This document shows, one piece after another, positions 1 through 64,000 of a DNA stretch of 64,000 nt (its first letter is position 1; every line of letters begins with the position of its first letter). The notes below the pieces were generated by a model. That model was not told the origin of the DNA. It saw only the letters and a program-made list of their open reading frames with translations, and made no database searches. The stretch lies in contig NZ_JARRAG010000002.1 of assembly GCF_029589435.1 (NCBI RefSeq), positions 5,084,001 through 5,148,000 of the forward strand, given 5' to 3'. The stretch is from Paludisphaera mucosa. Its GTDB lineage: Bacteria; Planctomycetota; Planctomycetia; Isosphaerales; Isosphaeraceae. The translations under genes and the position numbers were made by a program.

Positions 1-1923
1 GTGAACAGCTTCCGCGGCGGCGACGACGCGACCGGCGAGCTGGCGAGTCCGCCTTTCCGCATCGAGCGCGAGCACCTGAACTTCCTGATCGGCGGCGGCG
101 GCTGGGCCGGCGAGACCTGCCTCGACCTGCTCGTCGACGGCAAGGTCGTCCGCTCGGCGACCGGCCCCAACCGCGACCCCGGCGGCACCGAGCGGCTCCG
201 CTGGGCCGCCTGGGACGTCAAGGACCTGCAAGGGAAGGACGCGACCCTGCGCGTCGTCGACCGCCGCAAGGGGGGGTGGGGACACGTCAACGTCGACCAG
301 ATCGTCCAGACCGACGCGCCGAAACTCCCCGTCCGCGCCACGCGGGCCATCGCGCTGAAGGATCGATACCTGCTCATCCCGGTGAAGACCGGCGCCCCCA
401 AGGTCCGCGCCAAGATCCTGGGCGAGCGGGGCGAGACGCTCCGCGACTTCGACGTCGAGCTGGCCCCGGGCGAGGCCGACTTCTTCGCGTTCAGCGACCT
501 GGCCGCCCATCGTGGGAGCACGGTCACGGTCCGCGTCGACGAGCTGGAAGACCCCACGGCGCTGGGGCGGATCCAGCAGTCCGCCTTCCTTCCCGGCGCG
601 GCGGAGGCGTACAAGGAGAAGCACCGGCCGCAGCTCCACTTCACGTCGCGCGTCGGGTGGCTGAACGACCCCAACGGGCTCGTCTGGCAGGACGGCGAGT
701 ACCACCTCTTCTACCAGCACAACCCCTTCGGCTGGGCCTGGGGCAACATGCACTGGGGGCACGCCGTCAGCCCGGACCTGGTGCATTGGAAAGAGGCGGG
801 GATCGCGCTCTACCCCCACGAGTACGGCGACTGGGCCTTCTCCGGCAGCGCGGTAGTCGACGTGAAGAACACGGGCGGATTCCAGAAGGGCGACAAGCCG
901 CCGATCGTCGCCGCCTACACCAGCACCGGGCGGGGCGAGTGCATCGTCTACAGCAACGACGGCGGCCGGACCATGACCGAGTACGAGGGGAACCCGGTCG
1001 TCAAGCACGAGGGCCGCGACCCGCGGCTGCTCTGGCACGAGCCGTCGAAGCGCTGGGTCATGGCGGTGTACGACGAGGGCAAGAACCCCGACCGCCAGAG
1101 CATCGACTTCTACACCTCGCCCGACCTCAAGGCCTGGACGTTCGGCAGCCGGCTCGACGGCTTCTTCGAGTGCCCCGACCTGTTCGAGCTGGCCGTCGAC
1201 GGCGATCCGAGCAACAAGCTCTGGGTCGTCTACGCGGCCGACGGCAAGTACAAGCTCGGCAAGTTCGACGGCAAGACGTTCGAGGTCGTCTCGGGCCCCG
1301 AGAAGCTCGTCTTCCGCCACGGCAACTTCTACGCGGCGCAGACGTTCAGCGACGAGCCTAAAGGGCGTCGCATCCAGATCGGCTGGGCCAACGGCGTGAC
1401 GTTCCCGGGCTCGCCGTTCAACCAGCAGATGAGCCTGCCGACCGAGCTGACGCTGCGGATGACCAAGGACGGTCCCCGGATCTTCGCCGAGCCCGTCGCC
1501 GAGCTGAAGTCGCTGCGGGCCGGGGCCCGCGAATTCTCGAAGACGACCCTCGAACCGGGCGCGAAGAACCCCCTGGAGGGAGCGACGTCGGGCGATCTTT
1601 ACGAGATCGAGCTGGCCTTTCGGCCCAACGGGGCCGAGTCCGTCGAGCTGGACCTGCGCGGGACGCCCCTGGTGTACGACGTGAAGCGGCAGGACGTGGT
1701 CTGCAAGCAGGTGCGGACGTTCGTGCCCCAGGTCGACGGCCTGGTGACCTTGCATGTGTTCGTGGATCGAGGGTCGATCGAGGTCTTCGCCAACGGGGGC
1801 CGGACGGCGATCTCGGTGGCCGACCTGGCCGACGACGCGAACCATTCGCTGGGGATCGCGGCGAAGGGGGGGGCGGTCGGGCTGGAGCGGCTCGTCGTCT
1901 ATCCGCTGCGGTCTTCGTGGTGA
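1..1923 (+). CDS. GH32 levanase/fructan beta-fructosidase, 5' partial
   Basis: Secreted-type glycoside hydrolase family 32 enzyme expected to hydrolyse beta-fructosidic bonds in levan, inulin or sucrose. The visible 640 residues begin inside an N-terminal beta-sandwich domain (about 1-105, motif [11 protein letters not shown]), so the GTG at position 1 is probably an internal Val codon and the real start with its signal peptide lies upstream. The five-bladed propeller starts near residue 210. The nucleophile Asp is D223 in WLNDPNG, the transition-state stabiliser is D340 in GRDP and the general acid is E390 in FECPD, so the catalytic triad is intact. The C-terminal beta-sandwich covers about 500-640 and carries the typical [11 protein letters not shown] motif. 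The gene lies 103 bp upstream of rhaA on the same strand. Levanase, inulinase or invertase specificity cannot be told apart by eye. Confidence 0.93.
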
Positions 1924-1931
1924 GCGTCGGG

Positions 1932-1965
1932 GGCCGCGCCAGGCCCTGGAAGCCCGGGCGCGGCC
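1932..1965. terminator. GC-rich hairpin after the GH32 gene
   Basis: GGCCGCGCC at 1932-1940 pairs perfectly with GGCGCGGCC at 1957-1965 around a 16-nt loop, starting 9 bp after the GH32 stop codon. No T-tract follows, so it may attenuate or protect the transcript rather than act as a classical intrinsic terminator. Confidence 0.4.
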
Positions 1966-2026
1966 GTGCGAGAATCGTGGTCCGGGGCGAATCCCTCGCC
2001 CTCGACACGCCTGGAAGGGAACGCCC

Positions 2027-3298
2027 ATGACCTCTCCCAAGAAGAACGTGGACCAGGCTTTCGCCCTGGCGAAGGAACGCTACGCCGCGCTCGGCGTGGA
2101 CGTCGAGAAGGCCCTGGAGCGGCTGGCGAAGATCCCGATCTCGCTGCACTGCTGGCAGGGCGACGACGTCGGCGGATTCGAGAACGCCGGCGAGGGCCTG
2201 GGCGCCGGCCTTGCCGTCACGGGGAACTATCCCGGCAAGGCGCGGACGGCCGACGAGCTGCGCGGCGACCTCGACGAGGCGCTCGCGCTGATCCCCGGCA
2301 CGCACCGCCTGAACCTCCACGCCAGCTACGCCGAGACCGGCGGCGAGAAGGTCGACCGCGACGCCCTGGAGCCGGCCCACTTCCGGGCCTGGATCGAGTG
2401 GGCGAAGGCCAAGGGGATGGGGATGGACTTCAACCCCACCTACTTCTCGCACCCCAAGGCGGCCGACGGCTGGACCCTGGCCCACCCCGACAAGGCGATC
2501 CGCCAGTTCTGGATCGACCACGGCATCGCCTGCCGCAAGATCGGCGCGGCGATGGGCGAGGCGCTGGGCACGCCCTGCGTCACCAACGTCTGGATCCCCG
2601 ACGGCATGAAGGACGCGACCGTCGACCGCAAGGGCCCCCGCGAGCGGCTGCTGCACGCGCTCGACGCGATGTTCGCGACGCCCATCGACCCCAGGCTCAA
2701 CAAGGACGCCGTCGAGGGCAAGCTGTTCGGCATCGGCTCGGAGACCTACGTGGTCGGCATGCACGAGTTCTACCTCGGCTACGCGATCACGCGCAAGAAG
2801 GTCTTCACCGTCGACTCGGGCCACTTCCACCCGACCGAGGTCGTCGCCGACAAGCTCTCGTCGGCCCTGACCTACGTCGACGAGGTCTTGATGCACGTCA
2901 GCCGGGGCGTGCGTTGGGACAGCGACCACGTCGTCTTGCTGACCGACGACATCGAGCTGATCGCCCAGGAGCTGGTGCGCGGGGACTACCTCGACCGCGT
3001 CCACATCGGCCTGGACTTCTTCGACGCCAGCATCAACCGCGTCGCCGCCTGGGTCATCGGCACCCGGTCGATGATCAAGGCCCTGCTGCTCGCCCTGCTG
3101 GAGCCGATCGACGCCCTGCGGAAGTACGAGGCCGACGGCGACTACACGTCGCGGCTGGCCGTCCTCGAAGAGCTGAAGTCGCTCCCCTTCGGCGCCGTGT
3201 GGGACCACTACCTCCAGACGAAGGACATCCCCGTCGGCCGCGCCTGGATCGACGGCGTGAAGCGCTACGAGGCCGACGTCCTGAGCAAGCGGGGATGA
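2027..3298 (+). CDS. rhaA: L-rhamnose isomerase
   Basis: Cytoplasmic TIM-barrel metalloenzyme converting L-rhamnose to L-rhamnulose, the first step of the phosphorylative rhamnose pathway. The 423-residue product has the length of E. coli RhaA (about 419) and follows it closely, for example [13 protein letters not shown] near the N-terminus. All metal ligands known from E. coli RhaA are present with a constant offset of four: E230, D263, H290, D298, D300 and D330. The ATG at 2027 was chosen because AAGGGA sits just upstream and the N-terminus then matches the family; the frame stays open further upstream by chance. It lies between a GH32 gene and rhaT, and the downstream GH78 rhamnosidase fits a rhamnoside-use role. 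Kinase and aldolase genes for later steps are not in the window. Confidence 0.97.
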
Positions 3299-3328
3299 CG
3301 GGGCGCGTGCGACCCCGGACCGGCGCGA

Positions 3329-3471
3329 TCCTTCTCCCGCCGGGAGAAGGTGGGCGGGACGTCCGGATGAGGGTCGTCGGAGTTCGGAGCGAGTGAGGGT
3401 GCACGGAGGCGTCCGCGAAGCGCCGCGACCCTCATCCGCCCCTTCGGGGCACCTTCTCCCGGGGGAAGAGG
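3329..3471. repeat. Composite palindromic (REP-like) element between rhaA and rhaT
   Basis: The gap between rhaA and rhaT contains nested inverted repeats. CCTTCTCCCG (3330-3339) pairs with CGGGAGAAGG (3341-3350). GGATGAGGGTCG (3364-3375) pairs with CGACCCTCATCC (3426-3437). A small GCCCC/GGGGC hairpin with a TTC loop lies at 3438-3450, and an imperfect copy of the first palindrome follows at 3452-3471. This looks like a dispersed extragenic palindrome, not a single terminator. It could insulate or stabilise the rhaA transcript. The rest of 3299-3583 shows no gene. Confidence 0.6.
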
Positions 3472-3583
3472 GGGTGAACCCTCCACCGCTCCGCCCGTCG
3501 CGCCGATGCTCGTCTCGACCTGGTTTGATATCTTCGAACGGCTCTCCAACCCGTCAACCCTCGAAGGCCATCCGCGACCTCTC

Positions 3584-4819
3584 ATGACTCCAAACCCATT
3601 CCTCGGCCTCGTGTACCACTGGCTGGGCGGCCTGGCCTCCGGCAGCTTCTACGTCCCCTACCGGTTCGTCCGCAAGTGGTCGTGGGAGACCTACTGGCTG
3701 ACCGGCGGCGTCTTCAGCTGGATCATCGCCCCGTGGGCGCTCGGCCTGGGGATGACGAACGACCTCCCCTCGGTGATCTCCGAGACGCCGGCGGAGACGC
3801 TGCTCAAGGTCTACCTGTTCGGCGTGCTCTGGGGGATGGGAGGGCTGACGTTCGGCCTGACCATGCGCTACCTGGGGATGTCGCTGGGCATGGCGGTGGC
3901 GCTCGGGTACACCGCCGCCTTCGGCACGATGGTGCCGCCGATCGTGAAGGGGGAGCTGTTCACGAAGATCCTGCCGACCCTCTCGGGCCAGGTCGTCCTG
4001 TTCGGCGTCCTGGTCTGCCTCGCCGGCATCGCCGTGGCGGGGCTGGCCGGGATGTCGAAGGAGCACGAGCTGTCCGAAGAGGCCAAGAAGTCCTCGATCC
4101 AGGAGTTCGACTTCAAAAAAGGCCTGCTGGTCGCCACCTTCTCGGGCGTCATGAGCGCCTGCTTCGCGTTCGGCCTGGACGCCAGCGGGCCGATCAAGGC
4201 CCTCACCAAGGTCCACGGGACGCCCGACCTGTGGAGCGGCCTTCCCTCGCTGGTGGTCATCCTGGCGGGCGGCTTCACGACCAACTTCCTCTGGTGCGCC
4301 TTCCTGCACTGGAAGAACGGGTCGGCCTACCAGTACTTGAGCCCGGTCGTCCGGCCCGACGCCTCGCTCGCCCGCGACCGCACCGAGGTGCTGGAGACCG
4401 CGACCGACGCCCCCGGCGAGGAGGCGGCCCTGCAGGCGCACGGCCTCGACGCCTCGGCCGCCGAGGCGGCATCGGGCCGCGTCCCGCTCTTCTGGAACTA
4501 CCTCTTCAGCGCCCTGGCCGGGGTGACCTGGTACTTCCAGTTCTTCTTCTACACGATGGGCGAGACCAAGATGGGGGAGGACTACAAGTTCTCCAGCTGG
4601 ACCCTGCACATGGCCAGCATCATGATCTTCAGCACCCTCTGGGGGATCGCCCTCAAGGAATGGAACGGCACGAGCGCGCGGACGAAGCGGCTCGTCGCCC
4701 TCACCCTGGCCGTGCTGATCGGGTCCACCGTGATCATCGGCTACGGCAACTCGCTCGCGCCCAAGGCGGCGGCCGGCGTCGAGTCCCCCGCGGCCGCGCC
4801 CGTCGAGTCCCGGCCCTGA
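3584..4819 (+). CDS. rhaT: L-rhamnose/proton symporter
   Basis: Inner-membrane importer of L-rhamnose driven by protons, of the RhaT family in the drug/metabolite transporter superfamily. The 411-residue product is hydrophobic with about ten membrane segments. It shares the RhaT N-terminal pattern, including the VRKWSWETYW motif at the end of the first loop (E. coli has KKWSWETMW). It is longer than E. coli RhaT (344 residues), mainly through an extended hydrophilic loop around residues 260-300 and a longer tail. ATG 3584 was chosen because the homologous N-terminus begins just after it; an in-frame ATG at 3506 would add a non-family extension. The ribosome binding site is weak. It lies between rhaA and the GH78 rhamnosidase, so uptake of rhamnose released outside is the obvious role. 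Confidence 0.93.
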   Translation: MTPNPFLGLVYHWLGGLASGSFYVPYRFVRKWSWETYWLTGGVFSWIIAPWALGLGMTNDLPSVISETPAETLLKVYLFGVLWGMGGLTFGLTMRYLGMSLGMAVALGYTAAFGTMVPPIVKGELFTKILPTLSGQVVLFGVLVCLAGIAVAGLAGMSKEHELSEEAKKSSIQEFDFKKGLLVATFSGVMSACFAFGLDASGPIKALTKVHGTPDLWSGLPSLVVILAGGFTTNFLWCAFLHWKNGSAYQYLSPVVRPDASLARDRTEVLETATDAPGEEAALQAHGLDASAAEAASGRVPLFWNYLFSALAGVTWYFQFFFYTMGETKMGEDYKFSSWTLHMASIMIFSTLWGIALKEWNGTSARTKRLVALTLAVLIGSTVIIGYGNSLAPKAAAGVESPAAAPVESRP

Positions 4820-4883
4820 TCCGGGAACGACCGCCCGGGCTGCGCCTCCCTCTCCCGCAGACGTTCGCTATAAGGATCGCATC

Positions 4884-7800
4884 ATGTTGAAACGACGGCT
4901 CGTGAACGCCCTCCTCGCCTCGGCCCTCGCGGGCCTCGGGGCGGCCTCCGTGGCGCGGGGGCAGCAGGTGCCGGCCCAGCCCGACGTGCTGGGGATCTCG
5001 CCGGTCCAGCTCCGCGTCGAGGCCAAGGTCGACCCGCTCGGGGTCGACTCGGTCAACCCCCGGTTGAGCTGGATCGTCGCCTCCTCCCGGCGCGGCGAGG
5101 TGCAGACGGCCTATCAGATCGTCGTCGCGACCGACGAGGCCAAGCTCGCCGCCGAGGAGGGGGGGGACCTCTGGGACAGCGGCAAGGTCGCCAGCGACGA
5201 GACGACGGGCATCTCGTATTCGGGCGTCCCGCTCAAGAGCGGCCTGCGCTGCGTGTGGAAGGTCCGGATCTGGGGCAAGGACGGCAACCCCTCGGGCTGG
5301 AGCGCCCCCGCCTTCTGGACCGTCGGCCTGCTCGACGCGGCCGACTGGAAGGCCGAATGGATCGGCCACGACAAGGCCCGCGACGAATCCGCCGGCGCCG
5401 TGGAGGCCGACTTCGGCGCGGCGAAGTGGATCTGGCACGGCGAGGACAAGGGGGGCGACAAGCCCAAAGGCCACCGCCTGTTCGTGACCGAGTTCGAGGT
5501 CGCCGCCGACTCGCCGATCGCCGAGGCCACCCTGCTCAGCGTCGCCGACGACTCGCACAAGTACACGATCAACGGCCAGCTCGCCGCCGCCGGCAGCAGC
5601 TTCAAGGTCCCGGTCCAGACCGACGTCGCCCGGTTCGTGAAGCCCGGCAAGAACACCCTGCGGGCCGAGGTCGAGAACGGCGCGCCGAGCCCCGCGGGCC
5701 TGCTCGCCCGCCTGGTCGTCAAGCTGAAGGACGGCCGGGTCGTCGAGTCGATCACCGACCCCTCATGGAAGACCGTCGCCGACCCCGGGGCCAACTGGCA
5801 CGACCGGGCCATCGACCTCGCCGGCCTCCCCGCCGCGGAGGTCGTGGGCGCGTACGGCGACGGCCCCTGGGGCAAGCTCACCGTCACCAAGCTGGTCCTG
5901 CCCAGGCCGGCCTACCTGCGGAAGGACTTCCAGGTCGACAAGCCCGTGAAGCGGGCCACGCTCTACACGACGGCCCTGGGGATCCACGACGCCCACGTCA
6001 ACGGCGTCCGCGTCGCCGACGACTACTTCAACCCCGGCTGGACCGACTACACGAAGCGCGTCTACTACCGGACGTACGACGTCACCCGGCTCGTCCGCCC
6101 CGGCGCCAACGCCCTGGGGGCGATCCTGGCCGACGGCTGGTACAGCGGCTACGTCGGCTTCGGCAAGCTCCGCGACCACTACGGCAAGAAGCCCCGCCTC
6201 AAGGCCCAGCTCGTGGTCGAGCACGCCGACGGGTCGACCTCCGTCGTCGCCACCGGCCCGGACTGGAAGGCGGCCGTCGGGCCGATCCTCGAGGCCGACT
6301 TCCTCATGGGCGAGACCTACGACGCCCGCCTCGAGAAGGCCGGCTGGGACCAGCCCGGCTACGACGCCTCGGCCTGGGCCGCGGTCGATTCCGGGGCCGA
6401 GATGGACCCGAAGGTCGAGGCCCACCCCGGGCCCCCGGTCCTGCCGTTCACCGAGCTGCGCGCCAAGACTTCCGCCCCGGTCAAGCCGGGCGTCTACGTG
6501 CTCGACTACGGCCGGAACTTCGCCGGCGTCCCCCGCCTGCGGCTCCGCGGCGAGCCCGGCCAGGCGATCACCCTGCGGTTCGCCGAGCGGCTCAACCCCG
6601 ACGGCTCCGTCTACGTCACCAACCTCCGCGAGGCCCGCTGCATCGACACCTACGTCTGCAAGGGGACCGGCGAGGAGGAGGTCTGGTCGCCCCGGTTCAC
6701 CTTCCACGGCTACCAGTACCTGGAGGTCTCGGGCCTGAAGTCGCCCCCCACCACCGAGACGGTGGTCGGCCTGGCCCTCTCCAGCGCCACGGCCGTCGCC
6801 GGCCGGTTCCAGACGTCCGACCCGATGCTCAACCAGCTCCACAGCAACATCTACTGGACCCAGCGGGCGAACTTCATCGACATCCCCACCGACTGCCCCC
6901 AGCGCGACGAGCGCCTGGGCTGGACGGGCGACGCCCAGGTCTACATCAAGACCGCGAGCCTCAACGCCGACGTCCAGGCCTTCTTCGACAAGTGGCTCGT
7001 CGACCTGACCGACGGCCAGCGCGCCGACGGCCAGTTCCCCATGGTCGCCCCGGTCAAGGTCGCCGGCGACGACGGCGGCCCCGCCTGGGCCGAGGCCGGC
7101 GTCGTCTGCCCCTGGACCATCTACCAGGTCTACAACGACAAACGGCTGCTCGAACGCCAGTACCCGTCGATGGCGAAGTACGTCGAGTTCCAGATCGCCC
7201 GCAGCACCCCCGACCTGCTGCCCCCCGAGAAGTACCACGCCTTCGGCGACTGGCTGAGCATCGGCGCCGACACGCCCAAGGACGTGATCTACTCTGCCTA
7301 CTTCGCCCTCGCCGCCCGCACCACGTCCAAGGCCGCCGAGGTCCTCGGCAAGGCCGAAGACGCCAAGAAGTACGCCGACGTTTACGAGAAGATCAAGGCG
7401 TCGTTCAACAGGGCGTACGTCGCCGAGGACGGCCGGATCAAGGGCGACACCCAGGCCTGCTACGTCCTGGCGCTCAGCAACGACCTCGTCGACGGCGAAA
7501 AGGCGAAGCAGGCGGCCGAGCACCTGGTGAAGGACATCGAGGCCAAGGGCTGGCACCTCTCCACGGGCTTCGTCGGCACCAAGGACCTGATGCTCGTCCT
7601 CTCCAAGATCGGCCGCCAGGACGTCGCCTACCGGCTCCTGTTCAACGACACGTTCCCCTCGTGGGGCTTCTCGATCAGGCACGGCGCGACCAGCATCTGG
7701 GAGCGCTGGGACGGCTGGACCCCCGACAAGGGCTTCCAGGACCCGGGCATGAACTCGTTCGCCCACTACTCCTTCGGCGCGGTCTACGGCTGGATCGTCG

Positions 7801-8150
7801 AGAACATCGGCGGCATCCACGCGGCCGACGTGGCCTACAAGCGGATCGTGATCGCCCCCAAGCTCACCGACAAGCTGACGTTCGCCTCGACCTCGTACCG
7901 GAGCGTCCGCGGCGACGTCGCGGTGGCCTGGACGCGGAACGCCGGCGTCGTCACGATGGACGTCACCATCCCGGCCAACACGACCGCCAAGATCGCCGTC
8001 CCGGCCGCCGACCCCGCCGCGATCGCCGAGAGCGGGGTCCCGCTCGCCCAGGCCCAGGCCCAGGGCGTGAAGGTCGCCGGCGTCGAGGAGGGCGCGACGA
8101 TCGTCGAGGTCGGCTCGGGCCGCTACGTCTTCACCTTCGCGGCCCGCTGA
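4884..8150 (+). CDS. GH78 alpha-L-rhamnosidase, secreted
   Basis: Hydrolyses terminal alpha-L-rhamnose from rhamnosides or pectic and bacterial polysaccharides by inversion. The product has 1088 residues with a Sec signal peptide (MLKRRLVNALLASALAGLGA, cleavage near 25). Domains in order: fibronectin-like domain (about 35-150), an extra jelly-roll carbohydrate-binding-like insert (about 170-300), Bac_rhamnosid_N (about 335-500), a concanavalin-like region (about 510-620), the (alpha/alpha)6 barrel (about 640-960) and a C-terminal beta-domain. The family motif DCPQRDERLGWTGD is at 670-683 and contains the general acid, probably E676. The base is E940 in SIWERWDG. AAGGA lies upstream of the ATG. 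It is placed after rhaA and rhaT and before a DUF1080 gene, consistent with a rhamnoside-use locus. Confidence 0.95.
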   Translation: MLKRRLVNALLASALAGLGAASVARGQQVPAQPDVLGISPVQLRVEAKVDPLGVDSVNPRLSWIVASSRRGEVQTAYQIVVATDEAKLAAEEGGDLWDSGKVASDETTGISYSGVPLKSGLRCVWKVRIWGKDGNPSGWSAPAFWTVGLLDAADWKAEWIGHDKARDESAGAVEADFGAAKWIWHGEDKGGDKPKGHRLFVTEFEVAADSPIAEATLLSVADDSHKYTINGQLAAAGSSFKVPVQTDVARFVKPGKNTLRAEVENGAPSPAGLLARLVVKLKDGRVVESITDPSWKTVADPGANWHDRAIDLAGLPAAEVVGAYGDGPWGKLTVTKLVLPRPAYLRKDFQVDKPVKRATLYTTALGIHDAHVNGVRVADDYFNPGWTDYTKRVYYRTYDVTRLVRPGANALGAILADGWYSGYVGFGKLRDHYGKKPRLKAQLVVEHADGSTSVVATGPDWKAAVGPILEADFLMGETYDARLEKAGWDQPGYDASAWAAVDSGAEMDPKVEAHPGPPVLPFTELRAKTSAPVKPGVYVLDYGRNFAGVPRLRLRGEPGQAITLRFAERLNPDGSVYVTNLREARCIDTYVCKGTGEEEVWSPRFTFHGYQYLEVSGLKSPPTTETVVGLALSSATAVAGRFQTSDPMLNQLHSNIYWTQRANFIDIPTDCPQRDERLGWTGDAQVYIKTASLNADVQAFFDKWLVDLTDGQRADGQFPMVAPVKVAGDDGGPAWAEAGVVCPWTIYQVYNDKRLLERQYPSMAKYVEFQIARSTPDLLPPEKYHAFGDWLSIGADTPKDVIYSAYFALAARTTSKAAEVLGKAEDAKKYADVYEKIKASFNRAYVAEDGRIKGDTQACYVLALSNDLVDGEKAKQAAEHLVKDIEAKGWHLSTGFVGTKDLMLVLSKIGRQDVAYRLLFNDTFPSWGFSIRHGATSIWERWDGWTPDKGFQDPGMNSFAHYSFGAVYGWIVENIGGIHAADVAYKRIVIAPKLTDKLTFASTSYRSVRGDVAVAWTRNAGVVTMDVTIPANTTAKIAVPAADPAAIAESGVPLAQAQAQGVKVAGVEEGATIVEVGSGRYVFTFAAR

Positions 8151-8166
8151 CGCGGGCCGACCCCCC

Positions 8167-8199
8167 GCGAGGCCCGGCCCCCGCCGCGCCGGGCCTCGC
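8167..8199. terminator. Perfect 12-bp hairpin after the GH78 gene
   Basis: GCGAGGCCCGGC at 8167-8178 pairs with GCCGGGCCTCGC at 8188-8199 around a 9-nt loop, 16 bp past the rhamnosidase stop codon. No T-tract follows. Position and stem strength suggest termination or 3'-end protection before the DUF1080 gene. Confidence 0.5.
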
Positions 8200-8256
8200 C
8201 GCCCCAACCTCCCGCCTCTCGAAACCCACCTTGCCCGGACTTACGAGGAACCCGAC

Positions 8257-9576
8257 GTGATCCAAAAGCACCCCCACCTGACGCTCGCCCTGATGGCGAT
8301 GTCGGCGGCCTTCGCGACGCGGCCCGCCGCCGCCGAGGAGCCCGCCTTCCAGGCCCTGTTCAACGGCAAGGACCTCTCCGGCTGGCACGGCGAGTCGACG
8401 ATCGACCCGCGCAAGTTCAAGGCGATGAGCCCCGACGAGCAGAAGGCCAAGCTCGCCGCCGACGCCGCCGACGCCGCCCAGCACTGGAAGGCGGCCGACG
8501 CCGAGATCGTCAACGACGGCCACGGCGTCTTCCTCGCGACCGACAAGGAGTACGGCGACGTCGAGCTGTTCCTCGACTTCAAGATCGGCCCGATGGGCGA
8601 CAGCGGCGTCTACCTCCGCGGCACGCCCCAGATCCAGATCTGGGACTTCCGCGAGGAGGCCGGCAAGCACAGCCTCGGTGCCGGCAAGGGCTCGGGCGGC
8701 CTCTGGAACAACTCCGCCGGCGCGCCCGGCAAGGACCCGCTGGTCTTCGCCGACAACCCGATCGGCGAGTGGAACACGCTGCGGGTCGTCCAGGTCGGCG
8801 CCCGCACCACGATCTACCTGAACGGCAAGCTGGTCGTCCAGGACGCGGTCATGGAGAACTACTGGGACCGCAAGACCCCGCTGGCCGCCGTCGGCCCGAT
8901 CCAGCTCCAGACCCACGGCAGCGAGACCCGCTTCCGCAACATCAAGATCCGCGAGATCGCCCCGGCCGAGGCGAACGCCTACCTCGCCAAGCTCGACACC
9001 GCCGTCGGCGGCTTCGTCGAGCTGTTCGACGGCAAGGACCTCGCCGGCTGGAAGGGCCCGGTCGACAACTACGAGGTCGTCGACGGCGCCATCCGCTGCA
9101 AGCCCGAGCACGGCGGCACGATCTACTACGACAAGGAGTACGGCGACTTCGTCGCCCTCGTCGAGTTCCGCCTGCCCCCCGGCGGCAACAACGGCCTGGC
9201 CATCCGCTACCCCGGCCAGGGCGACGCCGCCTACCAGGGCATGACCGAGCTGCAGGTCCTCGACGACGGCCATGAGAAGTACGGCAAGCTCGACCCCCGC
9301 CAGGCCCACGGCTCCGCCTACGGCCAGGTCGCCGCGCAGCGCGGCTACCTCCGCCCCGTCGGCGAGTGGAACTACGAGAAGGTGACGGTCAAGGGCCCGA
9401 AGATCCAGGTCGAGCTCAACGGCACGACGATCCTCGACGCCGACCTGAGCACCGTCAAGGAGTTCATGGCCAACTCCCCGCACCCCGGCAAGGACCTCAA
9501 AAAGGGCTACTTCGGCTTCGCCGGCCACAACGACCCGGTCGAGTTCCGCGCCATCTCGCTGAAGCCGCTGGACTGA
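8257..9576 (+). CDS. Secreted protein with two DUF1080 (3-keto-disaccharide hydrolase-like) domains
   Basis: Exported 439-residue protein built from two DUF1080 concanavalin-like beta-sandwich domains. The first starts at about 29 (LFNGKDLSGWHGEST) and the second at about 248 (LFDGKDLAGWKGP). Both keep family features such as EYGDV/EYGDF strands and the later GEWN motif. A signal peptide ends at the AAAEE region near residue 27. Some DUF1080 proteins are now named 3-keto-disaccharide hydrolases; others are described only as sugar-binding or hydrolase-like. The GTG start at 8257 has GAGGAA 7 nt upstream. It follows the rhamnosidase gene on the same strand and probably acts outside the cytoplasm on carbohydrate. 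Whether both domains are active is unknown. Confidence 0.88.
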   Translation: MIQKHPHLTLALMAMSAAFATRPAAAEEPAFQALFNGKDLSGWHGESTIDPRKFKAMSPDEQKAKLAADAADAAQHWKAADAEIVNDGHGVFLATDKEYGDVELFLDFKIGPMGDSGVYLRGTPQIQIWDFREEAGKHSLGAGKGSGGLWNNSAGAPGKDPLVFADNPIGEWNTLRVVQVGARTTIYLNGKLVVQDAVMENYWDRKTPLAAVGPIQLQTHGSETRFRNIKIREIAPAEANAYLAKLDTAVGGFVELFDGKDLAGWKGPVDNYEVVDGAIRCKPEHGGTIYYDKEYGDFVALVEFRLPPGGNNGLAIRYPGQGDAAYQGMTELQVLDDGHEKYGKLDPRQAHGSAYGQVAAQRGYLRPVGEWNYEKVTVKGPKIQVELNGTTILDADLSTVKEFMANSPHPGKDLKKGYFGFAGHNDPVEFRAISLKPLD

Positions 9577-9604
9577 CGTCCTCCGGCCCGACCCCTGGAC
9601 ATCG

Positions 9605-9646
9605 AAGGCCGCGCGGCCGTCCCCCCGGGACGGGCCGCGCGGCCTT
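9605..9646. terminator. Bidirectional terminator hairpin between convergent genes
   Basis: AAGGCCGCGCGGCC at 9605-9618 pairs perfectly with GGCCGCGCGGCCTT at 9633-9646. The 14-nt loop can itself fold. It lies between the DUF1080 gene (ends 9576, plus) and the cytochrome/dehydrogenase gene (ends 9662, minus), as expected for a shared terminator. Confidence 0.75.
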
Positions 9647-9661
9647 CTTCGCATCTCGACG

Positions 9662-11851
9662 TCAGCGCGCCGCCGTCGGCCGGCCCGGGCGCTCGACGAT
9701 CCCGACGTCGATGTACTGGCCGCCGCCGTTCTGACGGCAGTGGACGGCGAGCAGGTTCCGGCCCCCAGGCCGCAGCGCGGCGCGGGCCTCGTCGGAGATG
9801 GGGATCTCCTGATAGTCGGCGACGAAGCCGGGAAGGCGGGCGGCGAGGACGCCGTTGAGGTAGATCTCGGCGTCCTCGTCGTGGTGGACCGAGAGGGCGA
9901 GTCGCGACGGGTCGCCGGCCGGGAGGTCGAAGCCGCGGCGGAGCCAGAGTTCGCGCGACCGCCATTCGGTGCGGACGACCGCGCCTGGCGTGCCGCGGCT
10001 GCCGAAGCCGCCGGGGGCCTCGGCCCAGGCGGCGTCGTCGAAGCCCTCGCGCGTCCATTCGGCCGGCGGCCGCGCCTCGGTGCGACGCCAGGCGACGGGC
10101 TCCCGCCGGGACGTGGCGAGGACCTCGCGCGCGGGCGTCGCCGGGGTGAGGTCGGCGGACGCCGCGTCGATGCGGTGGATGAGCCCCCGATCCAGGCCGA
10201 CGACGTAGATCTCGCCCTCGGAATCCAGCCCGAACGAGACGACCCGGTCGGGCGCGCGGCCGATCTCGACGATCGAGGTCAAGGCCCGATCGCGCTGCTC
10301 GATCGCCCAGACTCGGCGAGTCTCGAAGTCGCCGAAGACGTACTTGCCGACCAGCGCCGGGTTCTTCGCCCCCCGGTAGACGTAGCCGCCCGTCACCGAG
10401 ACACCGAGCCGGTGGTGATAGGCGAAGACCGGCGCGACGTACCGCGCGTCGGGCCGGGCGTAGCGGTCGGAGAAGGGGTGGAAGGCTTCGTAGACGTTCC
10501 AGCCGTGGTTCTCGCCGGCCCGGACGATCGTCACCTCCTCGTACTGCCCTTCGCCGACGTCGCCGACCCAGAGGTCGCCGCTGGGCGGGTCGAAGCTGAA
10601 CCGCCAGGGTTCGCGGAAGCCGGACGCCCAGATCTCCGGTCGCGCGTCGGGCCGGCCGGCGAAGGGGTTGTCGGGCGGGACGGCGTACGCGCGGCCGCCC
10701 TCGGCGCGGTCGACGTCGATGCGGAGGAATTTGCCGAGGAGGGTGGAAAGGTCCTGGCCCCGGCCGTGAGGGTCGTTCTGGGGACCGTCGTCGCCCATCC
10801 CCAGGTACAGGAAGCCGTCCGGCCCGAAGGCCATGTACCCCCCGTCGTGGGTCTCGCCCGAGACGGGGATGTCGATCACGGGCCGGGACGGCTCGCCCGA
10901 ATCGCGGAGGCCGTCGAGGGCGGCCTTGCGCTCGATCACGCGGACGGTCAGCCGGCCCCCGTCGCGCGGGCTGTGCAGCTTGAGGAAGTAGCGGCGGTTG
11001 TGGACGAAGTCGGGGTGGAAGGCCACGCTCGTGAGGCCGGTCAGCTCGCCGGGGGTGGTCTCGGCGCCGACGTCGACGAACGGCGAGCGGCGACGGCCCT
11101 CGTCCTCCAAGAGCCAGAGCCGGCCCCGCTGCATCTCGATCACGACCGCCCCGCCGGGGAGGCCGGGCAGGGGGCCGAACCAGACGGGCCGCTGGAAGGG
11201 CCGGCTCGCGTCGCCCCACGGTCGGAAGGCGACCGGGACGGCCGCGCGGGGCACGTCGCGAGGGTCGACCGCCTCGCGCGGCGAGGCCGAGCGGGCCGGC
11301 GCCAGGGACGCGAGGAAGGCGAGCAAGTCGGCCGTCTCGCCGGGCGCGAGGCCCTCATGGAGCCCCGCCGGCATCAGGGAGACCCGGCTGGGGGCCTGCT
11401 CTTCGATGTCGGCGCGGGCCACGCGGACGGCCTGATCGGCGGCGACCGCGATCTCGACCGCGGCGTCGCCGGCCGGTCGAACTAGCCCCTGGAGGACCCG
11501 GCCCGACGTCAGGGCCACGACCGTCGAGACGTAGTCGGGGTGGATCTTCGCCGAGGGGTCGAGGATCGAATCCAGGATCTCCGACCGTTCCCCGCCCAGC
11601 CCGGCGAAGTCGGGGCCGAGGGCCGCGCCCTTGCCCGCGACCGGATGGCAGCCGGCGCAGCGCGTCCGCGCGACGTCCTCGAACAGCCGGCGGCCGCGGC
11701 CGGCGTCGCCCGTCGCCGCGAGCACGGCGCGACGATATTCGCCCGTCGCCGGAGCGTCCTGGGCCGATGCGTCCGACGAAGGCAGGGCCGCGATCAGGGT
11801 CGCCGCGGCGAGGCTCCGAGAGAGCCTCGTCGGTATCCCGAGGCCATTCAT
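9662..11851 (-). CDS. Cytochrome c / glucose-sorbosone dehydrogenase-like fusion protein
   Basis: Exported redox protein of 729 residues. After a signal peptide (about 1-31) comes a class I cytochrome c domain with heme motif CAGCH at 65-69 and a likely Met ligand further on. Residues about 215-560 form a GSDH/PQQ-type six-bladed propeller with the typical GGYMAFGPDGFLYLGMGDDG stretch and a FREPWRFSFD motif. Residues about 590-729 look like a galactose-binding jelly roll (EIYLNGVLAA). The family oxidises sugars and passes electrons to its own heme; the substrate here is unknown. The start at 11851 is set by a signal peptide and AGGA upstream; the frame is open further upstream but that stretch is unlike protein. 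It faces the DUF1080 gene across a strong hairpin. Confidence 0.85.
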   Translation of the reverse strand: MNGLGIPTRLSRSLAAATLIAALPSSDASAQDAPATGEYRRAVLAATGDAGRGRRLFEDVARTRCAGCHPVAGKGAALGPDFAGLGGERSEILDSILDPSAKIHPDYVSTVVALTSGRVLQGLVRPAGDAAVEIAVAADQAVRVARADIEEQAPSRVSLMPAGLHEGLAPGETADLLAFLASLAPARSASPREAVDPRDVPRAAVPVAFRPWGDASRPFQRPVWFGPLPGLPGGAVVIEMQRGRLWLLEDEGRRRSPFVDVGAETTPGELTGLTSVAFHPDFVHNRRYFLKLHSPRDGGRLTVRVIERKAALDGLRDSGEPSRPVIDIPVSGETHDGGYMAFGPDGFLYLGMGDDGPQNDPHGRGQDLSTLLGKFLRIDVDRAEGGRAYAVPPDNPFAGRPDARPEIWASGFREPWRFSFDPPSGDLWVGDVGEGQYEEVTIVRAGENHGWNVYEAFHPFSDRYARPDARYVAPVFAYHHRLGVSVTGGYVYRGAKNPALVGKYVFGDFETRRVWAIEQRDRALTSIVEIGRAPDRVVSFGLDSEGEIYVVGLDRGLIHRIDAASADLTPATPAREVLATSRREPVAWRRTEARPPAEWTREGFDDAAWAEAPGGFGSRGTPGAVVRTEWRSRELWLRRGFDLPAGDPSRLALSVHHDEDAEIYLNGVLAARLPGFVADYQEIPISDEARAALRPGGRNLLAVHCRQNGGGQYIDVGIVERPGRPTAAR

Positions 11852-12192
11852 AAGCGTCCTGGGCTCTTTCCGCGGTTGCGGGGCTTCGAGGTTCGGCGAG
11901 GCCCCGAAGAACATCCTCGGTCGTGGGGCCGCTCCCCGGAGCGGTTTGGCAAATCCCGGGTCCGAGGCGCAGGCGGAGCGCCGAGGTCTCCGGAAGGCGT
12001 TCGGATCGGCGAACCGGCCGCGTCGACCTGTGAAGTTCCCATCATCGGGACCTCGGCGGACGGCGTGCACGACCGCCGCATCCGAGCGGGCGTCCTTCCA
12101 TTAAAACACGGCCATTCGATGGAAGCGACCCGTCAAGGCTGGGGCCCGCCGAAAACCAGACGCCCGTCGCGCATCCGGGCGATCCCGGGGCG
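11852..12192. other. Intergenic region upstream of the cytochrome/dehydrogenase gene
   Basis: 341 bp between the minus-strand Uma2 gene and the start of the cytochrome/dehydrogenase gene. It is open in the dehydrogenase frame for 73 codons, but the translation is basic and has no family resemblance. A short AT-rich patch (ATTAAAAC near 12100) is the only promoter-like composition. No gene is supported here. Confidence 0.4.
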
Positions 12193-12825
12193 TCAATCGA
12201 AGAGGACGCCCTTCAGGTCGAGGGTGAAGCCGGGCAGGACGTCCTCGCCGGGGAGCGTCGTCGGTTTCGTCAGCGTCTCGACGTCGCGGCCGGGGCGGTG
12301 GATCTCGACCGTCTGCGTCTCCGGGTCGATCAGCCAGCCGAGCCGCACGCCGTGGGCGAGGTACTCGGCCATCTTGACGCGCATGTCCTTGATCGCGTCG
12401 CTGGGCGAGCGCAGTTCGACGGCGAAGTCGGGGACGACGTGGGCGAACCGCCGGCGGTCCTCCGCCGGGACGCGATCCCAGCGTTCGCGTGCGATCCAGG
12501 AGACGTCCGGTGCGCGGATCGCGCCGTCGGGGAGGGTGAAACCCGTCGACGAATCGAAGACCTTGCCGAGTCGGGACGCCTTGTTCCAGATCCCGAGTTG
12601 GATGGTCAGCTCGGCGTTGCGGCCGCCGCCGTCGGACGATGCGGGCGTCATGGCGATCAGTCCTCCGTCGGCGGCCCGTTCGAGCCGGAGGTCGCGATTG
12701 GCCGCGCAAAGCGTCGCGAAGTCGTCGGCGTCGACCACGAGCCGGACGGAGCGCGGGAGCGCCAGGGTCGTCGGGGCCTCGCCCGCGGCCCTGGAAGCAT
12801 CCTGTTCGAGGGTGATGGTTCCCAT
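12193..12825 (-). CDS. Uma2-family (DUF820) PD-(D/E)XK nuclease-like protein
   Basis: Cytoplasmic 210-residue protein of the Uma2/DUF820 family, a restriction-endonuclease fold common in cyanobacteria and planctomycetes with no settled role. The putative active site is complete: D107 (RAPDVSW), E137 (DFAVELRSPSD) and K151 (MRVKMAEYL). The core ends with the usual LGWLIDPETQ strand. The start at 12825 is fixed by GGAGG 7 nt upstream; an in-frame ATG 45 bp earlier lacks this. It lies 78 bp downstream of the DUF1501 gene on the same strand. A second Uma2 gene is at 25722-26336. Confidence 0.9.
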   Translation of the reverse strand: MGTITLEQDASRAAGEAPTTLALPRSVRLVVDADDFATLCAANRDLRLERAADGGLIAMTPASSDGGGRNAELTIQLGIWNKASRLGKVFDSSTGFTLPDGAIRAPDVSWIARERWDRVPAEDRRRFAHVVPDFAVELRSPSDAIKDMRVKMAEYLAHGVRLGWLIDPETQTVEIHRPGRDVETLTKPTTLPGEDVLPGFTLDLKGVLFD

Positions 12826-12903
12826 GGCTGAGCCTCCGTTCCGGCGTCCGGCCTCGGCGTTCTTTCGCATCGTAAGCCTCGGCCGCCGGGCGTCAAGCCT
12901 CGC

Positions 12904-14391
12904 TCACGCCAGGATGGCCTGGACCGGGTTCTGGTCGAGGACGCCGGTCAGGCGCATGTCGAGGCCCTGGGACTTGAAGCTGAGGCGGCGGTGGTCGATG
13001 CCCATGCAGTGGAGGATCGTGGCGTTCATGTCGTGGATGTGGACCGGGTCCTGCACCACGTTGTAGCTGAAGTCGTCGGTCTCGCCGTGGACGACCCCCT
13101 TCTTGATCCCGCCGCCGGCGAACCAGACGGGGAAACACTTGGGGTGATGGTCGCGGCCGTAGTTCTCGCGCGAGAGCGGGCCCTGGCAGTAGATCGTGCG
13201 GCCGAACTCGCCGCCCCAGATCACCAGGGTGTCGTCGAGCAGCCCGCGCTGCTTCAGGTCGGTGATGAGCGCGTAGGTCGCCTGGTCGACGTCCTTGCAC
13301 TGGGCGGGGAGGTCGCCGGCGAGGTTGCCGTGCTGGTCCCAGCCGCGGTGGAAGATCTGCACGAACCGGACGTCGCGCTCGGCCAGGCGGCGGGCGAGCA
13401 GGGCGCTGCGGGCGAAGGTCCCGGGCTTGTGGACGTCGGGGCCGTACATGTCGAGGATGTTCTTGGGCTCGTTGCTGATGTCGGCCAGTTCGGGGACGCT
13501 GGTCTGCATGCGGAAGGCCATCTCGTACTGGGCGATCCGCGCCTGGGTCTCGGGATCGGCGAACGAGTCGTATTCCTTCTGGTTCAGCCGGTTGATCGCG
13601 TCGAGCGTGCGGCGGCGGACCGAGCGGTCGACGCCCGAAGGGTTCGACAGGAAGAGCACCGGGTCGCCCACCGACCGCAGGGCCACCCCCTGGTGCTTGC
13701 TGGGCAGGAACCCCGCGCTCCAGAGGCGGGTGTAGATCGCCTGGGCCGACGTCTTGCTCGACCACGACGGCGTCATCACGACGAACGCCGGCAGGTCCTG
13801 GTTCATCGCCCCCAGGCCGTAGCTGAGCCACGAGCCCAGGCTGGCGCGGCCGGGGATCTGGTTGCCGGTGCAGATGTAGGTGACGGCCGGGTCGTGGTTG
13901 ATCGCCTCGGTCCACGTGGTCTTGACCAGGGCGATCTCGTCGACGATCTTCGCCGTCCAGGGGAGCAGCTCGCTGATCCACATCCCCGACTTGCCGTGCT
14001 GCGCGAACTTGTACCGCGACGGCGCGACGGGGAAGCGGGACTGGCCGCTGGTCATCGTGGTCAGGCGCTGGCCCTTGCGGATCGAGTCGGGCAGGTCCTT
14101 GTCGAACTGCTCGTCCATCTTCGGCTTGTAGTCGAAGAGGTCGATCTGCGACGGGCCGCCGTTCATGTGCAGGTAGATCGCCCGCTTGGCCTTGGGGGCG
14201 AAGTGGGGCAGGCCGGGGAGGCCGCCCGCGCCGTTGGGCAGGGCCGGGGAGGCCGGGTCGGCCCCGGGGAAGGCGATCCCCTCGCGGGCGAGGAGGTCGG
14301 CCAGGGCGACCGTGCCGAGGCTCATCGCCCCGGCGCGGCCGAAGAAGCTCCGGCGGGTCTCGACCTGGGCGTTCTCGCGGATCGGGTCCAT
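12904..14391 (-). CDS. DUF1501 Tat-exported protein, module 1
   Basis: 495-residue DUF1501 protein, a family related to sulfatases and alkaline phosphatases but of unproven activity. The N-terminus carries a twin-arginine signal ([14 protein letters not shown], about 13-26), so it should be exported folded. Family motifs include [13 protein letters not shown], the central [16 protein letters not shown] and [12 protein letters not shown] near the C-terminus. AGGAG lies upstream of the ATG. The gene starts 33 bp after the stop codon of the DUF1549/DUF1553 cytochrome and is surely co-transcribed. This pair order is typical of planctomycetes and suggests a joint extracytoplasmic function. Confidence 0.93.
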
Positions 14392-14424
14392 GGGAGGGCT
14401 CCTGGGCGGTGCGAGTCGGGCGGG

Positions 14425-17400
14425 TCAGCCCCGGGTGACGACTTCATCGAGGTTCAGGATGATGTTGGCGATCATGGTCCAGGCGGCCAGCTCGCGGGCC
14501 TCGAGCGCCGGGTCGGGCTTGGTCGCGCCGGCCTCGATCAGGGCCTTGGCCTCGTCGGGCTTGCCGGCGTAGTGGGCCGAGAAGTCCTTGAGCGCGGCGG
14601 TCAGCTCGGCGAGGTCGGCGGCGTCGGGCGTGCGGGCGGCGGCCAGGCGGAACATGTGGGCCAGGCGTTCCTCGGTCGTCGCGCCCGACTCGCGGAGGGC
14701 CCGCTCGGCCAGGCCCCGCGAGGCCTCGACGTACTGGGGCTCGTTGAGCAGGAGCAGGGCCTGGAGCGGCGTGTTGGTCCGCTCGCGGCGCACCCGGCAC
14801 GACTCGCGCGAGGGGGCGTCGAGCGTGGCCATCTGGGGCGGCGGCGCGGTCCGCTTCCAGAAGGTGTAGAGGCTGCGGCGGTGGACCTTGTCGACCCCCT
14901 CGTCGGCCTTGAAGACGCCCGTGTCGCTGCCGACGTAGGCGACGGCCTCCCACAGCCCGCCGGGCTGGGGCGGCTTGACGCTCGGCCCGCCCATCGTCTC
15001 GACGAGCACGCCGGCGGCGAAGAAGGCCTGATCGCGGAGCGTCTCGGCGTCGAGCCGGAACCGCGGCCCGCGCGCCAGCAGGCGGTTGCCCGGGTCCTTC
15101 GCGAGGCCCTCGGGCGTGGCCTTCGCGGTCTGGCGGTACGCGGCCGTCGTCACCAGCCGCTTCATCATCCGCTTGACGTCCCAGCCCTCCTCGCGGAAGG
15201 TCACGGCCAGCCAGTCGAGCAGCTCGGGATGGCTCGGGGGCTCGCCCTGGGCGCCGAAGTCCTCGGACGTCTTGACCAGGCCGGTCCCGAAGAGCTGCTG
15301 CCAGAAGCGGTTGACCGCCACCCGGGCCGTCAGCGGGTGCTCGGGCGCGACCAGCCACCGGGCCAGGCCCAGGCGGTCGGCGGGGGCGTCGGAGGGGAGG
15401 GGGGGCAGGAACGCGGGGACGACCCGCCCGACCTGGTCCTTGGGCTGGTCGTACTCGCCGCGGTTCAGGACGAACGCCGGCTTGGGGTCGCCCTTCCGCT
15501 CGCGGAAGATCAGCGTCGTCGAGATCTTCTCCTCGAGCTTGTTGCGCTCGGCCTCGACCCGGGCGATCTCGTCGCGGATCGGCTGGACGGCCTTCTTCGC
15601 GTCGATCCACCCGTCGGCCAGGAAGCGGTCGACGAGCAGCTTGCGCTCGGCCTCCGTCCGCTCGCCCCGGGGCTTCTTGACGATCGCCTTGAGCGGGTCG
15701 GGCAGGCCCGCGCCGTCGTCGACGAGCCGGGCGCGGATCCAGGCGGTGAGGTTCTCGTACGACTGGCCTTCCTGGGGCGTCCAGGTGCGCAGGCCGGCCT
15801 CGTCGAAGTAGGCGACGCCGTCGAACAGGGTGAACGCCCAGCCCTCGATCAGGGTGCCGGGGGCGAGGTCGAGCTTCGCCGCGGGGACCTCCAGCCGGAC
15901 CCACGCGCCGTCGGCGGGGAGGTCGCCGATGCGGAGGCGCTCGACGCTCCCGTCCTTGCCCCAGTCGATCAGGTTCTCGCCCCAGACGGCCCGCCGCGAC
16001 CACGCGCCGCCGGTCTTCCACTGGAGCATGACCTCGCGGGGAGGGTTCCGGGGGTCGAGGTAGACGTGGGTGAACAGCGAGTCGCCCTTGCCCACCTTCA
16101 GCTTGGGCCCGTTCGCCTCGACGATCTTCTGCGTCAGGCCCTTGGCCTCGATCCGCAGCGCGGCGCGGCCGGTCTTGACGGGGTGGTCGGGGGCCGCGAC
16201 GAACTCGCCCGTGCCCGACGCCGCGGCGCCCGCCGGCGGCTCGTCGTCGATCCAGGTGTAGTCGTCGCGACGGACGACCTCGGAGAGCCCGGCGTCGACC
16301 TTCACGTCGTAGGACGCGGCGAACCGGGCGGCCTCGGACGCGACCTTGGCCTTCAGCTCGGCGAGCTTGGCGTCGTTCCGCGCGATCTTCTCGGCCTGCT
16401 CGCGCGTCGGCGTCTTCAGGATCGGCTCCCAGCGCGACTTGTTGCCGTCCATCGCCGGGCCGTCGATGTTGTTGAAGAAGGCGAAGAACTGGTAGTACTC
16501 TTTCTGGGTGATCGGGTCGTACTTGTGATCGTGGCAGCGGGCGCAGCCGACGGTCAGGCCGAGGAAGACGGAGCCGTTGGTGTCGACCTGGTCGGCCACG
16601 TTGCGGGTGTAGACTTCCTGCTCGATCGACCCCCCCTCGGACGTCGAGACGTGGCAGCGGTTGAAGCCGGTGGCGACGAGCTGGTCGGGCGTCGGGTCGG
16701 GGAGCAGGTCGCCGGCGAGCTGCTCGATGATGAAGCGGTCGAACGGCTTGTCCTCGTTGAACGCCTTCACGACCCAGTCGCGGTACGCCCACATCTCGCG
16801 GAAGTTGTCCAGGTGCAGGCCGTGGGTGTCGCCGTAGCGGGCGGCGTCGAGCCAGTAGCGGGCCATGTGCTCGCCGTAGCGGGGCGAGTCGAGCAGGCGG
16901 TCGACGGCCTTCTCATAGGCGGGGTCGAGCCCGACGGCGGCGACCGCGGCCAGGAAAGCGTCGACCTCGGCGATCGTCGGCGGCAGGCCGGTCAGGTCGA
17001 GCGTGGCGCGTCGCAGGAGGGTCGTCGGGTCGGCGGCGGCGGAAGGCTTCAGGCCCTCGGCCTCGATCCGGGCCAGCAGGAACGCGTCGATCGGGCCCCG
17101 CGCCCAGGCGGCGTCGGCCGTCTTGGGGGCCTCGGGCTTGGCGACCGGGGTGAAGGCCCAGTGGCCGCTCCACGACGCCCCCTCGGCGACCCAGCGCTTG
17201 AGGACGTCCGCCTGCTCGGGGGTCAGCGACTTGCCCGACTTCTTGGGCGGCATGACCATCTCGGCGTCGTCGGTCTCGATCCGGAAGACCAGGCTGCTGT
17301 CCTCGACGTTCCCCGGCACGATCGCGGCGTCGCCCGACTTGAGCTTCGCCAACGCGCCCTCGTGGGTGTCGAGCCGGAGGCCCGCCTTGCGCTCCTTCTC

Positions 17401-17568
17401 GTCGAAGCCGTGGCAGGCGAAGCAGGCGTCCGAGAGGATCGGCCGGACCTCGCGTGCGAAATCGACCTTCGCCTTCGTCGGCGAGGGCTCTCCCGCCCGG
17501 GAGATCGCCGGGCCGAGCGTCGCCGCGATCAGGACGGCCGCCGCGAGGGGTCGGAAACCAGGAGGCAT
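14425..17568 (-). CDS. Planctomycete cytochrome with DUF1549 and DUF1553, module 1
   Basis: Exported 1047-residue protein. After a signal peptide (about 1-25) comes a PSCyt1 cytochrome domain with heme motif CFACH at 49-53. DUF1549 follows at about 160-370 with a second heme-type motif CARCH at 342-346. Residues about 425-590 form an inserted beta-sandwich resembling carbohydrate-binding or LamG-type domains. DUF1553 covers about 710-990 (motif FGTGLVKTSEDFGAQGEPPSHPE region). The C-terminus ends in NLDEVVTRG, the common DUF1553 ending. Two hemes imply electron transfer, but no substrate is known for these proteins. It is the first gene of a two-gene operon with the DUF1501 gene. Module 2 lacks the inserted domain. 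Confidence 0.93.
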   Translation of the reverse strand: MPPGFRPLAAAVLIAATLGPAISRAGEPSPTKAKVDFAREVRPILSDACFACHGFDEKERKAGLRLDTHEGALAKLKSGDAAIVPGNVEDSSLVFRIETDDAEMVMPPKKSGKSLTPEQADVLKRWVAEGASWSGHWAFTPVAKPEAPKTADAAWARGPIDAFLLARIEAEGLKPSAAADPTTLLRRATLDLTGLPPTIAEVDAFLAAVAAVGLDPAYEKAVDRLLDSPRYGEHMARYWLDAARYGDTHGLHLDNFREMWAYRDWVVKAFNEDKPFDRFIIEQLAGDLLPDPTPDQLVATGFNRCHVSTSEGGSIEQEVYTRNVADQVDTNGSVFLGLTVGCARCHDHKYDPITQKEYYQFFAFFNNIDGPAMDGNKSRWEPILKTPTREQAEKIARNDAKLAELKAKVASEAARFAASYDVKVDAGLSEVVRRDDYTWIDDEPPAGAAASGTGEFVAAPDHPVKTGRAALRIEAKGLTQKIVEANGPKLKVGKGDSLFTHVYLDPRNPPREVMLQWKTGGAWSRRAVWGENLIDWGKDGSVERLRIGDLPADGAWVRLEVPAAKLDLAPGTLIEGWAFTLFDGVAYFDEAGLRTWTPQEGQSYENLTAWIRARLVDDGAGLPDPLKAIVKKPRGERTEAERKLLVDRFLADGWIDAKKAVQPIRDEIARVEAERNKLEEKISTTLIFRERKGDPKPAFVLNRGEYDQPKDQVGRVVPAFLPPLPSDAPADRLGLARWLVAPEHPLTARVAVNRFWQQLFGTGLVKTSEDFGAQGEPPSHPELLDWLAVTFREEGWDVKRMMKRLVTTAAYRQTAKATPEGLAKDPGNRLLARGPRFRLDAETLRDQAFFAAGVLVETMGGPSVKPPQPGGLWEAVAYVGSDTGVFKADEGVDKVHRRSLYTFWKRTAPPPQMATLDAPSRESCRVRRERTNTPLQALLLLNEPQYVEASRGLAERALRESGATTEERLAHMFRLAAARTPDAADLAELTAALKDFSAHYAGKPDEAKALIEAGATKPDPALEARELAAWTMIANIILNLDEVVTRG

Positions 17569-17634
17569 GGGGGGGTCTCCCGAAGGGGCGGGAATCGAGC
17601 TTCGGCGGGGTGTGCGGTGTTGAACAGCCCTTTA

Positions 17635-17643
17635 ACTTTACCA
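17635..17643 (-). promoter_or_regulatory. Candidate extended -10 element upstream of module 1
   Basis: On the minus strand TGG followed by TAAAGT lies 67 bp before the cytochrome start codon, in a locally AT-rich patch. No good -35 hexamer is seen at the right distance, so this is a weak candidate. Confidence 0.3.
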
Positions 17644-17810
17644 GCGCCGTCGAGTCCCCGGGAAGTCGTCACCGTCGAGAGCGACCGGTCTCGACGTCGC
17701 ATCCTCCGCGATCGGACCCCAGGGCGGGCCTTCCCGGACGGCGTCATCCTGAGAGGCTCCGCAGGCGATGCGACGAGGCCCGACGCCGTCGGCTCGACCG
17801 GCGGCGTGGG

Positions 17811-17850
17811 CCACGGGTTTCGCGGGGCGGTCCCCCGGCGGGGGCCGTGG
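17811..17850 (-). terminator. Hairpin directly after the PEP-CTERM gene
   Basis: CCACGG (17811-17816) pairs with CCGTGG (17845-17850), enclosing an inner CCCCC-GGC-GGGGG hairpin (17832-17844). It abuts the stop codon of the minus-strand PEP-CTERM gene. Confidence 0.45.
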
Positions 17851-18396
17851 TCAGCCGGCGCGTCGCCGCCGGATGCGGCGGGCGGCGAGGAGGGCCGCCG
17901 AGGCGCCGACGGCGGCGAGCACGACGGACGAAGGCTCGGGGACGCTGCCGTGCGACGCGACGACCGAGCCCGAGGCCACGGTCCGGGACCCCGCGTCGGC
18001 CTGCCATTCGTAAGAACCCGTATAGATGTTCGTCGCCCCGGTCGCCGCCAGCCCGCTCAGGAAGACGAGCTGCAGCTCTCTCGTCGGGCCGAGGTCGATC
18101 CGGAAGTTGTAGGGGAGCTGGTCGGTGTAGGTGAACGTGGCGTCCGCCAGCGTGTACGTGGCCGACGCGTAGGTGAAGCCATCGACCGTCGCGGCCGACG
18201 CCGTGATATCCGCCGCGAGCATGGTGTGGAGGTCGTCGCTGAGCGTGAACGACCCCGTCAGCGTCCCCGCCGGCAGCCCGCCGCCGGCGACGAGGTCGAC
18301 GTCGGTCAGGGTGAACACGACGCCCGCCGACGACGGGGCCGCGAACGCGGCGCAGGCCAGGCATGCCAGGGCGGTCGCCCGAATTCCTATCCTCAT
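17851..18396 (-). CDS. PEP-CTERM sorting domain protein
   Basis: Secreted 181-residue protein of unknown function. A signal peptide occupies about 1-24 (MRIGIRATALACLACAAFAA). The body is a threonine- and valine-rich beta-type region with repeated tyrosine and aspartate. The C-terminus has the PEP-CTERM tripartite signal: VPEPSS, a hydrophobic helix and an arginine cluster RRIRRRR. In species with exosortase such proteins are processed and displayed or secreted along with exopolysaccharide. The start at 18396 has AAGGGG upstream and gives a clean signal peptide. It stands alone between module 1 and module 2 and is transcribed away from module 2. Confidence 0.85.
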   Translation of the reverse strand: MRIGIRATALACLACAAFAAPSSAGVVFTLTDVDLVAGGGLPAGTLTGSFTLSDDLHTMLAADITASAATVDGFTYASATYTLADATFTYTDQLPYNFRIDLGPTRELQLVFLSGLAATGATNIYTGSYEWQADAGSRTVASGSVVASHGSVPEPSSVVLAAVGASAALLAARRIRRRRAG

Positions 18397-18603
18397 GATG
18401 TCACCCCTTCGTGATCCCAGACCGATCGAGTCGTCGGACGGGAGCCGCGCCCGCATCACCGACGAGTCGCACGACGTTCTTTACGCCCCGACCGACGCGA
18501 GGGGCCCCGGCCGGTGTACGGAATCGCCGTCGCGTCGCGTATCGTCGACGCGTCCGCCCAGCGTGAGGCGTCGCGAGGACGTCGGCCCGCCCGACGCCGG
18601 GGC

Positions 18604-18633
18604 TTGAACGCCGGCGGCGGGTCGTGCCACAAT
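18604..18633 (+). promoter_or_regulatory. Sigma70-like promoter for module 2
   Basis: TTGAAC at 18604-18609, an 18-bp spacer, then CACAAT at 18628-18633, with an extended -10 TGC just before it. It lies 124 bp upstream of the module 2 cytochrome start and is the best primary-sigma promoter match on the plus strand in this region. The remaining 18397-18757 sequence has no gene. Confidence 0.55.
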
Positions 18634-18757
18634 GGGCGAGGCCGCAGGCCCTTGCCGGGCGATCTCGACCTGCCGCACCCGCCTCGCCCCTGGTCGTCGG
18701 CCCTCCTTCCAAGATCCCTCGATGAAGAATCCGGCCTGAGACGGGAGTCGCATTCCG

Positions 18758-21100
18758 ATGCACCGATTCGCGGCATGGTTCGGGACGGCGGCGACGGCGA
18801 TGGCGGCGGCCTCGTCCGCGGGGGCCGACGATCGGGTCGACTACAACCGCGAAGTCCGGCCGATCCTGTCGAAGAACTGCCTCGCCTGCCACGGCTCGGA
18901 CGCCTCCGCCAGGGCCGCCAAGCTGCGGCTCGACGTCCGGGGCGAGGCGCTCAAGCCGCTGGAGAGCGGCGACGCGGCGATCGTCCCCGGCGACGTCGAG
19001 GCGAGCGTCCTGCTGGAGCGGATCCTCGATGCGGACGACACGCTCCGCATGCCCCCCCGCAAGGCCGGGCCGCGGCTCGCCGAGGCCGAGGTCGCGATCC
19101 TCCGCAGGTGGATCGCCCAGGGCGCCGAGTACGCCGAACACTGGGCGCTCGTCGCCCCCGAACCGGCCCCCGCGCCGGCCGTGTCGGACGCCTCGTGGCC
19201 CCGCGACCCGCTCGACGCCTTCATCCTGGCGCGACTCGACCGCGAGGGGATGCACGCCTCGACCGAGGCCGACCGCCCGACGCTGCTGCGGCGGCTGAGC
19301 CTCGACCTTCGCGGCCTGCCGCCGACCCCCGCCGAGGCCCGCGCGTTCGCCGACGACCCGTCGCCCGACGCCTACGAGCGGGCCGTCGAACGCTATCTCG
19401 CCGACCCCGCCTTCGGCGAGCGCTGGGCGCGGCCCTGGCTGGACCTGGCCCGCTACGCCGACTCGGCCGGGTACGGCTCCGACCCGCTGCGCACCATCTG
19501 GGGATACCGCGACTGGCTCGTCGACGCCCTCAATCGCAACCTGTCCTATGAGCGGTTCACGCTCGAGCAGATCGCCGGCGACCTGCTCCCCGGCGCCACC
19601 GACCGCCAGCGGGCGGCGACCGCCTTCCACCGCAACACGATGACCAACACCGAGGGCGGCACCGACGACGAGGAGTTCCGCATCGCCGCCGTCAAGGACC
19701 GCGTCGACGTCACGTTCCAGGCCTGGATGGGCCTGACGATGGGCTGCGCCAAGTGCCACACGCACAAGTACGACCCGATCTCGAACGAGGAGTACTACAG
19801 CGCCTTCGCGATCTTCAACCAGACGGCCGACGCCGACCGCCCCGACGAGGCCCCCGTCATGCCCTGGATCACCGCCGAGGAGTCCGAACGCCTGAGCGGC
19901 CTCGACGCCCGCCTCGCGGGGCTGAAGGCGAAGCTCGACGCCATCGTGGGACCGCCCGCCCCGGCGCTCCGGGACGAGATCGCCCAGGTCGAGAAGGCCC
20001 GGGCCGACGTCCCCACGCTGCCGGTCATGGTCGAGCTGCCGAAGGAGAAGCGCCGCGTCACCCGCGTGCTCATGAAGGGCAACTTCCTGGACCCGGGGCC
20101 CGAGGTCGGCCCGGGCCTGCCGAAGGCGTTCAACCCCGCCCCCGAGGGGAAGCCCGTCGACCGGCTGGTGCTGGCGCAATGGCTCGTCGACCGCAAGAAC
20201 CCGCTGACGGCCCGCGTGGCGGTGAACCGCACCTGGGCGCTCCTCTTCGGCGCGGGGATCGTCGAGACGGAGGAGGACTTCGGCACCCAGGGCGAGCCCC
20301 CCAGCCATCGCGAGCTGCTCGACCGCCTGGCCGTCGATTTCATGGATTCGGGATGGGACGTGAAGGGCCTGATCCGCCGCCTGGTGAGGTCGGCGACCTA
20401 CCGGCAGGCCTCGCGGCCGACCCCCGAGGCGCTCGCCAAAGATCCCAAGAACCGCCTGCTGTCCCACGCCCCGCGGGTGCGGCTCGACGCCGAGGAGGTC
20501 CGCGACCAGGTCCTGGCCCTCTCCGGGCTCCTGAGCCGGAAGATCGGCGGCCCCAGCGTCTTCCCGGTGCAGCCCGACGGCCTCTGGCAGGCCGCGTTCA
20601 ACGGCCAGCGGACCTGGACGACCAGCCCGGGGCCCGACCGCCACCGCCGGGGCGTCTACACCTTCTGGCGGCGGACCGTGCCGTACCCGTCGATGGCCGC
20701 GTTCGACGCCCCCAGCCGCGAGCTGTGCGCCGTCAAGCGGGTCCGCACCAACACGCCGCTCCAGGCGCTCGTCACGCTCAACGACCCGGTGTACGTCGAG
20801 GCCGCGCAGGGGCTCGCCCGGCGGATCGTCCGCGAGGGGGGCGGCTCGCCCGAGGAGCGCGTCCGCTACGGCCTGGAACTCTGCCTCGGCCGCCCGCCGC
20901 GCGACGAGCAGGCGGCCCCGCTGGTCGCCCTGTACGCGGCGCAGCTCGAACGCTACCGCAGCGACCCGACGGCCGCCTCGGCCTTCGCGACCGAGCCGCT
21001 CGGCCCCTTGCCCGACGGCCTGGACCCGGCCGAGCTGGCCGCCTGGACGGCCGTCGCCAACGTGCTCCTGAACCTCGACGCCGTGCTGACCAGGGGGTGA
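18758..21100 (+). CDS. Planctomycete cytochrome with DUF1549 and DUF1553, module 2
   Basis: Exported 780-residue protein with a signal peptide (about 1-23), a PSCyt1 heme motif CLACH at 41-45, DUF1549 (about 145-360) with CAKCH at 330-334, and DUF1553 (about 465-730). It is the compact version of the family: the beta-sandwich insert of module 1 is missing and only a short linker with a charged helix (about 375-445) joins the two DUFs. It ends in NLDAVLTRG. GGGAG lies upstream of the ATG. The DUF1501 gene begins 4 bp after its stop codon, so translation is probably coupled. Likely an extracytoplasmic electron-transfer protein of unknown substrate. Confidence 0.93.
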   Translation: MHRFAAWFGTAATAMAAASSAGADDRVDYNREVRPILSKNCLACHGSDASARAAKLRLDVRGEALKPLESGDAAIVPGDVEASVLLERILDADDTLRMPPRKAGPRLAEAEVAILRRWIAQGAEYAEHWALVAPEPAPAPAVSDASWPRDPLDAFILARLDREGMHASTEADRPTLLRRLSLDLRGLPPTPAEARAFADDPSPDAYERAVERYLADPAFGERWARPWLDLARYADSAGYGSDPLRTIWGYRDWLVDALNRNLSYERFTLEQIAGDLLPGATDRQRAATAFHRNTMTNTEGGTDDEEFRIAAVKDRVDVTFQAWMGLTMGCAKCHTHKYDPISNEEYYSAFAIFNQTADADRPDEAPVMPWITAEESERLSGLDARLAGLKAKLDAIVGPPAPALRDEIAQVEKARADVPTLPVMVELPKEKRRVTRVLMKGNFLDPGPEVGPGLPKAFNPAPEGKPVDRLVLAQWLVDRKNPLTARVAVNRTWALLFGAGIVETEEDFGTQGEPPSHRELLDRLAVDFMDSGWDVKGLIRRLVRSATYRQASRPTPEALAKDPKNRLLSHAPRVRLDAEEVRDQVLALSGLLSRKIGGPSVFPVQPDGLWQAAFNGQRTWTTSPGPDRHRRGVYTFWRRTVPYPSMAAFDAPSRELCAVKRVRTNTPLQALVTLNDPVYVEAAQGLARRIVREGGGSPEERVRYGLELCLGRPPRDEQAAPLVALYAAQLERYRSDPTAASAFATEPLGPLPDGLDPAELAAWTAVANVLLNLDAVLTRG

Positions 21101-21104
21101 CGCC

Positions 21105-22586
21105 GTGGGCCTCGACGCGGACCTCGACCTGAACCAGATCCTCCGCATGCGGCTCGCCCGCGCGGAGACCCGGCGGCAGTTCCTCAGGCGGTCGCAGACC
21201 GGCCTGGGCGCGATCGCCCTGGCCTCGTTCCTGGGCGCCGACGCGAAGGCCGATCCGGCCGCCGGGGCCGACGCCTCGCCGACGATCCCGAAGCGGCCCG
21301 CGAAGGCCAAGAACGTCATCTACCTGCACATGTCGGGCGGGCCGCCCCAGCAGGACCTTTTCGACTACAAGCCGCTCCTCATCAAGCACAACATGGAGCT
21401 GTGCCCGGAAGAGCTGCTGAAGGGCCAGCGGTTCGCCTTCATCAAGGGCCGGCCCAAGATGCTGGGGACGCCCTACAAGTTCGCCAGGCGGGGCGAGAGC
21501 GGCCAGTGGATGAGCGAGCTGCTGCCGCACACCGCCGGCGTGATCGACGAGGCCTCGGTCGTCCGCTCGATGGTGACGACCGAGTTCAACCACGCCCCGG
21601 CCGAGCTGTTCATGTTCACGGGCTCGCCCCGCAACGGCGGCGCGGCGATGGGCTCGTGGATCACCTACGGGCTGGGGACCGAGAACCAGGACCTGCCCGG
21701 GTTCGTGGTCATGATCAGCGGCGGGACCGACCCGACCGGCGGCAAGGCCCTGTGGAGCACGGGGTTCCTGCCCAGCGTCTTCCAGGGGGTGCAGTGCCGG
21801 ACCGTCGGCGACCCGGTCCTCTACGTCGGCGACCCCAAGGGGATGACCCGCGCCGACCGCCGCCGCACGCTCGACGCGCTCGACCGCCTGAACGAGATCG
21901 AGGCCCGCGAGCACGGCGACCCCGAGACCCTCACCCGGATCAGCCAGTACGAGCTGGCCTTCCGGATGCAGGCGTCGGTCCCGGACGTGATGGACGTCGG
22001 CCGCGAGCCCGACTCGATCCGCGAGGAGTACGGCGCCGAGCCGGGCGCGGCGTCGTTCGCCAACAACTGCCTGCTCGCCCGCCGCCTCGTCGAGCGCGGG
22101 GTCCGCTACGTCCAGCTCTTCGACTGGGGATGGGACTGCCACGGCACCGGCGCCGGCGACGACATCGTGCATCAACTCCCCAGGAAGTGCAAGGACGTCG
22201 ACAAGCCGATCGCCGCCCTGGTGCGCGACCTCAAGCGCCGGGGGCTGCTGGACGAGACCATCGTCGTCTGGGGCGGCGAGTTCGGCCGGACGTCGATGAA
22301 CGAGGCCCGCGGCGGCTCGACGTTCCTGGGCCGCGACCACCACCCCCACTGCTTCACGCTCTGGGTCGCCGGCGGCGGCTTCAGGGCCGGCGCCGCGATC
22401 GGCGCGACCGACGAGCTGGGCTCCTCGATCGTCGCCGACCCCGTCCCGGTCCACGACCTCCAGGCGACGATCCTGAACCAGCTCGGCCTGGATCCGTACA
22501 CCTTCCGCTACCCCTACCAGGGGCTCCAGCAGCGCCTGATCGGCGTCGAGGACGGCGTCCGCATCCGCAAGGATATGCTGGCGTGA
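21105..22586 (+). CDS. DUF1501 Tat-exported protein, module 2
   Basis: 493-residue DUF1501 protein with a twin-arginine region (ETRRQFLRRSQTGLGA, about 22-37). The GTG start at 21105 follows the cytochrome stop codon by 4 bp; its AGGGGG ribosome binding site lies inside the end of the upstream gene. Family motifs include SGGPPQQDLFDYKP, FDWGWDCHG, GGEFGRTSMN and GRDHHPHCFTLW. It pairs with the module 2 cytochrome as in the other two modules. Sulfatase-like or phosphatase-like chemistry is possible from superfamily membership but not shown. Confidence 0.93.
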   Translation: MGLDADLDLNQILRMRLARAETRRQFLRRSQTGLGAIALASFLGADAKADPAAGADASPTIPKRPAKAKNVIYLHMSGGPPQQDLFDYKPLLIKHNMELCPEELLKGQRFAFIKGRPKMLGTPYKFARRGESGQWMSELLPHTAGVIDEASVVRSMVTTEFNHAPAELFMFTGSPRNGGAAMGSWITYGLGTENQDLPGFVVMISGGTDPTGGKALWSTGFLPSVFQGVQCRTVGDPVLYVGDPKGMTRADRRRTLDALDRLNEIEAREHGDPETLTRISQYELAFRMQASVPDVMDVGREPDSIREEYGAEPGAASFANNCLLARRLVERGVRYVQLFDWGWDCHGTGAGDDIVHQLPRKCKDVDKPIAALVRDLKRRGLLDETIVVWGGEFGRTSMNEARGGSTFLGRDHHPHCFTLWVAGGGFRAGAAIGATDELGSSIVADPVPVHDLQATILNQLGLDPYTFRYPYQGLQQRLIGVEDGVRIRKDMLA

Positions 22587-22773
22587 CGGGATGAAGCGCC
22601 GCCGATCGCATCGGCACCCGCCTTCGAAGCGCGGACGCGGCCCGGGTTGCACGATGGCCGCCCGGCGCCGCGTCAAGGAGGTGGGAAACGTCGGTACTCG
22701 GGATCATCCCGAAGCGCGTGGATGAAGGGTGTCTCCTGAGATAGAGATCGGTCGCTCGTCGGTTCCGCGACGT

Positions 22774-22923
22774 TTATTTCTGGCCCCAGAGGACCGTGCG
22801 AAGTCGGATGCCGCCCGCCGAGTCGGCGTCGAACATGCCTTCCTGGAACCATCGCGTCCAGCCCCGCGTCCTGCGCGATTCCCGACGCACCCCGTAGATC
22901 TTGCGACGCTTCTTCGGGCTCAT
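22774..22923 (-). CDS. Small basic protein, 49 residues, unknown
   Basis: A 49-residue reading frame beginning MSPKKRRKIYGVRRESRRTR, rich in Lys and Arg in the first half, with a second half containing Trp and Gly and ending in VLWGQK. The ATG at 22923 has a very good ribosome binding site (GGAGG, 6 nt upstream), which is why it is listed in spite of its size; the longer frame upstream lacks such a site. It lies alone in a 664-bp gap between module 2 and the GH95 gene. The basic head suggests nucleic acid or ribosome contact, but no family is recognised. Confidence 0.5.
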   Translation of the reverse strand: MSPKKRRKIYGVRRESRRTRGWTRWFQEGMFDADSAGGIRLRTVLWGQK

Positions 22924-23250
22924 GGTCGCCTCCGAATGGAGATCAGACTTTGCCGAAAGACAGGTGACGTCAGGACTGCTAGAGCAACCCGCGTACCACT
23001 CGCCTTGGCCACCAGGAAGAATACTCCATAAACAACCCCGGCGGATCGGGATGCCCGCATACGCTTGCGGGTCGCGTGGCGATTTCTCGGCGTTTCGCGG
23101 GCTCGCGACGACGAAACGCCACGCACCGCCCGCCCGTGGCCTCGTCGCCCGGGCCGTGCTACGCTCGATTCTTCGGCGGGCGTGCATCGGGCGTGGGCAA
23201 AAAACGCCCCTCGGACGGGTCGAATCTACAACGGTTGAAGGATCCCTCCC
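22924..23250. other. Intergenic region upstream of the GH95 gene
   Basis: About 330 bp without a supported gene. It holds a CCCGCA/TGCGGG hairpin (23053-23070) and, on the plus strand, TGC followed by TACGCT at 23157-23165, which resembles an extended -10 element 86 bp before the GH95 start. No convincing -35 is seen. Confidence 0.3.
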
Positions 23251-25695
23251 ATGACGACGACGTCAAAATGGCAGAGCAGCGCCGGTCAAGGCCGGCCCGC
23301 GTCGAGGGCGACGGCCTGGATCGCGGTCGCGATGCTGCATGCGGGCTCTCTCGCCTTCGGGGCGCCGCCCGAGCAGGCGCTCAAACTCTGGTACGACAGG
23401 CCGGCCGCCGCGTGGCTCGAAGCCCTGCCGCTCGGCGACGGCTCGCTCGGCGCGATGGTCTACGGCGGCTTCCCCGTCGAGCGGATCCAGCTCAACGACG
23501 CGACCCTGTGGTCGGGCGGTCCCAAGGATTGCGACAACCCCGGGGCCCTGAAGGTCCTCCCCGAGATGCGCCGGCTCATCGCCGACGGCGAGTACGCCGA
23601 GGCCCACGAGCTGGGCAAGAAGATGATGGGGCCCTACACGCAGACGTACCTGCCGATGGGCGACCTGACTCTGACATTCGCGAAGCCCGCCGACGCCCCC
23701 CGCGATTTCCGGCGCTCGCTCGACCTGGACACGGCGGTCGCGACCACGACCTGCAAGGTCGGCGACGTCACCTACACGCGCGAGGCCTTCATCTCGCATC
23801 CCGACCGCGTGCTCGTCGTGCGGCTGACGGCGGACCGACCCGGCGCGCTCGCGTTCACGGCCGGGCTGGGCAGCCGGCTGAGGTTCCGCACGAAGGCCGA
23901 CGACGGCTCGCTGGTCCTCCGCGGCAAGGCCCCCGCGCACGTCGACCCCAACTACTACGACCGGCCGAACCCGATCGTGTACTCCGACGACGAGGGGATG
24001 GAATTCGAGGTCCGCCTCAAGGCGATCTCGGACGGGGCCGTCACCGCGGAGGACGACGCGCTCAAGGTGACGGCCGCGACGTCCGCGACCCTCGTCCTCT
24101 CGGCCGCGACGAGCTTCAACGGCTTCGACAAGTCGCCGGGCCGGCACGGCGTCGACCCCTCGCCGATCGCCGCCGGCCGGCTCGCCGGGGCCGCGGCGAA
24201 GTCGTACGATGTTCTCTTGCGCGACCATGTCCAGGACCATCAGGCCCTCTTCCGTCGGGTGGCCGTCGACCTCGGCCCCGCGGCGGCCGGCGCGGCCGAC
24301 GTCCCCACGGACGAGCGGGTGAAGCGGTTCGGCGCGAGGGATCCGGGCCTGGTCGCGCTCCACTTCCAGTACGGTCGCTACCTGCTGATCTCGAGCGCCC
24401 GGCCGGGGGGGCAGCCGCCGAACCTCCAGGGGATCTGGAACGACGAGGTGCGAGCCCCCTGGAGCAGCAATTACACGGTCAACATCAACACCCAGATGAA
24501 CCACTGGCCCGCCGAGACCACCAACCTCGCCGAGTGCCACGAACCCCTGTTCGGACTGATCCGCGAACTGGCCGTCAACGGCGCGAAGACGGCCCGCGTC
24601 AACTACGGCTGCGGAGGCTGGGTCGCGCACCACAACGTCGACCTCTGGCGGCAGTCGGCCCCGGTCGGCGACTACGGTCAGGGCGACGCGACCTGGGCCC
24701 TCTGGCCCATGTCCGGGCCCTGGCTCTGCCAGCACCTGTGGGACCATTACGCCTTCGGCGGCGACGAGGCCTTCCTGCGGGACGAGGCCTACCCCCTGAT
24801 GAAGGGGGCCGCGGAGTTTTGCCTGGACTTCCTGGTGGAGGCCGCCCAGGGCCGGCTGGTGACGTCGCCGTCGACCTCGCCCGAGAACGTTTTCATCGGG
24901 CCCGACGGCAAGCGCTCGGCCGTGAGCATGGCGAGCACGATGGACATGATGCTGATCCACGACCTGTTCACCCACTGCGTCGCCGCGACGAAGGTCCTGG
25001 GCGTCGACGCCCCGTTCCGCGACCGGCTCGAAGCGGCCCTGAAGAAGCTGCCGCCGCCCCGGATCGGCCCGGACGGGCGGCTCCAGGAGTGGTTCCAACC
25101 GTTCGCGGAGACGGAGCCGCACCACCGCCACCTCTCGTTCCTGTGGGGCCTCTACCCGGGGAATCAGGTTACGCCCGCGACGCCGGAACTGCTCGAAGCG
25201 GCGAAGAAATCCCTGATCGCGCGGAGCGACGAGGGGACGGGCTGGTCGACCGGCTGGAAGATCAGCCTCTGGGCCCGGCTGGGCGACGGCGACCACGCGT
25301 TCCGGCTGATCGAGCGGACGTTGCAGCTCGGCCCCGGCGGCGTGTATGCGAACCTGTTCGGCAGCCACCCGCCCTTCCAGATGGACGGCAACTTCGCCTT
25401 CCCCGCCGGCGTCGCCGAGATGCTTTTGCAGAGCCACGAGGCCGACGGCGACGTCCACCTCCTCCCCGCGCTCCCCGCCGCCTGGCCGACCGGCTCCGTC
25501 ACCGGCCTCCGCGCCCGCGGCGGGTTCGACGTCGACCTCGCCTGGAAGGACGGCCGTCTGACCTCGGCGACCATCCGCTCCCGCCTCGGCCGCAAGGCGA
25601 CCGTCCGCTGCGGCGGGAAGTCGGTGCAGATCGAGTCGAAGCCGGGTGGGTCGTATACAATAGACGCGGACCTGGGCGTCCGCCCCAGTCGTTGA
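23251..25695 (+). CDS. GH95 alpha-L-fucosidase/alpha-L-galactosidase, secreted
   Basis: 814-residue glycoside hydrolase family 95 enzyme, an inverting enzyme removing alpha-1,2-L-fucose or related L-galactose. It has an N-terminal export signal (hydrophobic part about 20-37), an N-terminal beta-domain (about 45-285, motif [15 protein letters not shown]), a helical linker and an (alpha/alpha)6 barrel (about 330-740). Active-site features seen by comparison with Bifidobacterium AfcA: Asn pair N411 and N413 in NINTQMNHW, general acid E545 in SPENVF and D712 in FQMDGNFAF. The ATG start lies after a short gap without a strong Shine-Dalgarno. A Uma2 gene starts 27 bp downstream. Other GH95 specificities such as beta-L-arabinose cannot be excluded. 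Confidence 0.94.
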
Positions 25696-25721
25696 GGCTT
25701 CGCCGCCTTGGAGCCGTTTCC

Positions 25722-26336
25722 ATGACACCGCCTGGAGCCATCATCGACATCAGTCCGCAACTCGCCTCGCGGCTGTCGAGGCTGAGCGTCGCGCAGTACG
25801 ATCGTCTGATCGCGGCCGACGCCATCCTCGATGCCGAGAAGGTGGAGCTGATCGAAGGATTGTTGGTGGCCAAGACGGGTCGGAATCGTCCCCGCATCCA
25901 GGCCGGCAAGCTCGGTTTCGCGGCCTTATTGAGGATCGTCCCCGACGGCTGGCGCGTGGCTAAGGAGGATCCGATCACGGCGTCGGACTGGAGCAAGCCC
26001 GAGCCCGACCTGGCCGTGATCCGCGGGGAGATCGGCGACTACGCCCGGCGCGACTTGACGACGCTCGACGTGGGGCTCGTCGTCGAGATCGCCGAATCGA
26101 GCCTGGCCGTCGACCGCGACGTCATGGGCCGCCTGTACGCCGCCGGCGGGATCCCGTGCTACTGGATCGTCAACCTCGTCGACGGCCTCGTCGAGGTTTA
26201 TACCGACGCCGATCCCTCGGCCGGCTATTGCTCGCGCCGGGAATACCTGCGCGATGAGACCATCCCCATCGTCCTCGACGGCCGGGAGGCGGGCGTCGTG
26301 GCCGTGGAGGCGATCCTGCCCGGGCCGGCGGCCTGA
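25722..26336 (+). CDS. Uma2-family (DUF820) protein with altered active site
   Basis: 204-residue Uma2/DUF820 protein recognised by YDRLIAADAILDAEKVELIEG near the N-terminus, PEPDLAV (D96), VVEIAESS (E122) and the closing GIPCYWIVNLVDG strand. The Lys normally found after the Glu in the DRxxK motif is Met (M135 in DRDVMGRLY), so nuclease activity is doubtful. The start was placed at ATG 25722, giving the usual family length; the frame is open far upstream inside the GH95 gene. It follows GH95 by 26 bp and converges with the TIGR03067 gene, whose stop codon is only 10 bp away. Confidence 0.85.
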   Translation: MTPPGAIIDISPQLASRLSRLSVAQYDRLIAADAILDAEKVELIEGLLVAKTGRNRPRIQAGKLGFAALLRIVPDGWRVAKEDPITASDWSKPEPDLAVIRGEIGDYARRDLTTLDVGLVVEIAESSLAVDRDVMGRLYAAGGIPCYWIVNLVDGLVEVYTDADPSAGYCSRREYLRDETIPIVLDGREAGVVAVEAILPGPAA

Positions 26337-26346
26337 CGTCCGGCGG

Positions 26347-26799
26347 TCACGGCCCGGCGTCGGGTTTTTCGCGGGCGAAGACCATCAGGGTTTGATGGTC
26401 GCCGAGCTCGGCCTTGAATTCCTTCGGCCGGGGGCCGTCGGGGTCGCCGGTGCAGAGGGTCAGCTCGTCGCCTTCGAGCTTGTAGAGGCCGCGGACGGTC
26501 TTGTCGCGACCGGGGCCGCCGTCGGCGACGATGTCGATCGTCTTGGGGTCGGCGGACGGGTCGAGGACGATGGTCGAGCCCGAGAAGCTCTTGCCGTCGC
26601 GGCGCCAGACGACGCGGTCGCCGTCGACCGTCCGGGTGATCGAGCGGGCGACCGCCTCGGCCGTCTCCTTGCCGTCGCGACGGAAGGAGACGGCCCGCCA
26701 GACGCCCTGGTGCCTCTTCAGCTCGGCCTTGACTTCGGGGGCCGGCTCGGACGCCTGCGCGAGCAGGAGGACGAGGCACCAGGGGACGACGCGGGTCAT
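26347..26799 (-). CDS. TIGR03067-domain secreted protein
   Basis: 150-residue protein with an N-terminal export signal (about 1-16) followed by a single TIGR03067 domain, a lipocalin-like planctomycete family of unknown function. Typical features are the opening HQGVWRAVSFRRDG and the closing FKAELGDHQTLMVFAREK. The start at 26799 was chosen because it gives a signal peptide directly before the domain; the frame remains open far upstream, antisense in character. It starts 23 bp after the stop codon of the module 3 DUF1501 gene, so it is probably the third gene of that operon. Confidence 0.85.
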   Translation of the reverse strand: MTRVVPWCLVLLLAQASEPAPEVKAELKRHQGVWRAVSFRRDGKETAEAVARSITRTVDGDRVVWRRDGKSFSGSTIVLDPSADPKTIDIVADGGPGRDKTVRGLYKLEGDELTLCTGDPDGPRPKEFKAELGDHQTLMVFAREKPDAGP

Positions 26800-26822
26800 G
26801 GCGGACTCTTTGCGGGTCGATC

Positions 26823-28304
<1,482 letters not shown>

Positions 28305-28321
28305 CGCGAGGCTCCCTCGGG

Positions 28322-31300
28322 TCAGTGGTTGAAGAGGAATTCCGGGCTGTTGATGAGGGCCCAGGCGACGTCCTGGGCGGCGGTGAGGCGGCGGGCGGCG
28401 GCCTGCTGGACGCTCATGTCGAGGTCGCGGCGGAGCTGGACGAGGGCCGGCGGCGGGCCGGCGGGTTTGCGGGCCGCCTCGATCCGGGCCTGCAGGGCGG
28501 CCTTGGCCGGGTCGGCGGGCAGGGGGGCCTGGGCGGCGGCGAGGGCGGCGCGACGGTCCAGGAAGCCCTGGTCCATCGCCCGATGGTAGCCCATCAGCAC
28601 CTCGACCTGGGCGGGGGTGCGGACGTCGGGGGCCGTCGCCAGCACGGCGCGGAGCGGCTCGGGGAGGCCCAGGCCGACGTCGGCCCGGCGGGCGACGGAG
28701 ATCCGGAACCGGCCCAGGGTCCAGACGTCCTGGAACCGGTGGTGGAGCTTGAACGTCAGGACCGTCCCGCCGGGGCCGCCGACGGGCTCCTTGGTTCGGA
28801 AGGTCGCCCAGTGGAGCAGGCCGGCGCGGGGGGAGACGGCCCAGCCGCGCTGGTCGTCGAGGTTGCCGTCGACGGCCTTGGCGACGTCGAACTCGCCCTG
28901 GCTGAAGTCGGCGAGCGCGCCGTGCAGGGCGACGGGCTTCGCCTGGTCGGGCGTCGCCTTGGGCGCGGCCGAGAGCTGGAACTCGCTCAGCACGAAGTTG
29001 CCGTCGCTCGCCCGGCCGGGGCCGTTCGACGGGAGCTTGGGGTCGGTCAGCACTTCCAGGCGGACGGCGGCGACGGCGGCCAGGTCGGTCTCGGCCGTGA
29101 TGGTCAGCTCGCCGTTCTTGTTCGGCCCGGTGACGAGGATGGAGCCGTCGGCCTCGCGGGTCGGAGTCGACCCGTTGGAGGCCGTCATCGCCTTGGGCTG
29201 GACGACCACCCAGGGGTCGACGACCGAGCCGGCGTTGGCCTTCTCCCACTCGGCGACCTTGGCGGCGAGCTGGGCCTCATAGGCCTTCAGGTCGGCCTCG
29301 ACGGCGGCGGCCTTCTCGGCCCGCTCCTTCTCCTGCTGGGCCCGCTTCGGCGCGTGGTCGCGGTCGAAGGCGGCCAGCTCGGCCTCGGCGGTGGCGAGGA
29401 CAGCCAGCCGCTCGCGTTCGACGCGGGGCCGGTCGGCGGCGTACTCCGCCTCCTTGCGGCCGAGCGTCTCGGCGAGCGTCTTGTGGTCGTCGTCGACCTC
29501 CTGGAAGGCCGCGCGGCCGGCGACGACCTCGGAGGGGGTCGCCGGCCGGTTCAGGATCCGGAGGAACAGGTCCTCGACGAGCTTGGCGTCGTCCTGCTCG
29601 CGGGCGGCGATCTTCGTCAGCTCGTTGGCCGGGTCGGCCAGGGCGTCGGCCAGGGTCGGGCCGCTGACCAGGGCCATGACCGGCCCGAGCTGCAGCCCGC
29701 TGGACCGCTCGCATTCGCAGGCGCTCTCGCGGACGGGGCGGCCGAACGCCGAGAGGAAGCCGCTGGGCAGCTCGACGCCCGAGTCCGGCAGGGCCGCGGC
29801 CCGGGTTCCGGCGGGCACGCCCGGGATCCGCGAGATCGAGCCGGTCGCCAGGTTCACCGCGTCGTAGAGCACCTCGGCCGGCAGCCGACGCGCGGAGGCG
29901 TGGGAGTAGTTGGTCTTGTCGTCGGCGTTGAACGGGTTCGACTCGACCGACAGTTGATAGGTCCGCGAGGTGCAGATCTCGCGGAGGATCTTGCGGACCC
30001 GGAAGCCCCCCTGGACGAACTCGGACGCCAGGTGGTCGAGCAGCTCGGGGTTGGTCGCCGGGTTGCCGGCTCGGACGTCGTCGAGGGGCTCGACGAGGCC
30101 GACGCCGAACAGGTAGCCCCAGAGTCGGTTGACGTAGCCGCGGGCGAAGTACGGGTTGTCGGACGACGTGATCCACGAGGCCAGCTCGGCGCGCCGGGAC
30201 GAGCCCGGCTCGGCCTTCGCGTGGGCGCTCTCGAACGGGAACTTGGGAGCGGTCGCCTGCTTGGTCCGGTCGTGGACGACCTCGGTCGTGGCGGCGTCGG
30301 AGATGATCTCGTAGAGCGGCTTGGCGGCCTCGACCTCGGTCCCGCCCAGGGTCTTGCCGCCGCCGGCCGGGTCGGGCTTCAGGTCGACCTGCGCGAAGAA
30401 GGCGGCGGTCTGGTAGTACTGGTCCTGCGTCCAGCGCTCGAAGGGGTGGTCGTGGCACTTGTTGCAGTTGAACCGGACCCCCAGGAAGAGCTGGGTGGTG
30501 TTCTCCATCGTCGCCTCGGGATCGCGGAGGATCTTGTAGTACGAGGCGGCGGGGTTCTCCTTGTTGGATCCGGCGGCCGTGAGGATCTTGCGGGCGAACT
30601 CGTCGTAGGGGAGGTCGGCGGCCACCTGGGCGCGGATCCAGTCGCGGAAGGCGGCGGCGCCCTCGACGCCCAGGAACTTGCGGTTGACCTGCAGCAGGTC
30701 GGCCCACTTGTTCGTCCAGTAGTCGACGAACGCCGGCGAGCCGATCAGGCGGTCGACGAGGGCCTCGCGCTTGGCCTTCGATTCGGCGGGGTCGGCGAGG
30801 AACGCCCGGACCTCCTCGGCGGTCGGCGGCAGGCCGGTCAGGTCGAGCGAGACGCGGCGCAGGTATTCGGCGTCGGTGCAGACGCCGGAGGGCTGGATCT
30901 TGAGCCGCGCCCACTTGGCGGCGACCAGCTCGTCGATCCGGCCGTAGGTCGGCGGCGGCGTCCAGGCGAAGCCGGTGCGGTCGCCCATGACGGTCAGGGT
31001 CGTCGAGGCGTAGCTCCCCTCGTAGCGGACGAGGATGGGGGCCTCGCCGCGGCGGATCGCGGCGACCAGGCCGTGGGGCTTGGTGGCGGCGACCTCGGTG
31101 TTGCCGCTCTCCAGGAAGGCCTCGCGGGTGACGTCGCGGACGACGCCGTCGTGGAACGTGGCGACGACCCGGATCTGCTGGGTCGCGCCCGGGAGCTGGA
31201 CGATCGGGTTGGCCGGGAAGACGGCGATCCTGGCCACCTTCGACGCCGCCCGGTCGAGCTTCGCCCCCTGGGCGATCCACGACTTGACGATCTCGTAGTA

Positions 31301-33460
31301 GGCGTCGCCGGGCTTCATCAGCACGCCGCCGGCGTGGGGGACGACCCCGGTCGGCTTGTCGAGCATCAGGCTGTCCTCGGGCGAGGCCAGGTTGACGCGA
31401 CGGCCGGCGTTGTCGTCGGTGAAGGCGGTGACGTCGAACAGCGGGTCGTAGCCCCGCAGCGAGAGCTTGAAGCCGTTCTTGCCCTGGGCCGAGCCGTGGC
31501 AGGTCCCCTGGTTGCAGCCCATCCGGGCCAGGACCGGGTCGACGTCGCGGATGAAGTCGGGACGCATCGGCGTGGCGAAGCCCTCGACCTTGGCGGCGAC
31601 CTCGACGGCCTTGCCGGCCAGGCTCAGGACGACCTTCGCGGCCCCGTCGGCCCGGGGCTTCACGAGGCCCCCGCGCGACACTTCGACGGCGTCGCCCTCG
31701 ATCTTCACCTCGATCATCCGGGTCGCGTCGACGGTCTCGCCCGAGGCCAGCTTCGCGGTGGCGACGAGCTGGGCGTAGGCGGCGGGCGACGTCAGCGTGA
31801 TCGTCGCGGGCTCGACCTCCAGGCTCGCCACGACGGCGCCGGCGGGGAGCGTCTCGGTCGTCGCCGGCTCCTCGGGCAGGGCGAGGGCGGTCGGGGCGGC
31901 GGCCGCGGCGAGGTTGCCCTCGGCCGAGCCGGCGATGGGGACGGGGACGAATTCCTTGACGAGCGAGCCGGTCTCGGGGTCGATCAGCCGGACGAGGCCG
32001 TCGCCGCCGGCCGCCGCCAGCACCCGGCGGTCGGGCCGGAAGTCGACCGCGTAGACGCCGCCGGTCCCGACCTTGAACCGCGAGACCTCGCGGACGCCTT
32101 CCTTATGGTAGGCGTCGACCGCGGCGTTCTCGGCGGCCGAGCGGGAGGTCGCGACCTTCGCCTGGACGGCCTTGATCGCGTCGGGGTAGGCGTCGCTGAA
32201 CTCGTAGGAGTAGACCGCGACCTCGCCCGTCGAGCCGTCGAGGCTGCTCGCGGCGGCGATCCGCAGGCCGTCGGGGCTCACGGCCACGCCCATGACGCGG
32301 CCGGGCAGGGCGGGCTGCTTGCGCATCAGGTTCGAGTCGTCGCCGATGACCCGCGTCGTCTGGCGGAAGATGCGGTAGACCTTGGGCTGGCCGTCGGACC
32401 CGCCGACCACGATCTCGTCCCGCTTGGGGTGCCGCGCCACGGCGGCCAGGCCCCCCTTGAGCGCGCCCGGCGTGATCGACGTCACGTTGTCGACGAACCG
32501 CTGCTCGGCGACCTCGGTGAGCTTGGCCGTCATGTCGCGGCCGACCGAGATCAGGTGCGAGCCGTCGGCCGAGAAGACGGTGTCGAGCGCCCAGTCGCTG
32601 TGCGAGCCCATGAACAGCACCTGCTCGCCCGTCTTGGCGTCGATGGCGCGGGCCGAGTTGTCGGTGCAGCCGAAGGCGATCTTGGTCCCGTCGGGCGACC
32701 AGCTCGCGCCGAAGACGACGTCGAACGAGACCGAGGCCGACAGCGTCAGCTTGCGCTTGGCGACGTCCCAGACCTGCACCTCGCCGCGGCGGCCGGGGTC
32801 GCCGCCGGTGGCGGCCAGTCGCGCGCCGTCGGGCGAGAAGGCCAGCGAATCGACGCGGTCCGACAGGCCGACCAGCCGCGCGACCAGCTCCGAGCCGTCG
32901 GCCTTCCACAGGACGATCTCGTGGAAGCCGGCGACGGCCAGCAGCGAGCCGTCGGGCGAGAAGGCCAGGGCCGGGACGACGGGGGGGCGGGTGTACTCGG
33001 GCGGGTGCTCGGCGTCGATCTTCGAGAGGGCGCCCGGCGGCGTGTCGTCGGCCGCGCCCTGGGCGATCCAGGCCTGGATGACCTCGAGTTCGGCCGGGGC
33101 GAGCGGGGCACCGCCCCGGGGCATCTCGGCCTTGCCGTCGTGGGGCGTGACCTGGCCCAGCAGCGCGCTCTCGGCGGGCTTGCCCGCGACGATCGCGGCC
33201 CCTTCCGAGTCGCCGCCCTTGACCAGGCGGTCGAACGCCGTCATCACGTAGCCGCCCCCGGCCTTCGCCGGCTGGTGGCAGCCCTGGCAGCGGGCCTGGA
33301 AGATCGGCCGGACCTGCTTGTCGTAGCTGACCTTCGCCGGCGCCGCCGCTTTCGGCTCCTCGCCGAACGCCGGGCCCGCCAGCAGGACGAAGGCCGCCGT
33401 CGTCCCCAACCCGATCCGGCCCAGGAACGGCCGACCCTCACCGCGCGTCGTTCGACCCAT
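28322..33460 (-). CDS. Large planctomycete cytochrome: WD40-type propeller, Ig-like, DUF1549, DUF1553, module 3
   Basis: Exported 1712-residue protein. Order of parts: signal peptide (about 1-33), PSCyt1 with heme motif CQGCH at 58-62, a WD40-type beta-propeller (about 160-515, repeated FSPDG), an Ig-like bacterial domain (about 545-630), a second cytochrome-like segment with the spaced motif CNQGTCH at 649-655, another Ig-like stretch (about 740-810), DUF1549 (about 830-1040, CNKCH at 999-1003), DUF1553 (about 1080-1340), a charged coiled coil (about 1370-1450) and a C-terminal beta-sandwich. Such giant proteins are typical of planctomycetes and have no known function. It heads an operon with a DUF1501 gene and a TIGR03067 gene. 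GGGGAG lies upstream of the ATG. Confidence 0.93.
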
Positions 33461-33507
33461 CAGCGCATGCTCCCCGATGTCGGGTTTCGATCAGTTGCAT
33501 TCCGCAA

Positions 33508-33537
33508 ATGTTAAACGGGCGGGTGGGGCGGATGCAA
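33508..33537 (-). promoter_or_regulatory. Sigma70-like promoter for module 3
   Basis: Reading the minus strand, TTGCAT (33532-33537), an 18-bp spacer and TAACAT (33508-33513) lie 47 bp upstream of the large cytochrome start codon, within a patch much richer in A and T than the surroundings. Confidence 0.5.
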
Positions 33538-33662
33538 TGCGTGTACGGTCGCGACCACCCCCGCGGGGCGGGGGGAAGGGGCCGGAACGGGGCTTCGCGA
33601 CGATTTTTCGGGACGCCCCGCCGGAGCATCGCCCGAAATGCACGCCGACCCGGGGCGCGACC

Positions 33663-35684
33663 TCACTCCCCCTCGGCCCAGCGGAGCCAGGCGGCGGGGT
33701 CGGCGTCGCTGGGCATCCGCCAGTCGCCGCGGGGGGAGAGGCTGACGGTGCCGACCTTGGGGCCGTCGGGGACGCACGAGCGCTTGTACTGCTGGGCGAA
33801 GAAGCGGGTCAGGAACGTCCGCAGCGTCTTCGCGACCAGCTCGGGCGGGTAGGGCTTCGAGAACGCGGCGAACCGGCTCAGGAAGAGGATCTTCTCGGGC
33901 GGGTAGCCGAGGCGGATCGCGTGGTAGAGGAAGAAGTCGTGCAGCTCGTAAGGCCCGAGCGCGTCCTCGGTGGATTGCAGGATCTCGCCCCGCTTCGAGG
34001 CCGGCAGCAGCTCGGGCGAGATGGTCGTCTCGGCGATCGAGGTCAGGGTGTCGCGCGTCGGCCCCTCGGGGAACTCGTGCTTGGCCGCGTACAGCACCAG
34101 GAAGCGGACGAGCGTCTTGGGGATCGAGCAGTTCGGGTTGTACATGCTCATGTGGTCGGCGTTGTACGTCGACCAGCCGAGGGCCATCTCCGACAGGTCG
34201 CCGGTGCCGACCACGAACCCGCGCGACATGAGCAGGAACGTCCGCAGCCGCGCCTGGACGTTCTCGAAGACGAGGTCCTTTCGACCCTCCTCGGGGACGT
34301 CGAGCAGGGCTTCGCGGAAGGTCGGCGCGTCCATGCCTTGAACGTCGATGCCGAACGGTTTGTGCTTCAGTTCCTGGAACGCCTGCAGGGCCAGGCCGGC
34401 GATGTCGATGGTCTCGGACGAGACCCCCAGGTGCTCCATCAGGGCGATCGCGTTGGTCCTCGTCCGGCTCGTCGTGCCGAAGCCGGGCATCGTCAGCCCG
34501 CGCAGGAGCTTGCGGTCGAGGCCGAGCAGGTCGAGCGTCTTGACCGCGACCAGCAGCGCGAGCGTCGAGTCGAGCCCCCCCGAGACGCCCAGGTGGAGCG
34601 TCGACCCGGCGGGCAGGCGCTCGACCCGCTTGGCCAGGCCGGCGACCTGGATCTCGAAGATCTCGGCGCAGCGGCGATTCAGCTCGGGGCCGTCCACCGG
34701 GACGAACGGGGCGGCGGCGACGAACCGCTTGAGGTCGCTCGGCTCGGTCAGGCCCAGGCCCACCGGGATCCGGCGGAACGACCGGGTCGGGCCGACGGGC
34801 GATTCGAAGGTGGCCGCCGACCGGCGGTCGAAGGTGAGGCGGGCGACGTCCACGTCCTGCTCGATCCAGTGCGACTCGCGGAGGACGGGACGGCCGTCGC
34901 CCACGCGGCGCGACTCCTCCAGCCGCCAGCCGTTCTCGGCGATCAGGCAGTGGCCGCCGAAGACCAGGTCGGTCGTCGATTCGGTCGGGCCCGAGCCGGC
35001 GTAGGCGTAGGCCGCGATGCACCGCGCCGACTGGCCGACGACGAGGTCGGTCCGGTACGCGCTCTTGCCGATCGTCTCGTTGCTGGCCGAGGCGTTGAGC
35101 AGGATCGTCGCCCCCGCCAGCGCCTGCGAGGCGCTCGGGGGGATCGGCAGCCAGAGGTCCTCGCAGATCTCGACCCCCAGCACGACGTCGCGACCGGCCT
35201 CGCCGGCCCCTTCGGCGGGGAAGAGCAGGTCGACCCCGAAGGGCGTCGGCCGGCCCAGGATCTCGACCTCCGCCGGCTCCTCGCCCCGCGCCGGCCGGAA
35301 CCACCGCCGCTCGTAGAACTCCTTGTAGTTGGGCAGGTGCTGCTTGGGGACCACCCCCCGCACGCCGCGGCCGTCGACGACCGCGACGCAATTGTAGAGG
35401 TGCGGCCCGACCCCCAGCGGCAGCCCGACCGCCACCACGCGGGCCTTGCCGGCGTTGGCCTCGACGACCGTCGCCAGCGCGTCGAGCGCGGCGTGCAGGA
35501 GGGTCGGCTGATAGAAGAGGTCGGCGCAGGTGTAGCCGGTGAGGCAGAGTTCGGGGAAGAGGACGACGTCGCACCCTGCCGTCCGCCCGAGCACGCCGAC
35601 GATCTCGCGGGCGTTGGCCGCCGGGTCGCCCACCGAGGTCCGTATCGACGCGCAGGCGACGCGGACCAAGCCGAAAACGTTCAT
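33663..35684 (-). CDS. nadE: Glutamine-dependent NAD+ synthetase
   Basis: Cytoplasmic enzyme making NAD from deamido-NAD, ATP and glutamine, the last step of NAD synthesis. The 673-residue product has the glutaminase form: an N-terminal nitrilase-like domain with catalytic triad E45, K114 and C174 (GVEICEDLW), and a C-terminal NAD synthetase domain (about 320-673) with the ATP-pyrophosphatase loop SGGLDS at 368-373. It also shows GTGDLSEMALGW, typical of the long form. Length matches the M. tuberculosis enzyme (about 679). The start at 35684 gives the family N-terminus with GGGGAT upstream; the frame is open far beyond by chance. It is separated from module 3 by 202 bp and from the divergent membrane gene by 177 bp, so it is probably a single unit. 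Confidence 0.97.
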   Translation of the reverse strand: MNVFGLVRVACASIRTSVGDPAANAREIVGVLGRTAGCDVVLFPELCLTGYTCADLFYQPTLLHAALDALATVVEANAGKARVVAVGLPLGVGPHLYNCVAVVDGRGVRGVVPKQHLPNYKEFYERRWFRPARGEEPAEVEILGRPTPFGVDLLFPAEGAGEAGRDVVLGVEICEDLWLPIPPSASQALAGATILLNASASNETIGKSAYRTDLVVGQSARCIAAYAYAGSGPTESTTDLVFGGHCLIAENGWRLEESRRVGDGRPVLRESHWIEQDVDVARLTFDRRSAATFESPVGPTRSFRRIPVGLGLTEPSDLKRFVAAAPFVPVDGPELNRRCAEIFEIQVAGLAKRVERLPAGSTLHLGVSGGLDSTLALLVAVKTLDLLGLDRKLLRGLTMPGFGTTSRTRTNAIALMEHLGVSSETIDIAGLALQAFQELKHKPFGIDVQGMDAPTFREALLDVPEEGRKDLVFENVQARLRTFLLMSRGFVVGTGDLSEMALGWSTYNADHMSMYNPNCSIPKTLVRFLVLYAAKHEFPEGPTRDTLTSIAETTISPELLPASKRGEILQSTEDALGPYELHDFFLYHAIRLGYPPEKILFLSRFAAFSKPYPPELVAKTLRTFLTRFFAQQYKRSCVPDGPKVGTVSLSPRGDWRMPSDADPAAWLRWAEGE

Positions 35685-35861
35685 GTCATCCCCATCCCGT
35701 CCGCGAACAGCCGATTGACCGGGCCTTTCCATCGAGAGTAAAACAGGATGGCCCCCGGCGGCAATGCAAGTGGAGCGCCGCGGGCCCTGCGCGGGCGTCC
35801 GCCACGTCACTTCGCCGCCGAGGCCCGTCCCATCCCTTCGCGACGATTCGGAGCCCCGGCC

Positions 35862-36545
35862 ATGCATCCCGAGCCGCCCGCGACCCCCGGGGACTCGATC
35901 GGCCTGGGAGACGACGGCCCCCCGGACGGCTCGATCGCGCGGCGGCGTTTCGGACCGTCCCAGCTCGTCCTGTTCGCGGCGATGGCGGCCCTGACGCTCG
36001 CGGTGCCGCCGCTCGTCTACGAGATGCTCAAGCAGCCGCATTCCCCCCTCCATCCGATGGGACCGTGGGAGCGGGGGGCCTACATGCTCCTCTCGGCGCT
36101 CGCCGTGTGGACCCTGATCCTGGCGGCGATCCCGCTGGCGGGCGGCCGCCGGGGCCTGCGTCGGGCCGCGCGGTGTTACGGGTACACGGCCGCCTACGCG
36201 TCGGCCGCGGCCATGCTCCTGCTGTTCCTCGACGAGATCGTCTCGAAGGCCATCCCTTACGTCCGGGGGGCTCCCTTCCCTCCGGGGGCGCCCTGGCAGG
36301 TCCTGGGAAAGCTGGCCTTCCCCTGGCCCGGCACGTGGTACAGCCACGAGCTGTGGAAGGTCGTGGTCGAGGGGAACGGGGCGACCGCCGCGGCCGTGGT
36401 CGGAGCGTGGGCCGCCCTCGCCCTGAGCGGCGCGGGGCGGCGGCCGACGGGGTGGTTCGACCGCATCGGGGTCTTGATGGGCGTGCTGAGGATCTCGGGA
36501 TTCCTGGTGCGCCGCGTCGAGCCGTATCTGCCCGCCTGGTGGTGA
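35862..36545 (+). CDS. Membrane protein of unknown function
   Basis: 227-residue protein with four probable membrane segments: about 33-50 (LVLFAAMAALTLAVPPLVY), 73-92, 106-125 and 175-193. A polar N-terminal tail of about 25 residues is rich in Pro, Gly and Asp, and a conserved-looking loop between segments three and four contains PFPPGAPW and WPGTWYSHELWK. The ATG at 35862 was preferred over an in-frame start at 35748, since the extra N-terminus is basic low-complexity sequence. No family is recognised. It is 39 bp upstream of the aminopeptidase gene on the same strand and may share its transcript. Confidence 0.7.
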   Translation: MHPEPPATPGDSIGLGDDGPPDGSIARRRFGPSQLVLFAAMAALTLAVPPLVYEMLKQPHSPLHPMGPWERGAYMLLSALAVWTLILAAIPLAGGRRGLRRAARCYGYTAAYASAAAMLLLFLDEIVSKAIPYVRGAPFPPGAPWQVLGKLAFPWPGTWYSHELWKVVVEGNGATAAAVVGAWAALALSGAGRRPTGWFDRIGVLMGVLRISGFLVRRVEPYLPAWW

Positions 36546-36584
36546 GGCCGCGAGGCCGTCTTCGACTCTACTTCGGATGGACTT

Positions 36585-39224
36585 ATGCTGAATCTTTCGC
36601 GTCGATTCCTCTTCGCGTTCCTCATGGCGGCGATCGGCGCCGCGGCGTCCGGCCAGGCGCCGGTCGGCGAGGCCCACAAACCGTTCGCCAAGCCCGGGAC
36701 CCCGCGGAAGACCGAGCGGATCCGGTCGTTCGACGTCAAGCACATCCGGGCCGACCTGACCCTGGACCTGGAGAAAGGGACGGTCGCCGGCACGGTCGCG
36801 CACACCGTCGCGCCGCTGCACGCGCCGCTGACCCGGCTGGAGCTGGACTGCGGGCCGAAGCTCAAGGTCTCCCGCGTGACCCTGGGCGCGGCGGGCGTCG
36901 AGACGCCGTTCGAGCACAAGGACGAGAAGCTGACGATCACGCTCGACCCGGCGAAGCCCGCGGGCGAGGACTTCGTCGTGACCGTCGCCTACTCGGGGAC
37001 CCCCGAGCTGGGCCTGCACTTCATCCCCCCCGACGCCGCCCATCCCGACCGCCCCCGCGCCGCGTGGACCCAGGGCGAGGCCGAGGAGACGCGCTTCTGG
37101 CTCCCCTGCTACGACTCGCCCAACGACCCGGCGACGACCGAGATGGTGATCACCGTCGCCAAGCCGTACTCGGTCGTCTCCAACGGCGCGCTCGTCGAGA
37201 CGAAGGACGCCGGCGACGGCGCCCGCACGTTCCACTGGAAGATGGAGCAGCCCCACGCCAGCTACCTCATCACCGTCGCGGCCTCGGAGTTCAACGCCTT
37301 CCGCGACAAGGTCGGCGACCTTCCCGTCGAGTACTACGTCCTGAAGAACGTCGACGAGGAGACCGCCCGGCGGTTCATGGGCAAGACGCCCCGGATGATC
37401 GAATTCTTCGGCGAGGTCACGGGCCAGCCGTACCCGTACCCCAAGTACGCCCAGGTCTGCCTCCCCGAGTTCAACGGCGGGATGGAGAACACCTCGGCCA
37501 CCTCGATGACCGACATGGCCCTGCTCGACCGCCTCGAAGCCCTGGAGCGCAACCAGGACGGCCTGGTCGCCCACGAGCTGGCCCACCAGTGGTTCGGCGA
37601 CCTGATGACCTGCAAGGACTGGTCGCACCTGTGGCTCAACGAGGGCTTCGCCTCGTACTTCGACCCCCTCTACGCCGAGCACGAGCTGGGCGAGGACGAG
37701 TTCCGGCTCCAGATGCGCAACGAGCTGCAGGGCTACCTGGGGTCGGACCGCGGCTACCGTCGGCCGATCGTCGAGCCCCGGTATGAGAACCCGATCCAGA
37801 TGTTCGACGGGATGAGCTACGCCAAGGGCGCCTGCGTCCTGAACGCGCTGCGGGGGACCGTGGGCGACGAGGCGTGGTGGAAGGGGATCAAGCGGTACGT
37901 GGCGACCAACAAGTTCCGCAACGTCGAGAGCGACGACCTCCGCAAGGCGTTCGAGGTCGCCAGCGGCAAGGACCTGGCCTGGTTCTTCGACCAGTGGGTC
38001 TACAAGGCCGGCCACCCCGAGCTGAAGGCGTCGTGGCGGTTCGAGCCCGAGGACGGTACGGTCCGGCTCAAGGTCGAGCAGGTGCAGAAGCTCGACGAGC
38101 AGACGCCCATGTTCCGGCTGCCGACGACGGCCGAGATCGTCGAGGCCCCCGGCCGCTCGCGGATGGTCCCTATCGTCATCGACGGGGCCTCGCACGAGTT
38201 CATCCTCCCCTCCGGACCCGAGCCCAAGGCGGTGCTGATCGACCCCAAGGGCTGGATCCCCAAGGAGCTGACGTTCGAGCGGCCGACGGCCGAGAACCTG
38301 TTCCTGCTGGAGCACGGGCCGAGCGTGCTGGCCCGGCTCGACGCCGCCGAGGCGCTGGCCGGGCAGGCCAAGGCGCATCCCGAGGTCAAGACGACGCTCG
38401 CCGACGCCTGGAAGCGCGAGAAGAACCCCTCGGCCGCGGTGAAGCTGGTCGACGCGATCGGCTCGGGCGACGAGGCCTACCGCGCCGCGCTGCTGGCGGC
38501 CGCCGAGGCTGACGACGCCCGCGTCCGCGTGGCGGCCGTCCGCGGCCTGGCCAAGCTCCCCCGCGACGACGCCTCCGAGGCGCTCCTCCGCAAGGTCTGG
38601 AACGACCCCGAGTCCCCCTACGGCGCGCGGCGGGCGGCGCTCCGAGGGCTGGTCGGCTGGAAGGTCGCCGACGCCGAGAAGATCCTCGACGCGGCGCTGG
38701 GGCTGACGACCGGCCGGCACGTCCTGGCCGCGACGGCGCTCGGCCTGGTGCTCGACAAGCCCGGGGCGAAGGCCCGCGAGCTGGCCGCCGCCTACGTCGC
38801 GCCGGGGCGTCCCCCCCGGCTCCGCTACGCGGCGCTCCAGGCCCTGGAGAAGCTCGCCAAGGACGACGCCGCGCTGCAAGACCTGATCGTCCCCCTGGCC
38901 GAGGACGTCGATCGCAACGTCCGCAACCAGGCCTGGGGCCTGATCCAGACGCACCGGATCAAGAAGGCCTTGCCGGTTTTGGAGAACCGCCTCAAGACCG
39001 AGGACTTCGGCTTCAACGCCGGAGCCCGCGCCGTGCTGGAATCGGCCCTCAAGGCCCTGAAGGAGCCCGACCCCGCCCCCGAAACCCCTAAGGATGCGGC
39101 CGCCGCCGAGGCCGAGGCGCACCCCGCCGACGACTCCACGGCCGACCTGCGCAAGCAGCTCGATGCGTTGGAGAAGCAGATCCAGGAGCTTCGGAAGCGG
39201 ATCGACGAACGCAAGCCGCAATGA
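36585..39224 (+). CDS. M1-family zinc aminopeptidase with HEAT-like repeats
   Basis: Exported metalloaminopeptidase of 879 residues that trims N-terminal residues from peptides. A signal peptide covers about 1-22. The M1 region shows GGMEN (298-302), zinc site HELAHQWFGD with H330, E331 and H334, the third ligand E353 in NEGFASYF, and the catalytic Tyr Y412. Residues about 580-830 are alpha-helical HEAT-like repeats with recurring R-A-A-L-R-G-L patterns, replacing the usual ERAP1-type C-terminal domain. The last 30 residues form a charged coiled coil (DLRKQLDALEKQIQELRKRI). It likely works in the periplasm or at the surface in peptide scavenging. It converges with a small lipoprotein gene 27 bp away. 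Confidence 0.93.
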   Translation: MLNLSRRFLFAFLMAAIGAAASGQAPVGEAHKPFAKPGTPRKTERIRSFDVKHIRADLTLDLEKGTVAGTVAHTVAPLHAPLTRLELDCGPKLKVSRVTLGAAGVETPFEHKDEKLTITLDPAKPAGEDFVVTVAYSGTPELGLHFIPPDAAHPDRPRAAWTQGEAEETRFWLPCYDSPNDPATTEMVITVAKPYSVVSNGALVETKDAGDGARTFHWKMEQPHASYLITVAASEFNAFRDKVGDLPVEYYVLKNVDEETARRFMGKTPRMIEFFGEVTGQPYPYPKYAQVCLPEFNGGMENTSATSMTDMALLDRLEALERNQDGLVAHELAHQWFGDLMTCKDWSHLWLNEGFASYFDPLYAEHELGEDEFRLQMRNELQGYLGSDRGYRRPIVEPRYENPIQMFDGMSYAKGACVLNALRGTVGDEAWWKGIKRYVATNKFRNVESDDLRKAFEVASGKDLAWFFDQWVYKAGHPELKASWRFEPEDGTVRLKVEQVQKLDEQTPMFRLPTTAEIVEAPGRSRMVPIVIDGASHEFILPSGPEPKAVLIDPKGWIPKELTFERPTAENLFLLEHGPSVLARLDAAEALAGQAKAHPEVKTTLADAWKREKNPSAAVKLVDAIGSGDEAYRAALLAAAEADDARVRVAAVRGLAKLPRDDASEALLRKVWNDPESPYGARRAALRGLVGWKVADAEKILDAALGLTTGRHVLAATALGLVLDKPGAKARELAAAYVAPGRPPRLRYAALQALEKLAKDDAALQDLIVPLAEDVDRNVRNQAWGLIQTHRIKKALPVLENRLKTEDFGFNAGARAVLESALKALKEPDPAPETPKDAAAAEAEAHPADDSTADLRKQLDALEKQIQELRKRIDERKPQ

Positions 39225-39251
39225 CCCGGAGGGGGCGTCGCGGCGTCCCCG

Positions 39252-39488
39252 TCACTCCGAGAACGGCGACATCGTCGGCGTGTTGGGGATGCCGTTGGCG
39301 GCCGGCGCGGGCGAGCCCACCGTCCCGGCCTTCTCGGGGTCGGCGGCGACGTGCGGGCTGGGCTCGAGGACGGGCGCCGACGGCATCCGGACGTCGCCCG
39401 CCCGTCGGTCGAAGTGCCGGGGGCCCGTGCAGCCCGAGGCCAGAACGATCGCCGTCAACAACGCCGCCGTGCGGTACAGAGCCCTCAT
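39252..39488 (-). CDS. Small lipoprotein
   Basis: 78-residue protein with a lipoprotein signal: a short basic start, a hydrophobic stretch and the lipobox LASGC with the lipidated Cys at about 20. The mature part is short, rich in Pro, Ala and Gly, and looks unfolded. AGGAGG lies 7 nt upstream of the ATG at 39488. A promoter-like pair is found about 55 bp upstream. It converges with the aminopeptidase gene. Function unknown; it may serve as a membrane tether or a cell-envelope spacer. Confidence 0.75.
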   Translation of the reverse strand: MRALYRTAALLTAIVLASGCTGPRHFDRRAGDVRMPSAPVLEPSPHVAADPEKAGTVGSPAPAANGIPNTPTMSPFSE

Positions 39489-39541
39489 CCCGGTCTCCTC
39501 CTTGAGTGGAACCAGCGGACCTCTCGCGGCCCGGATTGCCT

Positions 39542-39569
39542 AGAATACCGCCGGAGCGGATCCCGCCAA
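39542..39569 (-). promoter_or_regulatory. Promoter candidate for the lipoprotein gene
   Basis: On the minus strand TTGGCG (39564-39569), a 16-bp spacer and TATTCT (39542-39547) lie 53 bp before the lipoprotein start codon. The same patch read on the plus strand has TAGAAT at 39541-39546, which could serve the divergent gene at 39637. Confidence 0.4.
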
Positions 39570-39636
39570 GGCGAGTTTCCCTCAAGTCCGGCCCGCGATC
39601 GGTCGACGACGCCCCATCCCCGTCCCGGAGAACCCC

Positions 39637-39939
39637 ATGAGCACGCCCGAAGCCATCCCCCCCTGGCCGTTCCAGGACCCCCCGTACGCCGAGGTCGTCA
39701 CGCTCGACCGGATCGTCCGCGGCGCGTCGCCGATCCTGCTGGTCGCGCGCGACGAGGACGGCTGGCAGTTCCTGGACGGCGAGCACGTCTTCGAGGACGA
39801 CGGCGAGGTCGTGCTCCTCGGCGAGATCGTCCAGCTCGACCCCACCCTGCTGGACCTGGCCGACCTCGACATCGGCTGGCACGCCAGCCGTACCGACGTC
39901 GGCGAGCCGTGGGAGCGCGCCGAGGGCGAGCCGGGCTGA
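39637..39939 (+). CDS. Conserved hypothetical protein, 100 residues
   Basis: Small acidic cytoplasmic protein with the run LLVARDEDGWQFLDGEHVFED and a later block LADLDIGWHASRT. This pattern, in which an aspartate-rich start is followed by a WQFL core and a leucine-rich PxLxxLADL segment, resembles short uncharacterised bacterial proteins annotated only as hypothetical. A GGAGAA site lies upstream of the ATG at 39637. It converges with the PH-domain membrane gene 17 bp downstream. No function is offered. Confidence 0.7.
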   Translation: MSTPEAIPPWPFQDPPYAEVVTLDRIVRGASPILLVARDEDGWQFLDGEHVFEDDGEVVLLGEIVQLDPTLLDLADLDIGWHASRTDVGEPWERAEGEPG

Positions 39940-39956
39940 GGGAGGCCCGGCGACTC

Positions 39957-40526
39957 CTATGCGCTCGATCCGGCCGACGCCCCGGCGGCGATCCGCGACC
40001 GGATCAGGTCGGCGACGGCCTCGGGGTCGGGGACGTTGGTCAGGGGGTGGAAGACGTGGCGGGAATGGCCGGAGGGGCCCGGCGGCTCCTCGACGATGAG
40101 GGTCAGGGTCGCCAGGCCGTGGGGGCGCAGGAACGGGCCCGTCCACGACTGCACGGCGACCGTCCGGTCGAGCGGGATCGTGCTCGTCGGCCGGTCCCGG
40201 CCGACGCGGCGGACCTCGACGCGGTCGGGCAGGATGACGTAGGACGTCCGGTCTCGCTGGACGACCAGCTTCCAGTAGTGCAGCGTCCAGAGAGTCAGGA
40301 AGGCGACGCCGAAGGCCATGGCCGCCCAGGCCAGGGCGAACGGCAGGTTGACGTCGCCCGACGCCCCGTTCGCGAAGTCGGCCCCGAGCTTCAGGGCGAC
40401 GAGCGCGAAGAAGCCGACGAAGACCGCGATCCCGAAGCTGTGGATCCCCCCCACGACGACGAACTGCCGCGCCACGGGGACCGCCCGCACGATGCGCAGG
40501 GGTTCTGTTTCGGGGCCGATGCTCAT
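39957..40526 (-). CDS. Membrane protein with PH-like (DUF304/bPH2-type) domain
   Basis: 189-residue protein with two membrane helices (about 29-48 and 65-85) followed by a soluble beta-rich part (about 92-185) that resembles bacterial PH-like domains: a [14 protein letters not shown] strand pair, [12 protein letters not shown], and a C-terminal helix [12 protein letters not shown]. Such proteins are often membrane-associated with unclear roles. The ATG at 40526 overlaps the GNAT stop codon by 4 bp (ATGA), so translation is coupled and it is the third gene of a GH32-like/GNAT/PH operon. Confidence 0.75.
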
Positions 40527-40951
40527 CCCGCGGCCTCGGGTCGCGGGCCGGGCGGGATCACCCAGCAGGAGTCGTGCGGGTCCAGGCCGACGTGGGGATA
40601 GTAGGTCCGGGCCTTGGGGGCGGCGAGCAGGATCAGCGTGGTGTGCCGGCCGGCCGCCTCGTGGGTCAGGCGGATCAGCTCGCGGCCGATCCCCCGGCCC
40701 TGGAAGGCGACGTCGACCGCCAGGTCCGACAGGTACGTGCAGAACTGGAAATCCGTCAGCGCCCGCGAGACGCCGACGAGCCGGCCGTCCTCGCGTGCGG
40801 TCAGGATGACGTCGGCGTTCTCCAGCATCCCCCGGATCGCCTCGGGCCGGTTGATCGGCCGTCGTTCGGCGAGCGTGGAGCGGACCAGGACGTCGACGAA
40901 CTCGTCGGGCCCGAGGTCGGGATAGGTCTCGCGCTGATACGTCAGGGTCAC
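40523..40951 (-). CDS. GNAT-family N-acetyltransferase
   Basis: 142-residue acetyl-CoA-dependent acetyltransferase. The acetyl-CoA binding motif is [13 protein letters not shown] (about 86-98), after strand SDLAVDVAF. The fold order fits GNAT: N-terminal strand and helices, then motif A, then [18 protein letters not shown] at the C-terminus, a pattern common in small GNATs. The start is GTG at 40951, separated by 1 bp from the GH32-like stop codon, with its binding site inside that gene. The substrate is unknown. Confidence 0.88.
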
Positions 40952-40952
40952 C

Positions 40953-43175
40953 TCAGTTCGCCCCCTTCTTGTCGACGAACTTCGCCGGGGCCATGTCCCA
41001 GGCCTCGATCCCGTTGAAGATGACGGGCCCGCCCTGGGCCGAGACCTTCACCATCCGGGCCTCTTTGCTCTCGGGGAAGACCTGCTGCGTCAGGCACTGG
41101 CGGTCGTTGGCGAAGACCTCCAGCATCGGGCCGTCCAGGAAGATCCGCAGCCTGAGCGGCTCGCCGGGCTTCAGCTCCAGCGGGGCTTCGAAGACGTTCC
41201 GCGGATTCTTGTAGTCCGAGCCCCGCAGCAGGCCACCGGTGTCGAGCGGGCCGTTGGTGTAGACCACGTCGTCGCGGCGGGTCGACTTCGACGAGTCGAT
41301 CGCCAGCGTCTTCGCGCCGGGCCTGTAGCGGATGACGGTCTTCTCGGAGTCGTCGGGCGTGCAGCGGACCGCGACGGCGACCTCCTCGGCGGAGCCCGGC
41401 TCGACGGACAGCGCCAGCTCCATCGCGTCGCCCCGGATCGGGGCGCCGTCGAAGGTGGCGACGGCGACCTCGCTCCCGACGGACATGTCGGCCGAGCGTC
41501 GAGGGTTCCGGCGCAGCCGTTCCAGCTCCGGGACGGGCTTGATGGTCAGGTTCCCCTCGACGTCCAGGTCGATGACGCGCGGCAGGCTCTGCACGCCCGA
41601 GCCGGTCGCCTGCTGCGTCGGCAGCGTCCGCGGATCGGTGACCCAGGCCCAGATGATCCGCCGCCCCTTGTCGTCGAGCAGGCTCTCCGGGGCGAAGAAC
41701 TGGCCGCCGGGCCAGTTCATCCGGACGTGCTTCTCGGGGAAGAAGCGGTCGTTCTCATACCGGCCGATGTAGATCCGGCCGCCGACCTTGTGGCTGATGC
41801 ACAGCAGGGCCCGCTTGCCGCCGATCTTGAAGAAGTCGGGGCAGGAGCAGTCCTCGCCCTCGGTCGTCCACGAGAGGTCGGGGTGATCGAAGAACGGGCC
41901 GACGGGGGCCCACGAGACGAGGTCCTTCGACTTCATCGTGTAGAGCGTGTCCTTGCCGTTGGGGAGCTTGTTCCCCCCCAGCAGGCAGATGTAGTCGTCG
42001 CCTTCGAGCCAGAGGTACGGGTCCCAGACGGTGTAGACGCCGTGGCCCGGCTCGCCCGGCCTGGGCATGGGGATGATCGGGTTCTTCGGGTGCTTCTTCC
42101 AGACGATCAGGTCGTCGTCGGCGGCGGTGGCGACGCAGACGCCGGCCTCGACGCCGAACCAGCAGAGCGTCGGCACGCCGTTTTTGTCGAGGAAGGCGTT
42201 GCCGCTGAAGATGCCGACGTCCCTGTCCTCGCGCTGGGGGACGAGGGCCGGGGGGAGGAACGTCCAGTCGACCAGGTCCGTGCTGACGGCGTGGCCCCAG
42301 CAATGGCCCCCCTTCGGGAGCTTCGGGTCCTGGTAGATGTACATCAAGTGATACTTGCCCTTCCAGTAGATGCAGCCGTTGGCGTCGTACGGCCGCGCCA
42401 GGCCCTCGCGGGGCAGGGCCGAGACGTGGTACGTCGGCCAGTCCTCGGTCTCGCGAGTCCTGGCCGCGCCGATGCCCTTGCCGATCATCGCGAAGCCGCC
42501 GTCGAGGTGCAGCCGGCCGTCGCGGACCGTCGCCGCGCCCATCAGGCGGGCGGGGGGGAACGCCCCCATGCGATCGTCGACCTTGCCGTCGTCGAAGGTC
42601 CACCAGGCGAGCGGGGCGGGGTCTGAAGGCTGGTCGGGCTTGAGCTTCGACAGGGCCCCGGCGTCGAGCGCGAGGGGGTAGATCCGCGCGTCCTCGATCT
42701 CGCCCCGGAACGTCGGCCCGCCCATCATCTCCAGGTGCCGGAGGCCCAGCAGGGCCACGCTCGACGACGTGAACGCGACGGGTTCCGAGGCCATGTCGTA
42801 CTCGGCGTAGGGCCGGGCGTCGCGATAGATCGAGACGCGCCTGCCCTTGTACGCGACGGCGACCTGGACGAGCGTCTTCGCGTCGCCCGTCTCGGCGGCC
42901 GCGGCCGACTGGTCGGTCTGGGTGCGCCGGAAGAATTCGCTGCCGGCCATCCAGCGGCCGGGGGCCAGCTCGCCGAAGACGACGGCGTCGAAGCCCCCGC
43001 CCGGCTGCTGGACGGTCAGGGCGCTGCCGCCCTGCTGCCCGAGGTTCGCCGGGGCCGCCCAGACGACGAGCGTCTTGTCGCGAAGCTCCCATTCCGCCGC
43101 GAGCGTCGGGACGGAAAGGCCGAGGAAGAGGACGAGCCAGGAGGCTGATCGGGCGAGGCCGCGGCGGGTTGTCAT
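40953..43175 (-). CDS. Divergent GH32-like secreted protein with LamG-type N-terminal domain
   Basis: Exported 740-residue protein. After a signal peptide (about 1-27) comes a LamG/concanavalin-like domain (about 30-225), then a GH32-type propeller (about 245-540) and a C-terminal beta-sandwich. Family landmarks are altered: the nucleophile motif NDPNG reads YDANG (D264 kept), RDP reads WDP (D385 kept), and the residue before CPD, normally the acid Glu of ECPD, is Ser (S444 in EDCSCPDFF). E441 or D442 might take over. Activity on fructans is therefore uncertain. The C-terminal domain keeps [13 protein letters not shown] as in true GH32. It is the first gene of an operon with a GNAT gene and a PH-like membrane gene. 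The complete GH32 at the window start is not a close copy. Confidence 0.85.
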
Positions 43176-43191
43176 CGCGGGACGTTCCTGT

Positions 43192-46100
43192 TCAGTTGGA
43201 CGGGGAGAGGTCCAGGAGCGTGCGCTGACGACGACCCTTGCCGCCCCGGGGCGATCCCTCGGGCTCGGCCTCCAGCTTGGGCGGATCGGGCTCGCCCGGC
43301 TTGCCGGCGGCGGCGAGCGCCAGGGGACGAAGCAGGGGGAAGACCTCGCGGCCGAGCTCGATCGTGTGCGGGTGGCATGTCAGGAAGAGGACCTGCACCT
43401 TCTTGGAGATCTCGCCCAGCGCCCGGAGGGTTCGCCGGGAGCGGTCGTCGTCGAAGTTCGCGAGCACGTCGTCCATCACGATAGGCAGGGACTCGGCGCG
43501 GCCGCAATAGTGCAGGACGTAGGCCAGCCGGACGGCCAGGTAGAGCTGCTCGCGGGTGCCGGTGGAGAGCTGATGGGGCTCCAAAACCTCGTCGTCGATC
43601 CGGCGGACCTGCAAGGGCGACTCGTCGTCGTCCGGCCGCTCGACGCGGACGTACCGGCCGCCGGTCATCGTCTCGAACAGCCGCGAGGTCTCGCGCAGCA
43701 TCTCGGGCCGGGCGTCCTGCTCGAACCGGGCGATCGCCTGTCTGAGCAGGTGCTGGGCGAGGACCAGGGGGACGTAGCGATCGACGACCGCGGCCAGCTC
43801 GGCGCGGCGGGCGGAGACCTTCTCCTGGATCTCGGCCGCGTCGCCGCCGCCGCGCTCGTACTCCGAGAGGGCCTGACGCCGCGAGCCGACGTTCCGGTCG
43901 GCGGCCGACTTCTCGGCCTGGACGCGGTCGCGACGGGCCTCGGCCTCGGCCCGCTCGGCTTCCAACCCGGGCGCGTCGGCCGACTCCAGCCGGGCGACGA
44001 AGGCGTCGAGCGGCTCGGCCTCGCGGAGGCGGTCGAACTCGCGGGACTTGTCGAGCATCGCCCGTTCCAGCTCGGCGATCCGCGCGGCCTGCGCGGCGGC
44101 CGCGCGATAGGCGGCGGCGGTCTCGGCGCCGGCGGCGAGCAGAAGGGCCTCGCGATCGCACCGCAGCCGGCCCAGGCGCTCTTCGCGGCGGGCGGCCTCG
44201 GCGAGGGCGTCGGCCCGGTTCTTCTCCAGGTTCGCCTGGCGTTCTCGGTCCTGGACGCTCCCGGTCAGCCGGGCGTGCAGCTCGGCGGCGGCCTGTTCGG
44301 GGGCCGCGTCGGCCAGCTCGGGCGCGATCTCCTCGACGAGCGCCCGCACCCGGGGCTCGAACGCGGCGAGCCGGGTCTCGTGGGCCGCGATGCGGACGTC
44401 GCAGGCGTCGGCCAGCTTCAGGCCGGCGGCCGTCTCGCCGAGCCCCTGGAGCACGCGGCCCAGGAGGCCGACGTCCCAGGCCTCGGGCAGGTGAAGTTCC
44501 CGCAGCAGGGCGGCGCGGCGGGCGTCCCACGCGGGCTCGTCGGCCCGGCGGGCCTGGGCTTCGGCCTCCAGCCGGTCGGCCTTCTCCTGGAGGCGGCGGC
44601 CGGCCGTGCGGAGGTCGCCGCGGGCCTTCTCGGCCTCGCGGATCTCCCGCTCGCGCTCGCGGGCGACGACCAGCAGCCGGGCCGCCGGGACGCCCATGTG
44701 GCCGGTCAGCTCGCCCAGTCGTCGCTCGAAATCGTCGATCCGCCCGCGGAGGAGCCGGCCCTCCTGCTCATGCTCGGCGAGCCTGGCCTGGAGCGACCGC
44801 AGGGCTTCGAGCCGGTCGAGCCAGCCTTCCATCGCCTCGGGGGCGAGGGGGGCGAGGCCGCAATCGGCCCAGAGCCCGCGCCAGCAATTGAGCACCGCGG
44901 CGGCGTCGGCGCGCAGGTCGTCGAGCGCCTCGCGGTCGTGGCGGACGCGGTCGCGGAGGGCGTGGAGCTGCTCCAGCTTGGCGACGGCGCTCGAGTGGCG
45001 GAACAGGTCGTCGGCGTAGAGGTCGGCCCGACGGATCGTCTCGGGGAAGGCGGCGATCAGGTCGGGCGGGGCGTCCGCGGCGTGCTCGGCAAGCCACTCG
45101 CGGATTTCGGCCTCGACGTCCTCGCGGTCGACGAACCGCCGGCGCACCAGGTCCCAGCCGGCGTCGCGGCCCTCGCGCATCGCGTCGAGGACGTCGCGGC
45201 TCGGGAGGTCGGCGTCGCGGCCGGCCAGCGCGGCGACCTCGCGCCCCAGGGCGTCGAGCCCGGCCTCGTCCCGCGCCAGGGCCGCCTCCGCGGCCTCGAC
45301 CCGGCCGTCGATCCTCTGGAGGTCCTGCTTGAAGCGGGCGACGGCCTCGCGCGGCGGGGCCGGGAGCTGGGCGGCGCGGATCGTCGGCGAGGCCAGCGGC
45401 GGGGCCAGTCGGGGGAGCAGGTCGTCGACCTCGCGCTGGAGCTTGCGGTGCTCGGCGCGACGGCGGTCGCATTCCTGGACGTCGTTCTTGTAGGCGTCCG
45501 CCTCCTGCATCAGGGCGGACCAGGGGGCGACGTCGACCGGGTCGCCCAGCTCGGCCAGCTCGGCGGCCTTCTCGTCACGCTCCTCGACGATCCGGGCGCG
45601 GCGGGCGGCCAGGTCGTCGAGGGCCTTGAGCCGCGCGTCGCGCTCGTCGACCAGGCGGTCGAAGCGGTCCTTCCGCTCGGCGGTGAGCTGGAAGCCGCGG
45701 AGGTCGTCGAGCGTCCAGTCGGGGGCGAGGCCGGCGACCCGGTCGGCCGCCTCGCGGAGGGCGGCGTCGCGCTGGCGGCGGTCCTCGGGCAGGTCGCGGC
45801 GGGCCTGCTTCACGGCCTCGATGGCCCGGTTCAGCTCCTCGATCAACGCCCGCCGCTCGATGGGGCGGGGGTCGAAGCGGACGTCGGCCAGCGCCCGCTC
45901 GGCCCGGGCGGCGCCTTCGAGGTCCTTGTCGCGCTCCTCGGCCAGGCGGGCGGCCTCGGCCTCGACGGCCTCGAACCGCGCGAGGCCGTCGGCGGGGAAG
46001 CCCTCGGGGGCGGACAGGCCGGCGCGCTCGCGGCGGAGCATCCCCAGCTCGCGCCAGGGGGGGTGGGCCTTCGCCAGCTTCTCCCGCAGCGCGAGGTCGC

Positions 46101-46797
46101 GGGCGGCCTCGAGGAGCGTCGCGCCCAGGGCGTCGGCCTCGGCCTCGGCGGTCTCCAGCTCCTGGCGGCGCTGCTCGTACGACTCGCAGCGGATGCTCTT
46201 GCCCTTGACCTGCTTCGACAGGTCCGCCAGGTCGGTCAGCAGCCTGTTCACGACCAGGGTCTTGGACTGGTCGGTGTAGAGCTTGCGGGCCTCGGCGTCG
46301 AGCGACTCCAGCACCCGCTTGGGGTCGGCGGCCCCGGCGGCGCCCGCGCTGAAGAGGACGGACTTGACGCTCTGGTCGGCCAGCGACCGTTCGCCCGCCG
46401 CCAGCTCCTCCAGCCCGAAGGCGAAGACGGACCGGAAGAGGTTGGGCGAGGCGCCGCCGAGCAGGGCCTCGAACGCCTCCTCGTCGAGCTCGCCGGCGCG
46501 GCCGTCGATCGATCCCGAGACCGTGTTCTTGCGGCCCTTGCGGCGACGCATCGCGACCAGCGAGCCGTCGTCGAGGGCGAGCGTCGCGCCCCCCTCGACC
46601 TTGCCGTTGGCCGCGGGCCCGAAGGCGTAGGGCGTGCGCTCGGCGAAGCCGAAGAGCAGCTCGCGGACGAACTCCAGCAGGGTCGTCTTGCCGGCCTCGT
46701 TGGGGCCCAGGATCATCTGGACGCCCTCGCCGTCGAGGGCCAGGTCCAGGTCCCGGAAGCGGCCGTACGCGCCGACGTGGAGCGATCGGATCCTCAT
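43192..46797 (-). CDS. YhaN-type SMC/Rad50-like ATPase
   Basis: 1201-residue ATPase of the Rad50/SbcC/YhaN group, expected to work with the nuclease encoded just upstream in processing DNA ends. Walker A is GPNEAGKTT (31-39); the C-terminal half of the head has an ABC-signature-like region (LSTGTREQLYLAVRLAYVL) and Walker B LPIVMDDVLANFDDD. In between lies a long coiled-coil region (about 170-1060) with breaks. No CXXC zinc hook was found in the coiled coil, which sets it apart from classical SbcC/Rad50 and fits YhaN. The ATG overlaps the nuclease stop codon by 4 bp. It ends 17 bp before the GH32-like gene, so read-through into that operon is possible. Confidence 0.9.
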   Translation of the reverse strand: MRIRSLHVGAYGRFRDLDLALDGEGVQMILGPNEAGKTTLLEFVRELLFGFAERTPYAFGPAANGKVEGGATLALDDGSLVAMRRRKGRKNTVSGSIDGRAGELDEEAFEALLGGASPNLFRSVFAFGLEELAAGERSLADQSVKSVLFSAGAAGAADPKRVLESLDAEARKLYTDQSKTLVVNRLLTDLADLSKQVKGKSIRCESYEQRRQELETAEAEADALGATLLEAARDLALREKLAKAHPPWRELGMLRRERAGLSAPEGFPADGLARFEAVEAEAARLAEERDKDLEGAARAERALADVRFDPRPIERRALIEELNRAIEAVKQARRDLPEDRRQRDAALREAADRVAGLAPDWTLDDLRGFQLTAERKDRFDRLVDERDARLKALDDLAARRARIVEERDEKAAELAELGDPVDVAPWSALMQEADAYKNDVQECDRRRAEHRKLQREVDDLLPRLAPPLASPTIRAAQLPAPPREAVARFKQDLQRIDGRVEAAEAALARDEAGLDALGREVAALAGRDADLPSRDVLDAMREGRDAGWDLVRRRFVDREDVEAEIREWLAEHAADAPPDLIAAFPETIRRADLYADDLFRHSSAVAKLEQLHALRDRVRHDREALDDLRADAAAVLNCWRGLWADCGLAPLAPEAMEGWLDRLEALRSLQARLAEHEQEGRLLRGRIDDFERRLGELTGHMGVPAARLLVVAREREREIREAEKARGDLRTAGRRLQEKADRLEAEAQARRADEPAWDARRAALLRELHLPEAWDVGLLGRVLQGLGETAAGLKLADACDVRIAAHETRLAAFEPRVRALVEEIAPELADAAPEQAAAELHARLTGSVQDRERQANLEKNRADALAEAARREERLGRLRCDREALLLAAGAETAAAYRAAAAQAARIAELERAMLDKSREFDRLREAEPLDAFVARLESADAPGLEAERAEAEARRDRVQAEKSAADRNVGSRRQALSEYERGGGDAAEIQEKVSARRAELAAVVDRYVPLVLAQHLLRQAIARFEQDARPEMLRETSRLFETMTGGRYVRVERPDDDESPLQVRRIDDEVLEPHQLSTGTREQLYLAVRLAYVLHYCGRAESLPIVMDDVLANFDDDRSRRTLRALGEISKKVQVLFLTCHPHTIELGREVFPLLRPLALAAAGKPGEPDPPKLEAEPEGSPRGGKGRRQRTLLDLSPSN

Positions 46798-48053
46798 GGG
46801 CGGGGCTCCGTCGTCAGGCGGTTGAGCAACTCGTCCTCGGCCTGCCGGAGCCAGCGGGCGAGCTGGTCGGGGGCGGTGAAGTCGAGGCCCCCCTCGTCCT
46901 TCAGCTCCAGGGCCACCTTGTTGGCGAGCTTGCGGACGTGGCCGCCGAGTTCCGTCAGCGCCTTCTCGTCGGCCCGGACGGCGTCGATGGACCGGAGCAG
47001 GTCGCCGAGGACGTCGCGGCCCTTGCGGAGCTGGTCGCGGTCGAGCGGGTGGTCGGTCTCGAGCTTGATCTTCTCGACCCAGAGGTCGTCGGTGAACTCG
47101 CCGGGGAGGGCGCGGAGCTGGGCCGTGGTCTCCAGCCGCCGGGTCTCGTCGCCCAGGATCCGATGCGCCCGGCAGCGGCCCTTGACCTCCAGGCGGACCG
47201 CGACCAGGCGGCCGTCGGCCTCGTCGGCGACGGCCTTGAGGCGCACGCGGGCCGCGTCGATCAGCTCGTCGACGCCGTCCTCGGGGAGCAGCGTCAGCGT
47301 CTCGCGGCGCCATCGGAGGACGTCGGTGGAGCGGAACCGCAGCGCCGAGACCTCGCCGTCGGCGACGGTCGCGACCATGCAGCCCTTGTCGCCCGTCTCG
47401 CGGACGTGCCGGCCCTGGGTGTTGCCCGGGTAGACGACGTAGGGTCCCTCGTGGAGGATCTCGCGCTTGTGGATGTGGCCCAGGCCCCAGTAGTCGTAGC
47501 CCTTGGCGGCCAGCTCGTTCACCGAGCAGGGGGCGTACGAGTCGTGGTCGAGCGAGCCGGTGGCGTTGGTGTGCAGCAGGCCGACGTTCACCAGCCCTTT
47601 GATGGGTTTCGGGTAGCGCGGGACGAGGTTCTCGGTCAGCTCGCGGCGGGGGAAGCTCATGCCGTGGATCGCGACGCCCAGGTCTTCCAGGACGATGGTC
47701 TCGGGCGCGCGGCAGTCGAGCATGTGGAGGTTGTCGGGCCAGGGGACCCGGTAGCTCATCTCGTCGCGCGAGTCGTGGTTGCCCCGGATCACGAAGACGC
47801 GGATCCCCTGGTTGCGCAGGATCCGCATCTGGGCGGCGGCGAAGAGGGCCGTGTTGAAGTCGTTCCAGTCGCCGTCGAAGAGGTCGCCGGAGACGATCAG
47901 GAACGACGCCTCCTCGTCGACGCAGACCCGCACCAGGTTCGCCAGCGCGGCGCGGGTGGCGAGCCGGACGCGCTCGACGGGGGCGCCCTCGTAGTGCTCC
48001 AGCCCGCGCAGGGGGCTGTCGACGTGCAGGTCGGCGGCGTGGACGAACTTCAT
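46794..48053 (-). CDS. YhaO/SbcD-type Mre11-like DNA nuclease
   Basis: 419-residue calcineurin-like metallophosphoesterase, partner of the YhaN-type ATPase. Metal-binding motifs are in order: HAADLHVDSPL (D8, H10), SGDLFDGDWND, RGNHDSRDE and GLGHIHKRE. The C-terminal third is the capping and ATPase-binding region. The ATG at 48053 has AAGGA upstream. The gene overlaps the ATPase gene by 4 bp, which implies coupled translation and a fixed complex. Mre11-like members are Mn-dependent exonucleases and endonucleases in double-strand break repair. Confidence 0.92.
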   Translation of the reverse strand: MKFVHAADLHVDSPLRGLEHYEGAPVERVRLATRAALANLVRVCVDEEASFLIVSGDLFDGDWNDFNTALFAAAQMRILRNQGIRVFVIRGNHDSRDEMSYRVPWPDNLHMLDCRAPETIVLEDLGVAIHGMSFPRRELTENLVPRYPKPIKGLVNVGLLHTNATGSLDHDSYAPCSVNELAAKGYDYWGLGHIHKREILHEGPYVVYPGNTQGRHVRETGDKGCMVATVADGEVSALRFRSTDVLRWRRETLTLLPEDGVDELIDAARVRLKAVADEADGRLVAVRLEVKGRCRAHRILGDETRRLETTAQLRALPGEFTDDLWVEKIKLETDHPLDRDQLRKGRDVLGDLLRSIDAVRADEKALTELGGHVRKLANKVALELKDEGGLDFTAPDQLARWLRQAEDELLNRLTTEPRP

Positions 48054-48203
48054 GTCGCGACGATCCTTCGTTCATTCCGGGCGTGGCGGAGCCGGGCCGG
48101 CCCGACGGCCGCTTCCACGATATTGTACTTTTGTCCCCCGTCCGTGGAGGGCAATCGGCGTGGATTTCGACCCGGCCGAACCGGTGCGACCGGAGGAATC
48201 GGA

Positions 48204-49514
48204 TCAAGGGGCGGGGTCGCGGAGGGGCTTGCCCTGCTTGTATAGGTCGAGCCGGGCCTGCGCCTTGTTCCGGTCCGCGGGGTCGGTGAAGAGGTTCAGG
48301 GCCATGGCCTGCCAGGCGGCGGCGGCGTCGAAGCGGCCGAGCTCGGCGTCGGCGGCGGCGAGGGCGGCCAGGGCGTGGGGCTCGGACTCCCTGGTCGAGG
48401 CGCGGGCTCGCTCGGCCAGGGCCTTGGCCCGGACGCCGTCGCGGAGCCTGGAGTCGGGGCTGGCGGCGAGAAGCCGGGCGAGGTGGGTCGCCGCGACGGC
48501 GTCGTCGGGATTCTTGGCGAGGGCGGCGTCGAGGTCGGCCGCGGCCGCCACGAACCGCCCCTGGAGGAGCCGGACGATCCCCCGACCGGTGCGTGCGGAG
48601 GGGTGGTCCGGGGCGAACTTCAGCACCTCGTCGTAGTCGGCGGCGGCCTCGTCGTACTTCCCTTGCTGGGCCAGGGCCCGGCCCCGGCCGTAGCGGGCGT
48701 CGGCGAGCCTGGGGTCGACGTCCAGGGCCCGGCCGTAGTCCTCGGCGGCCAGGTCGTACTCGTGCAGCTCGAACAGGCAGGTGGCGCGGCCGAGGCGCGC
48801 CCGGGCGTCGCCGGGGGCGATCTTGACCGCGCGGCTGAAGTCCTCGACGGCGTCGAGGAACCGGCCCTGCTCGAAGGCGGTAGCGCCTCGCGCGTCGTAG
48901 GCGTCGACCAGGTTGGGGTCGAGCCGGAGCGCGCGGGTGAAGTCGTCGAGGGCCCCCGCCAGGTCGCCCCGGGCGCGGCGGACGTCGCCGCGGCTGAGGT
49001 GGTAGAGCGCCTTCGACGGGTCGAGGTGGATGGCCCGGTCGTAGTCGGCGAGGGCCGGGTCGTAGCCCCGCCGGGAGGCCTCGGCCTGGGCGCGGGCGAA
49101 GTAGGCCAGGGGGTCCTTGGGGTCGGCGGCGACGGCCTGGGTGTAGTCGGCGATCGCCGCGGCGGTCTCGCCCCGCGCCGCGCGGATCCGGCCGCGGCCG
49201 ACGTAGGCCGGGGCCAGGTTGGGGTCGATCTCCAGGGCCCGGCCATAGTCGGCCAGGGCCTTTTCGACGTCGGGGATCTCGGCCCAGGCGATCGCGCGGT
49301 CGTAGTACGCCAGGGCGTCTCGGGGGTCGAGCCGGATCGCCTCGGTGAACGCCGCGACGGCCTGCACGTAATCCTTCCCGCGATGGAGCGCGACGCCCCG
49401 CGTCCGCTGCTCGCGCGCCTTCGCGACGGCGTCCTGGCCGGCGGCCGTCGCGGTCGTCGCGAGCGCGGCGAGGACCGCCAGCGACAGGCCTCGGGATCGG
49501 CGGTGCGTGGGCAT
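48204..49514 (-). CDS. Exported tetratricopeptide repeat protein
   Basis: 436-residue protein with a signal peptide (about 1-25) and then nine or ten consecutive TPR units of 34 residues (about 35-340), each with the AxxxYxxAIxxDPxxxxAYxxRG pattern. A helical tail with more divergent repeats follows. TPR arrays hold protein partners. It lies 49 bp downstream of galE on the same strand, which suggests joint transcription. The partner is unknown; many planctomycete secreted TPR proteins are only loosely characterised. Confidence 0.88.
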   Translation of the reverse strand: MPTHRRSRGLSLAVLAALATTATAAGQDAVAKAREQRTRGVALHRGKDYVQAVAAFTEAIRLDPRDALAYYDRAIAWAEIPDVEKALADYGRALEIDPNLAPAYVGRGRIRAARGETAAAIADYTQAVAADPKDPLAYFARAQAEASRRGYDPALADYDRAIHLDPSKALYHLSRGDVRRARGDLAGALDDFTRALRLDPNLVDAYDARGATAFEQGRFLDAVEDFSRAVKIAPGDARARLGRATCLFELHEYDLAAEDYGRALDVDPRLADARYGRGRALAQQGKYDEAAADYDEVLKFAPDHPSARTGRGIVRLLQGRFVAAAADLDAALAKNPDDAVAATHLARLLAASPDSRLRDGVRAKALAERARASTRESEPHALAALAAADAELGRFDAAAAWQAMALNLFTDPADRNKAQARLDLYKQGKPLRDPAP

Positions 49515-49563
49515 GGGCGGATCCCCGTGGGTTGATGCGTTCGCGCGGCCGGGGCCTTCGGGT

Positions 49564-50547
49564 TCAGTCGGCGTAGCCGTCGGGATGCGATTCGTGCCAC
49601 TTCCAGGCGGTCTCGACGATCGGCGTGATGCTCGTGTAGCGGGGCACCCAACCCAGCTCGCGGCGGGCGAGGCCGGCGTCGGCGATGAGGGCCGGCGGGT
49701 CGCCGGCGCGGGGAGGCGCGACGACGGCCGGGATCGGCCGGCCGGTGATCGCGCGGCAGGCGTCGATCACCTCCTTGACGCTCGTCCCCTGGCCGGTGCC
49801 CAGGTTGCAGCGGAACTCCGTCCCGCGGCCGAGCTTCTCCAGCGCCGAGATGTGGGCCGAGGCCAGGTCGTCGACGTGGATATAGTCGCGGATGCAGGTC
49901 CCGTCGGGCGTGGGGAGCTTGTCGCCGAAGATGGTGATGTGTTCGCGTTGGCCGAGCGCCACCTGGAGGACCAGCGGGATCAGGTGCGTCTCCGGGTCAT
50001 GGTCCTCGCCGAGGTCGCCGTCGGTCGAGGCGCCGGCCGCGTTGAAGTACCGAAGCGCCGCGTAGCCCCAGCCGTAGGCCTTGGCGAAGTCCGACAGCGC
50101 CCGCTCGATCACCAGCTTGGTGTATCCATACGGGTTGATCGGATTCTGGGCCTGGGTCTCGCGGATCGGGACGCTCTCGGGCTCGCCGTAGGTGGCGCAG
50201 GTGCTGGAGAAGACGATCCGCCAGACGCCGGCCTCGCGCATCGCATCCATGAGCGAGAGGGTGCCGACGATGTTGTTGTGATAATACTTCGCCGGGTCCG
50301 TGACCGACTCGCCGACGTAGGCGAAGGCGGCGAAATGCATCACGGCGTCGATCTGGTGCTCGCGCAGCGTCGCGACGACCTTGGCCTTGTCCAGCAGGTC
50401 GCCCTCGATCAGCCTCCCGGGCGCGACCGCGCCGCGATGGCCGAAGACCAGGTTGTCGTAGGCCCAGACCTCGTGGCCGGCCCGCGACAGCATCCGGGCC
50501 GCATGCGACCCCACGTATCCGGCGCCCCCCGAAACGAGCACGTTCAT
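49564..50547 (-). CDS. galE: UDP-glucose 4-epimerase
   Basis: 327-residue short-chain dehydrogenase interconverting UDP-glucose and UDP-galactose with bound NAD+. The Rossmann motif is GGAGYVG (7-13), the catalytic pair is Y140 and K144 (NPYGYTKLVIE), and the Ser/Thr is in SSTCATYGEP (114-123). Length is close to the usual 330-340 residues. The ATG at 50547 gives the classical N-terminus (MNVLVSGGAGYVGS) with GGAG upstream; an earlier in-frame start adds 14 odd residues. It supplies UDP-galactose for envelope or exopolysaccharide synthesis. It lies between the ExbD-type gene and the TPR gene. Confidence 0.96.
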   Translation of the reverse strand: MNVLVSGGAGYVGSHAARMLSRAGHEVWAYDNLVFGHRGAVAPGRLIEGDLLDKAKVVATLREHQIDAVMHFAAFAYVGESVTDPAKYYHNNIVGTLSLMDAMREAGVWRIVFSSTCATYGEPESVPIRETQAQNPINPYGYTKLVIERALSDFAKAYGWGYAALRYFNAAGASTDGDLGEDHDPETHLIPLVLQVALGQREHITIFGDKLPTPDGTCIRDYIHVDDLASAHISALEKLGRGTEFRCNLGTGQGTSVKEVIDACRAITGRPIPAVVAPPRAGDPPALIADAGLARRELGWVPRYTSITPIVETAWKWHESHPDGYAD

Positions 50548-50641
50548 CGTCTTCCACTCCCCTCCGTCCGAGTTCGATCCCGTCCCCATCGAGTCTAACC
50601 GAAACGCGCGGCGTCCGCCCCATCTGCGGGCCGCCTCCTTC

Positions 50642-51808
50642 TCAGGCCCCCGCCTTCTTCGCCGCGGCGGGCGCGGGCCGCAGGGCCGGGGGGGGGCCCT
50701 GGGGAGGGAGGGGCTTGGCGATGGCGATGCCCAGGCCGATCTCGTTGGCGGCGTCGTAGGCGAGCACGGCGCTGCGGTGGGGGGTGGCGAAGTCGGCCGA
50801 GAGCAGCATGGTCGTGCGGCTCGTCTTCTCGCGGGCCGTCCGCAGGCGTTCGGCCAGGTCCGCCATCCGGGCGGCGACGGGCTCGCGGTCGATCTGGATG
50901 TTCCCCTCGGGGTCGATCTCGACCAGGATGTAGTCCTCCTTCAGGTCCTCGATCGTCCGGTTGCGGCCCTGCGCGACGGCCTCGGGCGGGGCCTCGGCGG
51001 ACGGCTTGGGGATCTCCAGCGTCTTGTAGAGGATGGTCGTCGCCGTGACCAGGAAGAAGAGGACGAGCTGGAAGGCCACGTCGACCATCGCCGCCAGGTC
51101 CAGCTCCTCGACCCGGGGCGGGCCCGAGCGGGTGAGCGAGACGACGCCGCCGTCCTCGTCGTCCTCGTCGTCGAGCTCGCCGCCCCCCCGGTCGTCGTAG
51201 TCGCGCGAGCGGACCGTGGGCAGGGCCACGCGGCTGCCGGAGGCGCCTCCGGAGCCCCCGCGGTCGAAGTCCAGGTCGTCCTCGGTCGGCTCCCACGAGG
51301 CGACGGCCGCTTCCCGCACGGCCGGGGCCGGGGGCTCGTCCGGCTCGTCTTCGGGCTCGGGCTCGTCGTCCTCCTCGACCTCCAGCTCCTCGGCGGCCTC
51401 CTCGTCCTCGTCCTCGTCGTCGTCGTCCCAGGCCCAGGCGGGCGGGGCGGGGACCGGCCGGGCGGGCTCGTCGTCGAGGACGGGGAACGAGAGATCGACC
51501 TCCTCGAAGTCCTCCTCGACGGCGGCGGGGGGCGGCTCGGGATCCTCGGCCAGCACTTCGTAATCGTCGGGCTCGGCCGGCGGCGGGGGGCTCGGGACTG
51601 CGGCCGGGGCCGGGGCCGGCGACGGGTTCGGGGGGGCGATCAGCTCGGGGACCTCGGCGACGCGGACCCAGGCGGCCGTCGTGCCCGACGGCCGCGCCAG
51701 GTCGTCGTCGCGGATCGCGCCCGAGGCGACCCCGGCCCGGACCTCCTCCGAGGACAGGCCCCGGGCCAGCTCCAGGCGATCGGAATGGAAGACGTCCCAG
51801 GATGCCAT
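50642..51808 (-). CDS. ExbD/TolR-type protein with N-terminal GYF-like domain and acidic linker
   Basis: 388-residue protein. Residues 1-56 resemble a GYF_2-type domain (W4, then a DLARPSGTTAAWVRVAEVP ending). Residues about 57-230 are a Pro-rich and then strongly acidic linker with many Asp and Glu. An ExbD membrane helix follows (about 236-262) carrying the family Asp D243 in LAAMVDVAFQLVLFFL, and then a C-terminal ExbD domain (about 280-370). ExbD/TolR proteins sit with TolQ/ExbB as a proton channel that powers envelope work. The GYF-like part in the cytoplasm would be unusual and may bind a proline-rich partner. It is the third gene of the TolQ-ExbD set. Confidence 0.85.
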   Translation of the reverse strand: MASWDVFHSDRLELARGLSSEEVRAGVASGAIRDDDLARPSGTTAAWVRVAEVPELIAPPNPSPAPAPAAVPSPPPPAEPDDYEVLAEDPEPPPAAVEEDFEEVDLSFPVLDDEPARPVPAPPAWAWDDDDEDEDEEAAEELEVEEDDEPEPEDEPDEPPAPAVREAAVASWEPTEDDLDFDRGGSGGASGSRVALPTVRSRDYDDRGGGELDDEDDEDGGVVSLTRSGPPRVEELDLAAMVDVAFQLVLFFLVTATTILYKTLEIPKPSAEAPPEAVAQGRNRTIEDLKEDYILVEIDPEGNIQIDREPVAARMADLAERLRTAREKTSRTTMLLSADFATPHRSAVLAYDAANEIGLGIAIAKPLPPQGPPPALRPAPAAAKKAGA

Positions 51809-51896
51809 GCCGCGGCGACCTTCGTGGGTTCAGGCTGAACGAATTAAAATGCGCTTGCGCATCGAATTGATGAATGTGAATGCGTCGCGGGCGTCG

Positions 51897-52334
51897 TCAC
51901 GGCATCCCCTCCGCCTCCTGGACGCCGACGTGGACGGTGATCCCCTCGACCTCGGAGACCGCGGCGGCGACCTCCAGGACCTTGCCGTGGGGGACGTCGC
52001 CGTCGGCCTGCAGGATGACCTTGCGGATCCCCTGCCGGGCGGCCTGGTCGACGGCCCGCTTGGCCTGGTCGAGGGTCGCGGGCGGGCCGTTGCCGTGGCC
52101 CAGAAGGAGCTGGGGCTCGGCCCCGGGCGACTTCGGCTCCAGCAGGGTGAGGAACGTCGCCGCCGACTGCTCCACGCCGACCCCGTGCCGCGCGGCGGGC
52201 ACGTCGACCAGCTCGCCGCCGCTCATCTGCGACGAGAAGAGCATGAACGTCATGAGCTGGAACACCACGTCGACCATCGGCGTCATGTCGATGTGCTCGT
52301 CGCGCTCCTCGGTCGCATCCCGTCGCAGCAGCAT
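51897..52334 (-). CDS. ExbD/TolR-type proton channel subunit
   Basis: 145-residue inner-membrane protein with one N-terminal membrane helix (about 19-38) carrying the functional Asp D22 in DMTPMVDVVFQL, then a periplasmic ExbD domain ending in AAAVSEVEGITVHVGV. It should assemble with the TolQ/ExbB homolog just upstream to convert proton flow to force. The gene begins 70 bp after the TolQ-type stop codon and ends 88 bp before the longer ExbD gene. Confidence 0.9.
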   Translation of the reverse strand: MLLRRDATEERDEHIDMTPMVDVVFQLMTFMLFSSQMSGGELVDVPAARHGVGVEQSAATFLTLLEPKSPGAEPQLLLGHGNGPPATLDQAKRAVDQAARQGIRKVILQADGDVPHGKVLEVAAAVSEVEGITVHVGVQEAEGMP

Positions 52335-52404
52335 GGGCCGGCCCGTTCGGCTTGAGGTGGGGATTGGTCCGTCGACCGGACGGACGCCCGGACGATCCGA
52401 CGAC

Positions 52405-53082
52405 TCAGCGCGACGAGGCCGGCCGCGGCGACCGCTCGGCGGGCGTCCTGGTGGCCTCGATCGGCTCGAGGACGTCCAGGACCTCCTGGAGCTGACGCTC
52501 GGTGCGGTCGCGGAGGCGGCGGAGCCGGGCGTGGAAATCGTTGCCGATGAGCATCATCGGGTTGGCGATCAGCAGCCCCGCCCCGGTGGCCCAGAGCGCC
52601 AGGCTGATGTCGGACGCCAGCGCGTTCGGGTTGACCTTCTCCGAGCTGCCGATGCGCCCGAACGCCGCGATCATCGACGCGACCGTCCCCAGCAGCCCCA
52701 GCAGCGGCCCCATCCGCACGATCGTCGAGATCGACCCCAGCCGGTTCTCCATGTCCGCGACGACCTCGGTGTGGAACTCGGTCACCAGGAGCTGCTTGGT
52801 CTTCGCCAGCCCCTTGCCCCGGTTCTTGAGCGCCACCGCGATCAGCTGCGCCAGCGCGGTGTGCCAGTAGGTGGGGCTCTGGCAGACGCTCATGGCGGCG
52901 TCGAACTTCTTCGCCTGGCAAAGCTCCTGCACCTGCAAGATCAGCGCGGTGGGATCCTTGATCGTCTTCTTGCGGAGCGTCCTGTACAGCAGGATGGCGT
53001 TGTACACCCCCCACACCGCCAGGAATGCCAGCGCACCGTAGATGACGTAGCCGGCCGAGTCGATGATCCGCGTCACGTTCAT
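52405..53082 (-). CDS. TolQ/ExbB/MotA-type proton channel subunit
   Basis: 225-residue inner-membrane protein of the MotA/TolQ/ExbB family. Three membrane segments are predicted at about 8-30, 115-138 and 158-180, with the family GPLLGLLGTVASMIAAF in the second and ALWATGAGLLIANPMML in the third. The start at 53082 was chosen so that the protein begins just before the first helix, as in the family; a longer frame upstream is basic and unlike it. It leads a set with two ExbD genes. Whether this drives Tol, Ton-like transport or another envelope process cannot be said without nearby TonB or TolB. Confidence 0.92.
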   Translation of the reverse strand: MNVTRIIDSAGYVIYGALAFLAVWGVYNAILLYRTLRKKTIKDPTALILQVQELCQAKKFDAAMSVCQSPTYWHTALAQLIAVALKNRGKGLAKTKQLLVTEFHTEVVADMENRLGSISTIVRMGPLLGLLGTVASMIAAFGRIGSSEKVNPNALASDISLALWATGAGLLIANPMMLIGNDFHARLRRLRDRTERQLQEVLDVLEPIEATRTPAERSPRPASSR

Positions 53083-53289
53083 GCGAGCCCGCCCCGATTC
53101 CCGCGTTCGCCCTCGCCCGAGGGGCCACTCGTCCCTCGGCATCCTCCACCGCAGCCCCGCTATTCTGTCCGAATTCCGCCGTGCTGGGCAAGCAACCCGC
53201 CGCGACGCGACGTTTTTGAACCCTGGCCTCGTCCTCAAGGCCTTCGGGGATTGGCTTGGAATCGGCTTCCTCCGTCCTGGGCCGAAATC

Positions 53290-53385
53290 GCAGCGATCGA
53301 CGTAAAGTCTTTGATTAATAAGGTTAACACGGTTTTTTCATTGGCTTCGTTGGCGAAAAAAAATCTTCGAATCGATGTCTCGCCC
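53290..53385. promoter_or_regulatory. AT-rich regulatory island upstream of the TolQ-type gene
   Basis: In a genome segment near 70 percent GC this stretch is strikingly AT-rich, with runs such as TTTGATTAATAAGGTTAAC, GGTTTTTTCA and GCGAAAAAAAATC. It lies 210-300 bp upstream of the minus-strand TolQ gene and 130-225 bp upstream of the plus-strand gene at 53515. It probably holds promoters or a DNA-bending protein site. No single -10/-35 pair is clear. The rest of 53083-53514 shows no gene. Confidence 0.45.
53340..53354. repeat. 15-bp repeat, copy A
   Basis: ATTGGCTTCGTTGGC, exact copy of 54061-54075, lying inside the AT-rich island. Read on the minus strand in one frame both copies encode ANEAN. 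A partial copy (ATTGGCTT) is at about 53250 and an inverted partial copy near 54203. Confidence 0.5.
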
Positions 53386-53514
53386 GTCCGGAGTTGCGTC
53401 GACTCGGCGCCGGGCGGTGCGGCGGTCATGCTCCCCGTCTCGCGATCCGGTACGCTGATTCCGTCGATCAGGCGGCGGACGTGACCGGCGAATGTGTCGA
53501 GGGCTCGTCGGACG

Positions 53515-54006
53515 ATGATCGAAAACTCCCGCGCGATCGCGCCGCATTCACCGTCCACCCCGTGGGGCCGGCGCGTTGCCGGGACTGCTTTCGGCTGGCT
53601 CGCCCTGTGGGGGTTCTGGGTCGGCCTCTCGCGTCACAATCATCCCAATCTGAAGCTCAACCTCATCGCCTCGGCGTTGCTCGTCATGACCTTCGCCGCC
53701 GCGGCGTATGCCAACCACCTCGTGCTGATCCCCCGCTACTGGCGGCGCAGCCGGTTCCTCGCCTACGCCGCGTCGCTGCTGATGGTGATGGGCCTCCTCG
53801 CCCTCGCCTGCACCCTGGCGATCCATCTCGTCTACGACCTGCTCTGGGGCCCCGACCCGGCCCGTTTCGGCTTCGGGACCAACCTGGTCATGGAATTCAT
53901 CCTCGTGGCGACCCACGTCGTCCTCATCGCCGCGGTCGTCCGGCTCCGGAGATCGGCGGGGCGGAGGTCGTCACGTCCGACGATCCCGAGTCCCGACGGA
54001 TCTTGA
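53515..54006 (+). CDS. Four-helix membrane protein resembling the sensor part of LytS-type kinases
   Basis: 163-residue protein with four likely membrane helices (about 17-38, 47-66, 76-98 and 118-137). The segment NHLVLIPRYWRRSRFLAYAASLLMVMGLL resembles in layout the membrane domain of LytS/YehU-type histidine kinases, where a helix, a LIPR-type turn and a basic loop precede a further helix pair. No kinase domain follows: the frame ends in a polar tail of about 25 residues. The ATG at 53515 was preferred over GTG 53494, but neither has a strong ribosome binding site. It is flanked by two copies of a 15-bp repeat. It may be a truncated sensor or an independent membrane protein. Confidence 0.55.
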   Translation: MIENSRAIAPHSPSTPWGRRVAGTAFGWLALWGFWVGLSRHNHPNLKLNLIASALLVMTFAAAAYANHLVLIPRYWRRSRFLAYAASLLMVMGLLALACTLAIHLVYDLLWGPDPARFGFGTNLVMEFILVATHVVLIAAVVRLRRSAGRRSSRPTIPSPDGS

Positions 54007-54060
54007 AGACCTCGCACGGGCCTTCGATCCCGGCCTCGATGACTTCCCGAGCCTGCCAGG

Positions 54061-54075
54061 ATTGGCTTCGTTGGC
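54061..54075. repeat. 15-bp repeat, copy B
   Basis: ATTGGCTTCGTTGGC, identical to 53340-53354. It lies in the 326-bp gap (54007-54332) between the membrane protein gene and the PhyH-like gene; no gene is supported in that gap. Confidence 0.5.
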
Positions 54076-54332
54076 CCAGAAGAGCGTTTTCGGAGTGGTG
54101 GTCGCCCGGCGATCATGATGGCATCGTATTGAGAAAGATCCGGGCGCAGGAACCCTTACTTCCCACCATACGACACGATGCCCGAATGGATATTCTCCCG
54201 CCCAACAACGAAGCCGCGGGACTCAGGGGTCGACCGGCGTGATGGCGGACCGCCCCCGGGGAGGAACCACGTCGGCGGACGCGGATTTCGAGTTCCCGGC
54301 TTCCTATTCGGGTGAGGGGAGACGGTCCATCG

Positions 54333-54989
54333 ATGCTGGAAGCCCAGGGATTCGAAATCGTCGAACGGGTGCTCGGCACCGACGCGTGCGAGACGCTCGC
54401 GGCCTCGGCCGTCGCCGCCGGGCGGTCGTCGGCCGGGACGCGGAACCTGCTGGCGGAGCCCTGGTGCCGGTCGCTGGCCGAGGCGCTTCGGCCCGCCCTC
54501 GCGCGGTTGATCCCGGCGTCGTTCGCGGGCGTGCAGTGCACGTACTTCGAGAAGTCGCGGAAAGGCAACTGGCTCGTTCCGATGCATCAGGACCTGAGCA
54601 TCGCCGTCTCGGAACGCGTCGAACATCCGGACCTACGCGGCTGGTCCGAGAAGGAGGGGGGCCTGTTCGTGCAGCCGCCCGATTCGTTGCTGGCCGAGCT
54701 GCTGGCCGTGCGGGTGCATCTTGATCCCTGCGGCCTCGACGACGGCCCCCTGCGCGTCGTGCCCGGCTCGCACCGGCTGGGCCGGATCGACGCCGAGTCC
54801 CTCCCGGCCGTCCGCCGAGCGACGCCCGAGGTCGCCTGCGTCGTCGATCGCGGCGGCGTCCTGGTCATGCGGCCCCTGCTCCTGCACGCGTCCTCCAAGG
54901 CCACGGGGACCGGCCGCCGCCGCGTGCTCCACTTCCTCTTCGGCCCTGCCGAGCCGCCTTGCGGCCTGCGGTGGAGGCACGTCGTCTGA
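54333..54989 (+). CDS. Phytanoyl-CoA dioxygenase (PhyH)-like protein
   Basis: 218-residue Fe(II)/2-oxoglutarate-dependent oxygenase-like protein of the PhyH family. Iron-binding residues visible are H85 and D87 (MHQDLSI) and H185 (PLLLHASSK), followed by the arginine-rich GTGRRRVLHFLFG that would bind 2-oxoglutarate. The core strand pair RVVPGSHRLG is typical. The ATG at 54333 has GGGGAG about 11 nt upstream; a GTG 21 bp earlier is an alternative. PhyH relatives hydroxylate many small molecules, so the substrate is open. It ends just before a promoter-like block for the next gene. Confidence 0.85.
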   Translation: MLEAQGFEIVERVLGTDACETLAASAVAAGRSSAGTRNLLAEPWCRSLAEALRPALARLIPASFAGVQCTYFEKSRKGNWLVPMHQDLSIAVSERVEHPDLRGWSEKEGGLFVQPPDSLLAELLAVRVHLDPCGLDDGPLRVVPGSHRLGRIDAESLPAVRRATPEVACVVDRGGVLVMRPLLLHASSKATGTGRRRVLHFLFGPAEPPCGLRWRHVV

Positions 54990-55012
54990 AGCGATCTTTC
55001 TCGAGTGCCCGA

Positions 55013-55041
55013 TCGCCTCCGGGTCGGGCTCCGATTATCAT
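55013..55041 (+). promoter_or_regulatory. Promoter-like block, copy 1
   Basis: TCGCCT (55013-55018), a 17-bp spacer and TATCAT (55036-55041) lie 80 bp upstream of the membrane peptide gene. The same hexamers with the same spacing recur at 58496-58524; the sequence around the -10 is 19/21 identical (55029-55049 against 58512-58532). Confidence 0.5.
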
Positions 55042-55120
55042 CCGGCGGGTCGGGCGGAATCTCGTCGATTTTTGCGGATCGAGACCCGACGGCTTCATCA
55101 CCCTGAAAGAGGCGGGATTC

Positions 55121-55414
55121 ATGGCGGAGGAGAGCAAATCGGTCGGCTGGGTGGCGGCGATGCTGGCCTTGCTGGTCGCGTATTTCGGCTGGGGGTTCCT
55201 GGCCGCCGACTATTTCCAGCACGACCCGACCGGCGACGCGGAGAAGGCCAACTTCTGGATCAACTCCGTCACGCAACTCCCCAACCTGCCCGGCGTGCTG
55301 AGCTACGGCTTCCGCGAGCGGCTGTGGATCGTCGGCCTCGTCGTCGGCCTGGAAGTCGGGGTCCTGATCCTCTGGCTCGTGCTGAGGAAGCTGGAGAAGG
55401 AGCTGTCGCGCTGA
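55121..55414 (+). CDS. Small two-helix membrane protein, copy 1
   Basis: 97-residue protein with two membrane helices (about 9-29 and 68-90) and a periplasmic or outside loop between them (TGDAEKANFWINSVTQLPN). The tail RKLEKELSR is cytoplasmic-type. The ATG was chosen because AAAGAGG lies upstream and the helix begins soon after; the longer frame is basic and starts inside the previous gene. A shortened relative is found at 59129: residues about 47-97 match its first 55 residues (SVT..PGV..ERxWxxGLVVGLxVxVLIL). It precedes the GspE-like gene by 81 bp and is probably co-transcribed. No family is recognised. Confidence 0.7.
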   Translation: MAEESKSVGWVAAMLALLVAYFGWGFLAADYFQHDPTGDAEKANFWINSVTQLPNLPGVLSYGFRERLWIVGLVVGLEVGVLILWLVLRKLEKELSR

Positions 55415-55495
55415 GAGCGGCCTCGACGGAGGCCGTCGCGAGGCCGCTCTTGTAGGCCATGCGGCACGGCTCGCGATCGACGACCCGGAGGGCTC

Positions 55496-56128
55496 ATGGC
55501 GGACGTCGACGAGGCGGACGAGGACGAGATGGATCGGCTCCTCGACGAGTTCTTGCGCCCGGGAAGGGGAAGGTTGGGGAGACGGGCGGACGGCGGGTGG
55601 TTCGTGGACGCGGCCGATCTGGCGGGATTCCTGAAGCTCCCCGCGCCCGCCAAGCTCGTCATGATGGTGCTATTGCTCTGCCTGAAGGATCGGGCGACCG
55701 AGGTCCACTTCCACCCGACGATCAGCGGGGACGACGAACCGGGGTATCGGATGTGGTACGTCGTCGACGGCGCGTCGCACGAACTCGTGCCGCCGCCCCG
55801 CGAGGTCGGGCCGGCGATCGCCGCCGAGTTGAGGCGGCTTGCGGGCCTGCATGCCTGGCGCGCACGTCTCGCCGGCCGCCTCCGCGCCGCGGCCGATCGG
55901 CTCGACGGCCGTCCCCCCGGGCCGGCCTCGGGGAGGTTCCACATCGCGACCGCCGCCTGGTCGCTCGAAGTCGCGGCGACCTTCCATCCGTCCAGAGCCG
56001 GCGACGGGATCGTCCTCGCCTTCGGCCCGTCCGAGGTCGATCCTGCGCCCGAGGCCCAGGAGCAACTCCGCCTGATGATGGGGGCGCGGCCCAGGTTGTT
56101 CGGCGACTCTCCTGAGGACCCGGCCTGA
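55496..56128 (+). CDS. Protein resembling the GspE/PilB N-terminal subdomain, lacking the ATPase core, copy 1
   Basis: 210-residue soluble protein. After an acidic head it has KLVMMVLLLCLKDRATEVHF, then YRMWYVVDGASHELVPPPRE, then a helix and a last strand set RFHIATAAWSLEVAATFHPS. This order matches the N2 subdomain of GspE/PilB/PulE-type secretion and pilus ATPases (ASDIHFEP, RYRVDGxLxEMxPPP, then GGRxVDLRVSTLP). No Walker A, Asp box or Walker B follows, and the protein ends after a short charged helix. It is therefore a stand-alone version, perhaps a regulator or structural adaptor. GGAGGG precedes the ATG. Copy 2 lies at 59378-60031 with about half of residues conserved. Confidence 0.65.
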   Translation: MADVDEADEDEMDRLLDEFLRPGRGRLGRRADGGWFVDAADLAGFLKLPAPAKLVMMVLLLCLKDRATEVHFHPTISGDDEPGYRMWYVVDGASHELVPPPREVGPAIAAELRRLAGLHAWRARLAGRLRAAADRLDGRPPGPASGRFHIATAAWSLEVAATFHPSRAGDGIVLAFGPSEVDPAPEAQEQLRLMMGARPRLFGDSPEDPA

Positions 56129-56172
56129 CGCGACGCTCCCGGGAAATTCGGCCTGCCCGCCCGTCAGGATGA

Positions 56173-56191
56173 AAATCAATGACTTTGATTT
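56173..56191. promoter_or_regulatory. Inverted repeat upstream of the di-heme cytochrome gene
   Basis: AAATCAA (56173-56179) and TTGATTT (56185-56191) form a perfect 7-bp inverted repeat with a 5-nt spacer in an AT-rich patch, with a -10-like TAGAAT at 56216-56221. The arms resemble an FNR-type half-site in reversed order, so a regulator site is possible but its owner is unknown. The rest of 56129-56394 is non-coding. Confidence 0.4.
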
Positions 56192-56394
56192 GTATGATCA
56201 CGAGCCCGTGAGCCGTAGAATCTCTGGTCGTCGTGCAAATCGAGGGTGGCCGTCGGTCGATTTTCGTGGTCGCGGGCGGCGTCGGCGTGATGCGCCTGGT
56301 CGTCGGGTTTGCGTTGCGGGGGACTGGCGGGGGCTTCCGCGCCCGAGGTTTCGACGACCGCTTTCCCCGGGCTTCAAGCGATCGGAGCAAGCTC

Positions 56395-58422
56395 ATGGAC
56401 GTCTGCGGGATGGCGAGCGTCTGGGGTCGCGGCGGGGTCGTCGGGTTGGTCGTCGCCCTGGCGTTCCCGGGCCTCCTCGACGCGGCGGACAACCCGCGGA
56501 ACGTCGACCTCGGGCCGGGCGTCGCCGTGGTGAAGTCCCTCGAACAGAACTGGACGGACGAGGAGTCGAGCTGGTTCTACGACGTGCCGCAGGGGTCGCG
56601 GCTGGTCCCTTACGATTGGTTCCTGCACCTGGAACAGGCCGGGTCGACGGAGCCGTTCCGCGACCCGAAGCATATTCGGGCCCTGGGATACATCCCGCGG
56701 AAGCCGGCCGCGGGGAATCCCGACGGCCTGCCGATAGGGTTCGTCAAGGACGGCCCCGACGAGGACGGCACCCCGATGATGGGGCTGACCTGCGCCGCGT
56801 GTCATACGAATCAGATCAAGATCAAGGGGACGCCCTATCTCATCGACGGCGGGCCGTCGCTGGCGGACGTCGAGATCTTCCTGAAAGAGCTGGCCGCGGC
56901 GCTCCGGGCGACGGCCGACGACGACGCGAAGTTCGGGCGGTTCGCGGCGACGCTCCTGCCGCCGGGGGCCTCGCACGACGAGAAGGACGCCCTGCGCGCC
57001 GGCGTCCGGTCGGTCGCCGGGCAGCGCGAGGGCTACAACGACCGCAACCTGTCCGCGTCGGGCCGGGCCCGGTTCGGCCCCGGCCGGGTCGACGCCTTCG
57101 GCGCCATCTTCAACGAGGTCTCCGCGACGTTCCTGGGCATCCCCGAGAACGTGCGGCCCGCGAACGCGCCGGTCAACTATCCATGCCTGTGGGACGCCCC
57201 CCAGCACGATCGGGTCCAGTGGAACGGGGCGGCGGAGAACAAGGTCTCGCCCCTGGGGCCGGTCCTCTTCGGGACGTCGGACGTCGGCGCGCAGGGACGG
57301 AACGCGGGCGAGGTCCTCGGCGTCTTCGGCGGCGTGGAGATTAACTCCCACGAACTCCTGATCCCCCGGCGCTACGCGTCCACGGTCGACCGGGCGAACC
57401 TCATCAAGATCGAGGAGTCGTTGAAGGGCCTCTGGTCGCCGCAATGGCCACGGGACGTCCTCGGCGACATCGACGCGACCGCGCGCGGCCTGGGCGAGGC
57501 CGTATATGCGGCGAACTGCGCCGGGTGCCACGAGAGCATCGATCGCAAGTCGCCCTCCCGCCGCGTCGTCGCCCGGATGTCGGACGAGGGGACTGATCCC
57601 AACATGATCCGGAATTTCGGCCGGATGGCCAAAACCGGCCGCCTGGAGGGACGCCGCCGGACGCTGCTGGGGCTGGCCCGCTTCGGCCGGACCGAGTCCG
57701 TCGGGGTCATCCTGAAACACGTCGTGGAGCGTGTGATCCTCGACCCCACGCTCAAGCCGCGCTCGATTGCGGACGCCCTGGCGAGGGCGGCGAAACTCGG
57801 GAATCCGTCGGACGCGATCGATTCGCTCAACCCTGGCTACCGCATGACGGCGACGATCGAGCTGGGCGACCGGAAGCTGTTCGGCCGGTTCGATTCGCTC
57901 GTGAAGGACGGGCAGGCCCTGATCGTGGACGGCGCCCGCTTCCACCTGATGCCGAAGGATCGCGACGTCGACGCCCTGGGAGTCGGCGACGACCTGATGG
58001 ACCTCCGCAGCCAGGACGGCCTCCACGCGGCCCTCGCCCGGCTGCAAGGCGACCTCGCGCCGGAGCCGGCCGACTCGCCCCAGGCCGCCGACCAGCCCGG
58101 CAAGGTCGTGATCAAGAACGCGACCGCCAGGATCGCCTACAAGGCGCGGCCGCTCAACGGCGTCTGGGCGACCGCCCCCTACCTGCACAACGGCTCCGTC
58201 CCCAGCCTCGCCGAACTGCTGAAGCCCGCGGCCCAACGCGTCAAGACCTTTCACGTCGGCGGCCGGGAATTCGACCCCGAGGACGTCGGCTTCCTTGACG
58301 ACCCCTCCCAGCCGCTCTTCGACACCCGCGCCGACGGCAACTCCAACGCCGGCCACGAATACGGCGCCGACCTGACGCCCGAAGAGCGGAAGAACCTGCT
58401 GGCGTTTCTGAAGTCGCTGTGA
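56395..58422 (+). CDS. RoxA-like di-heme c-type cytochrome (cytochrome peroxidase/oxygenase family)
   Basis: Exported 675-residue protein with a signal peptide (about 1-30). The first heme motif is CAACH at 133-137 and the second CAGCH at 375-379. The N-terminal region has FYDVPQGSRLVPYDWFLHLE and the C-terminal region GVWATAPYLHNGSVPSL, both typical of the large di-heme cytochromes that include the rubber oxygenase RoxA; bacterial di-heme peroxidases are more distant relatives. Substrate is therefore open: polyisoprene cleavage, peroxide or another oxidation. The ATG at 56395 has GGAG upstream; an earlier in-frame start at 56233 gives a poor signal. It lies between the two GspE-like modules. 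Confidence 0.82.
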   Translation: MDVCGMASVWGRGGVVGLVVALAFPGLLDAADNPRNVDLGPGVAVVKSLEQNWTDEESSWFYDVPQGSRLVPYDWFLHLEQAGSTEPFRDPKHIRALGYIPRKPAAGNPDGLPIGFVKDGPDEDGTPMMGLTCAACHTNQIKIKGTPYLIDGGPSLADVEIFLKELAAALRATADDDAKFGRFAATLLPPGASHDEKDALRAGVRSVAGQREGYNDRNLSASGRARFGPGRVDAFGAIFNEVSATFLGIPENVRPANAPVNYPCLWDAPQHDRVQWNGAAENKVSPLGPVLFGTSDVGAQGRNAGEVLGVFGGVEINSHELLIPRRYASTVDRANLIKIEESLKGLWSPQWPRDVLGDIDATARGLGEAVYAANCAGCHESIDRKSPSRRVVARMSDEGTDPNMIRNFGRMAKTGRLEGRRRTLLGLARFGRTESVGVILKHVVERVILDPTLKPRSIADALARAAKLGNPSDAIDSLNPGYRMTATIELGDRKLFGRFDSLVKDGQALIVDGARFHLMPKDRDVDALGVGDDLMDLRSQDGLHAALARLQGDLAPEPADSPQAADQPGKVVIKNATARIAYKARPLNGVWATAPYLHNGSVPSLAELLKPAAQRVKTFHVGGREFDPEDVGFLDDPSQPLFDTRADGNSNAGHEYGADLTPEERKNLLAFLKSL

Positions 58423-58441
58423 GGGCTGGTTCCCCTCGCCC

Positions 58442-58471
58442 CATCCCAGCGGCCTTGCGGCCTGGGGGATG
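58442..58471. terminator. Hairpin after the di-heme cytochrome gene
   Basis: CATCCC (58442-58447) pairs with GGGATG (58466-58471), with GGCC-TTGC-GGCC as an inner stem, 20 bp after the cytochrome stop codon. No T-tract follows. Confidence 0.45.
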
Positions 58472-58495
58472 CCACGCCGTCACGGACGCTTTCGC

Positions 58496-58524
58496 TCGCC
58501 TCGGCGGCGGCCTCCGACTATCAT
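58496..58524 (+). promoter_or_regulatory. Promoter-like block, copy 2
   Basis: TCGCCT (58496-58501), 17 bp, TATCAT (58519-58524). Same hexamers and spacing as at 55013-55041, with near-identical bases around the -10. It lies 75 bp before the anchored-protein start at 58600. Confidence 0.5.
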
Positions 58525-58599
58525 CCAGCGGGCGGTTTGTCGGACGCGAGGATGTCCCTCGCCGGCCGATTCCGCGGCGGGTTGGATGAGGAGGTGGTG

Positions 58600-59055
58600 A
58601 TGCGACTGTGGCGCAAGGCGCTCCTGATCGGGCTGGCCCTGGGCCTTTCGGCCTTCCTGGGCGTCAGCGTATGGGGCGTCCGAGTCTATCGGCATCAGCC
58701 GGCGGACGCCGCCAGGGCTGCGGAGCAGTTCGCCGACCTGGCGGTCGTCCGGTCGGACGTCGCCGGCTCGTACGCCCGGATCGCGCCGGAGTTCCAGAGG
58801 ACGATCTCGGAGGAGAGGCTGGGCGACGCGGTCGCCAAGATGCACCCGGCGGGCCGGCCGAAGGAAGTACGCGCGACCGAGTACGAGCCGATGCCCGGGC
58901 AGGCGGCCATGATGATCTTCCTCAAGGGGACGCGCGGCGACGAATCGTTCTTCTACCGCTTCATGATGCTGGGCGATCAGCCCTCGGGCTATCGCGTCGG
59001 CGGTTTCTGGCGGGGGAGCGGGCCTTATCCGCCCTCGGCCCGCAAGGCTCTGTAG
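58600..59055 (+). CDS. Membrane-anchored small protein of unknown function
   Basis: 151-residue protein with one N-terminal membrane helix (about 7-27, LLIGLALGLSAFLGVSVWGV) and an outside alpha/beta domain. The pattern SYARIAPEFQRTISEERLGDAV followed by strands MMIFLKG and FFYRFMMLG looks like small NTF2/DUF4019-type folds but is not assigned. GGAGG lies 5 nt upstream of the ATG at 58600, better than the in-frame earlier starts. It is preceded by a copy of the promoter-like block and followed by the second GspE-like module, 73 bp away. Confidence 0.72.
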   Translation: MRLWRKALLIGLALGLSAFLGVSVWGVRVYRHQPADAARAAEQFADLAVVRSDVAGSYARIAPEFQRTISEERLGDAVAKMHPAGRPKEVRATEYEPMPGQAAMMIFLKGTRGDESFFYRFMMLGDQPSGYRVGGFWRGSGPYPPSARKAL

Positions 59056-59128
59056 TCGGTCGATCCCCGACGTCGAATTCGGCGATCGGCTCGCATCGAT
59101 ATCCATCTCACGGGATAGGGCGAGACTT

Positions 59129-60031
59129 ATGGTGGAGGTGGCCAACCTTTGGATGCACTCCGTCACGCCGCTCTCGATCTTTCCCGGCGTGATGGGCTTC
59201 GTCCTCCACGAGCGGATGTGGCTCCTGGGTCTGGTCGTCGGCCTGCAAGTCGTGGTCTTGATTCTCCGGCCCTTGTGGAAAACTCTGAAAAGGAGTCGTC
59301 GCGGTGAGGCCGGCCTCGCGCGGTCGCTCCCGCGAGCGGAGCGTGCCCGTTCGCAGCGTCCGGGTGGGGGAGGGCTCATGGCGGACGACGCTCTCACGCG
59401 AAGAGATCGCAGGAGGTTGGGCAGGCGTGTGGGCGGTGGATGGTTCGTCGACATGGACGAGGGCGTCGAAGGCGCGTCCGTCATGGCGCCGACCGGCAAG
59501 CTCGTCTTCATGGTCCTCCTGCTCTGCCTGCAGGACGGGGCGAGCGAGGTCCATTTCCAGCCGTACCTCGACGAGGGCGGGGACGGCGAACCGTGCGACG
59601 ACCCCTATGAGGACGGCGCGAGCGGCGGGCTGCGTTACCGGCTCTGGTACGTCATCAACGGAGAGCTGCACGACCTGGTGGCGCCGCCGCGGCATCTCGC
59701 CCCGGCGATCGCGGATGAGTTGAAACGCCTCGCGGGCTTGAAATCCTGGCGTGGGCGGCTCGCGGGCCGGCTCCGCGCCGCGGCCGATCGGCTCGACGGC
59801 CGTCCTCCTGCGCCGGATTCGGGGACGTTCCGCATCGGGACGGCGGAATGGTCGATCGAGGTCGCGGCGACGTTCCATTCGACCGTGGCCGGCGACTGGT
59901 CCGTCCTCGCTTTTCGGACGGCCGGGGTCGATCCGTCGACCGAGGCTCAGGAGCAGCTCCGACGGATGATGGAAGCGCGGCGCAAGGCGCGCGGCGAGAC
60001 GGGAGAGCAGCCCGCGCCGGACGCGGCCTGA
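59129..60031 (+). CDS. Fused membrane helix plus GspE/PilB N-terminal-like domain, copy 2
   Basis: A 300-residue frame in which a shortened membrane peptide (residues about 1-58, one helix about 28-48) runs without a stop into a protein matching copy 1 of the GspE-like module. The body shows VHFQPYLDEG, YRLWYVINGELHDLVAPPRHLA and FRIGTAEWSIEVAATFHST. In copy 1 a TGA ends the membrane peptide; here the matching TGA (about 59304) is out of frame, and an indel explains the fusion. ATG 59378 also has GGAGGG exactly as in copy 1, so a separate 217-residue protein may be made instead. The first membrane helix of copy 1 is missing. The ATPase core is absent in both copies. Confidence 0.6.
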   Translation: MVEVANLWMHSVTPLSIFPGVMGFVLHERMWLLGLVVGLQVVVLILRPLWKTLKRSRRGEAGLARSLPRAERARSQRPGGGGLMADDALTRRDRRRLGRRVGGGWFVDMDEGVEGASVMAPTGKLVFMVLLLCLQDGASEVHFQPYLDEGGDGEPCDDPYEDGASGGLRYRLWYVINGELHDLVAPPRHLAPAIADELKRLAGLKSWRGRLAGRLRAAADRLDGRPPAPDSGTFRIGTAEWSIEVAATFHSTVAGDWSVLAFRTAGVDPSTEAQEQLRRMMEARRKARGETGEQPAPDAA

Positions 60032-60071
60032 GGACGTGCTCGCCGGGCCCCCCGCGAAGGGGGAAAGGACG

Positions 60072-60959
60072 TTACAGGGTGGCGAGGACGGCCTCGGCGA
60101 GGTGGTCGGCGGAGCCGGGGGCGTGGGCGAGGCCGAGGTAGGGCTCGTTGATTTCGAGCTCCATGAGCAGGAAGCGGCCCTCGCGCTCGACGCCGTCGAC
60201 GCGGGCGAAGAGCAGGGGGGCGGGGATCGCCGCCAGCACCCGTTCGGCCTGATCGACGAGCCGCGCGGGGGGCGTCGCCGGGCGCATCGTGCCGCCGTAG
60301 CGGAACTGGACGCGGAAGTCGCTCTCGGCGGGGGTCTTCGTCAGGGCGTGGCTGAACCCGCCGCCGAGGAAGACCAGCGACCACTCGCCCGCGCCGTTCA
60401 CCTCGTCGAGGTAGGGCTGGATCAGCATGTCGCGCTGGGCCAGGGCGTCGCGGAGCATGACGCCGGACCGCTCGACGTCGTAGCAGGCGGGGCCGGCGTC
60501 GGCGGGGTCGTCCGAGACCTTCCAGGTGTCCGAGGCCCCCGCGGAGATCGCGGGCTTGATGACCGCCCGGGTCCACCCCCGGCGCTCCAAAAGGTCGGGG
60601 AGCGAGACGACGTCGCCGGCGCGCGCCAGCTCGGTCGGCACGATGGGGACCCCGGCCTTCTCCAGGCCGAGCAAATAGCCCTTGTGGATGTTGCCGAGCA
60701 CAGCTTCCGCGGGGTTCCAGAGCCGGCCGGGCGTTTCGAGGAAGCCCTCGAGCCAGCTCCGGTAGGCGTCGGGCTTCTCGTAGTACCACCAGGTCGAGCG
60801 GATGACGACGCGATCGAAGCCGTTCCAGTCGATCCCCGGCTGGTCCCAGACGGCCGGCGTCACGTCGCAGCCCCGACGCGCGAGCGCATCGGCCAGCAGG
60901 CGGTCGTCTTCATAGAGGTCGGGGTACTGCGCGCACGTCGCGATGGCCACGCTGGGCAT
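60072..60959 (-). CDS. ATP-grasp domain protein
   Basis: 295-residue enzyme of the ATP-grasp superfamily, which joins a carboxylate to an amine or thiol using ATP. Visible features are the start CAQYPDLYEDD, the strand AVIKPAISAGASDTW for ATP contact, the glycine-rich GAGEWSLVFLGG, and the Mg-binding RVDGV...LMELEINEPYLGL. This layout is found in uncharacterised proteins and in DcsG-like ligases of D-cycloserine synthesis. No partner biosynthetic genes are nearby, so the substrate is unknown. The gene converges with the GspE-like copy 2, 40 bp away. Confidence 0.85.
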   Translation of the reverse strand: MPSVAIATCAQYPDLYEDDRLLADALARRGCDVTPAVWDQPGIDWNGFDRVVIRSTWWYYEKPDAYRSWLEGFLETPGRLWNPAEAVLGNIHKGYLLGLEKAGVPIVPTELARAGDVVSLPDLLERRGWTRAVIKPAISAGASDTWKVSDDPADAGPACYDVERSGVMLRDALAQRDMLIQPYLDEVNGAGEWSLVFLGGGFSHALTKTPAESDFRVQFRYGGTMRPATPPARLVDQAERVLAAIPAPLLFARVDGVEREGRFLLMELEINEPYLGLAHAPGSADHLAEAVLATL

Positions 60960-61109
60960 GAGTCGCTCGGGGTTGGCGGCGGGGGGCGTTGCGTCGTCCG
61001 ACGATCCAGTCTAACGGCGCACGCGACGGAGGTCATCGCCGCCGGGTATCATCGACGCGGAGTCGGGACGGGTTCCGCCGGTCTCACCAGTCGAACGGGG
61101 AGGTGCGTC

Positions 61110-61601
61110 GTGGCCGATTCGCCGAGAACGTCGTGGCACGTCGCGCGAGGGCTCGCCGCCGCGGCGGCGGGCGCCGCGGTCGGGGCGATTGCGCCGGTGG
61201 CGTTGATGGTGGGGTTCACGGCCTGCCGATGGATGGCGGAAGGGGCGCCCGAATTCGACCGTCGGCTCGACATCCAGAAACTCCGGAGCAGCCTGGTCTA
61301 TCCGATGGTCGGCTGCGCCCTGGTCCTGGCGTGTGCGGGCTGGGCGACGCTCGGGCCGCCGGGGTTGCACCGCTTCCCGGGGACGTTCGCCATCCTGGCC
61401 GCATCGGCCGTCTTCGGCTGGACGATCCTGGGCGGGATGTTTCTGGCGCCCCTGACTCATGAGGACAGCCCGGTGCATCCCATGTTCGAACCGGCCCGGC
61501 TGGCAGTCTTTCTCGCGCCGCCGATCATCGCGGCCGTCGTCCTGTCGGCGGTCCGTGCGCGGGCTGCGTCAGCGGAACAGGCGCCTACGGCGCGCGGGTG
61601 A
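61110..61601 (+). CDS. Membrane protein of unknown function
   Basis: 163-residue protein with four predicted membrane helices (about 12-36, 64-82, 90-108 and 128-147) and a short charged loop between the first two (FDRRLDIQKLRSS). The GTG start at 61110 has GGGGAGG 5 nt upstream. TATCAT at 61047-61052 upstream resembles the -10 of the promoter blocks, but the -35 is not shared. It is divergent from the ATP-grasp gene and converges with the proline-rich gene across a perfect hairpin. No family recognised. Confidence 0.7.
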   Translation: MADSPRTSWHVARGLAAAAAGAAVGAIAPVALMVGFTACRWMAEGAPEFDRRLDIQKLRSSLVYPMVGCALVLACAGWATLGPPGLHRFPGTFAILAASAVFGWTILGGMFLAPLTHEDSPVHPMFEPARLAVFLAPPIIAAVVLSAVRARAASAEQAPTARG

Positions 61602-61666
61602 GGCCGTCGGCCTCAAGACCCGGCGCGACCTCGGCGGCGAAACGCCGTCGGGAGTCGATACAACGA

Positions 61667-61699
61667 CGACGGCCGGGGGCGAGGATCCCCCGGCCGTCG
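61667..61699. terminator. Bidirectional terminator hairpin
   Basis: CGACGGCCGGGGG (61667-61679) pairs perfectly with CCCCCGGCCGTCG (61687-61699) over 13 bp with a 7-nt loop. It lies between the convergent membrane protein gene and the proline-rich protein gene. Confidence 0.7.
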
Positions 61700-61720
61700 C
61701 GGTCGTGCGTCGAGGCGGGT

Positions 61721-62782
61721 TCACCAGCCCAGGCCCTCGGCCTCGGTCATGAGTTGCTGGATCCGCTTCTGGACGATGTCGCTGCGGTTCTCCAGGCGTT
61801 TCTGGACGAGCGCCCGGAGCTTCGCGACCTTGGCCTCGAGCGCCTGGATCTCGTCGACGTAGCGCTGCTGCCTCAGGTCGAACTGCCGGCCGACGAGCTG
61901 GGCGAATTCGGCCTCCGTGGCGGCGACCTCGTCGCGACTCGAGGCCGAGGCCGGCTCCAACCGGAATCCGGCCAGCCGCTTGCTCCACTCCTGGACCCTG
62001 GCGCCGATCACCGCCTCCTCGTTCGAGGCGTCGCCGGTGGTGGCGAACGAGGGGTCGGCGGGGGCCGAGGCGGCGGCAGGGCCGCCGTCGGGGCTCAACC
62101 TCGCTCGTCGCGAGGTCGTGAACGGGTCGGACGCCGGGAGCGAGAGGTCGGAGGCCCGCAGCGGCGGGGCGAGCCTGGCCGAATCCCTCGCCGGCGTCGG
62201 CTCTCGGCGGTCGGGGGAAGTCCTGCGCGGCTGACGGGCGCGGGGAAGCTCCTCCTGGTCGAACAGGCGGACTTCTCGAGTCAACGGCGCGAGGGCCTCG
62301 TCGGGGACGTCCGTTTCGAGGACCGGGGGGCGGTCGTCCGGCGCCGGCAGGCTGGGCGTCGACCTCGGTACGGACGGGGGTGCGGCGTCGGGCTCCAGGG
62401 CGGGCGTGGAAAGCCTGTCGCTGGTCGGGTCCGCGGCCGGCGGCGCGTCGATGCCGGGCTTGGGGGCGGGCGTAGGACGGGCGTCGTCCGGCTGCGGCAC
62501 GGGGGAGAGCGTCGGGCCGGGCGTGGGCGTCGGGCCGGGCGTGGGGGTCGGCTGCGGCGCGGGAGGCTCCTGGTCGGGCGACATGTGGAGGCTGGCGAGG
62601 ACCCGTTGCGGTCCCGCGACCGCCTGCTTCGATTGTTGCTGCAAGAGGTCCTGCAGGTCGGCCTGGAGCCTCTGCGCCCGGGCTCCCTCGCGCGCGGCTT
62701 CCACCTGCCGGACGTAGAAGAGGGCCAGCAAGGCCAGGGCTCCGAGGGCCGCGACGACCGCGGTGGGCAGGCTTCGTTTCAT
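61721..62782 (-). CDS. Proline-rich single-pass membrane protein
   Basis: 353-residue protein with one membrane helix at about 8-24, a short amphipathic segment, and then a long disordered region (about 60-270) rich in Pro, Ala, Ser, Thr and Asp, including a TPTPGPTPTPGPT tract. The C-terminal 90 residues are helical and coiled-coil-like (KVAKLRALVQKRLENRSD). It starts 36 bp after the kinase stop codon on the same strand, so the two are probably one operon, and its many Ser/Thr-Pro sites make it a possible kinase substrate. No family recognised. Confidence 0.72.
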   Translation of the reverse strand: MKRSLPTAVVAALGALALLALFYVRQVEAAREGARAQRLQADLQDLLQQQSKQAVAGPQRVLASLHMSPDQEPPAPQPTPTPGPTPTPGPTLSPVPQPDDARPTPAPKPGIDAPPAADPTSDRLSTPALEPDAAPPSVPRSTPSLPAPDDRPPVLETDVPDEALAPLTREVRLFDQEELPRARQPRRTSPDRREPTPARDSARLAPPLRASDLSLPASDPFTTSRRARLSPDGGPAAASAPADPSFATTGDASNEEAVIGARVQEWSKRLAGFRLEPASASSRDEVAATEAEFAQLVGRQFDLRQQRYVDEIQALEAKVAKLRALVQKRLENRSDIVQKRIQQLMTEAEGLGW

Positions 62783-62818
62783 GGCGAGGGCTCCGGAAAG
62801 GGTCGGAAGGAAGGAGGT

Positions 62819-64000
62819 TCAGCGAGGCGCGGCGATCGAGCGTTCGAACGCCTCCAGGTCGCGGTTCAGGTCGTCGATCAGGATGGACGTCGGGTCGGGG
62901 TCTTCGGACTCGCTCGGGGCGAGGTGTTCGGCTTCGAGGCGGTCGGCGGCCTCGTTGGCCTCGCGGAGGCGGGCGGGCAGGGCGGCGATCTCGGCCCATG
63001 CGGGCGAGGGGGGCGGCGGCACGGCCGTCCGCGCTTCCTCGTCGGGGAGGGCGAGCGGCGACATCGACGGGACGACGGGGACGGGCCTCGGCCGCAGCGT
63101 GTAGACGCCGGTCGCGGCGGCGGCGAGCGCGCCCAGGGCGAGCAGCTCGCGGCGGAGCCGGCGGCGGGCGCGGGTCGCGGGGGTCGTCAACAAACCGGCC
63201 AGCTCGGGCGGGAGGGGGGCGGCGAGGGGCTGCTGGACATGGGCCAAACAGCGTTCGAGCAGGTCGGCGACCGCGACGGCCGAGGCGAAGCGGTCGGCCG
63301 GGTCCTTGGCGAGCAGGCGGTCGACGATCGCCTCCAGCCAGGCGGGGATCTCGGGGTTGATCTCGCGGAGGGGGCGGTGGCGGTCGTCGCAGACGCGCCG
63401 CAGGACGCCCAGCGGGGTCTCGGCGCGGAACGGCGGGCGGCCGGCGGCGGCGGCGTAGAGAGTGCTCCCCAGGCTGAAGAGGTCGGCCCGGTGGTCCACG
63501 GCCCCGCCCGACGCCTGCTCGGGGGCCATGTAGTGGGGCGTCCCGGCGATCACCCCACTGCGCGTGACCGCGGCGTCGGCCACGGCGCGGGCCAGGCCGA
63601 AGTCGGTCAGGCGGACGCGCTCGACGCCGTCCTCCAGGAGGATGTTGGCCGGCTTGACGTCGCGGTGGACGATCCCCTGGGCGTGCGCCGCGGCCAGCCC
63701 GGCGGCCGTCTGGCGGCCGATGCGGAGGATCTCGGCCAGGCCGAGCGGGCCGAAGCGGTCGATCCGCTCCTGCAGCGAGCGCCCGGGGACGTACTCCATC
63801 ACCAGGAAGGGGAGCCCGGCCGACTCGACGACGGCGAAGACCGAGACCACGTGCTCGTGCACCACCGCGGCCGCCGCGCGGGCCTCGCGGAGGAACCGCT
63901 TGCGCGAGGCCCCGCACGTCGCCAGCGCGGCCGAGAGGACCTTGATCGCCACGTTCCGCCCCAGGGCCGGGTCGTGCGCCTTGAGCACCACGCCCATCCC
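62819..64000 (-). CDS. Ser/Thr protein kinase (PknB-type), 5' partial
   Basis: Hanks-type kinase cut by the window end; 393 codons are visible and the true start is beyond 64000. The frame opens in the glycine-rich loop (MGVVLKAHD), so the ATG at 63997 is internal. Kinase motifs are VAIKVL (the ATP-binding Lys), HRDVKPAN (catalytic Asp), TDFGLA (Mg-binding) and GTPHYMAPE. The kinase domain ends about 260 residues in. A membrane helix (LLALGALAAAATGVYTL) follows and then a Pro-rich tail of about 100 residues. This layout places the kinase inside and the tail outside the cell membrane. Confidence 0.93.
   Translation of the reverse strand, partial: GMGVVLKAHDPALGRNVAIKVLSAALATCGASRKRFLREARAAAAVVHEHVVSVFAVVESAGLPFLVMEYVPGRSLQERIDRFGPLGLAEILRIGRQTAAGLAAAHAQGIVHRDVKPANILLEDGVERVRLTDFGLARAVADAAVTRSGVIAGTPHYMAPEQASGGAVDHRADLFSLGSTLYAAAAGRPPFRAETPLGVLRRVCDDRHRPLREINPEIPAWLEAIVDRLLAKDPADRFASAVAVADLLERCLAHVQQPLAAPLPPELAGLLTTPATRARRRLRRELLALGALAAAATGVYTLRPRPVPVVPSMSPLALPDEEARTAVPPPPSPAWAEIAALPARLREANEAADRLEAEHLAPSESEDPDPTSILIDDLNRDLEAFERSIAAPR

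Follow-up and report, generated by a model that had tools for sequence, protein, structure and literature searches.

Segmental duplication as the probable origin of two near-identical promoter blocks in Paludisphaera mucosa

We consider it highly probable that two near-identical promoter blocks in Paludisphaera mucosa are explained jointly by a segmental duplication, a gene replacement in the second copy, and a basal promoter that both copies share by descent and without a dedicated regulator. The blocks lie in a 64,000-nucleotide stretch of contig NZ_JARRAG010000002.1 (positions 5,084,001 to 5,148,000), which we refer to as the window. The duplicated segment would consist of the last ~54 nt of a PhyH-like gene, the downstream promoter, a membrane-peptide gene, and a PilB/GspE-like gene, and it would have been duplicated in this lineage. 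A cytochrome peroxidase-like gene now separates the two copies, designated A and B (Table 1).

Table 1. Features of the two copies and their surroundings. Positions are those of the window, except for the dispersed repeat, which is given by contig and position. G003 is a congener taken as Paludisphaera soli JC670.
Feature	Position	Strand	Remarks
PhyH-like dioxygenase gene	54312..54989 (start 54312 or 54333)	+	Pfam PhyH, E = 4.6e-16
Putative promoter block A	55013..55049	+	-35-like TCGCCT, 17 bp, -10 TATCAT, up to the predicted start-site region
Membrane-peptide gene, copy A	55121..55414	+	97 aa; G003 orthologue 85% identical
PilB/GspE-like fragment protein, copy A	55496..56128	+	210 aa; by eye, without an ATPase part
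Di-haem cytochrome c peroxidase-like gene, between the copies	56395..58422	+	NCBIfam CytoC_perox, E = 4.3e-172
PhyH-like 3'-end relic, non-coding	58430..58481	+	41/52 identical to PhyH tail
Putative promoter block B	58496..58532	+	TCGCCT, 17 bp, TATCAT, up to the predicted start-site region
Replacement stretch	58533..59133	+	601 nt, against 190 nt at 55050-55239 in copy A; includes the anchored-protein gene
Orphan membrane-anchored protein gene	58600..59055	+	151 aa; AGGAGG ribosome site by eye
Copy B, membrane-peptide C-terminus in frame into PilB/GspE-like fragment	59129..60031	+	300 aa
Places of the GGCCCTTCGGGCC repeat	L011:12329, L018:2802, L022:5339, L023:1149 and 4724		

A pattern search of the window revealed exact copies of TCGCCT-N17-TATCAT at 55013-55041 and 58496-58524, and the pattern was absent from 100 shuffles of the window. 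Around the -10 hexamer, 19 of 21 bases are the same (55029-55049 versus 58512-58532), and the ungapped comparison of the two entire blocks, beginning at the -35-like hexamer and extending eight bases beyond the -10, gave 31 identical bases out of 37. These results bear out the original prediction of two such blocks with a 19/21 core; both were found where they had been placed, and the match is well above chance. The genome-wide search that had been proposed as a check returned exactly two exact matches in the whole 8.2 Mb genome, namely the two blocks of the window, both upstream of genes, and none for the reversed control. Both blocks are intergenic and gene-facing, block A lying before the membrane-peptide gene and block B before the anchored-protein gene. 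That two GC-rich intergenic stretches came to resemble each other by chance around a common -10 is extremely improbable. Single 19/21 pairs do arise in simulated stretches of 14 kb (0, 0, 2, and 1 in four Markov runs), but none of these runs contained a pair of at least 29/37. Furthermore, no other sequence in 464 kb of the genome, searched on both strands, matched the 37-mer at more than 25/37, and the block is collinear with two other homologous blocks.

The collinear blocks were delineated by blastn of the two regions, in which three blocks, occurring in the same order in both regions, were the three best of 10 matches. The first pairs 54940-54986 with 58436-58481 (36/47, E = 1e-3), the second 55010-55049 with 58493-58532 (33/40, E = 2e-6), and the third 55240-56106 with 59134-59997 (620 identical and 193 mismatched positions, 76% without gaps, E = 3e-92). 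A repeat search likewise matched 55240-56024 to 59134-59915, in a piece of 300 nt (76% identity), one of 142 nt (77%), and one of 74 nt (82%). Because MAFFT set the promoter against the anchored gene when both whole segments were aligned, identities were taken from local alignments; they amounted to 79% for the PhyH tail (41/52), 78% for the C-terminal part of the membrane peptide (131/169), and 78% for the PilB-like gene (447/575). At 84% (31/37), the promoter block is not significantly above 78% (P = 0.27), and all homologous blocks fall in a range of 76-84%. The promoter block is thus not significantly more conserved than the rest of the duplication. The regions thus contain several collinear homologous blocks of similar divergence, as befits a segmental duplication. 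Since one such event would explain all three blocks, a separate copying or keeping of the promoter is needless. The original prediction had the promoter kept or copied on its own; however, the block sits between two homologous blocks in the same order. Most likely, the promoter came along with the segmental duplication, and the notion that it was copied on its own is most likely wrong. The accompanying claim of dissimilar sequence between the blocks proved correct for the leader and first gene part behind each block, but not further out, where both sides are homologous.

The PhyH-like gene contributes its final ~54 nt (54933-54986) as the left end of the duplicated segment; they match the relic beginning about 8 nt past the stop codon of the cytochrome gene. 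No shuffled pair out of 2000 attained the alignment score of this PhyH tail (81 versus 73 nt). Of 25,705 real stretches, taken from the window and from 20 other pieces of the genome, one did, and it was the relic's own place. In a comparison of ~200 nt on each side, the score was attained by 2 of 200 shuffled pairs. Against a duplication speaks that the relic appears, by eye, able to fold into a hairpin; it might be a terminator whose likeness to the PhyH tail is coincidental. Moreover, the identities date the duplication inconsistently: the C-terminal part of the membrane peptide of copy A is closer to G003 (141/165) than to copy B (131/169), whereas the PilB-like gene of copy A is closer to copy B (447/575) than to G003 (341/490).

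In G003, the membrane-peptide gene comes after the PhyH-like gene on one contig, and the PilB-like fragment adjoins an ATP-grasp gene on another. One such locus each was found, and the two parts lie at the ends of the two contigs, where a second copy could be hidden. The membrane peptide was matched in 6 of 45 family genomes, twice in P. mucosa itself and once in each of the other five, with two of these five matches being partial or weak. In a further genome (G001), the PhyH-like and ATP-grasp genes are about 5.4 kb apart on one strand, versus opposite strands in P. mucosa, and neither the membrane peptide nor the PilB-like gene has a match in the sequence between them. For the cytochrome gene, the best match among five other genomes of the genus was that of G002, with 44% identity over residues 32-432 and 63% over residues 580-675. 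A scan of genome contigs with the copy-B protein yielded no relative; the membrane-peptide alignment matched four loci there, three from genomes already found and one weak match in Flavobacterium.

Over residues 50-126, the PilB/GspE-like protein of copy A shares 49% identity with a PilB-like frame of 656 aa in the same genome (G000:C1:1470328). Its NCBIfam GspE/PilB matches (E = 5e-4 and 2e-3) are far below the cut-off, and no Pfam match was obtained. Copy B retains, at 59378, the start site of the second gene of copy A; despite this inner start site, a fused 300 aa protein may have arisen there through the duplication. The short paralogues encoded at 55496-56128 and 59378-60031 resemble only the pre-ATPase region of PilB/GspE as present in the 656 aa frame, and by eye neither displays a Walker motif. 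They are possibly stand-alone pilus-motor fragments.

Copy B lacks the leader and the initial 40% of the membrane-peptide gene and has in their place a stretch with the orphan anchored-protein gene. Neither local alignment nor blastn detected significant similarity between this stretch and the replaced part of copy A. The anchored protein was found in 1 of 45 family genomes, its own, with no match in the other 44. Among 392 genomes of the phylum, with at most nine candidates scored per genome, two weak matches appeared besides its own (E = 3e-4 and 7e-4), and in Pfam the protein matched DUF4864 at E = 0.006 only, which is below the cut-off. A derivation of the anchored N-terminus from that of the membrane peptide was considered and received no clear support, with p values of 0.29 and 0.715 for the DNA and 0.062 for the protein N-termini. 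The whole proteins gave p = 0.022, stemming from a 15-residue match elsewhere than the N-termini.

Because the homologous block ends about where transcription would start, the anchored gene lies directly behind the copied promoter. The promoter would now read into this gene and probably onward into the copy-B remnant, and the orphan planctomycete gene may have come under an existing promoter after the duplication. A tentative reading, to which we give somewhat less than even weight, is that the spare promoter acted as a landing place: the orphan gene would have been put at the edge of the start site, displacing the old leader and gaining expression by takeover. If true, this would be a clear example of how a new gene comes to be expressed from a duplicated promoter.

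To assess the blocks as promoters, we drew on 1.264 Mb of the genome in which genes had been called by a purpose-made simple codon model (85% called coding). Promoter-proximal intergenic TAnnAT hexamers were codirectional with the gene in 147 cases versus 56 in the opposite orientation. TATCAT itself gave 13 versus 3, and 33 of its 47 occurrences were intergenic. The orientation bias is partly general, since all TAnnnT hexamers, taken as a control, gave 371 versus 219. Counts for TACCAT were 15 versus 6, with 40 of 73 occurrences inside genes, and for TATTAT 0 versus 5. In the 464 kb part, of which only 81% was called coding, 12 of 15 TATCAT hexamers were intergenic. Based on its intergenic and codirectional counts, TATCAT appears to be an ordinary -10 variant of the genome's TAnnAT type. 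The blocks thus have a sigma-70-type -10, of the hexamer type of their own genome, intergenic and codirectional. A third and last TATCAT of the window (61047-61052), in another context, likewise precedes a gene (near 61110) and has the same orientation as that gene.

A recognisable -35 was not found. The -35 consensus is TTGACA, which the promoter scanner also uses; TCGCCT agrees with it at 3 of 6 positions (by eye) and is a weak -35, and the scanner called neither block. The spacing of 17 bp is right. Given the -35, the blocks would work like a sigma-70 promoter and are no certain member of that class. In G003, TACCAT occurs 48 nt past the PhyH stop codon (by eye), compared to 46 nt for TATCAT here, and the -35 and the leader upstream of the membrane peptide differ from those of P. 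mucosa. With 120 occurrences of TAYCAT on both strands of the 1.264 Mb, a chance recurrence at the same place in the congener is unlikely. An ordinary -10 variant here and TACCAT at the corresponding place in the congener make a working basal promoter likely. The upstream regions of more distant orthologues (G035 and G018) contained no equivalent block by eye. The matches listed in our literature searches on planctomycete promoter motifs, Paludisphaera promoters, and promoter conservation after duplication included nothing useful.

The two blocks might also be alike for a reason other than promoter function, as a protein-binding site, an RNA element, or the end of a mobile element. The weak -35 and the prediction of the start sites from sequence would be compatible with this, but direct or inverted repeats of at least 12 nt are absent from 58400-59300, the match ends about at the expected start site, and in the congener only the -10 is conserved, so that we regard such a function as very unlikely. 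Being intergenic, in the right orientation, with the genome's -10 type and a congener -10 at the same place, blocks A and B are probably real promoters. Genome statistics and the one congener suggest a basal promoter with a TAnnAT -10 and a weak -35, most likely served by the main sigma factor. For the -10 elements of Paludisphaera, this is a small addition to the evidence.

A regulon would be expected to have more such blocks in front of other genes, and searches with the exact pattern and the 21-base core returned none. Even when up to three mismatches are allowed, the core occurs in the P. mucosa genome only in the two blocks. In 45 family genomes it occurs at 27 places; besides the two blocks these are 25 places, each with three mismatches; the reversed control gave 12, so that the other places, unsorted by position, are about twice the control. 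The hexamers with two mismatches allowed gave 231 matches in the P. mucosa genome versus 71 for the reversed control, again unsorted by position, and we attribute this excess to composition. With both the core and the exact pattern occurring only twice, there is no evidence here for a regulon. Among side observations, a third CCGAYTATCATCC site of the genome, lacking the GC-rich flanks, lies beside a gene that looks by eye like an ArsR-type regulator gene, and a dispersed palindromic, intergenic-looking repeat around GGCCCTTCGGGCC occurs at five places in 464 kb and was also seen by eye in contig L060 of a congener.

The original prediction had further inferred shared control. On the corresponding reading, the promoter block would have been copied or kept alone to place the two genes under one dedicated regulator. 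Two observations are in line with it: downstream of the two blocks, neither the leader nor the initial coding part has significant DNA similarity, and all 12 hexamer bases are unchanged between the blocks, all six differences falling elsewhere (P = 0.076). Yet homologous blocks of similar divergence flank the promoter on both sides in the same order, and the genome has no further site for either the core with up to three mismatches or the exact pattern, which renders this explanation very improbable. What stands of the claim is a shared basal promoter: basal expression of both units, shared by descent, is plausible from the sequence, whereas a dedicated shared regulator is unsupported, with no further regulon member in our genome-wide searches. 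The duplication with its promoter is a matter of ordinary genome evolution and reveals no new control system; of modest interest is that an orphan gene may have taken over a spare promoter.

With a sigma-70 housekeeping promoter, the blocks have in common the 17 bp spacing and a -10 of the gene-upstream, codirectional TAnnAT class; they differ in their -35, TCGCCT, which is far from TTGACA and is not kept in the congener. Segmental duplication with takeover of the promoter by a newly placed gene is a known kind of event. A tandem-type duplication of this kind resembles the present case in its collinear homologous blocks, in the promoter inside the copied unit, and in the new gene directly behind it, and differs in that the copies are now separated by a cytochrome gene of 2 kb.

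Follow-up and report, generated by a model that had tools for sequence, protein, structure and literature searches.

In the PilB/GspE motor the N2 domain is an established working component, and the locus described here raises the question of what such a domain does when it is encoded, in two copies, as a protein of its own. The locus lies in a stretch of 64,000 nucleotides of the Paludisphaera mucosa genome, the whole of which is referred to as the window, and its features are collected in Table 1. G000 denotes this source genome and G001 to G005 its congeners of the same genus; P0001 and P0002 are N2 copies 1 and 2, P0003 is the two-TM membrane protein, P0005 the anchored protein and P0006 the cytochrome.

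Table 1. Features of the locus and a representative of the second stand-alone family
Feature	Position	Strand	Basis or remark
Region upstream of the membrane gene	54933..55049	+	repeated at 58429-58532, blastn 71% over 119 columns, E 4.9e-8
P0003, two-TM membrane protein, 97 aa, without known family	55121..55414	+	ORF; orthologues
Duplicated segment, copy 1 (membrane-gene 3' portion plus N2 gene)	55240..56174	+	DNA alignment
P0001, stand-alone PilB-type N2 protein, copy 1, 210 aa	55496..56128	+	ORF, profile, model, structural alignment
N2 domain of P0001 (residues 48-181; insertion helix, residues 121-136)	55637..56038	+	structural and sequence alignments
P0006, RoxA-like c-type cytochrome between the copies, accessory gene	56395..58422	+	PF21419, E 1.2e-19
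Second instance of the upstream region, now in front of P0005	58429..58532	+	blastn repeat
P0005, anchored protein, weak DUF4864 similarity	58600..59055	+	Pfam E 0.006, under cut-off
5'-truncated membrane-gene remnant of copy 2 that retains only the second TM helix and continues in frame into the N2 ORF	59129..59308	+	
Duplicated segment, copy 2	59134..60066	+	DNA alignment
P0002, stand-alone PilB-type N2 protein, copy 2, 217 aa	59378..60031	+	same frame open from 59129
Unnamed gene downstream of copy 2	61721-62782		
Ser/Thr kinase downstream of copy 2	62819-64318		
ECF sigma factor downstream of copy 2	64293-64901		
N2B representative	L037:9933-10409		stand-alone N2 domain

Identity of the two soluble proteins

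A preliminary description of this DNA had proposed two related soluble proteins that follow the motif order of an N2 subdomain and end before any Walker A. Both open reading frames are present, with products 58–63% identical to each other (58% over 192 aa), and direct reading confirmed the motif order (ATEVHFHP in copy 1 and ASEVHFQP in copy 2, followed by YRMWYVVDG and YRLWYVING, respectively) as well as the end of both proteins after N2, with no Walker A in either sequence on inspection. The string APTGKL in copy 2 was considered as a Walker A candidate and rejected, as it does not conform to GxxxxGK[ST] and aligns with APVRKL of the first N2 helix of PilB. The genome's own PilB (C1:1470328) contains MshEN and T2SSE, the latter (PF00437) matched at 8e-135, whereas Pfam found no T2SSE in P0001 or P0002 up to E 1 and no match to the MshEN/N1 domain; no Pfam family reached its cut-off on either protein.

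The origin of the domain is indicated by several independent comparisons. Approximately residues 50–130 of P0001 match ORFs of ~600 aa in nearly all relatives at ~30–52% identity; those inspected are PilB-type ATPases with a Walker A, and the nearest ATPases are PilBs of the same family, 43–52% identical over the same region. NCBIfam models of PilB/GspE match within N2 only, and a profile built from five stand-alone proteins retrieved solved PilBs from the PDB at E 3e-7. A structure model built from an alignment of the stand-alone homologues only (pLDDT 76.9, with 76–91 per ten-residue block for residues 21–180; pTM 0.71) returned PilB, GspE, PilF or BfpD at all Foldseek ranks from 1 to 23, and the different fold that would have spoken against the initial assignment was thereby rejected. 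In VIA-align, residues 48–180 superimpose on residues 180–291 of PilB 5tsh (Z 14.7, rmsd 2.4, 107 aligned), which corresponds to the whole N2, and the region before N2 aligns with the N1–N2 linker of PilB. These comparisons bear out the proposal of a stand-alone, ATPase-less PilB/GspE N2 domain, and both copies are almost certainly PilB paralogues cut down to the N1–N2 linker and N2, having retained neither MshEN, nor the ATPase domain, nor the arginine fingers.

Losses in the stand-alone N2

In Geobacter metallireducens PilB, nucleotide is bound across subunits via R271 and R286 of N2, and the two arginine fingers of the family are reported to be completely conserved (PMC5424180). Combining the structural alignment with that report, the two positions can be placed at A160 and A175 of P0001; both are arginine in 15/15 PilB-type rows and in 0/5 stand-alones. 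The first half of N2, comprising the first helix/strand, is 40–56% identical to the host PilB, and the ELVPPPRHLAPAI segment reaches 71–79%, with 36% in G003; the second, ATP-facing half is 19–25% identical. Compared with the N2 of the PilB/GspE extension ATPases (N2D; PF00437, TIGR02538), the stand-alone proteins thus share the whole fold and a recognisable N1–N2 linker, but lack the ATPase domain, MshEN, the arginine fingers and the arginines of RYRVDG, and carry an inserted helix in place of the RLPQDGR segment. The inserted helix may prevent docking on the PilB ATPase domain. With the fingers lost, a stand-alone N2 would be unable to complete an ATP site in trans, and we therefore infer that any action it has would be exerted by binding only.

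Duplication and the copy-2 membrane remnant

The locus had been described as a duplicated module in which each copy pairs a small membrane protein with the soluble protein. At the DNA level the duplication is clear, as the two segments listed in Table 1 align with 68.7% identity over 922 columns (E 1.4e-97) and a local score of 688 vs a shuffle maximum of 93. However, the copy-2 repeat begins inside the membrane gene, at about codon 40, and the first TM helix is missing; the pairing therefore holds for copy 1, whereas copy 2 has only a truncated helix fragment. A second repeat covers the region that precedes the membrane gene, implying that promoter, membrane gene and N2 were probably duplicated as one unit. 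The duplication apparently predates the split between G000 and G003, because G000b groups with G003 in the tree (support 92).

Small indels ahead of the old stop have placed the remnant in frame with N2, yielding a continuous open frame of 300 aa (59129–60031). The in-frame TM remnant could tether N2 of copy 2 to the membrane; yet a separate start at 59378 appears more likely than a fused protein from 59129, because both N2 genes (55496 and 59378) retain the same ggagggctcATG start. The ribosome-binding site is preserved in both copies as well. The membrane part of copy 2 aligns poorly with P0003 (44% over 32 aa), and its pN/pS of 0.69 (0.42–1.13) is indistinguishable from 1, that is, significant constraint was not detected.

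The RoxA-like cytochrome and the anchored protein that had been noted between the copies are both present, P0005 lying after the repeated upstream region and ahead of the copy-2 membrane-gene remnant. The cytochrome was considered as a part of the system and rejected, given that the genus has no close orthologue and the best match in a congener is 44%.

Relation of the membrane gene to N2

P0003 has orthologues in G003 (85%), G035 (59%) and G018 (50%), with a pN/pS of 0.25 vs G003. The orthologues in G035 and G018 occur without a close N2 relative, and the N2 homologues in G022 and G028 occur without the membrane gene. In G003 an unrelated gene comes after the membrane gene, no membrane segment is encoded within 170 bases upstream of N2, and a contig break separates the membrane gene from N2. 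Conservation of the pair in other genomes was therefore not supported, and a conserved operon of the membrane gene and N2 is rejected by the arrangements in these five genomes: the search found the stand-alone N2 elsewhere, but because the genes there stand apart or singly, the pair is known from G000 alone.

Distribution and selection

A close form of the stand-alone N2 was found in 4 of the 45 genomes of the window's family. G012 and G016 carry more distant members, and the remaining genomes of the 398 sampled across the class yielded none with a similar score. Within the genus it is confined to G000 and G003, as no match to a stand-alone N2 was obtained in the congeners G001, G002, G004 and G005. 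This patchy spread, including congeners without the protein, implies that no pilus machine depends on it. Homologues are 37–61% identical to P0001. The G003 member is internally repeated and the G016 member is truncated.

Among the five stand-alones pN/pS ranges from 0.55 to 0.78, every bootstrap interval lies below 1, and the frame is open in five stand-alone proteins of four genomes. Judged from these ratios, the stand-alone N2 is under weak purifying selection, constrained but loosely. In the tree, the window family (support 99), a second stand-alone family termed N2B (100) and the PilB-type rows (99) form separate groups; with an alignment of 125 columns and long branches, the tree is compatible with one origin as well as with two.

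A second stand-alone family

One of the searches matched a small ORF in G047, and the adjoining ORF of 158 aa is of the same kind. Relatives of the latter, N2B, were found in 17 of the 81 genomes from a different planctomycete family, probably Gemmataceae, at 49–85% identity, and outside that family none was found among 119 genomes of the class at E 1e-12. A model built from N2B sequences only (pLDDT 88.4, pTM 0.83) retrieved PilB N2 at Z 13.5. In the window's family the N2B profile matched PilB N2 at ~1e-8 and no stand-alone proteins at E ≤ 0.001. Profile–profile comparison of the two stand-alone families gave E 4e-7, a value to be expected whenever two sets of N2 domains are compared; the two families may share one origin.

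N2B has in common with the window family that it is a stand-alone N2 without Walker A. The arginine at the R286 position is absent from 10/10 rows and that at the R271 position from 8/10, in a stretch where the alignment is uncertain. N2B differs from the window family in having no helix insertion, in the loss of the proline of the EPF motif and in a conserved ECF/kinase neighbourhood. Of 11 N2B loci from four genera, eight have an adjacent kinase, eight an adjacent ECF sigma factor and ten at least one of the two, in an operon-like order of ECF sigma factor, often a membrane protein, N2 and Ser/Thr kinase; in G047 the ECF and kinase neighbours were confirmed by Pfam. No Pfam model scores above its cut-off for either stand-alone family, and automatic annotation would therefore probably leave both unnamed.

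Possible modes of action

The best overall explanation, to which we assign a probability of roughly 0.4, is that these proteins are finger-less, ATPase-less PilB N2 domains that act by binding, as an adaptor or brake on a motor. The stand-alone N2 would occupy a partner normally bound by the N2 of PilB, either the pilus platform/stator or the PilB ring, and would thereby act on a pilus or secretion motor as an adaptor or brake that does not hydrolyse ATP. Taken by itself, the step that assigns this role to the pilus is doubtful. For the window proteins an adaptor or brake is slightly favoured because the half of N2 that most resembles PilB is the half without the fingers. However, the conserved segments may represent the core of the fold rather than a binding surface, and the neighbours of N2B are ECF and kinase genes, not pilus genes. 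The G028 homologue is located 2.5 kb from pilT/pilB-type genes; in G000, G003 and G022 no pilus genes were seen in the neighbourhood of the locus.

Proteins that act on PilB in a comparable manner have been described. According to passages of a review (PMC11656802), the phage PilB inhibitors Tip and Aqs1 and the PilB cofactors FimX and PilZ are non-ATPase proteins that bind the PilB motor; they resemble the proposed adaptor or brake in acting on PilB by binding, and differ in being other proteins, none of which is described in those passages as a copy of N2. A literature search of partial coverage, based on titles, abstracts and chosen passages, turned up no account of N2 as a stand-alone protein. 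The domain itself is known; its existence apart from the motor and without the fingers was not encountered in the literature searched.

Alternatively, N2 might have been co-opted by kinase/sigma signalling, as a scaffold or switch that links the Ser/Thr kinase (and the membrane protein) to the ECF sigma factor and has no role in pili. This is the favoured reading for N2B, owing to its ECF/kinase neighbours: the array is found with a kinase and/or ECF gene in 10/11 loci, and the N2 fold was recovered independently in that family. For the window proteins it seems rather unlikely. The kinase and ECF genes are located 2.8–4.3 kb past copy 2 and the arrangement is syntenic in G003, where N2 shares with copy 2 the ATP-grasp gene, which adjoins P0002 and is placed likewise in G003, the unnamed gene, the kinase and the ECF sigma factor. 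Yet with ~90 kinases in the genome (104 matches), the chance of finding one within 3 kb of any gene is ~8%, and we rejected their nearness in the window as proof of signalling for that reason. Furthermore, G004 has the kinase near the ATP-grasp gene without any N2, the regions inspected around the N2 genes of G022 and G028 showed no such kinase, and the two stand-alone families may be independent.

Because stripped copies of N2 recur in related bacteria, its reuse as a non-motor, likely regulatory and non-catalytic binding module is probable. As a tentative history, planctomycetes may have detached the N2 of the type IV pilus motor once or twice and, after loss of the arginines that sense ATP, put it to use on its own in signalling or as an inhibitor; in one lineage its gene would have settled permanently between those of an ECF sigma factor and a Ser/Thr kinase. 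If true, a motor part would have been recruited as a regulatory domain, and the stand-alone N2 would offer a concrete way of testing whether planctomycetes couple the motors for pili or secretion to their very large networks of kinases and sigma factors.

It is unlikely that the window proteins are a decaying relic of PilB that was duplicated accidentally and now has little function. The patchy distribution, the identities to P0001 of 37–61%, pN/pS values up to 0.78, the irregular G003 and G016 members and the apparently unconstrained TM fragment of copy 2 are what a relic would be expected to leave. Conversely, the pN/pS intervals of all N2 pairs below 1, the open frames, the ribosome-binding site kept in both copies, a duplication that looks older than the G000/G003 split and the good conservation of N2B argue for retention.

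Least probable by far is a decoy that absorbs proteins aimed at the N2 of PilB, such as phage-encoded pilus inhibitors, and so protects the motor: we know of no such inhibitor of PilB in planctomycetes, and nothing else at the locus looks defensive, although the stand-alone N2 is patchy and fast-evolving. The idea draws on phage inhibitors of PilB reported to act on N2, among them Tip, which, according to passages of the same review (PMC11656802), targets N2D with P208/Y209 implicated. The proline taken as the counterpart of P208 is kept in 5/5 stand-alones, but the residue after it varies (T, Y, C, A, P).

Neighbourhoods of the stand-alone N2 genes

The ExbD-like and ExbB/TolQ-like genes of the window are syntenic with those of the congener G003. 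Within the G003 N2 protein a segment of about 28 residues is nearly repeated (RAAADLIGGRPPGPSS / RAAADRIDGRPPAPSS). At the window end, the ECF sigma factor gene overlaps the Ser/Thr kinase gene, and the N-terminal segment of this kinase contains Cys; the genome encodes about 90 kinases.

Features near stand-alone N2 genes (L, DNA stretches; L057 continues the window)
Feature	Position	Strand	Remark
ExbD-like, ExbB/TolQ-like genes	window 51897-53238	minus	adjoin the two-copy N2 locus
PhyH-type dioxygenase	window 54333-54989		between these genes and the locus
Ser/Thr kinase, ECF sigma factor genes	window 62819-64000 to L057:1-901	minus	
G003 N2 gene	L033:9660-10448		
ORF in relative G022	L032:9363-9635		immediately 5' of N2 gene
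N2 region of relative G028	L034:8977-16684		

Arrays of ECF sigma factor, membrane protein, stand-alone N2 and Ser/Thr kinase genes (L037:8251-12375 and L109-L118) are kept in several genera of the family of G047 (probably Gemmataceae), which has a second stand-alone N2 family, and G047 itself carries a tandem of two differing N2-like ORFs (L037:9456-9914 and 9933-10409). The ORF beside the G022 gene contains the phrase LALQRTPATGRAFTSL and looks like an interspersed repeat. On one side of the G028 gene lies a divergent BlaI/BlaR1-like pair, and on the other lie hisF, a gene resembling pilT and a second ATPase gene of the pilB type. No other stand-alone N2 copy was seen near pilus-type genes.
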